NCBI GenBank assembly: GCA_029242355.1
Contig: JAQWUC010000033.1
Coordinates: 1-34,043 of the forward strand
Direction of reading: 5' to 3'
Length of the DNA: 34,043 nt
Source: Paracoccaceae bacterium
GTDB lineage: Bacteria > Pseudomonadota > Alphaproteobacteria > Rhodobacterales > Rhodobacteraceae
Position 1 is the first letter of the stretch, and the number at the start of each line of letters is the position of its first letter. A program made the position numbers and the translations under genes. Below, one piece after another: positions 1-34,043 of this stretch. Below the pieces are notes generated by a model. It saw only the letters and a list, made by a program, of their open reading frames with translations, did no database searches and had not been told where the DNA came from.

Positions 1-936
1 TTAGAAGGTGCTGCACCCCCCCATTTTATACAAAATTTAGCAAAGCAAAAAAATGTTGACCTTTCAAAGATTTTTAATTCAGATGGTACATACAGATTTA
101 ATGATTTTATAGACTTTCTAAAAGTATATGAAATTGCTACCTCGGTTCTTCAAACACCAGATGATTTTTACAATCTTACTAAGTGTGTATTAGAGGAGTG
201 CGCAAAAAACAATGTAGTCTACTTGGAGACTTCTGTCTCACCAGAGTTTTGTGGTAGTAATGATCTCGTAGCCTGGAAAGAGTATCTTTCTGCAATTAGC
301 CAAGCTTCTGAACATTGTGAAGCTAGTTTTGGTATAGTTTCACGAGGTATAGCAACGTGTATAAGACATCTTGGTCCGGAGGTAGCTAAAGCGACGGCTA
401 GATGTGCTGCTGAAACAAGTGGGAATTGGCTTGTCGGTTTTGGCATGGCTGGGGATGAATCCGTCGGTACTCCAAAAGATTATGCTTCTAGTTTTCAAAT
501 AGCAAATGAATCTGGCCTCAAATTAACTAGCCATGCAGGTGAATGGTGTGGAGCAGAATCTGTACGAGCCACAGTAAATGATTTAGATGTTCAAAGAATT
601 GGCCATGGAGTGCAAGCGATTGATGATGACAATTTGGTTGAAACTCTCATAGAGAAAGAAATTGTACTTGAAATTTGTCCTGGGTCAAACGTCTTTCTTG
701 GAGTTTTCCCAACCTTGTCATCTCATCCAGTAAAGAAGTTACATGATCTGGGGGTTAAGGTAACCATTTCAACGGATGATCCACCTTTTTTTCATACTTC
801 AATGAATAAAGAATATAAAAGTCTTTCAAAAACTTTTGGTTGGACTCTGGATGACTTTCGAAACTTAAATCAGATTGCACTAGCTGCTGCATTTTGTGAT
901 GCTCAAACGAAAGCTAGGTTACTACAAAACTGGTAG
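1..936 (+). CDS. add: Adenosine deaminase, 5'-truncated by window edge
   Basis: Adenosine deaminase family amidohydrolase, which deaminates adenosine (or a related purine) to inosine in the cytoplasm. The reading frame is open from base 1, so the gene starts upstream of the window; the ATG at 223 is internal. The first residues, LEGAAPP, continue the family's N-terminal HLHLEG metal motif. Later family motifs appear in order: SHAGEW (metal/catalytic His and Glu), RIGHG, EICPGSNV and STDDPPFF (metal-binding Asp). The stop is TAG at 934-936. The closest relatives could equally be labelled adenine deaminase or adenosine-deaminase-like, because substrate choice cannot be read from these motifs. 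Purine-related genes also occur further on (allE, hpt). Confidence 0.9.
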   Translation, partial: LEGAAPPHFIQNLAKQKNVDLSKIFNSDGTYRFNDFIDFLKVYEIATSVLQTPDDFYNLTKCVLEECAKNNVVYLETSVSPEFCGSNDLVAWKEYLSAISQASEHCEASFGIVSRGIATCIRHLGPEVAKATARCAAETSGNWLVGFGMAGDESVGTPKDYASSFQIANESGLKLTSHAGEWCGAESVRATVNDLDVQRIGHGVQAIDDDNLVETLIEKEIVLEICPGSNVFLGVFPTLSSHPVKKLHDLGVKVTISTDDPPFFHTSMNKEYKSLSKTFGWTLDDFRNLNQIALAAAFCDAQTKARLLQNW

Positions 937-984
937 CTACTTAAATTTGTTAAATTGAAAATCTACTGTTTAGCACTTTCAAAA

Positions 985-1134
985 TCATTTTGAGCTGTTT
1001 TTAATTTGCTTTTGATTCCTACACTTTGCTGAACAGTATTTTACTTGGTCCCAAACTTTGAGCCACTTTTTTCGCCAAATGAAGGGGCGGTTACAAACAA
1101 GACAAAATTTTGTTGGCAAATCACTTTTTTTCAC
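985..1134 (-). CDS. DUF2256 small zinc-ribbon-like protein
   Basis: A 49-residue protein read on the minus strand from a GTG at 1134-1132 to a TGA at 987-985. It begins VKKSDLPTKFCLVCNRPF and continues with IWRKKWLKVWDQVKYCSAKC, the compact pattern of DUF2256: two CxxC-type cysteine pairs around a WRKKW...WD..KYCS core. The four cysteines probably bind zinc. The family's function is unknown to me. An in-frame TGA lies nine codons upstream of the GTG, and no ATG lies between, so GTG is the only plausible start even though its ribosome-binding site is weak. It converges with the adenosine deaminase gene. A perfect 12-bp palindrome, TTCAATATTGAA, lies just upstream at 1149-1160. Confidence 0.85.
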   Translation of the reverse strand: MKKSDLPTKFCLVCNRPFIWRKKWLKVWDQVKYCSAKCRNQKQIKNSSK

Positions 1135-1243
1135 GCTGTAGTTTGACTTTCAATATTGAAGATGACGAACTATCTCATAGCCTTTTGCATTTTATTAGAT
1201 TAAGAAACAACGAGTTTGTGCTAAAAACATAGTCTCAATTTGT

Positions 1244-1268
1244 GCCAGTGCAACATTGGCTTTAATTT
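1244..1268 (+). terminator. Weak hairpin with T-rich tail
   Basis: GCCAGTG (1244-1250), loop CAA, then CATTGGC (1254-1260) form a 7-bp stem with one G-T wobble, followed by TTTAATTT. It lies upstream of azlC. It could be a weak intrinsic terminator or simply a 5'-leader hairpin; the T tract is interrupted. Confidence 0.3.
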
Positions 1269-1353
1269 AAATTTGGTTTATTCCTTACTCATCTCAAAAA
1301 GAGTTAACATAAATTTTCTAGAAAAAGAAGCCATCTTTATTAAGAGATACAAA

Positions 1354-2058
1354 ATGCTTTATAAAAATAACCTTTATCGTGTGGGTATCGTGGATGCAGT
1401 TAATGTACCTGGGTTTGCACTTTTTTTTACTATGGTTGGATTCGCTGCTCTCGCGAAGGGTGCTGGATTTGACGTTTGGCTAGTCTCTGCAACAACACTG
1501 GCGGTCTGGGGTATGCCGGGTCAGGTTGCATTTGCAAGCTTATACGCGACTGGCGCTTCATTGACGATAATATTTCTGGCCGTTTCACTTGCGAACATGA
1601 GAATGATGTTAATGGTTATATCAGGTTATAATATACTTCAGTTGAATTTACACAATATTGCATTATGGAAGAAAGTACTTTTGATGCACATTATGGCCAT
1701 TACGAGTTGGGCGCAAATTAGTTATATTAAGGATAAGTATCCACCAAATTTACTGTTGTCCTATTACATTGGTTTCTCAATTACAATTTACGCATTTGGC
1801 CTGAGCGGGACAATAGTAGGCTATTTTATAAATTATTTGGTAAATACCGAGATTTTACGTGCAATTACATTTATGACTCCACTTTATATTTTGCTTCTCG
1901 TCATTAACTCAAAAGATAAAATTAATCGTATTTCTGTAATGCTGGGCGGTACAATTGTACCTGTTATCTATCCCTTTTTATCTGAATGGAGTATTTTGCT
2001 AGGTGGCTTTCTAGGAGGTTCGATCGCTTTTGGATTTGGATTAGTAGAAAAAAAATGA
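1354..2058 (+). CDS. azlC: AzlC family branched-chain amino acid export subunit
   Basis: Large subunit of the two-component AzlCD inner-membrane exporter for branched-chain amino acids. The 234-residue protein from the ATG at 1354 is hydrophobic throughout, has the family length, and carries the characteristic early segment VDAVNVPGFALFF followed by several membrane helices (LAVWGMPGQVAFASLY is typical of AzlC). The frame stays open further upstream to a GTG at 1240, but that extension is polar and unlike the family; AAGAGA sits just ahead of 1354. The stop codon overlaps the azlD start in an ATGA, so the two are translationally coupled. Substrate is inferred from the family and not shown by the sequence. 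Confidence 0.85.
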   Translation: MLYKNNLYRVGIVDAVNVPGFALFFTMVGFAALAKGAGFDVWLVSATTLAVWGMPGQVAFASLYATGASLTIIFLAVSLANMRMMLMVISGYNILQLNLHNIALWKKVLLMHIMAITSWAQISYIKDKYPPNLLLSYYIGFSITIYAFGLSGTIVGYFINYLVNTEILRAITFMTPLYILLLVINSKDKINRISVMLGGTIVPVIYPFLSEWSILLGGFLGGSIAFGFGLVEKK

Positions 2059-2384
2059 ATCTAGCTATTGAAATAAAACCTTGGCTTGGTGTCTTCTTAG
2101 CATTTTTTGCAACCTTTTTTTGGCGATGTTTAGGTTTAATTTTGGCCGAACGAATTTCTTCAACTGGATTATTAATGCGTTGGATAAATGCCGTGGCGTA
2201 TTCGATGGTTGCAGGAGTTCTAATGCTTATACTGGTAAACCCAACTGGCATTCTCCTAACTTCTACCTTATTGTCTCGACTGGCAGGTCTTTTTTTTGGT
2301 ATTTTGGCCATTTATTTTACAAAGAACATTCTTTTTTCTATTGCAATCGGCATTGGCTTTTTTGTTCTTCTTACCAGCCTTTGA
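2055..2384 (+). CDS. azlD: AzlD family small exporter subunit
   Basis: Small partner of AzlC, 109 residues with about four hydrophobic segments (WLGVFLAFFATFFWRCLGL near the N-terminus, then AVAYSMVAGVLMLILV and two more). The ATG at 2055 overlaps the azlC stop by four bases (ATGA). A longer reading from 1986 would only run back through azlC, so 2055 is chosen. AzlD proteins are poorly conserved in sequence, and the assignment rests on size, topology and position behind azlC. Confidence 0.8.
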   Translation: MNLAIEIKPWLGVFLAFFATFFWRCLGLILAERISSTGLLMRWINAVAYSMVAGVLMLILVNPTGILLTSTLLSRLAGLFFGILAIYFTKNILFSIAIGIGFFVLLTSL

Positions 2385-2408
2385 TTAAAAATGTGTTCGG
2401 CTGAGGTA

Positions 2409-2425
2409 ACAACTGTTGTAAACAA
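2409..2425. promoter_or_regulatory. Candidate operator-like palindromes upstream of allE
   Basis: ACAAC-T-GTTGT (2409-2419) is a perfect inverted repeat with a one-base centre. It overlaps a second imperfect symmetry, TTGTAAACAA (2416-2425). It lies about 90 bases before the allE start and could be a repressor site. No regulator can be assigned. Confidence 0.2.
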
Positions 2426-2511
2426 TGTCTATTCTTATTTAAATGAAGGTGTAATATAGTTTTAATGAATTGAGAAAGAAAATTTTAATTTAAATCTTTA
2501 GGAAATATAAA

Positions 2512-3345
2512 TTGACAAATAAAACTTATTTTTATCCAACGGGAGGGCTGCCCACACAGAAAAATATCGCTTCCGATCGATCAGTTTTCAAAACTGCATA
2601 TGCAGTGATTCCTCAAACTGTGATGAAAGATATAGTTGTTAGTTATTTTCCTTTCTGGGAACGAACCCGTGCTTGGGTTTTAGCAAGACCTATGTCTGGT
2701 TTCGCCGAAACGTTTTCTCAATCAATTGTTGAAATATTACCCAAAGGGGGTAGCGACAAACCAGAATTAGATTCTGGAGCTGAATGTGTGATTTTTGTTT
2801 TAGATGGGAAACTAGAACTTACAATAGTTGATAAAAACTATATTTTGCTCCCTGGTTCATATGCATTTATCCCGCCTAACAAACCTTGGACTATTTTTAA
2901 TAAATCCAATGAACCTGCCCGAATCCAGTGGATTAGAAAAATATATAATGTTGTAGAGGGTTTAGAACTCCCTCAGCCTATTGTAGTAAATGAAAATGAT
3001 TTAGAACCAATTGCAATGCCAGATACAAACGGAGTTTGGTCAACTACGCGCTTTGTGGATCCTTTTGATCTGAGGCATGATATGCATGTAAACATTGTTT
3101 CAATTAAACCAGGTGGGGTTATTCCTTTTATGGAGACTCACGTAATGGAACACGGTATTTATGTCTTGCAGGGAAAAGGAGTATACCATCTTAACGAGGA
3201 TAGCGTTGAGGTGGAAGCTGGAGATTTTCTTTGGCTTAGGGCATTTTGTCCTCAGGCATGTTATGCTGGAGGACAGGAGACTTTTAGGTATTTGTTATAT
3301 AAAGACGTAAATAGGCATATGCCTTTAAAAATAAAAGCTCTTTAA
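2512..3345 (+). CDS. allE: (S)-ureidoglycine aminohydrolase, bicupin
   Basis: Hydrolyses (S)-ureidoglycine to (S)-ureidoglycolate and ammonia in the allantoin branch of purine catabolism. The 277-residue protein is a two-cupin fold. The N-terminal cupin covers roughly residues 60-150. The C-terminal cupin (about 185-265) carries the Mn-binding set ETHVMEHGIYVLQ, with Glu, His and His, plus the Gln of FCPQACYAGG, and ends in the family signature YLLYKDVNRH. The start is a TTG at 2512 preceded by AGGAAAT; no ATG is available nearby in frame. No allantoinase, allantoate amidohydrolase or ureidoglycolate lyase gene lies in the window, so the rest of the pathway must be elsewhere. Confidence 0.9.
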   Translation: MTNKTYFYPTGGLPTQKNIASDRSVFKTAYAVIPQTVMKDIVVSYFPFWERTRAWVLARPMSGFAETFSQSIVEILPKGGSDKPELDSGAECVIFVLDGKLELTIVDKNYILLPGSYAFIPPNKPWTIFNKSNEPARIQWIRKIYNVVEGLELPQPIVVNENDLEPIAMPDTNGVWSTTRFVDPFDLRHDMHVNIVSIKPGGVIPFMETHVMEHGIYVLQGKGVYHLNEDSVEVEAGDFLWLRAFCPQACYAGGQETFRYLLYKDVNRHMPLKIKAL

Positions 3346-3451
3346 ATCCTAAAATAACTTTTTCTTTATTTTTCTAAAGTTTTGGTTTTCGATCGGTGAC
3401 ATAACAGTATAAAATGTGGTGATATAGAATCATTTTATAGGGAGCTAAAAT

Positions 3452-5218
3452 ATGTCGAATGTGAAACGAAGACTAGCCACAATTCTTGCTACAGATTGTG
3501 TTGGCTTTAGTAAGCATATGACAGAAAATGAAGAGCTAACTCTTGAAAACTTAAAAGCCTGTAGATCAATAATAGATCCATTAATCGAAGAATATGGAGG
3601 AAAGATTTTTTATACTGCGGGTGACTCGGTAATTGCCGATTTTTCAAGTCCTGTCGAGTGTGTAAATGCTGCAATTAAATTCCAAAAAGCCATAGCGGAT
3701 AGAAATGATACCCGTAATCCCGACTCCAAATTGATTTGGCGGGTTGGAGTTCATTTAGATGACGTCATTATTGAAGGCGATAACATATATGGTAATGGTG
3801 TTAACATAGCCGCGCGGTTGGAGGCGCAATGCGCTCCGGGTCAAATTTTGCTTTCGCGAGTTGTTCAAGAACAGGTTAATGAACGAATTAGTTTTACGAT
3901 AGAAGCTGCGGGAACGAAGGCTTTGAAAAATATATCGGATTCATATGAAGTTTTTGGAATTGCAGCTTCAGGAGGCTCCGTCGTACATTCAGATAATTCA
4001 CAATCTGTAAGTTCAAAAACAAAAGATTATAAACCCAAGATTGCAGTTCTTCCCTTTTCAAATATGAACAATGATGAAGATAGTGGGTTTTTAGTCGATG
4101 GAGTAGTTGAAGATTTAATTACAGAATTTTCGAGAGTAAAAGAGCTCGAAATAGTGTCGCGTCAATCATGCTTTGATTTTAAGGGTAGTGGTTTGGATGT
4201 GAAAACATTTTGTAAAAATTTTGATGTAGATTTTTCTGTTACTGGAAATATTCGTTCATCAGGAAAAAGAGTCAGACTTTCGATAGAACTTTCAGAAGTG
4301 GAATCTGGAAAAGCGATTTGGAGCAATAAATTTGACAAAGTACTTGATGATATATTTGATGTTCAGGACGAAATAGTCAGAAAAATTTCACATGCTCTTT
4401 TAGGTGAAATTGAGGTTTCAAGTTTACAAAGAGCAAATAGAAAACCAACTGAGAACTTGACGTCTTATGAGTATTTGCTCAAGGGAAAGGTTATGCATCA
4501 TAAGGTAAAGAAAGAAGCACTTTTGGAGTCTATTGAACTATTTGACAAGGCTATTCAAGCTGACCCCAATAATGGCCAAGCGTACGCGTGGAAGGGCTGC
4601 GCGATAGGACAAGGTCTAGGAAGGGGATTCTTAGAAGGGGATATGAATCAACATTGGGCGACATGTGTTTCTAGCGTTCAAAAAGCGATGGAGATTAATG
4701 AAAATGATTTTGAATGTCATAGACTTTTTGGAGAGGTTAACTTAAGCCAACATGACTTTAGGGCAGCAGAGATGCATGCAAGAAAATGTTATGAGATGGT
4801 ACCCAATGATCCTCGTGTTCTCTCAATTTATGGAGACGTCATGGTTCGTGTCGGTTCAGTTGATGATGGATTGGAAGCCCTAGAAAGAGCGCTTGAACTT
4901 GATCCAATTCCACAAGGAAAGACAAATTCTGATTCTCGAACTTCGGCAGTTCTTTTTGGTTATTTCATGGCTCGTGATAGCAACAAATGTCTTGAAATCA
5001 TTGAAAAATTGCAAGATATGGATAGTAGATCATGGTTAATAACGGCTAAAATTTGTGATGATGAAGAAATTGAATACAAGGCGTTAAGTTGGTTTCAAGA
5101 TGGTTTGTCCAAATTTAAGGATATCGACTGGAAGAATGAAATTGATCGATTTCACCTAAATAATACTGGAGCTCAAAAGGCTTTAGAGGATTTTTCCGAG
5201 ACCAATTTTAAAAATTAA
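3452..5218 (+). CDS. Class III nucleotide cyclase with TolB-like and TPR regions
   Basis: A 588-residue cytoplasmic protein: class III cyclase catalytic domain (about residues 5-170), a TolB/FlgO-like alpha-beta domain (about 195-315, IAVLPFSNM...GVVEDLITEFSR) and TPR-like helices (about 330-580). Metal-binding Asp15 (in TDCVGFS) and Asp58 (in TAGDSV), and the catalytic Asn118 and Arg122 (VNIAARLE), are present. The residue that is usually the purine-reading Lys just before the GD motif is Tyr54 here, so cAMP versus cGMP specificity and even full activity are open. The start at 3452 has a strong AGGGAGC ribosome-binding site. This architecture is common in alphaproteobacteria, where the C-terminal repeats probably bind partners or ligands. 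It is a single-gene unit facing tupA. Confidence 0.88.
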   Translation: MSNVKRRLATILATDCVGFSKHMTENEELTLENLKACRSIIDPLIEEYGGKIFYTAGDSVIADFSSPVECVNAAIKFQKAIADRNDTRNPDSKLIWRVGVHLDDVIIEGDNIYGNGVNIAARLEAQCAPGQILLSRVVQEQVNERISFTIEAAGTKALKNISDSYEVFGIAASGGSVVHSDNSQSVSSKTKDYKPKIAVLPFSNMNNDEDSGFLVDGVVEDLITEFSRVKELEIVSRQSCFDFKGSGLDVKTFCKNFDVDFSVTGNIRSSGKRVRLSIELSEVESGKAIWSNKFDKVLDDIFDVQDEIVRKISHALLGEIEVSSLQRANRKPTENLTSYEYLLKGKVMHHKVKKEALLESIELFDKAIQADPNNGQAYAWKGCAIGQGLGRGFLEGDMNQHWATCVSSVQKAMEINENDFECHRLFGEVNLSQHDFRAAEMHARKCYEMVPNDPRVLSIYGDVMVRVGSVDDGLEALERALELDPIPQGKTNSDSRTSAVLFGYFMARDSNKCLEIIEKLQDMDSRSWLITAKICDDEEIEYKALSWFQDGLSKFKDIDWKNEIDRFHLNNTGAQKALEDFSETNFKN

Positions 5219-5237
5219 TTTTTATAATGTTGAACTT

Positions 5238-6035
5238 CTATTCCGATATAACATTAGGGAAGAATAGTTGTTGATCATCAAGTTTAAAGTTCTTTATGGC
5301 TTCTTGGCCACGTGCTGATGTCAGCCAAGTAATTATTTTATTTGCTTCATTATATTTTGTTCTTGGGCAATGAGACGGGTTTACGGAAATTATTCCGTAT
5401 TGATTAAAAAGATGGGTGTCTCCTTCAAAAAGAACTTGAAAATTTTGTTTATTTTTAAAACTGAGCCATGTCGCTCTATCTGTAAATACGTAGGCATTTA
5501 GTTCGACTCCAGCATTAAGTGTTGTTCCCATACCTGAACCAAGTTCTAAGTACCAATCACCGGAGAAATCGTGTGGTTTAATACCTGTAAGTTCCCATAG
5601 CTCTAGTTCCTTTATATTGGTTCCGGAGTCGTCTCCTCGAGAAGCAAATTTATGTTTATCAGTGGCAATTCGCTTGAGCGCGTTCTCAATAGTTTGGCTT
5701 GATTTTATTTGGCTCGGATCTTCTTTAGGGCCGACTATAATGAAATCGTTATACATTAGATTCTTACGATTTGAGCCAAAACCAGCTTGTACAAAAGCTC
5801 TCTCCCGGTTCTGTGCATGAACTATTAACAAGTCACCATTGCATTTTTCAGCATTCTTAATTGCAGCTCCAGTTCCGACAGCAACGACGTTTGCAGTTAA
5901 TCCGGTTTCAGTTTTGATTAGAGGAAGTATATATTGGAAAAAACCAGAGTTTTTTGTTGAAGTAGTTGATTGGATTAATACGGCATTTTCAGCAAAGGCA
6001 TTACCTGGGCTAATCAAAAAACTGAGAATCATCAA
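5238..6035 (-). CDS. tupA: Tungstate ABC transporter substrate-binding protein
   Basis: Periplasmic oxyanion receptor of a TupABC-type tungstate importer. The mature part begins ENAVLIQSTTSTKNSGFF, with the TTSTxxSG motif that lines the oxyanion site in TupA. Later come GTGAAIKNAEKCNGDLLIVH and SRGDDSGTN, both typical of the family. A hydrophobic leader ends in AFA-E. The start is a problem: the TTG at 6035 or ATG at 6032 gives a leader without positive charges and has no Shine-Dalgarno. The frame is open upstream, with AGGA (6068-6065) eight bases from an ATA at 6056, which would add a normal lysine-containing n-region (IDKKIF). The frame begins right behind the tupC stop. Molybdate or another oxyanion is possible, but TupA is the best match. 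Confidence 0.85.
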   Translation of the reverse strand: MMILSFLISPGNAFAENAVLIQSTTSTKNSGFFQYILPLIKTETGLTANVVAVGTGAAIKNAEKCNGDLLIVHAQNRERAFVQAGFGSNRKNLMYNDFIIVGPKEDPSQIKSSQTIENALKRIATDKHKFASRGDDSGTNIKELELWELTGIKPHDFSGDWYLELGSGMGTTLNAGVELNAYVFTDRATWLSFKNKQNFQVLFEGDTHLFNQYGIISVNPSHCPRTKYNEANKIITWLTSARGQEAIKNFKLDDQQLFFPNVISE

Positions 6036-6075
6036 AAATATTTTTTTATCGATTATGATCTTCTTCCTTATTATA

Positions 6076-6810
6076 TCATAGAATGAGCTCGCCTTCGAGA
6101 TATGCGGCTGTCTCCTTATTTTGGGGTTTTTGGAAGAAAAGACTAGTGTTTGTATATTCTAGAATTTTCCCTTTATTTATAAATATAATGTCGTCTGCAA
6201 TTCGTTTAGCCTGACCAATATCGTGAGTAATGAAAATAATTTTTACACCTGATTCCCTTACATTTTTAAGTATCTGCTCAATTAGATGAATAGAGGAAGG
6301 GTCAAGATTAGCAGTTGGTTCATCTAAAAAAAGAATATGGGGCTGTAAAATTAACGCTCTAGCAAGGGCTAATCTTTGCTTTTCTCCAGCAGAAAGAAGT
6401 TGAGCAGGGTAAGATTGGAATTTTTCTAGTGATAACAATTTAAGAATGTTTTTGCAGTAAGTTAGATCTATTCTTCCGCGTATAGAATTTACAAAAGTCA
6501 TATTTGCTAAAACTGTTCTTTTTAATAATGTGGGTGTTTGAAAGACCATAGCTTGTTTCTTGCGAATTGATTTCTTTAAAGGATGCTTACCATAGTAGAT
6601 CACGCCCTTTGTCGGAACTAATAACCCATGGAGCAATCTTACTAAAACACTTTTTCCTGAACCATTAGGACCCATAATAACGGTTATTCCTTTTGATTTT
6701 ATTGTAAGGCTTGTCTCTGAAATGATTTGGTTACCATTTTTGTGGTAGGCAATATTATTAAGAGAGATAGGCAATAAAATTTTGGATGATTCATTAATGT
6801 TTTTAAACAT
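6076..6810 (-). CDS. tupC: Tungstate ABC transporter ATP-binding protein
   Basis: ATPase of the tungstate importer, 244 residues. Walker A is GPNGSGKS (47-54), the Q-loop Gln is at 91, the ABC signature LSAGE is at 139-143, Walker B is ILFLDEP (159-165) and the H-loop is His196 (FITHD). It starts at 6810 inside the end of tupB (8-base overlap) and is followed closely by tupA, so the three form one transcript in the order permease, ATPase, receptor. Its short length, lacking a C-terminal regulatory domain, fits TupC better than ModC. Confidence 0.88.
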   Translation of the reverse strand: MFKNINESSKILLPISLNNIAYHKNGNQIISETSLTIKSKGITVIMGPNGSGKSVLVRLLHGLLVPTKGVIYYGKHPLKKSIRKKQAMVFQTPTLLKRTVLANMTFVNSIRGRIDLTYCKNILKLLSLEKFQSYPAQLLSAGEKQRLALARALILQPHILFLDEPTANLDPSSIHLIEQILKNVRESGVKIIFITHDIGQAKRIADDIIFINKGKILEYTNTSLFFQKPQNKETAAYLEGELIL

Positions 6811-7471
6811 AAGCTTTTCTTTTAGCAGAATTTTTGAAAAAGGCTGCCAGGAAATTTACTGACAAAGAAATAGTTAATAATATAATACCTAATGCGAGTG
6901 CTAAGGCTAAATTGCCTTTTGAGGTTTCCAAAGATATTGAGGTTGTCATAACTCGAGTTAAGTGATCGATATTACCTCCAACAATTATCACTGCCCCGAC
7001 TTCTGATATGGCGCGGCCAAAGCCAGCTAAGACTACTGTGACAAGTGAATATCTGGCATCATATAGGTATGCCTTAATCGCCTTTTGGGGTGGCATCACT
7101 AATGAAGAAAAATACTCGCGGTAATCTTCTTGTAAATCTTCAATTATTTGGCATGTTAGCGATATTATTATTGGAGTGATCAAAATAACTTGGGCAACAA
7201 TCATTGCAGTGGGAGTATATAATAGTTCTAACCAGCCAAGTGGACCACTTCTAGATAGGTAAAGATAGACAATTAAGCCTACCACCACTGGAGGGAGTGA
7301 CATAAGAGCGTTACTAATGGCAATAATAGTTTTTCTAACTGGGAACCGAAGAACCGCCAAAGCTGATCCAAAAGGTAGACCCAAGATACAAGCAATCATT
7401 AGTGATATGAAATTTATTTTCATTGAGAGAAGTAAAATTTCAAATAGATCTTGATCAAACGAGATTATCAA
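6803..7471 (-). CDS. tupB: Tungstate ABC transporter permease
   Basis: Inner-membrane permease, 222 residues from the TTG at 7471. It has about five membrane segments and the EAA-type cytoplasmic loop GRAISEVGAVIIVGGN, which is characteristic of TupB. The true N-terminus is probably upstream: the frame stays open to a TAA at 7510-7508 and the added residues (FESINDAKDL, leading into IISFDQDLFEILLLS) resemble the usual TupB N-terminus. No ATG lies in that stretch. The only well-placed ribosome-binding site, AGGA (7514-7511), is six bases from an ATT at 7504, so an AUU start giving 233 residues is likely. It is the first gene of the tup operon. Confidence 0.85.
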   Translation of the reverse strand: MIISFDQDLFEILLLSMKINFISLMIACILGLPFGSALAVLRFPVRKTIIAISNALMSLPPVVVGLIVYLYLSRSGPLGWLELLYTPTAMIVAQVILITPIIISLTCQIIEDLQEDYREYFSSLVMPPQKAIKAYLYDARYSLVTVVLAGFGRAISEVGAVIIVGGNIDHLTRVMTTSISLETSKGNLALALALGIILLTISLSVNFLAAFFKNSAKRKAYV

Positions 7472-7634
7472 ATCTTTTGCATCATTTATTGATTCAAATA
7501 AAATTTCTTATCCTTTCTTTTTTTTCAAAAACTCACCTATGGCGTTATATTACGGTTTTAAAGCCTGAATATCTGAGTTATGATGAGTTCGTCTAATTTA
7601 ATCTGACTGATGATTTTATGTCGAGGAAGACTCT

Positions 7635-8171
7635 ATGGATAATTCAAAATATGCAATTGATCAAATGATATCAGCTAAAAGTATTGCTGCACGAGTTGAG
7701 GCTTTAGCCGAGGAAATAACAAAGTTTTTTAAAGATACCGAAAAACTTGTTGTAGTTGGGCTACTAAGAGGCTCATTTGTTTTTATTGCAGATCTCGCTC
7801 GTGAGATTGATTTACCTGTAGAAATTGACTTTTTAGAAGCGTCTTCATATGGCAATAAGATGGAGAGTTCAAGAGAGGTTCGAATTTTAAAAGACCTTAA
7901 TGATGAAATATCTGGAAAGGACGTTCTGGTAGTTGAAGATATTGTGGATACGGGACATACACTTCATCATGTTCTGAATTTACTAAAATCGCGCAATCCA
8001 AACAGGATAGAGGCCTGCGCATTACTTGACAAACCTCTTAGGCGAGAGGTGGAAATTAAATCGCGATGGATTGGATTTGAAATTCCTGATGAGTTTGTTG
8101 TTGGATATGGAATCGATTATGCCCAAAGAGATAGAAACCTATCTTATATTGGTAAAGTAAGATTTTTGTAA
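7635..8171 (+). CDS. hpt: Hypoxanthine phosphoribosyltransferase
   Basis: Purine salvage enzyme that joins hypoxanthine (and often guanine) with PRPP to give IMP or GMP. The 178-residue length is normal. The PRPP-binding motif [14 protein letters not shown] lies at residues 97-110 with the acidic pair Glu101-Asp102. LLRGSFVF (43-50) is the conserved loop near the N-terminus. The ATG at 7635 follows AGGAAG at good spacing. It is a single gene diverging from tupB, and converges on the SDR gene across a 20-bp palindrome that could end both transcripts. Confidence 0.92.
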
Positions 8172-8235
8172 TAATATCATTAATTGAAACATAACTAATT
8201 CAAAAACTTCTTCACCACATGATGTATTATAAAAT

Positions 8236-8255
8236 CTTACACAAATTTGTGTAAG
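8236..8255. terminator. Perfect 20-bp palindrome between convergent genes
   Basis: CTTACACAAATTTGTGTAAG is self-complementary over all 20 bases. It spans the stop codon of the SDR gene (TAA at 8239-8237), so it encodes that protein's last residues. On the minus strand it is followed by ATTTTATAAT, giving a plausible although AT-rich intrinsic terminator for the DUF4396-SDR transcript. It may also act on hpt transcripts from the other side. Confidence 0.5.
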
Positions 8256-9076
8256 GTCTTAATATCTAAAGTTCCTGATTTTTTTAAGACGCGAGCTCTT
8301 AGTTTGTGCATTTCGTATATCCACTTATCATATGATTTATTTTTAAAGTTCATAAACTGTCGTACCTCAGGATGAGGGAGTATTAAAAATTTTTTCTTTT
8401 GGATTTCTGGTACCGCTATTTCTGCTAATTGTGCCGCTGACATTATTTCAGTTCTAGGATCTCCTCGGTCTTCTTCATAACCTAGCATGTTTGTTGCTAC
8501 GTACTGTGGGCATAAAACGGAAACATCAATACCATCGCTTTTGTGTGTAATAGCAAGAGATTCTGCAAAACCCATAGCAGCATGTTTGGTTGCAGAATAA
8601 GCAGCATCGCCAATCTGACTGAGTAAGGCTGCTGCCGATATGATCTGAACAAATTGGCCTCTTTGGTTTTTAATCATTTCGGGCAAGGTGGCACGTGCAG
8701 CATACACATGTGCCATTACATTGACTTCCCAACTAGAATTCCAGATCTCGTTTGATGCAGAGGCTGAATGAGCTCCTTCTCCTAAGCATATTCCGGCATT
8801 TGACACAAAAATATCTACTGTTCCAAATATCTTTTTGACGTTCCTAATTAAATTTTGAATTTGTTCTTCTTTTGTCACGTCGCATAGAAAGCCAACGCCA
8901 TTAAGTGGCTTCGCTACAGAACTTGCCTTTTCTAAGGAAAGGTCCGCAATGACAACTCTAGCACCACATTTTGCAAATTTTTGCGCTAAATGTTTTCCGA
9001 TACCGCTTGCGCCGCCTGTTATGATAATAATTTTATCTTTAAAACTTATAATTCCTGATGATGAATTTAATGACAT
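8237..9076 (-). CDS. Short-chain dehydrogenase/reductase
   Basis: NAD(P)-dependent oxidoreductase of the classical SDR family, 279 residues. The cofactor motif TGGASGIG is at residues 20-27, NAG at 93-95 and the catalytic triad Ser147, Tyr160, Lys164 (YSATK). It has a C-terminal extension of about 50 residues beyond the Rossmann core that ends LHKFV. The ATG at 9076 is preferred over a TTG at 9103, because GGGAAG lies just before it and it overlaps the end of the upstream DUF4396 gene by ten bases, implying coupled translation. The substrate is unknown. Residues 35-44 (AKCGARVVIADLSLEK region) carry Asp after the second beta strand, which favours NAD(H). Confidence 0.85.
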   Translation of the reverse strand: MSLNSSSGIISFKDKIIIITGGASGIGKHLAQKFAKCGARVVIADLSLEKASSVAKPLNGVGFLCDVTKEEQIQNLIRNVKKIFGTVDIFVSNAGICLGEGAHSASASNEIWNSSWEVNVMAHVYAARATLPEMIKNQRGQFVQIISAAALLSQIGDAAYSATKHAAMGFAESLAITHKSDGIDVSVLCPQYVATNMLGYEEDRGDPRTEIMSAAQLAEIAVPEIQKKKFLILPHPEVRQFMNFKNKSYDKWIYEMHKLRARVLKKSGTLDIKTLHKFV

Positions 9077-9426
9077 GACTTCCCAAGTACTTTTAATCGC
9101 CAATAATTATATGGTAGCGGGGCAATAAACCCAGCTAGTAACATAAGTGGAAGAACCTTTATCGTGAGAATAGCACCACCTGTTACGGCTAAGTCAATGG
9201 AATTCATGGCTAATTCCATAGAAATCATAGATATGAGCGACATTTTAATAGCGGTATTAATTACGGCATTTAACGGCATTTGTCTACTTAGGATAAAAGT
9301 TTCTAGTAGAATAGATGTAATCAAACCATTTAAAATTGCAATTGCCATTATTAAGAGTGGGTTCCAGAATATTTCAAAAAATTGGAAAAAAGCTATTGTT
9401 CCAAAGTCACCGATGGAACACCCCAA
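9067..9426 (-). CDS. DUF4396 membrane protein, N-terminus uncertain
   Basis: Hydrophobic protein with the DUF4396 pattern: GCSIGDFG, then LLIMAIAILNGLITSILLE, then MSLISMISMELAMNSIDL, giving about four membrane segments. As delimited by the TTG at 9426 it has 119 residues. The homologous sequence clearly continues upstream in frame (SWQTASNNTLWCLL) to a TAA at 9486-9484, with no ATG. Two ATGs at 9505 and 9502 lie in another frame, and one base skipped near the A-run at 9487-9490 would join them to this frame. So either an ATT (9483) serves as start or there is a one-base frame break. The gene lies behind a CueR-type promoter, suggesting a role in copper handling, and is coupled to the SDR gene. 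Confidence 0.7.
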   Translation of the reverse strand: MGCSIGDFGTIAFFQFFEIFWNPLLIMAIAILNGLITSILLETFILSRQMPLNAVINTAIKMSLISMISMELAMNSIDLAVTGGAILTIKVLPLMLLAGFIAPLPYNYWRLKVLGKSCH

Positions 9427-9548
9427 AAGGCACCAGAGGGTGTTGTTTGAAGCCGTTTGCCAAGATATGCTTGCAAATCCAATTTATTTTTAGGGCGGAC
9501 ATCATTTCTTAAAGCCTTGTCGAAAAATTATATATTGGTTACAAATCA

Positions 9549-9579
9549 TAGTTAGAGTTTCCACCAAGAGGAGAGTCAA
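9549..9579 (-). promoter_or_regulatory. CueR/MerR-type promoter with 19-bp spacer
   Basis: Read on the minus strand: TTGACT (-35, 9579-9574), a spacer of exactly 19 bases, then TAACTA (-10, 9554-9549). The spacer contains an imperfect dyad, CTCC...GGAAACTC. The layout matches the E. coli copA promoter (TTGACC, 19 bp, TAACCT), where MerR-family activators untwist an overlong spacer. It points at the DUF4396-SDR operon and overlaps the ribosome-binding region of the divergent CueR-like gene, so the same site could also control the regulator. Confidence 0.65.
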
Positions 9580-9583
9580 GACA

Positions 9584-9997
9584 TTGAAGAATATTGGTCA
9601 AGCAGCTAAAGAGGCTAGTCTTTCAGTTAAGGCAGTACGTTATTACCATTATATAAAATTAGTATCTACTAGTTTAATTTCAAGGGCGGGGTATCGCCAG
9701 TATGATGATGGTGCGATAGCTCGGGGGGCATTTATATCTAAAACGCGAAAATTCAGTTTTTCGATAAATGATTGTAGACATCTCATATCGCTTTATGAAA
9801 ATAAAGAAAGACCAAGTAGAGAAGTAAAAAAGATAGCTTTAAGAAAGTTACAAGATATTGATCTTAGAATGACTGAATTAAAGAACTTACAATTGCGGCT
9901 GGGAAAACTAGCTGCAGCTTGCAAAGGCGATTATACCCCAAATTGTCCAATTATTGGATCTCTAGCGAATAAGTTATCAAAAAATCTTTCGGTTTAA
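9584..9997 (+). CDS. cueR: CueR-like MerR family copper-responsive regulator
   Basis: DNA-binding activator of the MerR family, 137 residues. The N-terminal winged helix-turn-helix (IGQAAKEASLSVKAVRYY, then GYRQY) is followed by a dimerisation helix (about 80-110) and a C-terminal metal loop. The loop is CKGDYTPNC, with Cys113 and Cys121 seven residues apart and followed by PII, as in E. coli CueR Cys112/Cys120. This spacing is diagnostic for Cu(I)/Ag(I)/Au(I) sensing. The start is a TTG at 9584 behind AGAGGAGAG. The wing segment HYIKLVSTS lacks the usual glycine of EKGL. Its likely target is the divergent 19-bp-spacer promoter. The NUDIX gene follows after one base. Confidence 0.82.
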   Translation: MKNIGQAAKEASLSVKAVRYYHYIKLVSTSLISRAGYRQYDDGAIARGAFISKTRKFSFSINDCRHLISLYENKERPSREVKKIALRKLQDIDLRMTELKNLQLRLGKLAAACKGDYTPNCPIIGSLANKLSKNLSV

Positions 9998-9998
9998 A

Positions 9999-10496
9999 AT
10001 GAAACTATATTCAAAAAAGAAAATTTCTAGGATTTCTGTAAAAAAAAAACTTAATGATAAGGTTTATAGGCAGATAGGGGCACTTTGTTATCGACTAGTT
10101 GGCAATAAACTTAGGATATTACTTATCACGTCGAGGAGATCTAAACGGTGGATAATGCCTAAAGGTTGGAAAATTGATAAAATGAGTAATAGAAAAAGCG
10201 TGGCTCTTGAAGCTTGGGAAGAAGCAGGAGTACAGGGAAGAGTTTCGAAAAGATCTATCGGTACATACTATTATCGAAAAAAAATTGATGTTGAAAATTT
10301 CTGCACCTGTGCAGTTAAAACTTTTGTTATTAAAGTGGAGGCAAGTAAGAAAAAGTTCCCCGAACAAGGACAAAGAAAGTTGAAGTGGGTTGATCCAGTT
10401 AAAGCAATAGAACTTGTAGCTGAACCAGAATTAAAAATTTTAATTAAAAAATTTTTAGATCAAATCAAAGTAGTAGACGACTGTTTGTCTCATTAA
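9999..10496 (+). CDS. NUDIX hydrolase
   Basis: Hydrolyses nucleoside-diphosphate-linked or related pyrophosphate substrates. The 165-residue protein has the NUDIX region from Gly56 (PKGWKIDK) through LEAWEEAGV (70-78), with metal-binding Glu71, Glu74 and Glu75. The box deviates from the strict consensus: the Arg before the first Glu is Leu, as often seen in the alphaproteobacterial PKGW...EAWEEAG subgroup related to diphosphoinositol-polyphosphate or diadenosine-polyphosphate hydrolases. It starts one base after the CueR-like gene stop, so they are cotranscribed, and lies 29 bases before the DUF1045 gene. The substrate cannot be deduced. Confidence 0.82.
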   Translation: MKLYSKKKISRISVKKKLNDKVYRQIGALCYRLVGNKLRILLITSRRSKRWIMPKGWKIDKMSNRKSVALEAWEEAGVQGRVSKRSIGTYYYRKKIDVENFCTCAVKTFVIKVEASKKKFPEQGQRKLKWVDPVKAIELVAEPELKILIKKFLDQIKVVDDCLSH

Positions 10497-10525
10497 GCCA
10501 TTAAAAGAATGAAAGTTTATATGAT

Positions 10526-11224
10526 ATGATTCAGGAATTTTCTCGTTTTGCAATCTATTATTTGCCTTCAGAATCAAATCTTCTGTCAAACTTTGCTTCT
10601 TCTTGGTTTGGTTGGAATCCTCATCTCGGTATGGAAGTTTCTTATCCAGTTTGGAAAAACCTAAATTTTAATATTGCGGAATTGACAAGTAAACCGGGTA
10701 AGTATGGCTTGCATGGTACATTAAAACCACCATTCCCACTTGCAAAACAAGAGAATTTTGAAGAACTTAGAGTGGCTATTTTAAAATTATCAAGATCCAT
10801 AAAAAAGTTTAAGATACCTTCTATAACTTTAAGGGTTATAGATGGATTTATTGCGATAGTTCCCACAATTCGAAACGAGCGTATAGATTACTTAGCAGAA
10901 AAGTGCGTCAAAGAACTCGATGATTTTAGAGGACCTGAATCTCTCGAGAATATTAAAAAGAGGCGATCTGTTGGACTCACTGAAAGACAGGAGAACCATT
11001 TGCGAAGATGGGGGTATCCCTATGTTTTAGATGATTTTAACTTTCATATAACTATGACTGAAAAGTTAAGACCAGAGGTTTCGGAAAGGGTTTTTTTGGT
11101 TTTGGCCTCTAAGCTCGAATCAGTTTTAATGGCACCTTTATTAGTTGATAAAATTTTCTTATGTGGTGAGAGTGTTGAAAATGGGAAGTTTAAAGTTATT
11201 GAAAAGTTTTCGCTGATTGATTGA
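10526..11224 (+). CDS. DUF1045 phosphonate-operon protein (2H phosphoesterase)
   Basis: A 232-residue member of the DUF1045 family found in phosphonate operons. Two HxT motifs typical of the 2H phosphoesterase superfamily are visible: His63-Gly-Thr65 in GLHGTLKPPF and His174-Ile-Thr176 in FNFHITMT. Family context suggests it opens a cyclic phosphate. In organisms lacking PhnP it may convert 5-phosphoribosyl 1,2-cyclic phosphate to ribose 1,5-bisphosphate, the PhnN substrate; that role is inference. Its 3' end overlaps the convergent phnN gene by 29 bases, an unusually tight arrangement for two genes of the same pathway on opposite strands. Confidence 0.82.
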   Translation: MIQEFSRFAIYYLPSESNLLSNFASSWFGWNPHLGMEVSYPVWKNLNFNIAELTSKPGKYGLHGTLKPPFPLAKQENFEELRVAILKLSRSIKKFKIPSITLRVIDGFIAIVPTIRNERIDYLAEKCVKELDDFRGPESLENIKKRRSVGLTERQENHLRRWGYPYVLDDFNFHITMTEKLRPEVSERVFLVLASKLESVLMAPLLVDKIFLCGESVENGKFKVIEKFSLID

Positions 11225-11738
11225 TTGCTTTTATCAAGTTAATCAATCCCTCTTCGATTGATTTACTGTTGTCGACAGTGATAGCACCAGTTAGTTTTGT
11301 ATCGACATTCCTGTTCACACGGCTAGCAATTTCTCCAGTAGTTTCACGGCCTCGGGTTATTAATCGCATTTTTAGTATTTCTGGTGGTGCTGTAATTATT
11401 ATAATTTCTAGATTTGTATATTTTTGGGAAATTTCATTCAAAGCAAATCTTGAACAATTAAATATCACGTCTTTTCCTTTTGAAAGAAATTGATTTATGA
11501 TTATTGGAATTCCATAACTCAGGTTATGGGCAGACCAATAAAAAGCAAGCTGGTTAGTGTCTATTAAATGCTGAAATTCTTTTTTGCTTACAGGAGTATA
11601 TTTTTCGTCATTGGGAAAGCTTTGTCGTGTAATAAAGCGAGTTGGAAAGTGAGCTTTAATTTGACTTTGAAGTCCAGAAATTAAAGTATCTTTTCCAGAT
11701 CCAGAGGGTCCAACTATAGCGATAAGTCTACCGTACAT
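11196..11738 (-). CDS. phnN: Ribose 1,5-bisphosphate phosphokinase
   Basis: Phosphorylates ribose 1,5-bisphosphate to PRPP, the last step of C-P lyase phosphonate degradation. The 180-residue protein has the guanylate-kinase-like fold: Walker A GPSGSGKD (residues 10-17), TRFITRQ in the nucleotide-monophosphate region, and the RLITRGRET lid segment. Length is normal for PhnN. It is alone on the minus strand, divergent from phnM and convergent with the DUF1045 gene, sharing 29 bases with it. Confidence 0.87.
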   Translation of the reverse strand: MYGRLIAIVGPSGSGKDTLISGLQSQIKAHFPTRFITRQSFPNDEKYTPVSKKEFQHLIDTNQLAFYWSAHNLSYGIPIIINQFLSKGKDVIFNCSRFALNEISQKYTNLEIIIITAPPEILKMRLITRGRETTGEIASRVNRNVDTKLTGAITVDNSKSIEEGLINLIKAINQSAKTFQ

Positions 11739-11812
11739 TTTTTTAGCATATCCTGTAAATTTAAATGTAATACGATATCATCTATTAATTAAAAGAAAAC
11801 TAGGAAGACATG

Positions 11813-11851
11813 TTTACTCTTTGTTATGCCAAGTTTACACTCTTTGATTAC
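11813..11851. repeat. Direct repeat in the phnN-phnM intergenic region
   Basis: TTTACTCTTTGTTA starting at 11813 (within GTTTACTCTTTG) recurs as TTTACACTCTTTGATTA starting at 11834, an offset of 21 bases or two helical turns. It lies between the divergent phnN and phnM starts, where a regulator such as PhoB (which binds tandem direct repeats) would be expected. The sequence does not match the classical Pho box CTGTCAT, so the binder is unknown. Confidence 0.3.
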
Positions 11852-11909
11852 ATAAGTAACTCTAACATTTTTAAAAAAATTCTTTGTATTACTAGGTATA
11901 GATATCTTG

Positions 11910-13064
11910 ATGAGTAGTTTTTTTCGTCTTACTAATGCGGAAGTTTTAATAGATGGTGAATTTCGAAAAGAACCATTTTCTTTTGAAAATGGTATTATTT
12001 CAAACAATTTTAAAACTGAAGTTGATTTGGAAGGGTTTTGGATTTTACCGGGTATAATCGATCTTCATGGTGACGGGTTTGAGCGTCATTTAAACCCCAG
12101 GCCGTCTGCTTCATTTCAAATGCAGCTTGGACTTAATAGCGCAGAAAGAGAGTTGTCGGTAAATGGTATAACAACGGCATATTTTGCTCAGGCATATTCT
12201 TGGGAAGGGGGGTATAAAAGTACTTCCTATGCTAAGGCTTTTTTAAAGTCACTGAAAGATTACCGGAAGAATTGTCTAACGGATATTAGAGCTCAATTAA
12301 GGTATGAGATTTTAATGCCTGAAGCCATAGATGAATTGATAAACCTTATCAAGTTATCCGGAATAGATTATCTTGCTTATAATAATCATATTCCTGTAGC
12401 TCAACAGCTTTGGAAAGACTTTCCTGAAAGAATTGAAGGTTGGGCTGCAAAATCAAATCGAACTGGATCTCAATTGATGCAAGTGGTTGATCAATTAGCT
12501 GAAAATGCGCCTAGTTTAAAAAAGAAATTGACTGCTTTAGCGGAGCAATTATCAAACCTTGGCATTAAAAGTGCTTCTCATGATGATCGTAATAAAGATG
12601 AAAGATCATATTATAATGGTTTAGGTGCAACAATCTGTGAATTTCCAACATCACTCGCTACAGCTCAACATGCAAGTAGTAATGGGAACCCAATTATTAT
12701 GGGTGCACCTAATGTGGTTCGTGGGGGATCGCAATCAGGCAGCATTTCGGCGGTATCATTAATTGAGGCTGATTTATGTGATGCACTAGTGTCTGATTAT
12801 TATTACCCAGCCTTATGTGGTTCTATGTGGAGCTTACATGATAACGAAATACTTAAATTTGAAAAAGCCTGGGGTCTTCTTTCATCAGGTCCAGCGAAGG
12901 CCCTAAGTTTAAAAAGCAAAGGTAAATTAGAATTAGGTTATGATGCAGATTTTATTATTATGGATCCTGAAAGAAGAGTTATCGAAGCAACTTTTTGCAA
13001 AGGTAAACCTACTTACTTAGGCGGAAAATTAGCAGGCTTAATTTTAGAAAAGATGGTAACTTAA
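11910..13064 (+). CDS. phnM: Alpha-D-ribose 1-methylphosphonate 5-triphosphate diphosphatase
   Basis: Amidohydrolase-superfamily enzyme that removes pyrophosphate from ribose-1-alkylphosphonate 5-triphosphate, giving the C-P lyase substrate. The 384-residue protein has the family's metal motif in LPGIIDLHGDGFERHLNPRP (His53, Asp55), then ASHDD, MGAPNVVRGGSQSG and DALVSDYYYPAL, all characteristic of PhnM. The C-terminus (GKLELGYDADFIIMD) is the usual amidohydrolase beta-sandwich return. A TTG at 11907 directly before the ATG is an alternative start; AGG at 11894 suits either. The PhnGHIJKL core is absent from the window. Confidence 0.9.
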   Translation: MSSFFRLTNAEVLIDGEFRKEPFSFENGIISNNFKTEVDLEGFWILPGIIDLHGDGFERHLNPRPSASFQMQLGLNSAERELSVNGITTAYFAQAYSWEGGYKSTSYAKAFLKSLKDYRKNCLTDIRAQLRYEILMPEAIDELINLIKLSGIDYLAYNNHIPVAQQLWKDFPERIEGWAAKSNRTGSQLMQVVDQLAENAPSLKKKLTALAEQLSNLGIKSASHDDRNKDERSYYNGLGATICEFPTSLATAQHASSNGNPIIMGAPNVVRGGSQSGSISAVSLIEADLCDALVSDYYYPALCGSMWSLHDNEILKFEKAWGLLSSGPAKALSLKSKGKLELGYDADFIIMDPERRVIEATFCKGKPTYLGGKLAGLILEKMVT

Positions 13065-13101
13065 TCTACAGATAAGAAGTAAAAGTTATTATGAAAGGTA
13101 A

Positions 13102-13641
13102 ATGGTGAATAATAAATTTCCAATAACTTGGATTCCGCTTACCTATTTAGGGAAAACATATGTTGGTATATCTTGGTGCCCTGGAAAATTTTCAGAGAAA
13201 CAGGGGTCTACTAAAAAACTATGGTCTGATTTAAAGAGCCTAAAAGAACAAAAAATCGATGTGATTATTAGTTTGGCATCCACGAAAGAGATAGAGAGTC
13301 TGGGTATAGCTGGTTTTAATGAAAATTTGCAGCGCTTTGGGTTTATTCATTATATGGAGGCAATCGAAGATTTTTCGGTTCCAGCCATTAATCGTACAAA
13401 AAGTGTTCGTGATTTGGTGGGAATAATTTTTAATCTCTTAACTGAAAATAAAAATGTTCTTATTCATTGCAACGCCGGATTAGGAAGATCTGGGATAATT
13501 GCTGCATTATTAATTAAATTTATTGGAGGTGGTGAAGATTCTGTTTCTTATTTAAGAAAATTTCGTCCAGGAGCTGTGGAGACTAAAGAACAGGAATCAT
13601 TTGTCCGAAACTTTAATTTTTCTCAAGATAAATTTTCTTAA
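13102..13641 (+). CDS. Dual-specificity/tyrosine phosphatase-like protein
   Basis: Cysteine-based phosphatase of 179 residues. The signature HCNAGLGRSG (122-131) gives the nucleophile Cys123 and phosphate-binding Arg129. Asp90 in IEDFSVP is a good general-acid candidate. The C-terminus (YLRKFRPGAVETKEQESF) matches the dual-specificity/CDKN3-like group. It follows phnM by 37 bases on the same strand with an AAAGG ribosome-binding site. It may therefore act on a small phosphorylated intermediate of phosphonate or ribose-phosphate metabolism and not on proteins; that is inference from position. Confidence 0.82.
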   Translation: MVNNKFPITWIPLTYLGKTYVGISWCPGKFSEKQGSTKKLWSDLKSLKEQKIDVIISLASTKEIESLGIAGFNENLQRFGFIHYMEAIEDFSVPAINRTKSVRDLVGIIFNLLTENKNVLIHCNAGLGRSGIIAALLIKFIGGGEDSVSYLRKFRPGAVETKEQESFVRNFNFSQDKFS

Positions 13642-13656
13642 GCATGTATGGTTTGT

Positions 13657-13923
13657 TTACTTCGGCTTTTCTGCTATTAAATCTCTTACTCCCTTTATAA
13701 TGGTGGAAACATTCTCAATAATAAACTCAGACTTTGTGGGTTCATTGGCATTGAATGGGATTGTAATATCGAACATTTCTTCTATTGAGAAAATAATTTC
13801 AACTAAGCTCAGAGAGTCTAAACCTAAATCGTCTGGGGTAGAATTAAGTGATATTTCATTTTCATCAATCAAAGCTTGTTGAGCAAGAATAGTAATAATT
13901 TTTTTTTCAATATCGTCACTCAT
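13657..13923 (-). CDS. Acyl carrier protein
   Basis: An 88-residue acidic carrier protein with the phosphopantetheine attachment site in LGLDSLSLVE, Ser37. The four-helix pattern (EKKIITILAQQ, then SLVEIIFSIEEMF) is typical. It is not the fatty-acid acpP, which normally sits between fabG and fabF. No synthase, adenylation or acyltransferase gene is adjacent, so it is an orphan carrier with unknown partners. It converges with the phosphatase gene over a 15-base gap and has a long, gene-poor upstream region. Confidence 0.85.
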   Translation of the reverse strand: MSDDIEKKIITILAQQALIDENEISLNSTPDDLGLDSLSLVEIIFSIEEMFDITIPFNANEPTKSEFIIENVSTIIKGVRDLIAEKPK

Positions 13924-14116
13924 AAATGATCCTTATACGAAACCTCTCTAATTAAATTTCAATTTATCAAAAAACTACCTCATTTTACAATAGAGGATAA
14001 TATTTCTTCTGTTAACAATGTTCCACTAATAGCAGCGTTTAGCTTACTAAGATTGATGCTCAATGGTTGAAATTACTATTTTCTATAAGACGAGAAGCTA
14101 ATGTTCCCCCAACGTC

Positions 14117-14166
14117 ACGGCTTTTTTAAAAAAATGGAAATATCAAATCGACTTTTGATAAGCCGT
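14117..14166. other. Nested inverted repeats in a 378-base gene-poor stretch
   Basis: The 13924-14301 stretch has no convincing gene. It holds an outer pair ACGGCTT (14117-14123) and AAGCCGT (14160-14166) enclosing a perfect inner hairpin TATCAAA (14141-14147), loop TCGACT, TTTGATA (14154-14160). The arms share one base at 14160. On the minus strand the inner hairpin is followed by a T-rich run, so it could end a short minus-strand transcript, or it may be a structured leader or small RNA. A short minus-strand reading ending SGTLLTEEILSSIVK near 13981 looks vaguely protein-like but is too short to call. Confidence 0.35.
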
Positions 14167-14301
14167 TTCGCACAAGACAACTCGGCAATTCTAAGATCAA
14201 TAATAATTACTTTTCTTGACAAATCTTTACTATCTTTGATCTAAATGGGAGGGTATTTCTATATTCACAACTTACTTTATAAACAAAGCCATAGAAAAAC
14301 A

Positions 14302-15066
14302 ATGTCTGACATGAAGCCATATCAAAATGCCGAAAAGCTACTTATCTGGTTAAGTTCAAAATTACAAGCGGATGAAAACAAACTTCTTGAACTTACACAA
14401 TTTATTCAAGAACTAGACGATATAAATTACTCGTTTTTTCATCAGATAGATCAAATCACTAATCCGCCAGAGTTAGTATCAGCTTTAAAAAAAAACATAT
14501 TTCTTAATTCATATGCTACTCAAATTGGAAGTCTTAATATTGATAATATTTTAGATTTTGATTGGAAGCATGTTTACCAGGAAGAAGATTCAAAAAACTC
14601 CTACATTAATGGTATGTTTGTGAGTAGGTTATTGGGTTTAGATGGTTACTACAGAAGTGATCGAATTGCTTTTGGCTTGATGCTACTTTTGCCAGGCGTT
14701 CTCTACCCATTACATACTCATCTTGTTCAAGAGTTTTATTATTGCTTGAGTGGGAAACTTGTTATTCAACATGACTTTGATGGACAAAGTTTTTCATTGG
14801 ATGAAGGTCAAATCTCTGTAACTCCTGAGGGAAAACTCCACTCTTTGGAAGTTGTGGGAAAGAATCCAGTTTTGCTCATATATTCCTGGTTGGGTAACCT
14901 TCGCGCTCCTATACGGATTTGGGAGAAAACAAAATCTGATAAATGGGAAGGGTTTGTTTGGACACGACTGCCTGGCCAAAAATGGATAACTAGTGACAAG
15001 AAAGAGCTCTCAGATGAATGTTTTAAAAAATTATACTCTAAATATTCTCAAAATCTTAATATGTAG
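14302..15066 (+). CDS. DMSP-lyase-family cupin protein
   Basis: Putative dimethylsulfoniopropionate lyase (DddL/DddQ/DddW-type cupin), which would cleave DMSP to dimethyl sulfide and acrylate. The cupin core in the C-terminal half reads LPGVLYPLHTHLVQEFYYCL, with HxH, Glu and Tyr metal and active-site positions, then GKLHSLEV (third His) and LIYSWLGN. About 254 residues from the ATG at 14302; the N-terminal helical half is longer than in DddQ. The frame is open to an ATG at 14245, but that extension is atypical and neither start has a clear ribosome-binding site. Family members without DMSP activity exist, so the substrate is not proven. The 3' end overlaps the SDR gene by 11 bases. Confidence 0.7.
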   Translation: MSDMKPYQNAEKLLIWLSSKLQADENKLLELTQFIQELDDINYSFFHQIDQITNPPELVSALKKNIFLNSYATQIGSLNIDNILDFDWKHVYQEEDSKNSYINGMFVSRLLGLDGYYRSDRIAFGLMLLLPGVLYPLHTHLVQEFYYCLSGKLVIQHDFDGQSFSLDEGQISVTPEGKLHSLEVVGKNPVLLIYSWLGNLRAPIRIWEKTKSDKWEGFVWTRLPGQKWITSDKKELSDECFKKLYSKYSQNLNM

Positions 15067-15802
15067 CTCTTCCACCGGATAAATCGAAAACGGCTCCAGT
15101 AGAAAAAGAGTTTTCTTCAGAACAAAGCCAAGCGATCATTGACGCCGCTTCAGTTACTTCTAGGAAACGACCTCGTGGGATCTTACTAAGCATGAAATCA
15201 ATGTGTTCTTGTGACATTTGATCAAATATTCTTGTTTTTGCAGCCGCCGGTGTTACGCAGTTAATAGCGATGTTTAAGTCGGCATGTTCTTTTCCTAAGG
15301 ATTTAGTAAGTGCGATTACGCCAGCTTTGGAAGTTGAATAAGGTGCTGCATTTGGGTTTCCTTCTTTTCCAGCTACGGACGCAATATTGACAATTCGCCC
15401 ATAGTTATTCGCAACCATATACGGTATAGTAGCTCTACACATGTTGAATGTGCCATCTAAATTGATCTCTAAAATTTGCTTCCAATCGTTGAATTTGTAA
15501 TCAATAACTTTCGCATTTGGTCCTGCAATGCCTGCACTATTTACTAAAATATCTATGCTACCCAAGGATTGGTGGATTTCCTTTAAATTACGTTCAACTA
15601 GGTCTGGTTTGGTAATATCTAAATTATGAAATGAAGACCTATCAGGCATTGCAGCCAGGGCAGTTTGAGCGAAAACTTCATCAATATCAACGATTACTAC
15701 ATGGGCGCCAGATTCATACATTCGGGTTGCAACTGACAGTCCTATGCCCTGTGCTCCACCAGTCACTAAAGCTATTTTGCCCGATAAGTCATACTTGTTC
15801 AT
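15056..15802 (-). CDS. SDR family oxidoreductase, FabG-like
   Basis: NAD(P)-dependent dehydrogenase of 248 residues, the typical FabG or sugar-dehydrogenase length. The cofactor motif TGGAQGIG lies at residues 14-21, Asp39 after strand two favours NAD(H), NSAG at 88-91, and the catalytic residues are Ser142, Tyr155, Lys159 (YSTSK). The ATG at 15802 follows GGAGAAACCAT. It is divergent from the enolase-superfamily gene over about 100 bases. Together with that dehydratase and the SMP-30 lactonase downstream, it fits a hydroxy-acid or 2-keto-3-deoxy-sugar-acid dehydrogenase of a non-phosphorylating sugar pathway; the exact sugar is unknown. Confidence 0.85.
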   Translation of the reverse strand: MNKYDLSGKIALVTGGAQGIGLSVATRMYESGAHVVIVDIDEVFAQTALAAMPDRSSFHNLDITKPDLVERNLKEIHQSLGSIDILVNSAGIAGPNAKVIDYKFNDWKQILEINLDGTFNMCRATIPYMVANNYGRIVNIASVAGKEGNPNAAPYSTSKAGVIALTKSLGKEHADLNIAINCVTPAAAKTRIFDQMSQEHIDFMLSKIPRGRFLEVTEAASMIAWLCSEENSFSTGAVFDLSGGRATY

Positions 15803-15906
15803 ATGGTTTCTCCAAAAATTTATTGGCGCTTGCTTTGAAATGTTATACCTTGGTTATAGAATTTCCAATGCAAAGTAAATCAATATGACTAGGATGAATT
15901 AATAAA

Positions 15907-17082
15907 ATGAGTAAAATTATTAAAGTAGAGATTCATGAATTTTCTCATAAAGTAAAAAATTTAGGTTTGATTACAAACGCTAATACAATTGGTGCTGTCG
16001 GATTTTCAAAAGGAGAAGAGATAGAGTTAGAAAAATATGCTGTAGTGGTTGCAACTTCTGACGGCGTACGGGGTGAATATGTTACTCATTGGGGAGGAAA
16101 TTCTGTTGCGTGTTCACAGACCAAGATGTTGGCACCTAAACTTTTAGATTATAGAGCGGATGAAAGAGAACGAATTTATGATGATTTCAAGCGTGAATTA
16201 AGACAATTTGATCATATGGGTCATGGTCCTATAGATATAGCGCTTTGGGATTGGGCAGGAAAAAAATTAAGTAGTTCTATAAGTTTATTGCTTGGTAGCT
16301 ATCGATCTAAACTTCCTGCGTATGCGAGCACCTATCATGGTGATAGGAATGGAGGATTAGACTCAAAAGAAGCTTTTGCGGCCTTTGCGGAGGAATGTTT
16401 TGGCATTGGTTACAAGGCTTTTAAAATTCATGGGTGGCATGAAGGTAATGCAAAAGAGGAGGCTGACAATCTTCTTCATGTTGCAAAAAAAGTTGGTGAT
16501 AAAATGACACTTATGATTGATCCTGCTTGCCAACTACGTACTTTTTCTGATGCGCTTTACGTTGGCCACGCATGCGACGATGCTGGTTATTTTTGGCTAG
16601 AGGACCCGTATCGGGATAGTGGAGTATCATCATTCGCCCATAAACGCTTAAGAGAAAATATAAAAACACCTATCCTTCAAACTGAGCATATTCGAGGACT
16701 TGAACCTAAAGCGGATTTTTTAATCGCTGGTGGAACTGATTTCCTTCGATCAGATCCTGAGTATGACATGGGTATCACCGGTTCAATGAAAATAGCTCAT
16801 CTTGGAGAGTCTTTTGGAATGGACGTCGAAGTACATGCTTGTGGGCCAGCTCATCGACATGTGATGGGAGCAATGAGAAATTCCAATTTTTATGAAGTAG
16901 CTTTAGTTGGCCCTGATTGTCCTAATACTATGGCACCAGTTTATCAATGCGGTTATACTGATATGATTGATTGTATTGATAAAAATGGTTATGTTGATGT
17001 TCCTGCAGGCCCCGGACTTGGTGTGGTTTATGACTGGGATTTTATAAAGGCTAATACTAAGGCAGTAACAATATTTGATTGA
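15907..17082 (+). CDS. Mandelate racemase/enolase-superfamily sugar acid dehydratase
   Basis: Enolase-superfamily enzyme of 391 residues that abstracts a proton alpha to a carboxylate, most likely dehydrating an acid sugar. Visible residues are the KxH catalytic pair Lys173/His175 (AFKIHGW), metal ligands Asp205 (MIDPAC), Glu232 (LEDPY) and Glu260 (QTEHI), and a His-Asp dyad probably formed by Asp283 and His310 (VEVHACGPAH). The KxH form and the dyad place it in the mandelate racemase group. It is divergent from the SDR gene and convergent with the M24 peptidase gene (10-base gap). The substrate cannot be deduced. Confidence 0.85.
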   Translation: MSKIIKVEIHEFSHKVKNLGLITNANTIGAVGFSKGEEIELEKYAVVVATSDGVRGEYVTHWGGNSVACSQTKMLAPKLLDYRADERERIYDDFKRELRQFDHMGHGPIDIALWDWAGKKLSSSISLLLGSYRSKLPAYASTYHGDRNGGLDSKEAFAAFAEECFGIGYKAFKIHGWHEGNAKEEADNLLHVAKKVGDKMTLMIDPACQLRTFSDALYVGHACDDAGYFWLEDPYRDSGVSSFAHKRLRENIKTPILQTEHIRGLEPKADFLIAGGTDFLRSDPEYDMGITGSMKIAHLGESFGMDVEVHACGPAHRHVMGAMRNSNFYEVALVGPDCPNTMAPVYQCGYTDMIDCIDKNGYVDVPAGPGLGVVYDWDFIKANTKAVTIFD

Positions 17083-17092
17083 GCTGTTATGC

Positions 17093-18307
17093 TTAGTCTT
17101 GGCCAAATGGGTTGTCGATGGATAGAGCTGGAGTTGTAAACCATTTTGGTCCACTTGATGTCATATAAATATGATCTTCTAATCGTACGCCAAACTCGCC
17201 ATACATACAGATCATGGGCTCATTTGAAAAACACATACCCTCGGCAATATTGTCAGTGTTTCCTTTTACTATATATGGATGTTCATGAATATCTAGACCA
17301 AGACCGTGGCCTGCTCTGTGAGGAAGACCTGGAGTTTTATATCCGGGCCCCAATCCAAATTTTTCCAAGTAATTTCGCGCTGCGCTGTCAAGATTTTCGC
17401 AAGGAGCTCCAATTTGAGCGGCTTCAAATAGGGCATTTTGAGCTCCTCGCTCCACCTCCCAAATTTTACGTTGTTTTTGTGTTGGTTTTCCAAATACATA
17501 CGTTCGTGTTATGTCAGAATAATAACCGCCAACAGTTGCTCCCATATCGAGCAATACAATATCACCTTCTTGAAGTGATTGGGAGTAGGAGACCCCATGA
17601 GGATAAGCGCTGGCCTCTCCAAATAAAACAATATTAAATGCTGGTGGTGTGTCAGATCCAAGCTTTTTGTGCGCGGTTGAAACAAAATTTTGGACTTCGC
17701 CAGTAGTTATCCCCGGATATAAAATTCTTGCAGTGCGCCTTTGTACCTCCAGAGCTACATTCATTGCAGTTTGTATAAGTTTTATCTCATTTTGACTCTT
17801 AATTTCGCGACAATTTTTTGTGATTACTTGGGCATTAACGAATTTATGCGTTTTATTAGCTTTTTGTAGTGCATCAAAAATAAAAAAAGGAGTATTTTCG
17901 TCTATTGCTATTGTTCCTTTAGAAATTTCAAGATGGGAAAAACATTTCATAGTTATAATTGCAGGATCTTCATCTTCTTCCCATGTAAAAATTTCCCCAG
18001 AAATCGTTATCAAAGTTTTTGTTTTTTGTTTTTCAAATGTCGGTGTAATGTAGATTATGTCTCCCAATTTATTAATTATTGCAGCATGAAGGCGCTCAGA
18101 GAGACATATATCTAAGTTAACAAAATAGCGAAGGTTTGTGGAACAACTTAAGAAAATAGCATCCACATTATATTTTTTCATTAGGTTGGTTGCTTTTTTA
18201 ATACGCTCATAATATTCAGACTTGGGAATAGCTTTTACATTTTTTGATAAGACCTGCATGGAGCGCAATTCTTTTTCAATCGTTGATCCACCTACACCTA
18301 ATGTCAT
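17093..18307 (-). CDS. M24 family Xaa-Pro peptidase-like metallohydrolase
   Basis: A 404-residue protein with the creatinase-like N-terminal domain (about 35-175) and the pita-bread catalytic domain (about 180-400). The five dimetal ligands are all visible in order: Asp in LLDMGA, Asp in YYSDITRTY, His in HRAGHGLGLDIHE, Glu in SNEPMI and Glu in VRLEDH. This favours an aminopeptidase P/prolidase-type hydrolase. The DMSP lyase DddP belongs to the same superfamily, but the intact peptidase motif set argues against it. The ATG at 18307 follows AAGGGATTTC. Position near the dehydratase gene is probably incidental, although the family also contains small-amide hydrolases. Confidence 0.85.
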   Translation of the reverse strand: MTLGVGGSTIEKELRSMQVLSKNVKAIPKSEYYERIKKATNLMKKYNVDAIFLSCSTNLRYFVNLDICLSERLHAAIINKLGDIIYITPTFEKQKTKTLITISGEIFTWEEDEDPAIITMKCFSHLEISKGTIAIDENTPFFIFDALQKANKTHKFVNAQVITKNCREIKSQNEIKLIQTAMNVALEVQRRTARILYPGITTGEVQNFVSTAHKKLGSDTPPAFNIVLFGEASAYPHGVSYSQSLQEGDIVLLDMGATVGGYYSDITRTYVFGKPTQKQRKIWEVERGAQNALFEAAQIGAPCENLDSAARNYLEKFGLGPGYKTPGLPHRAGHGLGLDIHEHPYIVKGNTDNIAEGMCFSNEPMICMYGEFGVRLEDHIYMTSSGPKWFTTPALSIDNPFGQD

Positions 18308-18366
18308 TTTGAAATCCCTTGATTTTTAAATTTTCTGTTTAAATCTACGAAATTGTTCTAGTACAA

Positions 18367-18393
18367 GTCATTATAATTTTTAAGCATAATGAC
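18367..18393. repeat. Inverted repeat upstream of the M24 and permease genes
   Basis: GTCATTAT (18367-18374) and ATAATGAC (18386-18393) are perfectly complementary arms around an 11-base centre, in the 223-base gap between the divergent M24 and DMT permease genes. The spacing suits a dimeric regulator binding site shared by both; a hairpin is also possible. Nothing else in the gap is recognisable. Confidence 0.35.
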
Positions 18394-18530
18394 ATCGATT
18401 CTCAATTCTCACCAATAATAGTATTGACGGATCGTTAAAATTTTTATGGTTCCTTAAAAAAGAACTAAAGTTAAGTGGTAATTTCTTTTTAATTAAAAAT
18501 AGGGAAACAAGAGCAATTGGATTTTTTTAA

Positions 18531-19379
18531 ATGAGTTTAGTTACCTTTGTTGCAGTTATTGGAGCAGCTCTACTTCATGCCTCATGGAATACTTTACTTA
18601 AAAGTGGACATGATAAAGTTTTGAGTATGGCTGGCATTGTAGTCGGACACATTCCTTTTGGTATCGCGGCGCTTTTTTTTGTTCCATTTCCATCAACTCA
18701 GAGTCTTCCTTACCTTGGTGCCAGTATTGTTCTCCATGCAGGGTATCAATTTTTTTTATTAAAATCTTATCAAATTGGCGATCTTACACAGGTTTATCCC
18801 TTGGCTCGTGGTTCAGCCCCAATCTTGGTCACAGTCTTTTCAGTGGTCGTACTTGGAGTGAAGTTGGAATCATTACAGTTGTTGGCTGTTTTGGTAATCA
18901 CTACTGGAATTATTAGTTTAGCTTTAGCTCGTCGTGACGACGGTCAATTTAATTTTAAAGCCAATAAGTTTGCATTGATTACTGGTCTTTTTATTGCTTC
19001 TTATTCAATGGTTGATGGATTGGGTGCTCGTGTTTCAGAAAATTCGTGGGGATTCTATAGCTGTTTGACAATTGGTAATGGTATAGTTGTGATATGCTAT
19101 CTCGTATTAACAAAACCGGTCACGCTTGTTGATTTGGCCTCTAAAGGACGTAAAGTTTTTGTAATTGGCGGAGGGGCATCTTTCCTAGCATATGGAATCG
19201 TTACATGGGCATTTACTCAAGCGCCTATTGCTCTCGTAATGGCATTAAGAGAAACAAGTATTATTTTCGCTCTGTTGATGGGAGTCTTTTTTTTGAAGGA
19301 ACGCTTAAGTTTTATTAAAGTATGCTCTACTTTCTTAACATTATTTGGCGCTATGTTGTTACGGTTTACTAAAAACTAA
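18531..19379 (+). CDS. DMT superfamily (EamA) permease
   Basis: Integral membrane transporter of 282 residues with ten predicted hydrophobic segments in two EamA-like halves. The first half starts AALLHASWNTLLKSG and has DLTQVYPLARGSAPI; the second ends ALVMALRETSIIFALLMG. These are typical DMT/EamA signatures. The start ATG at 18531 has only a weak upstream ribosome-binding site. It lies 122 bases upstream of the SMP-30 lactonase gene on the same strand and may bring in the substrate of that route, or export a metabolite. The substrate is not predictable from sequence. Confidence 0.83.
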   Translation: MSLVTFVAVIGAALLHASWNTLLKSGHDKVLSMAGIVVGHIPFGIAALFFVPFPSTQSLPYLGASIVLHAGYQFFLLKSYQIGDLTQVYPLARGSAPILVTVFSVVVLGVKLESLQLLAVLVITTGIISLALARRDDGQFNFKANKFALITGLFIASYSMVDGLGARVSENSWGFYSCLTIGNGIVVICYLVLTKPVTLVDLASKGRKVFVIGGGASFLAYGIVTWAFTQAPIALVMALRETSIIFALLMGVFFLKERLSFIKVCSTFLTLFGAMLLRFTKN

Positions 19380-19501
19380 CGACGATCCTTTTTTCTTAAT
19401 GTTCCTTAAGTTAAAAGTGATTGGGTCTTAACAATAATAGTAGAGTGCAATGTGCAGTTTATGATAACATGCAGGTAATTGAATTTATGTTTGGAGGTAC
19501 C

Positions 19502-20374
19502 ATGAAGCAGGTAGAAATATTTGACGCTACCTTGTGTGCTCTGGGGGAGGGTCCAATTTGGCATCCGTTGAGAAAAAGTTTGATTTGGTTCGATATAATG
19601 GGAAAACAATTATTAGAGCGTGATATTTACTCTTCCCAAGCAAAAAAATTAAATTTTGACGATTATGTCTCTGCAGCCGGTTGGATTAATGAAAATGAAT
19701 TGCTTATGGCTACTTCAAGTGCTTTGGTGAAGATAAATATTGACACAGGTGACATGGTAAAGATCGTTAATTTGGAAGAACAAAATAACCTAACACGATG
19801 TAACGATGGTAGAACTGATCCATATGGAGGCTTTTGGATTGGTACAATGGGAATAAAAATGGAGCAAAAGTTAGGTACAATTTATCGTTATTATAAAGGA
19901 GAACTTCGGAAACTGTTCACTCCTATTTCTATTCCGAATTCAATTTGTTTCTCGCCGTGCGGAAAAATCGGGTATTTCACAGATACAGTTCCTGGTTTAA
20001 TCTTACGTGTAGAGCTCGATTCTGCAGGTTGGCCAAAATCAAAACCAGAAGTTGTTCTTGATTGTCGAAAGGATGGTTTGAATCCCGATGGTTCAGTAGT
20101 GGATCAGGATGGGTGTATTTGGAACGCTCAGTGGGGTGCTTCGCGGGTTGCTCGTTATTCTCCTAATGGGGAGTTATTAACTACTTTGGAGTTTGATGTT
20201 CCTCAGACTAGTTGTCCTGAATTTGGTGGTGACAATTTGTCAACGCTTTTTGTAACGAGTGCCAGTGTAGATTTATCAGAAAGTCAACTTCAGAAAGCTC
20301 CAATGTCTGGCGCCTTATTTTCGGTGAAAACAAATTATAAGGGCCAAAAGGCACACCAGATTTTACTCAGTTAA
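19502..20374 (+). CDS. SMP-30/gluconolactonase family protein
   Basis: Six-bladed beta-propeller lactonase of 290 residues, expected to hydrolyse a sugar lactone to the acid that an enolase-superfamily dehydratase could then use. It begins MKQVEIFDATLCALGEGPIW, where the Glu of GEGP is the family's first metal ligand. NSICFSPCGKIGYFTDT and LNPDGSVVDQDGCIW supply the conserved Asn and Asp. The ATG at 19502 is chosen over 19421, because GGAGG sits six bases before it and the domain starts there. With the SDR, dehydratase and permease genes, it suggests oxidation of a sugar through lactone, acid and 2-keto-3-deoxy-acid. Confidence 0.87.
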   Translation: MKQVEIFDATLCALGEGPIWHPLRKSLIWFDIMGKQLLERDIYSSQAKKLNFDDYVSAAGWINENELLMATSSALVKINIDTGDMVKIVNLEEQNNLTRCNDGRTDPYGGFWIGTMGIKMEQKLGTIYRYYKGELRKLFTPISIPNSICFSPCGKIGYFTDTVPGLILRVELDSAGWPKSKPEVVLDCRKDGLNPDGSVVDQDGCIWNAQWGASRVARYSPNGELLTTLEFDVPQTSCPEFGGDNLSTLFVTSASVDLSESQLQKAPMSGALFSVKTNYKGQKAHQILLS

Positions 20375-20386
20375 CTATAATAAAAG

Positions 20387-21010
20387 CTACCCGCTGGTTA
20401 TGTCCACGAATTGACCTTGAAAACCATTTAGATAACCAAAATTTTTATTCGTTGTTTTTGTTGAAAGAAGTGAGAAAATTTTGTTCTGATCGTCTATAAA
20501 AAGTTCTACCCTTGGAATGAATACTTTACCTTTTTTGTTTAGGTCTCTTTTGAACGTTGTAATTTGATCTGAAGGAATTCCCATGTTTTTAAGTAAATCA
20601 GGAAAATAGACTTCCGTAGTTTTATTTAAATAAGGAAAGAATCTTTTAAAGTTATTGTTAACGCGTACAACCCGAAGATTTTCATCTGCAAAATAGGCGG
20701 CAGTTATAGCATTTTCAAAATTAAAGAAACTTAATTCCACAATTTTCTTCTCATTTATAAATTCTTGTACATTATTTATAATACTTTGAAGTTTTCCAGT
20801 GATCGCGCCCCAAGTAGTTACGCAGTAGGGAACACAATATGTCAGAGCAACTTTTAGTGGGTGGGGGTAATTGCCGACCAATATATCATCGCCATGGTTA
20901 ATGCTCGTTAGAATAGTTCCAACTACACAAGCTGTTAAGAATGCTTTGACTGGGGTTCCACCGCCAAACGCAAGTTCGACAAAGCTTTGATTTTTCTTAT
21001 GAAATTCCAT
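20387..21010 (-). CDS. NrtS-like membrane domain fused to a PAS-like domain
   Basis: A 207-residue two-part protein. Residues about 20-75 (VKAFLTACVVGTILTSINHG, then KVALTYCVPYCVTTW) match the pattern of NrtS, a small two-helix nitrate/nitrite transporter described in marine cyanobacteria: helix, INxGD, second helix with LTYxVPYxV. Residues about 82-207 (LSFFNFENAITAAYFADENL ... YLNGFQGQFVDIT) are a PAS-like sensor domain. That domain is about 50 percent identical, by eye over about 125 positions, to the N-terminal domain of the divergent cyclase. The gene is monocistronic on the minus strand with AAGAGA before the ATG. Inference: a membrane protein that couples anion passage or sensing to a cytoplasmic sensor. 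Confidence 0.72.
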   Translation of the reverse strand: MEFHKKNQSFVELAFGGGTPVKAFLTACVVGTILTSINHGDDILVGNYPHPLKVALTYCVPYCVTTWGAITGKLQSIINNVQEFINEKKIVELSFFNFENAITAAYFADENLRVVRVNNNFKRFFPYLNKTTEVYFPDLLKNMGIPSDQITTFKRDLNKKGKVFIPRVELFIDDQNKIFSLLSTKTTNKNFGYLNGFQGQFVDITSG

Positions 21011-21132
21011 AAAGCGTTCTCTTCAGTCGTTTTGAAAGTCGGTGATTGACCTGACCATAGTTTTAAATTTCCTAAAAGGCTATCCTTTTTCTATGCTTGA
21101 ATTTGATTGAAATTTATATATAGCGTACTGAG

Positions 21133-21175
21133 TTGAATTCATTATGCTATGGTGTTACGAATTGAAACCATTATG
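21133..21175. repeat. Direct repeat upstream of the PAS-cyclase gene
   Basis: TTGAATTCATTATG (21133-21146) recurs as TTGAAACCATTATG (21162-21175), 12 of 14 bases identical with a 29-base offset, in the gap between the NrtS-PAS and PAS-cyclase genes. Further TTGAA copies lie just upstream near 21098 and 21109. It may be a regulator site for one or both genes. A short AAAAGG/CCTTTT hairpin is at 21074-21089. Confidence 0.3.
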
Positions 21176-21246
21176 TTGCTAGAATTTTTTATATTTTCTT
21201 TGTGAGAGATTACTAATGGACAAAATATTTGGCTGAGTATTAAAAA

Positions 21247-22527
21247 ATGCAGATAGAAGATTTCGTAAAAAAACAAACCATTCTTGATTTGAGTTTTTTT
21301 AATTTCTCGAACGCTGTGACAGCTGCTTACTTTGCATCAGAAGACTTAACGATCTTGAGGGCAAATAAAAATTTTGCCACCTTTTTTCCAATACTAGCAA
21401 ACGTAGAAAATGTTTCCTTTTTAGATATTCTTGATCAATTAGGAGTCCCAAAAATCCAAATTGAAGAATTTAAAACGAGACTTAAAGAAAAAGGTCAAGT
21501 GATTATTCCGAAAGTAGAGATCACAATCGAGGAAACTACAAAAATTTATTCTCTTTTGTCAAAGGTCACAAAAAATTCAGATTTTCAGTATTTAAATGGG
21601 GTTCAAGGTCAATTTATTGACCGAACTTTAGAAAGTAAGCTAAAAGAGGAAAAGGAATTACTTCTTAATCAAAAGTTAAGGGATCAAGAAATAATTGAAG
21701 AAAAGAGTGCGCGCCTTGAAAGCATAGCAACACGATTAGCAAAATATTTATCACCACAGGTGTATAAAAGTATTTTTGATAGTGAAACTATTGACAAGGA
21801 ATCGCATAACCGACGAAATTTAACCGTATTTTTTTCTGATATAGCTAGCTTTACAGATTTAAGTGACACGTTAGAACCCGAAAAACTTGCTAAAATAATT
21901 AATAATTATTTATCTGAGATGACGACTATTGCAATAGAGTGTGGTGGTACCATCGACAAATTTATTGGTGATGCCGTGATGGTATTTTTTGGGGATCCTG
22001 AATCACTCGGCGAAGAACAAGATGCGCTTAATTGCATTGAAATGGCCCTCCAGATGCAAAAAAGAATTAAAGAACTTAGAGCATATTACGAACGTCTTGG
22101 CGTACCAGGTGGTCTTGATGTGCGAATGGGTATTTCTACTGGATTTTGCACTGTGGGTAATTTTGGATCTGACCAACGGCTGGATTATACCGCTTTAGGA
22201 AGTCCAGTTAATTTAGCCGCTCGATTGCAGGGACTTTCTCCAAAAAATGAGATCTTAATAGAAGAGGCTACACTTCAATTAGTAAAGAGCAATGTAAAAA
22301 CAGATTATTTCAATAAAATCACGCCAAAGGGGTTTTCAAGACCGATTGAAGTGCACCAAGTTGATGACTTTATTTCTGTACAACATAAAAAAAACCGTCA
22401 ACAATTCTCGCACCGTGGAAGCCACGTTGATATAAATGTGTTTGATACATCCGATATCAATGCAGCTATAGAAGAGCTGAAGAAAGTGAAAATTGAGTTT
22501 GAGGCCCGTTTAAAAAAGAGAAACTAA
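21247..22527 (+). CDS. PAS-like domain class III adenylate cyclase
   Basis: A 426-residue cytoplasmic cyclase. The PAS-like domain spans residues about 1-126, a coiled coil about 128-165, and the catalytic domain about 190-345. All active-site residues are present: metal Asp198 (FFSDIASF) and Asp242 (GDAVMVFFG), adenine-reading Lys238 and Asp313 (LDYTALG), Asn322 and Arg326 (VNLAARLQ). The Lys/Asp pair predicts cAMP rather than cGMP production. A charged, helical C-terminal tail follows (about 380-426). The PAS-like part is a close relative of that in the divergent NrtS fusion, suggesting a shared ligand or mutual interaction. Confidence 0.88.
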   Translation: MQIEDFVKKQTILDLSFFNFSNAVTAAYFASEDLTILRANKNFATFFPILANVENVSFLDILDQLGVPKIQIEEFKTRLKEKGQVIIPKVEITIEETTKIYSLLSKVTKNSDFQYLNGVQGQFIDRTLESKLKEEKELLLNQKLRDQEIIEEKSARLESIATRLAKYLSPQVYKSIFDSETIDKESHNRRNLTVFFSDIASFTDLSDTLEPEKLAKIINNYLSEMTTIAIECGGTIDKFIGDAVMVFFGDPESLGEEQDALNCIEMALQMQKRIKELRAYYERLGVPGGLDVRMGISTGFCTVGNFGSDQRLDYTALGSPVNLAARLQGLSPKNEILIEEATLQLVKSNVKTDYFNKITPKGFSRPIEVHQVDDFISVQHKKNRQQFSHRGSHVDINVFDTSDINAAIEELKKVKIEFEARLKKRN

Positions 22528-22549
22528 AGGCCTGGTCTCTCTTAGGTTT

Positions 22550-23539
22550 CTAAAGCGTTAGAACAGTTGAACCTATAGTCTTACCAGCTTCAAGGTCTTT
22601 GTGCGCCTGAGCTATGTCTTTGAATTTGTATGTTTGTTCAATGGGTATCTTTAAATCTTTTGATACTACCTTTTTAAATAAGTCCGTTGACATGGTCTGG
22701 CAGCTTTCGTGAGTGGCTAAATGAGGTTTAAACAAGGTTGGACGTGTTAATTGCAAAGAGCCTTTGGCCATTAATAAGCCAATATCTACAGGAGGAACTT
22801 TACCTGAAGTATTACCAAATGAGATCATCATTCCTAAAGGTTTTAAACAGTTCAAAGACCCTTCAAAAGTATCTTTTCCGACAGCGTCCATTACAACAGA
22901 AACACCCTTATCATTGGTAATTTCCAAACATCGTTCAGTGAAGTTTTCCGTTTTGTAATTTATCATGTGGTTGGCCCCGTATTCTAAAGCCATTTTACAT
23001 TTGTTGTTCGAGCCCGCCGTTCCAATTAGTATGATTCCCTCCGATCTAGCCCATTGACATGCCAGCAAACCTACCCCACCAGCAGCAGCATGGAATAGAA
23101 CTGTATCACCTGCATTCAAGGGAGTGGTTTTATGAAACAGGTATTGAACAGTTAATCCTTTGAGCATCATTGCCGCACCCTCTTCAAAAGATATTTCATC
23201 TGGTAATTTACACACAAGTGTGGAAGGCATTACCCTAGCCTCAGCATAGGCACCGAGGGGCGTAGATGCATATGCTACTCGATCTCCAACTTTTAAGTGT
23301 TTGACTTTGTCTCCAACTTCAAGAATTATTCCAGATGCCTCCATACCAAGCCCGCTTGGTAGTGGAACAGGGTAGATACCTCGACGATGGTAAATATCAA
23401 TAAAATTTAAACCGATAGCTTTATGTTGAACTACTATTTCTGAGTCTGAAGGTTTGCCTAGTGGCGTATCGTTAAATTTCATTACATTAACTTCTCCAGG
23501 CGAAGAGATACTAATGCTTTTTACCATTTGCTTACCCAT
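22550..23539 (-). CDS. Zinc-independent quinone oxidoreductase (MDR family)
   Basis: NADPH-dependent medium-chain reductase of 329 residues, related to QorA. It has the GroES-like N-terminal domain (KAIGLNFIDIYHRRGIYPVP is the family signature around residues 50-69) and the nucleotide-binding AAAGGVGLLACQWA. The cysteine ligands of zinc-dependent alcohol dehydrogenases are absent. Typical activity is reduction of quinones or alpha,beta-unsaturated carbonyls. The ATG at 23539 follows AAGGAATATTAA. It is a single gene converging on the cyclase gene. An acrylyl-CoA-reductase-like role is conceivable given the DMSP-lyase-family gene, but nothing in the sequence requires it. Confidence 0.87.
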   Translation of the reverse strand: MGKQMVKSISISSPGEVNVMKFNDTPLGKPSDSEIVVQHKAIGLNFIDIYHRRGIYPVPLPSGLGMEASGIILEVGDKVKHLKVGDRVAYASTPLGAYAEARVMPSTLVCKLPDEISFEEGAAMMLKGLTVQYLFHKTTPLNAGDTVLFHAAAGGVGLLACQWARSEGIILIGTAGSNNKCKMALEYGANHMINYKTENFTERCLEITNDKGVSVVMDAVGKDTFEGSLNCLKPLGMMISFGNTSGKVPPVDIGLLMAKGSLQLTRPTLFKPHLATHESCQTMSTDLFKKVVSKDLKIPIEQTYKFKDIAQAHKDLEAGKTIGSTVLTL

Positions 23540-23764
23540 TTAATATTCCTTTTTTACTTTAGCTTTTTATTAATTTGGTACTAATATTCACATTTTGCTA
23601 AAGGTAAATCATAAATAACATTTTTTATAGGGTAATCTTTCTTTCAAAAATAAACAATTTTATTGTAACGTTTTTCAGATTATAACTAACTATACGGAAT
23701 CATTGGGATTAAACGTGAACTACAGAGATGCCAATCTAATCGTAAGTTAATTAAGGAATTTGAT

Positions 23765-24457
23765 TTGAAATTCAATAGAGATATAAAAATTGCATCATCT
23801 ATTTTAGCCTCAGATTTTGCAAATTTTGGTCAAGAATGTCAGGCAATTGAAGCCAACGGCTGTGACTGGGTACATGTGGATGTAATGGATGGACATTTTG
23901 TTCCAAACATAACCTTTGGACCTGAAACGTGTAAAGCTATTAGACCTCATATTAAAACTATTATGGATGTTCATTTGATGATTTCACCTGTTGATTGCTA
24001 CATAGAAGCATTTGTTGAGTCGGGTGCGGACATTATTACCGCTCATATTGAAGCAGAACCTCACATACATAGAACAATTCAAGAAATCAAAGCTAATGGT
24101 GTTATGGCAGGAATTGCACTTAATCCGGGAACACCGGCGGAGAGTGTCAAAGAAATTATAGATTTAGTAGATTTAATATGCGTAATGACCGTGAACCCTG
24201 GGTTTGGAGGACAAAAGTTTATTTATTCACAGGTGAAAAAGATAAAAACATTGAGCGATATGATTGGAGATAGGCCAATACATATTGAAATTGATGGAGG
24301 AATAACCCCTGAAACTGCTCCACTTGTAGCTGAAGTTGGAGCTGATGTTTTGGTTGCTGGTTCTGCGGTTTTTAAAGGTGGATCTGTAGAAAACCCTATG
24401 GTTTATGGATCTAATATTAGTGCAATAAGAAATGCAGCGTCTGCTGCTCTAAGATAG
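23765..24457 (+). CDS. rpe: Ribulose-phosphate 3-epimerase
   Basis: Interconverts ribulose 5-phosphate and xylulose 5-phosphate in the pentose phosphate pathway. The 230-residue TIM barrel has all family motifs: SSILASDFANFG, WVHVDVMDGHFVPNITFG (metal His and Asp), MDVHLM, MTVNPGFGGQKF and HIEIDGGI (catalytic Asp). The start is a TTG at 23765 behind AAGGAATT. The 225-base upstream gap shows nothing but AT-rich sequence. The redoxin gene follows eight bases after the stop with its own AGGAG site, so the two form an operon. Confidence 0.94.
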   Translation: MKFNRDIKIASSILASDFANFGQECQAIEANGCDWVHVDVMDGHFVPNITFGPETCKAIRPHIKTIMDVHLMISPVDCYIEAFVESGADIITAHIEAEPHIHRTIQEIKANGVMAGIALNPGTPAESVKEIIDLVDLICVMTVNPGFGGQKFIYSQVKKIKTLSDMIGDRPIHIEIDGGITPETAPLVAEVGADVLVAGSAVFKGGSVENPMVYGSNISAIRNAASAALR

Positions 24458-24465
24458 GAGATAAT

Positions 24466-25017
24466 ATGGCCGCGATTCCACCGGTATGTGATTTTAATCA
24501 GAATGCAAAAACGTTTAAACTTAAAGGGGTTGATGGAAAAATCTATCAATTTGATGATATTAAAGGCTCGAACGGTGCCTTAGTAATGTTTCTATGTAAT
24601 CACTGTCCCTATGTAATCGCGGTGTTGGATAGAATAGTACGAGATGCAAATGAATTAAGTGCATATGGAGTTGGAGTGGTTGCCATTTGTTCCAATGATT
24701 CGAAAACGCACCCTGATGATTCATACGAAAACATGCAAATTTTTTCTAAGAAAAATTGTTTCTCTTTTCCATACTTACACGATGACGATCAAGCCATTGC
24801 TAAAGCTTACGATGCTGTTTGTACGCCAGATTTTTTTGGTTACAATGCTGATGCTAAGTTGCAGTATAGAGGTCGATTAGATGCTTCCAGAAAGGAGGTA
24901 GGACCAGTAGATCTAAAAAGAGATCTTTTTGAAGCAATGGTTCAGATATCAAAAACTGGTATGGGCCCTTCTGATCAAGTGCCCTCCATGGGCTGCTCGA
25001 TCAAATGGAGTCAATAA
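24466..25017 (+). CDS. Thioredoxin-fold redoxin (AhpC/TSA type)
   Basis: A 183-residue thioredoxin-like protein with the active-site CxxC motif in MFLCNHCPYVIAV (about residues 44-56), typical of a bacterial redoxin group with CNHCPY. A later Cys (VCTPDFFGY) belongs to the conserved cis-proline region, CTPD. It is probably a cytoplasmic thiol oxidoreductase or peroxidase, since no signal peptide is visible. It is cotranscribed with rpe. Exact substrate unknown. Confidence 0.85.
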   Translation: MAAIPPVCDFNQNAKTFKLKGVDGKIYQFDDIKGSNGALVMFLCNHCPYVIAVLDRIVRDANELSAYGVGVVAICSNDSKTHPDDSYENMQIFSKKNCFSFPYLHDDDQAIAKAYDAVCTPDFFGYNADAKLQYRGRLDASRKEVGPVDLKRDLFEAMVQISKTGMGPSDQVPSMGCSIKWSQ

Positions 25018-25179
25018 AGCCAAAATTTTCATTAATGCATTTTGCTTTAAATTTCTTTTGTTCGATTCACAATTTTGTTTAATAGTATGAATTTAAAAAC
25101 TAAGATACAGAATTTTAGCTTTGCGCTCGAGTTCACATTAATTCGCTTAAATTAATAATAAATTTCAAAAAATTGGGAC

Positions 25180-26016
25180 ATGCGTCAAATGAATAAAAAT
25201 ATTATTCTGTTTTTGGGATTATTAATTGGATCTATTCAAATAGCTTGGTGTAAGCCGGATAGAATTATTTCTCTCTCTCCAACAGCTACTGAGATGCTTT
25301 TTGCCATAGGCGCAGGTGAAAAAGTGGTTGCGGTAGATAGTCATTCCAATTTTCCGAACGATGCACCTTTAACCAACCTTTCGGCTCTTGAACCAAATTT
25401 AGAGGCAATCGCTTTGTATAAACCCGATTTAGTCATTATCTCCTTTGATATTGGCAATTTAAAAGTTGGGTTAAATGCAGTTGGGATTGAAGTTCTTAAG
25501 TTACCAGCTGTTCCAACCGTAGAGGATGCGTTAAAGCAAATTTTGGAAATTGGCAATAAAACTGGAAATGAAGAAAGTGCCGAAAGATTGGTTTTGAAAA
25601 TGCGAAGGCGAATAAATGAGATTGCCGTGGAAAGAGAAGGCAAACCAGAACTTTTAGTTTATCATGAGTTGGATGAGAATTATTATAGTCCGTCAAGGTG
25701 GAGCTTTCTTGGAAATATCTATGATATTCTAGGTTTTAAAAATATTGCAGATGAGGCTGATCCAAATAAAATTGGTTATCCTAAACTTTCAGTAGAATAT
25801 ATTTTGAGCTCTAACCCAGATATAATTGTTACAGGTGGTCTTGGAAATGATAGCCTGTTACAATTTGCTTCCAGGCCAGGATGGAATACGATTAATGCCG
25901 TTCAAAATAAAACCATAATAATGGTTGAGCCTGATATTTCAGGTCGTTGGGGTCCTAGGATAGTTGAGTTTTGTGAACAAATTGTTCAAAAATTGCGGAT
26001 TGTTGGATATGATTAA
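25180..26016 (+). CDS. btuF: Cobalamin ABC transporter periplasmic binding protein
   Basis: Class III periplasmic receptor for corrinoids, 278 residues. A signal peptide (MNKNIILFLGLLIGSIQIAW) is followed by the BtuF-like start PDRIISLSPTATEMLFAIGA and DSHSNFP, then LEPNLEAIALYKPDLVI. Related receptors bind haem or siderophores, but the operon with btuCD and the neighbouring cobalamin riboswitch and btuB favour B12. The gene's end overlaps the btuC start by eight bases. The upstream 160 bases contain no riboswitch, so control of this promoter differs from that of btuB. Confidence 0.85.
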   Translation: MRQMNKNIILFLGLLIGSIQIAWCKPDRIISLSPTATEMLFAIGAGEKVVAVDSHSNFPNDAPLTNLSALEPNLEAIALYKPDLVIISFDIGNLKVGLNAVGIEVLKLPAVPTVEDALKQILEIGNKTGNEESAERLVLKMRRRINEIAVEREGKPELLVYHELDENYYSPSRWSFLGNIYDILGFKNIADEADPNKIGYPKLSVEYILSSNPDIIVTGGLGNDSLLQFASRPGWNTINAVQNKTIIMVEPDISGRWGPRIVEFCEQIVQKLRIVGYD

Positions 26017-27076
26017 GTTAGAGAGAACGGTCCGAGACAATGCGGTTTTTAAAGCCTTTAAGCTCTCTTTTTCCTTAAAGATAGCCACAATTTTATGTTT
26101 TGTTGCAGCAACTTTTTCTGCCTTGTTTATCGGAGTAACCCCACTTAGCCCAAGTTCAGTCTTAGTTGAAATTTTAAATATTCTTCCATTCTTGAATTTA
26201 AATAGCGACTTGTCTGAGTTAGAAGCTACTATTTTATGGCAGTGGAGACTTCCAAGGGTGTTCTTAGGATTTTTTGTTGGGGCATCATTGGCTGTGGCTG
26301 GTGCTGGATTTCAAGGCATTTTCAGAAATCCGTTAGCTGATCCTTTCCTATTAGGATCTGCTGCAGGTGCAGGCCTAGGAGCAACTTTTGTAATAATTTT
26401 AAATATAAATAGTTGGGTAATAAATTTTGATTTTGTACCTGTAGGTGCATTTTTGGGTGCCCTCGGCGCAACAATAATTGCAACTTTTATTGGGAGAATA
26501 GCCGGGAGTGCTCCCGCATCATTGTTACTAGCTGGAGTTGCCACAGCCTCATTTTTAACGGCGTGTCAAACTTACTTAATGCAGAGAAACTTAATGACTC
26601 TACAGGAAATATATGGCTGGTTAATTGGTCGAATATCTACGTCTGGATGGAGTGAAGTTTCGTTAATAGCTCCCTGTTCACTGGTGTGTTTTTTTATTCT
26701 TTTTTTACATAGAAAAGAGCTTGATTTACTTCGTCTTTCTGAGGAAGAAGCTGTTGCTTTGGGAGGTAATCCAAAGCGCACGCGCCGTCTTATAATTGTT
26801 ACCTGTGCCCTGTTAACGGCTGTTGCAGTCTCAGTCTCTGGTTTGATAGCATTTGTTGGTATAATCGTTCCACATATTGTGAGGCTTTCTATGGGGTACA
26901 GTTATAGATTAATTATTCCATTCTCATTTCTCTTGGGAGGTTCTTTCTTGGTTTTTACGGATATTATCGCTAGGGTTGCAATAGCGCCTGCAGAACTTCC
27001 AATAGGAGTTATAACTGCATTTCTTGGAGCACCTTTCTTTGCTTTTATATTAATTTTGGCTCGAGGTAGATTATAG
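26009..27076 (+). CDS. btuC: Cobalamin ABC transporter permease (FecCD family)
   Basis: Inner-membrane permease of the FecCD/BtuC family, 355 residues from the ATG at 26009, with about ten membrane helices. Signatures include LWQWRLPRVFLGFFVGASLA near the N-terminus, GFQGIFRNPLADPFLLG, and SGLIAFVGIIVPHIVRL, the segment facing the ATPase. A longer reading from 25964 would run back into btuF, so the 8-base overlap at 26009 is preferred. It sits between the receptor and ATPase genes. Confidence 0.87.
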   Translation: MIKLERTVRDNAVFKAFKLSFSLKIATILCFVAATFSALFIGVTPLSPSSVLVEILNILPFLNLNSDLSELEATILWQWRLPRVFLGFFVGASLAVAGAGFQGIFRNPLADPFLLGSAAGAGLGATFVIILNINSWVINFDFVPVGAFLGALGATIIATFIGRIAGSAPASLLLAGVATASFLTACQTYLMQRNLMTLQEIYGWLIGRISTSGWSEVSLIAPCSLVCFFILFLHRKELDLLRLSEEEAVALGGNPKRTRRLIIVTCALLTAVAVSVSGLIAFVGIIVPHIVRLSMGYSYRLIIPFSFLLGGSFLVFTDIIARVAIAPAELPIGVITAFLGAPFFAFILILARGRL

Positions 27077-27087
27077 AGTGAAAAATT

Positions 27088-27837
27088 ATGAATATTGAAA
27101 TCGAAAATCTCTCATTAACTATCAGAAATTCTAATATTTTGAATCGAATAAGTGCTTCGGTTCCTTACGGTTCTGTTACTGCAGTTTTAGGAGCTAATGG
27201 GTCTGGAAAGTCATCATTTTTAAAGTGTTTGGCAGGTATAATTCCATATCAAGGTAAAATAAAAACACGGTTGGATAAATTTGGGAAGATATCGTATGTT
27301 CCTCAACGACCAGCAGTACCCATTGGCATGACATTGGCTGAATTTGTTCTATTAGGTAGGTTTGAATATACAAAATGGTATTTGTCTGAAACATCCTTAG
27401 ATCGAGAAAAATGTGAAGAGGCAATTACCAGTCTTTCATTGTCTCAATTAGCCGGTAGGTTTGTTGAAACTTTGTCCGGAGGGGAACTTCAAAGAGCGGT
27501 TCTGGCCCGAGCTGTAGCACAAGAAGCGACTTTATTATTACTTGATGAACCAACGAGCGCCTTAGATATAGTTAACCAGATTGAAGTAATGTCTTATCTA
27601 GTTACTTTACAAAAAAGACATAAATTAACGATAATTATAGCTCTTCATGATCTAAATTTGGCATTAAATTATTCAGATAGGACTTTACTATTAAAAGATG
27701 GGGGTATGATTGGGTTTGGAAAGACCAGAAACATTATGAGCGCAGAAAAATTATCAGAGGTTTATAAAAGCCCAATTGAAATTAGGTCTCAAGAAGATGG
27801 AAATAAGACAATCTTTGTAAAATATAATCTATCATAA
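27088..27837 (+). CDS. btuD: Cobalamin ABC transporter ATP-binding protein
   Basis: ATPase partner of BtuC, 249 residues. Walker A is GANGSGKS (35-42), the Q-loop Gln is at 73, the signature LSGGE is at 129-133, Walker B is LLLLDEP (149-155) and the H-loop is His187 (IALHDLN). It follows btuC by 11 bases. Downstream, 372 bases hold only the riboswitch region for btuB. The same fold serves siderophore importers, and the B12 assignment rests on context. Confidence 0.87.
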   Translation: MNIEIENLSLTIRNSNILNRISASVPYGSVTAVLGANGSGKSSFLKCLAGIIPYQGKIKTRLDKFGKISYVPQRPAVPIGMTLAEFVLLGRFEYTKWYLSETSLDREKCEEAITSLSLSQLAGRFVETLSGGELQRAVLARAVAQEATLLLLDEPTSALDIVNQIEVMSYLVTLQKRHKLTIIIALHDLNLALNYSDRTLLLKDGGMIGFGKTRNIMSAEKLSEVYKSPIEIRSQEDGNKTIFVKYNLS

Positions 27838-27884
27838 AAATGTACAAAATTTATATTGACCAACCAAAAATATTGCTGTTAGGG

Positions 27885-28070
27885 TGAAGCTATAGGGTTC
27901 TCGGTGTAATTTCCGGGATTAAAATGGGAATACGGTCCAAATTTTTAAGCCGTGGCTGCCCCCGCAACTGTAGACGGAGAGCTGCTCTCGAAAGCGCCAC
28001 TGAATTTTCATAGTTTGGGAAGGCAAGAGAGATAGTTAAGACCCGTGAGCCAGGATACCTGCCTTATGAT
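27885..28070 (+). promoter_or_regulatory. Cobalamin riboswitch aptamer upstream of btuB
   Basis: Conserved cobalamin-aptamer blocks occur in order: GGGTTCTCGGTG (27896-27905 region), GGGAATACGGT (27926-27935 region), GCTGCCCCCGCAACTG (27955-27970), a peripheral hairpin GAGAG-CTG-CTCTC region near 27977-27989, and the B12 box GAGCCAGGATACCTGCC (28047-28063). Binding of adenosylcobalamin or a related corrinoid should lower btuB expression. A possible -35 (TTGACC) lies at about 27857. Confidence 0.93.
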
Positions 28071-28111
28071 TTCACCCACTTGATGCGCGGGGAGCTCATT
28101 AAGGCGGCAGT

Positions 28112-28156
28112 CCGCAGAGGTGATTTTAAATCGCTAATTCTGCGGAGTAGTACTCC
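28112..28156 (+). promoter_or_regulatory. Two mutually exclusive hairpins, likely expression platform
   Basis: CCGCAGA (28112-28118) pairs perfectly with TCTGCGG (28139-28145). A second perfect hairpin, GGAGTA-G-TACTCC (28144-28156), uses the last two bases of that stem, so both cannot form fully at once. No T tract follows, pointing to translational rather than transcriptional control. The btuB ribosome-binding site is AAAAAGG (28195-28201), and its AGGTA is complementary to TACCT inside the B12 box. Confidence 0.45.
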
Positions 28157-28209
28157 ATAGAATGTGAATGAACAATTAATGGATTCATCCATGTAAAAAG
28201 GTAGTACAG

Positions 28210-30000
28210 ATGTATAAGAACTTAAATATTATTATTATGGTTGGCTTCATGGCTATAGGATTTAACGTAAAAGCAGAGGAAATAGATTTAAGCGAAATAT
28301 CTATCTCAGCTAATCGTGTTGCGACGCCCCTTGCCGATGTTGGATCATCAGTGACGGTATTATCACAAGAGGACATATCAACCTCTTCAGAGTCTTATGT
28401 AATTGATTTTATTTCAAAAGTGCCAGGAGTAAATGTCTCTCAAAATGGTCCCAAAGGATCTACTTCTGGTTTAACTTTACGTGGACTTGGTCTAAAATAT
28501 GTAAAGGTTTTAGTAGACGGAATTGATATTGGAGATGTTTCTAGTATTCCAGTTATGGCAAATTTATCAGGCATAATGTTGAATTCAATTGAAAGAATTG
28601 AAATTCTTCAAGGAAGCCAGTCGGCACTTTATGGTAGTTCAGCAATAGGAGGAGTGATATCCTTAACGACAAAAAAAGTAGCTAAAGAGAATACATCAGT
28701 TTCCTTAGAAGGTGGAACATATGGAACCGTCTCTTTAAATCTTGAAAAAACGATTTCTTCGGAAAATTCAGACATCCTTGTATCTGGGAGTTATTTTTCA
28801 ACAGAAGGCTTTTCTGCTAAAGTAAATGGAGTTGAGAATGACGGTTATTCAAGTTCAAGGATGTCGGTAACAGGCAATTATTATCTTTCAGATGAAAACT
28901 CCATTTCAATAAGTATGTTTAAACAAGAGGAGGATGGTGATCAGGATGGCTATGATCCGGTTTCTTTTGAATTTGTTGATAAGGACGATGAAGTATTTTC
29001 AAACGATAGTGTGGGCGTTGCTGCAGGCGTTGAGATGAACTCGGGTAATATAGTTCGGAACCTTAATTTTAATTTTTTTAATATAGATAGATTTTATACT
29101 GGTCCTTATAATTATCAAGGAACTAACCTTGAGGTCTCTTGGCAAGAGAAAAGAACGCTTGATAATGGATCGTTGATTTACGGATTGGTGGCAGATAACG
29201 AAAGAACGCTTATTGAAGAGGTAAGCAAAGAGATAAATCAATCGCATATTTTTAGTGAATACATTTTCAGTGATCAGGAAAGGTTTGGTTTTACTCTAAG
29301 TGGGCGTGCTTCTGGACATTCTGAATTTGGAGGAAGCTCTACTGCGCGGGTAAATGTTTCATATAAGCTTAATGGCAGAACAATTTTAAGAAGTTCGCTT
29401 GGATCAGGATATAGAGCGCCTTCTCTTTATGAACTTTTTGCTCCATATTATGGTAACAGTAATCTACAACCCGAAACTAGTGTAACTGCCGATTTTGGTG
29501 TGGAATTACCATTAGTTTACAAAAAGGGATCTCTTAGTGCGACTTTTTTTGAAACAACTATTTCTGATAGAATAGTCTATGATTATGATACTTTTGCTTA
29601 TGGCCAAAGTACAGAGGTGGAAAAGATAGCGGGTTATGAAATAGGTTTTAATTATAAGCCAAATTTACGTTCTGAAGTCAATTTATCGTTTACCCATACT
29701 GTCGATGGGAATGGCAATAGGATCCAAAAAGTGCCTGAGAGCGATCTGACTCTTAGTGCTAACACAAAGTTATTGTCTGGACTAACTTTGAGTGGATCAC
29801 TTCAGAGTGTTTCTGGGCTAGAGGATTTTGTTTCTCTTCCTGATTACAACATTGTTTCGGTAAGAGGATCGTATCCACTTACTGAAGAAATAGAAGTCTA
29901 TATAAGAGGAGAAAATATTTTTGATACGCAGTATCAAACTGCAAGCGAATACGGGACCTCTGGTCAAGCCGTTTATACAGGCTTTAATGCTAAATTTTAA
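28210..30000 (+). CDS. btuB: TonB-dependent cobalamin outer-membrane receptor
   Basis: Outer-membrane active transporter of 596 residues. After a signal peptide ending KAEE, the TonB-box-like EISISANRV starts the plug domain (about 25-150, with VNVSQNGPKGSTSGLTLRGL and ERIEILQGSQSALYGSSAIG). The 22-stranded barrel follows, including SSLGSGYRAPSLYELFAPYY and YIRGENIFDTQYQTASEYGT near the end. It terminates in a final aromatic (NAKF), as expected for BAM-assembled barrels. The riboswitch immediately upstream supports vitamin B12 as substrate. A tonB-like gene follows 41 bases later. Confidence 0.92.
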   Translation: MYKNLNIIIMVGFMAIGFNVKAEEIDLSEISISANRVATPLADVGSSVTVLSQEDISTSSESYVIDFISKVPGVNVSQNGPKGSTSGLTLRGLGLKYVKVLVDGIDIGDVSSIPVMANLSGIMLNSIERIEILQGSQSALYGSSAIGGVISLTTKKVAKENTSVSLEGGTYGTVSLNLEKTISSENSDILVSGSYFSTEGFSAKVNGVENDGYSSSRMSVTGNYYLSDENSISISMFKQEEDGDQDGYDPVSFEFVDKDDEVFSNDSVGVAAGVEMNSGNIVRNLNFNFFNIDRFYTGPYNYQGTNLEVSWQEKRTLDNGSLIYGLVADNERTLIEEVSKEINQSHIFSEYIFSDQERFGFTLSGRASGHSEFGGSSTARVNVSYKLNGRTILRSSLGSGYRAPSLYELFAPYYGNSNLQPETSVTADFGVELPLVYKKGSLSATFFETTISDRIVYDYDTFAYGQSTEVEKIAGYEIGFNYKPNLRSEVNLSFTHTVDGNGNRIQKVPESDLTLSANTKLLSGLTLSGSLQSVSGLEDFVSLPDYNIVSVRGSYPLTEEIEVYIRGENIFDTQYQTASEYGTSGQAVYTGFNAKF

Positions 30001-30041
30001 TTTAGATCGATTGAAACTTCTTATTGATAGCAGGCTGCAAA

Positions 30042-30659
30042 GTGAGAAAAAGTAAAGAATTATCAGTCTTAATGTCATTAGCCCTCCATATAGGGGGCCT
30101 AAGTATTGCCTTTCATTTAAGTTCTAACTTGTATGAAGAAAAAAAAATATACACCCAAAACATACTAGTTTCTGTAGTCTCAGTTTCAGAATTTGATGCT
30201 CAAATTTATCATGATCCTAAACTGAAAATCCAAAAATATGAATTACCAAACGAGCTGAATTTTTCTGATTTGAATCACAATGATTTCAAATCTCACTATG
30301 TAATGGAAACTGACTCAGATTTTGTAAAGCTTGATAACTTTGAAATGCCTAAAAACTTTTCTAGAATACCTGGAGAAATTAAAGAAAAAGTGGCTTCTCT
30401 AGTCCGGAATTTAGTGAAAAATTCTGAAAATTTCTCTGATATGAGACCGCAAAATATAGGTAAATTAGAAGAAACAAAGATTATTGAAGGTGCTTCATTT
30501 ATAAAGGACTTAACTTTGAAAAATGAGAGTAGTGACGTGCTGAATTTACCCTTCAATGACAAGTTATATTCACGGCGTGACACTATGTTTATTAAATCTG
30601 ATACTACACTTGGTAATGTGGGTAAAGTTCATACTGCACCTTTAGTTAATTCAATTTAA
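30042..30659 (+). CDS. tonB: TonB-like protein, N-terminal half, ended by in-frame TAA
   Basis: A 205-residue product from the GTG at 30042 (TTG at 30024 is an alternative). It has a short basic N-terminus and one membrane helix, SVLMSLALHIGGLSIAFHL, the inner-membrane anchor pattern of TonB. A periplasmic linker follows, polar and not proline-rich. The C-terminal domain is missing: the frame hits TAA at 30657-30659. Reading continues in exactly the same frame through 30660-31325, where the TonB C-terminal domain is found. So this is the front part of one gene interrupted by a single stop. If the stop is real, this product cannot contact receptors. Confidence 0.75.
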   Translation: MRKSKELSVLMSLALHIGGLSIAFHLSSNLYEEKKIYTQNILVSVVSVSEFDAQIYHDPKLKIQKYELPNELNFSDLNHNDFKSHYVMETDSDFVKLDNFEMPKNFSRIPGEIKEKVASLVRNLVKNSENFSDMRPQNIGKLEETKIIEGASFIKDLTLKNESSDVLNLPFNDKLYSRRDTMFIKSDTTLGNVGKVHTAPLVNSI

Positions 30660-30677
30660 CACAGTAAATTTAAAAAA

Positions 30678-31325
30678 TTGAATTCCAGATATTTTGAATT
30701 TGATGATTTGCCAGTTCTAGATGTTAAGTTTACTAAATTGTATAATGTTGCTACGCCAAAAATTTTTCAGGTTAAAAAGATTAGACATCTTCAAAATGCA
30801 ATGAACCATATTCAGCACCGTGAGATTTTGAAAGAAAAAACTGCATTTCAGAGACAAAAGATGGATTTCTCTAATGTTTCTAAAATTTCGGAGCTTTTAA
30901 AGTTAACTAAGTTTAATACACAGTTTCTTGAGGCTCAAAACGATAACAGTTTAATTCCATTTCGAAAAAGTGTATCTCATAAGGATGAAGTCAAAGCAAC
31001 TAATTTGACATCTATTCCTACGAATGCTGTCGAAGAACCTATTTCAACAAGTTGGGGATCTGCAATTGAGCGAATGGTTCTGAGCAATTTAGTATATCCG
31101 AAAAAGGCTCGAAATAAATTCTTGTCTGGCAAAGTGTTTTTAAAATTGGAAATTTTTTCGGATGGAACTATTGTCAACGTTCTTGTAAAACGTTCGTCTG
31201 GCCATAGTATTCTTGATATGGCGGCTAAGGCCGCGGTATTAAGATCACTTAAACTTCCAGCTGCGCCCGACGATTATCCAAATAAAAAATATATTTTTAA
31301 TTTACCAGTAAAATTTAGTGTTTAG
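30678..31325 (+). CDS. tonB: TonB-like protein, C-terminal half, same frame after stop
   Basis: A 215-residue reading from a TTG at 30678 that lacks a ribosome-binding site, a signal peptide and a membrane anchor. Its last about 100 residues are a TonB C-terminal domain: NLVYPKKARNKFLSGKVFLK, LEIFSDGTIVNVLVKRSSGH and ILDMAAKAAVLRSLKLPAAP. It is in frame with the upstream half, separated only by the TAA at 30657 and six codons. Independent expression looks unlikely. Best read as the back part of a disrupted tonB of about 426 residues serving BtuB. No exbB or exbD gene is in the window. Confidence 0.7.
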   Translation: MNSRYFEFDDLPVLDVKFTKLYNVATPKIFQVKKIRHLQNAMNHIQHREILKEKTAFQRQKMDFSNVSKISELLKLTKFNTQFLEAQNDNSLIPFRKSVSHKDEVKATNLTSIPTNAVEEPISTSWGSAIERMVLSNLVYPKKARNKFLSGKVFLKLEIFSDGTIVNVLVKRSSGHSILDMAAKAAVLRSLKLPAAPDDYPNKKYIFNLPVKFSV

Positions 31326-31329
31326 CTCT

Positions 31330-31660
31330 TTATTTGTGCTGAAGCATTCTCTGAAGAATTTTGTTTCCTAGGACGCCTTCGTGGAAAAATGCTGCACAAA
31401 TATGAAAAAGAATAAGAGCCAAGAGAATTTTTGAAGAAAATGTATGAATAACTATGGAAATTTTCAGTCCAGAAAACCATCCGATGAGTCCACTTAAGGG
31501 CACCAATAATAAAAAAATAGAGAAGAAAATGTGATGCATTAGCGAGGAATTTTAGCTGAGTAGGAATTTGCGATGGTAATGGTGGGATTTTTATTATTAA
31601 CCGTAAATAAAGACGAACGCACATCAAAAAGAGTATAAAAGATCCAATAATTACATGCAT
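31330..31660 (-). pseudogene. Cytochrome b561-like remnant with frameshift
   Basis: Two overlapping frames together spell a b561-type cytochrome. The first (from the ATG at 31660) gives HVIIGSFILFLMCVRLYLRL, then IPPLPSQIP and ANASHFLLYF. The second continues LLLVPLSGLIGWFSGL and ALILFHICAAFFHEGVLGNK, ending at a TAA at 31332-31330. The switch falls in a run of seven A (31511-31517; T on the coding strand), where one extra base explains everything. The first helix of the family is also missing: the frame upstream has a TGA at 31690-31688 and no recognisable domain back to an ATG directly after the selO stop. Likely a decayed gene, unless the slip is a sequencing error. Confidence 0.72.
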
Positions 31661-31765
31661 TATTGTCTTATTAGTTAGTTCAACTGGTCAATTTTCAGTT
31701 TTAAGAAAGATTTGATAAGTATGTTTTATATCATTATTTGTGGCTACGGTACTTTTGTTTAACAT

Positions 31766-33250
31766 TTAAGTCCCACAAAACGTTTGATGAACGATTTCAT
31801 TATCATTCGGTGGTTTGATCAAATCGTAAAAGTGAGCTTGTTCTTTAAAAGGAAATTCTAAAGCTTTTGTTAGTCTATGAAATTGTGTTAAATCTCCTTG
31901 TAGACCCTGAGAAATGCAGAGTTCGATTATGTGATTGCGAGGAATGATATAAGGATTATGATGATTCATTTGCTTGTTAATCGTGATTTTATTCTTATCG
32001 TTTAGTTTAAGACGGTTTTTCCAATCTTTAATCCAGTTCGTGAGTTCTGGATGTTTTGGATCTGAAAATAATGCGCACCAATTCTGTTCTTGATCTTTTT
32101 TTAGAAGGTTAGTTAAGTTTCTAAAAGTCAGTGTAAAGTCAGATCTTCCTATTTGCATGTTTTTAAGTAAGCTTTCAATTAATGCTTTGTCGGAAGCCTT
32201 TGGCTTTTTGATTCCAATTTTTTTCCCCATTACGTTTATCCAGAACTCGGTAAATAATGGAAGAAACAGTTCCAATATTTTTTCAGCTTTCTTGATGGCA
32301 GTCTTTTGGTTTTCATCAATTAAAGGCAAAAGAGTTTCTGCTAAGCGGCTAAGATTCCATATGGCAATATGAGGCTGGTTTGAAAACCGATATCTACCTT
32401 GTAAGTCAATTGAACTGTAAACTTTATCAATTTCGAAATGATCCATAAAAGCGCAAGGTCCAAAATCTATTGTCTCGCCCGATAGCGTCATATTATCAGT
32501 ATTCATTACACCATGTATAAAACCAACTCCCATCCACTTTGCAATTAATAGTGCTTGGTTTCGCACTACTTTTTCCAAAAGTGTATGGTATTTATCTGAG
32601 TCGTTTTTGATATCTGGATAGTGACGGAGAATAACGTAATCGGCTAATTCTTTTACTTTATTAGTTTGACCTTTTCGAGAAAAGTATTCGAATGTTCCTA
32701 TTCTTATATGACTTTTCGCCACTCTTGCCAATATCGCTCCTGGAACTTGAGTTTCTCTGATAATTGTTTCTCCAGTAAAGAGAGCTGCTAAGGCGCGTGT
32801 TGTTGGTATCCCAAAGTTGAACATAGCCTCAGAGACGATGTATTCGCGCAAAACAGGCCCTAATCCTGATCTTCCATCACCCATTCGAGAAAATGGTGTT
32901 TTGCCAGAACCTTTTAGTTGAATATCGCGCCGAACGCCATCTGTTCCAATAACTTCCCCAAGCAGGAGTGCTCGGCCATCGCCTAGTTGCGGAACAAAAT
33001 TTCCAAACTGATGACCGGCGTAAACCTGAGCTAAGGGCTCTTGATTAGATAGAATTTTTTTTCCACCGAGAAAATCTACTCCATCTTTTTGCTGTAAATC
33101 CTTTGATGGAAGCCCTAAAAGATCGCTGAGTGGACTATTAAACTTAATTAATCTTAAATCAGGCATTCTTTCTGGATACATCTTTACGTAAAAGTCTTTC
33201 GGCAAAGATGAAAAAGAATTACTGAAAGGGACAGATAACTCGGGCTTCAT
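31766..33250 (-). CDS. selO: SelO-family protein adenylyltransferase (YdiU)
   Basis: Pseudokinase-fold AMPylase that transfers AMP from ATP to protein Ser/Thr/Tyr and links to redox stress. The 494-residue length is normal. Signatures are YAGHQFGNFVPQLGDGRALL, LKGSGKTPFSRMGDGRSGLG (ATP-binding region) and GFIHGVMNTDNMTLSGETID with DFGPCAFMD. The protein ends TFCGT, with Cys492 at the position occupied by selenocysteine in some eukaryotic SelO. It begins 15 bases after the aminotransferase gene stop and so is probably cotranscribed with it. Confidence 0.92.
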   Translation of the reverse strand: MKPELSVPFSNSFSSLPKDFYVKMYPERMPDLRLIKFNSPLSDLLGLPSKDLQQKDGVDFLGGKKILSNQEPLAQVYAGHQFGNFVPQLGDGRALLLGEVIGTDGVRRDIQLKGSGKTPFSRMGDGRSGLGPVLREYIVSEAMFNFGIPTTRALAALFTGETIIRETQVPGAILARVAKSHIRIGTFEYFSRKGQTNKVKELADYVILRHYPDIKNDSDKYHTLLEKVVRNQALLIAKWMGVGFIHGVMNTDNMTLSGETIDFGPCAFMDHFEIDKVYSSIDLQGRYRFSNQPHIAIWNLSRLAETLLPLIDENQKTAIKKAEKILELFLPLFTEFWINVMGKKIGIKKPKASDKALIESLLKNMQIGRSDFTLTFRNLTNLLKKDQEQNWCALFSDPKHPELTNWIKDWKNRLKLNDKNKITINKQMNHHNPYIIPRNHIIELCISQGLQGDLTQFHRLTKALEFPFKEQAHFYDLIKPPNDNEIVHQTFCGT

Positions 33251-33265
33251 TCAGTCACGATGGTG

Positions 33266-34043
33266 TTAATGTGATTTTTCATTTAAAGTTTTACGGAATT
33301 TATCAATGATTTCATCAATGTGGGATTTTTCTGATATAAACATTGGAGCTATAATACCAGTGTCGCCAGTAAATTTTACATGAAGGCCATTCCAAAACAT
33401 ATCTTTTTGCAGCTGTGTTCCTTGTTTCCCTGGAGCTTCGTTTTTATGAACCTCAACTCCTCCCATCATTCCAATTCCTCGAACATCTTTTACTAATGGA
33501 TGATCAGCCAAGGAAAATAAGCAATCTTGAAAGTATGAAGTCATTTCGGCGGCTTGATCGAACAAAGCCTCTTCTTCATAAATTTTTAAAGTTGCTAAAC
33601 CGGCTGCACATGAGGCTGGGTGACCAGAATACGTGTAACCATGGAAGAATTCTATTGCCCCTTCACTTGAGGTATCTGTGACTGCTTCATATATCTTATC
33701 CTTGACGCAGACTGCTCCCATTGGCATTGAACCGTTTGTAATTGCCTTTGCCATTGTCATTATATCAGGTGTAACGCCAAATTTATCTGATGCGAAATTT
33801 GTTCCCATTCGACCAAAACCAGTTATTACTTCGTCAAATACAAGTAGAATACCATTAGCATCACAAATTTCTCGCAACCTTTCAAGGTATCCTATAGGTG
33901 GTACGAGAGTGCCCGTAGAACCGGCAACAGGCTCAACAAAACATGCGGCGATTGTTTGTCCGCCGTAAGTCTGCACAAATCGTTCTAAGTCTTCTGCTAA
34001 CTCTTTACCATTTTTTGGTTGCCCTTTTACGTTGATGTCCTCG
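33266..34043 (-). CDS. Class III aminotransferase, 5' part outside window
   Basis: PLP-dependent class III (omega-) aminotransferase; only the C-terminal about 259 residues lie here. The frame is open to the right edge, so the GTG at 33976 is internal. LLVFDEVITGFGRMGTNFAS holds the PLP-ring-binding Asp and TMAKAITNGSMPMGAV the Schiff-base Lys. FFHGYTYSGHPASCAAGLA is typical of the beta-alanine/omega-amino-acid:pyruvate transaminase group. The physiological amine donor (beta-alanine, taurine, putrescine or similar) cannot be told from this part. It precedes selO on the same strand. Confidence 0.9.
   Translation of the reverse strand, partial: EDINVKGQPKNGKELAEDLERFVQTYGGQTIAACFVEPVAGSTGTLVPPIGYLERLREICDANGILLVFDEVITGFGRMGTNFASDKFGVTPDIMTMAKAITNGSMPMGAVCVKDKIYEAVTDTSSEGAIEFFHGYTYSGHPASCAAGLATLKIYEEEALFDQAAEMTSYFQDCLFSLADHPLVKDVRGIGMMGGVEVHKNEAPGKQGTQLQKDMFWNGLHVKFTGDTGIIAPMFISEKSHIDEIIDKFRKTLNEKSH

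Follow-up and report, generated by a model that had tools for sequence, protein, structure and literature searches.

Bacterial cyclases and chemoreceptors mostly receive their membrane input through domains that are large or well known. In the Pseudomonas aeruginosa cyclase CyaB, a MASE2 membrane domain is part of the cyclase chain. Described NrtS proteins are small and stand-alone, and NrtS reportedly functions as a nitrate/nitrite transporter, a role said to have been assigned to it by Maeda et al. in 2019. CyaB itself has been reported to be activated by 5-25 mM bicarbonate (PMC8230467).

This work describes a locus in which an NrtS hairpin fused to a PAS domain faces a predicted PAS-containing adenylate cyclase. 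The locus lies in a 34,043-nucleotide stretch of DNA (referred to here as the window) from a marine Rhodobacteraceae genome. Its features are as follows.

20387..21010, minus strand: NrtS-PAS fusion gene, 207 aa (open reading frame; NF038050 above cut-off; predicted PAS fold)
20798..20944, minus strand: NrtS two-helix membrane hairpin, residues 23-71, motif INHGD...LTYCVPYCVTTWG (NF038050 match)
20396..20773, minus strand: fused PAS domain, residues 80-205 (51% identity to the cyclase PAS)
21011..21246, no strand: divergent intergenic region, 236 bp between start codons (open reading frame coordinates)
21247..22527, plus strand: PAS-cyclase, 426 aa (open reading frame; PF00211; structure model)
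21250..21627, plus strand: cyclase PAS domain, residues 2-127 (alignment with the fused PAS; model)
21625..21747, plus strand: 41-residue helix between the PAS and catalytic domains, residues 127-167, in the position of a signalling helix (predicted helix)
21808..22332, plus strand: class III catalytic domain with D198, D242, K238, T315, N322, and R326 (PF00211; alignments)

The NrtS-PAS protein

The initial annotation had read the minus-strand protein as an NrtS-like domain joined to a PAS-like domain, and had made this reading depend on comparison of the membrane segment with the NrtS profile. The hairpin matches NF038050 (NCBIfam) at 38.7 bits (6.6e-10; profile positions 2-52 of 56), for which the curated cut-off is 25 bits. 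It is also ∼59-68% identical to the nrtS genes paired with cyclases in other genomes, and its motif residues are the same as those of the intact paired genes. At 207 aa including the PAS domain, the window protein is not a small stand-alone NrtS; the cyclase-paired nrtS genes of its relatives encode ∼85-110 aa and fall within that format.

Divergent PAS domains frequently escape profiles. A Pfam search of the NrtS-PAS protein recognized no domain, with no PAS profile at E<10, and the sole NCBIfam match to the PAS part was to DosP (0.021). A profile of the PAS family found no relative by sequence among solved structures. A search of viral contigs yielded no relative. The PAS half of the annotation is instead upheld by the predicted fold: block-mean pLDDT is ∼76-95 from residue 101 onward (the NrtS half of the model is of low confidence, mostly <60), and the structural matches listed are PAS or LOV domains, the best being the NifL PAS domain (PDB entry 2gj3; Z 12.6 over 117 residues, 4.0 Å). 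On this model, the second half of the protein has a divergent PAS fold. The domain ends in a DIT motif with the stop codon just after it and has no output domain.

The PAS-cyclase

The catalytic domain of the plus-strand protein belongs to PF00211 (Pfam, 1e-22). The metal-binding D198 and D242, together with N322, R326, and the K238/T315 adenine pair, are invariant across 17 aligned cyclase sequences, and the metal, transition-state, and adenine residues are all present in the window cyclase. The adenine pair aligns with those of CyaB and CyaC, which is the class IIIb pattern. Judged by these residues, the protein is a class IIIb-type adenylate cyclase with a complete catalytic set. The closest PDB structure to its catalytic domain is that of P. 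aeruginosa CyaB (47% identity, Z 25.5). MASE2 is absent from the chain, where Pfam gives the cyclase domain alone, and hydropathy analysis found no membrane segment except one weak stretch within the PAS domain. The helix that follows this PAS domain is placed like a signalling helix, as far as that concept is outlined in PMC1592074. A promoter scan of the 236-bp intergenic region gave no signal clearly exceeding chance.

The two PAS domains, which the initial annotation had judged by eye to be about half identical over some 125 residues without gaps, indeed share 51% identity and 70% positives over 126 residues, with no gaps (E 3e-42). This likeness, as aligned, is far beyond chance.

Conservation of the nrtS-cyclase pair

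Within a family sample of 395 genomes, the PAS-cyclase occurs in 16 and the close NrtS subtype in 9, all 9 being among the 16 (Fisher p 2e-14, not corrected for relatedness). Across all genome samples, 22 PAS-cyclase loci were found. The expectation that homologues of the two genes would lie near each other in relatives proved correct: they are neighbours in many genera, with nrtS adjacent to the cyclase at 12/22 loci. Nine of the 22 are operon-like, with nrtS directly upstream on the same strand (G038, G141, G246, G268, G305, G446, G478, a Tateyamaria MAG, and G1022 of another family); in the six loci measured, the two genes overlap by 4 nt at the closest and stand 72 bp apart at the widest. 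Two closely related loci (L015 and L019) have nrtS just downstream of the cyclase, and in the window it is divergent and fused to PAS. Normally, nrtS and the PAS-cyclase are separate genes. The predicted co-occurrence holds for nrtS and the PAS-cyclase, but the fused NrtS-PAS form was found, among the genomes sampled, in the window only, the source of which is a 61%-complete draft genome.

The pairing is looser in G337 (nrtS 3.1 kb away) and G327 (∼35 kb away). In G090 and G177, a decayed nrtS with stops and truncation persists upstream of the cyclase, which argues that the pair is old. No nrtS was found for 6 of the 22 cyclase loci (G033, G947, G129, G165, G173, and G297), among which are incomplete genomes or contigs; the cyclase may therefore work alone, a point that we count against a membrane-linked module, together with the downstream, divergent, and ∼35-kb-distant placements of nrtS. 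In the phylum and order samples, the PAS-cyclase was seen solely in this family; G1022 came from the class survey. The G297 PAS-cyclase (L032) reads as broken, its coding sequence falling into more than one frame through either a frameshift or a sequencing error. A 529-aa "open frame" in G038, a candidate NrtS-PAS-cyclase fusion, was ruled out because two stop codons separate the genes.

Origin of the fusion

The join between NrtS and PAS coincides with the expected end of nrtS and start of the cyclase. In a PAS tree with weak support overall, the fused PAS groups with that of G173 (84/79), near G090, and not with the PAS of the neighbouring cyclase. Constraining it as sister to the neighbour's PAS was marginally rejected (AU p 0.041). 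The initial annotation had proposed that one sensor domain was duplicated to yield the membrane and cAMP-making halves of a possible signalling module; homology of the two domains stands, while the tree and the AU test make local duplication doubtful. Recent copying of the neighbouring PAS is thus disfavoured by the phylogeny. Since other PAS domains lie nearer to the fused PAS in the tree than the neighbour's does, it is better explained, and probably so, as the remnant of an old nrtS-cya fusion from which the catalytic half was lost, possibly one acquired from a relative. None of seven relatives had the orthologues of the genes flanking the window locus in one place, and hence none offered a readable empty site.

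The NrtS-PAS gene may be decaying, a chance fusion left when a second nrtS-cya copy was deleted and without present function. The fusion was seen once, its PAS branch is long (1.12 changes per column), the GC content of its PAS part is low (30%), and two invariant residues have been lost, L143 and, where the domain joins the output helix, R204. We nevertheless regard decay as highly improbable. The 207-codon frame is intact, free of the stops and truncation of the decayed copies in G090 and G177, and its NrtS motif residues are common to intact paired nrtS genes. The fused PAS also keeps 22 of the 24 residues invariant among 16 cyclase PAS domains and is therefore not drifting freely.

NrtS joined to other signalling outputs

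Seven genomes from six families (G152, G528, G961, G843, G582, G1253, and G1383; loci L099, L100, L101, L103, L098, L180, and L182) also encode NrtS-like hairpins fused to the methyl-accepting chemotaxis protein (MCP) signalling domain. Pfam MCPsignal was confirmed in both of the fusions tested. Against NCBIfam, the MCP-fused hairpins tested fell below the NrtS cut-off or gave no score, yet a profile built from six of them matches the NrtS profile at 99.3%. In three further cases (G863, G895, and a Vibrio sp. THAF190c plasmid), a soluble MCP gene directly follows nrtS.

Several other arrangements were encountered. On the Vibrio plasmid (L037:5974-7133), nrtS overlaps the soluble MCP gene, which is followed by an EAL gene; an apparent NrtS with PAS-MCP at this site was rejected because the frame had been wrongly extended beyond the stop codon of NrtS, and the real gene is the overlapping soluble MCP without PAS. 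A 319-aa frame with NrtS in G948 was also set aside, as it runs into an unrelated gene with its own start and is probably an upstream read-through frame. In G1150 (L136:5341-7584), nrtS adjoins a different PAS-cyclase of 747 aa; in G1015 (L139:2404-4923), a Na/H exchanger with a cyclic-nucleotide-binding domain is divergent to nrtS; and in G457 (L055:1417-1965), one protein apparently contains two NrtS-like hairpins in tandem.

In two unbiased surveys of the NrtS family, 5 of the 34 matches outside the window were fused or adjacent to a cyclase or MCP, and the other 29 had neither within ∼1.5 kb. NrtS proteins are thus free-standing for the most part but have been drawn into signalling repeatedly. 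The window fusion is one variant of a wider coupling of NrtS to signalling outputs that is apparently undescribed; our literature search, incomplete in coverage, found no paper on NrtS signalling or NrtS chemotaxis.

Proposed mechanism

The reading that we favour, and to which we give an even chance, is a membrane-linked cAMP module in which NrtS would act as the membrane input controlling the cyclase and the fused PAS would dock the cyclase. The ancestral unit would consist of two genes, first nrtS and then one for a soluble class IIIb adenylate cyclase with a PAS domain and helix ahead of the catalytic domain. The outputs (MCP, PAS, and cyclase) all lie in the cytoplasm, so the C terminus of NrtS is expected there as well, with its NHGD loop in the periplasm. 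The hairpin, with both termini in the cytoplasm, could then build an oligomeric membrane element that controls the cyclase physically or functionally, whether as a tether, an ion path, or a transceptor. Anion occupancy or flux at NrtS would pass through the PAS domain and signalling helix to cAMP output, presumably in that direction. PAS domains commonly dimerize, so NrtS-PAS could hold or bias the cyclase dimer; in the window, its PAS most likely would make mixed contacts with the PAS of the neighbouring cyclase and keep the enzyme at the membrane. Given that the pair recurs in relatives and that chemoreceptor fusions occur elsewhere, NrtS, though classed as a "transporter", probably also serves as an input for signals at the membrane.

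Tentatively, and with the balance somewhat against it, this idea can be extended to NrtS as a transceptor family, in which a two-helix anion pore would directly gate cytoplasmic outputs and would have been taken up by cyclases and chemoreceptors on repeated occasions. Its link to the cyclase in the window would be a hetero-PAS contact.

The partnership could instead be functional and not physical. NrtS would then be an ordinary low-affinity anion transporter, the cyclase would sense the imported ion or a cytoplasmic cue via its PAS domain, cAMP would feed back on uptake, and the window fusion would be neutral or minor. The separate genes of nearly all genomes, the looser pairings, and the many NrtS proteins elsewhere that are unaccompanied agree with this, but NrtS is fused to precisely the partner-type PAS, with its conserved residues, and hairpin-MCP fusions recur; both facts indicate physical coupling. 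NirB, the one nitrate/nitrite enzyme scored, is above cut-off in only 4/20 carrier genomes, so that nitrite assimilation via NirB is not common to carriers. We consider a purely functional partnership unlikely.

The scarcity of NirB is also compatible with a different ion. Since class IIIb enzymes include the reportedly bicarbonate-activated CyaB, bicarbonate is a serious candidate, and by this analogy a serious alternative to nitrate, as the signal. In its full form, this explanation would have an NrtS subtype pass or sense HCO3-, which is planar and monovalent like nitrate, with the class IIIb cyclase as a carbonate-responsive output. The alignment of the K/T specificity pair with CyaB and CyaC fits, as does the 47% identity to CyaB. 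A class IIIb signature by itself is no proof of a bicarbonate response, though. The described NrtS substrates are nitrate and nitrite, and no NrtS is known to transport bicarbonate. The full bicarbonate module seems to us very unlikely.

Close to the locus in some carriers, possible cAMP receivers are an MscS-type channel with a cyclic-nucleotide domain, encoded downstream of cya-nrtS (L015:7647-9329 and L106:11232-12914), and small cyclic-nucleotide-binding proteins, encoded beside a putative metallo-beta-lactamase-fold hydrolase gene (L024, L107, L116, and L118). In the window genome, a single small protein that binds cyclic nucleotides is encoded at the end of a contig. Five loci have another, distinct cyclase-domain gene close to the PAS-cyclase (L015:4221-5954, with kin in L106, L113, L115, and L135).

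If the membrane-linked module is correct, an ion-transporter hairpin of ∼50 residues would be a minimal ion-sensing input, serving cAMP synthesis in one bacterial group and chemotaxis outputs in others, and NrtS would be recast from a pure transporter to a signalling component. The two-gene nrtS-cya unit offers a simple system for asking whether an ion path drives an adenylate cyclase, and by which anion.

Comparison with known systems

The window protein resembles described NrtS (NF038050) in its two-helix hairpin and above-cut-off family score, but differs in its fused PAS domain and in belonging to a subtype paired with a cyclase. With CyaB, the system shares a 47% identical catalytic domain, the K/T pair, and the combination of membrane input and cytoplasmic cyclase. 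In contrast to CyaB, the system has its membrane part on another chain, the two-helix NrtS(-PAS), instead of MASE2, and a soluble PAS domain precedes the catalytic domain. PAS/LOV-regulated nucleotide cyclases have the same order of PAS, helix, and catalytic domain in a single chain; here, however, the PAS family is one that Pfam does not recognize, and a second PAS copy resides on a membrane protein. Finally, in MCP chemoreceptors of the NrtS-MCP type, the membrane portion of the signalling protein is again an NrtS-like hairpin, although their output is of the chemotaxis type and not cAMP, and those of their hairpins that were tested fall below the curated NrtS cut-off.
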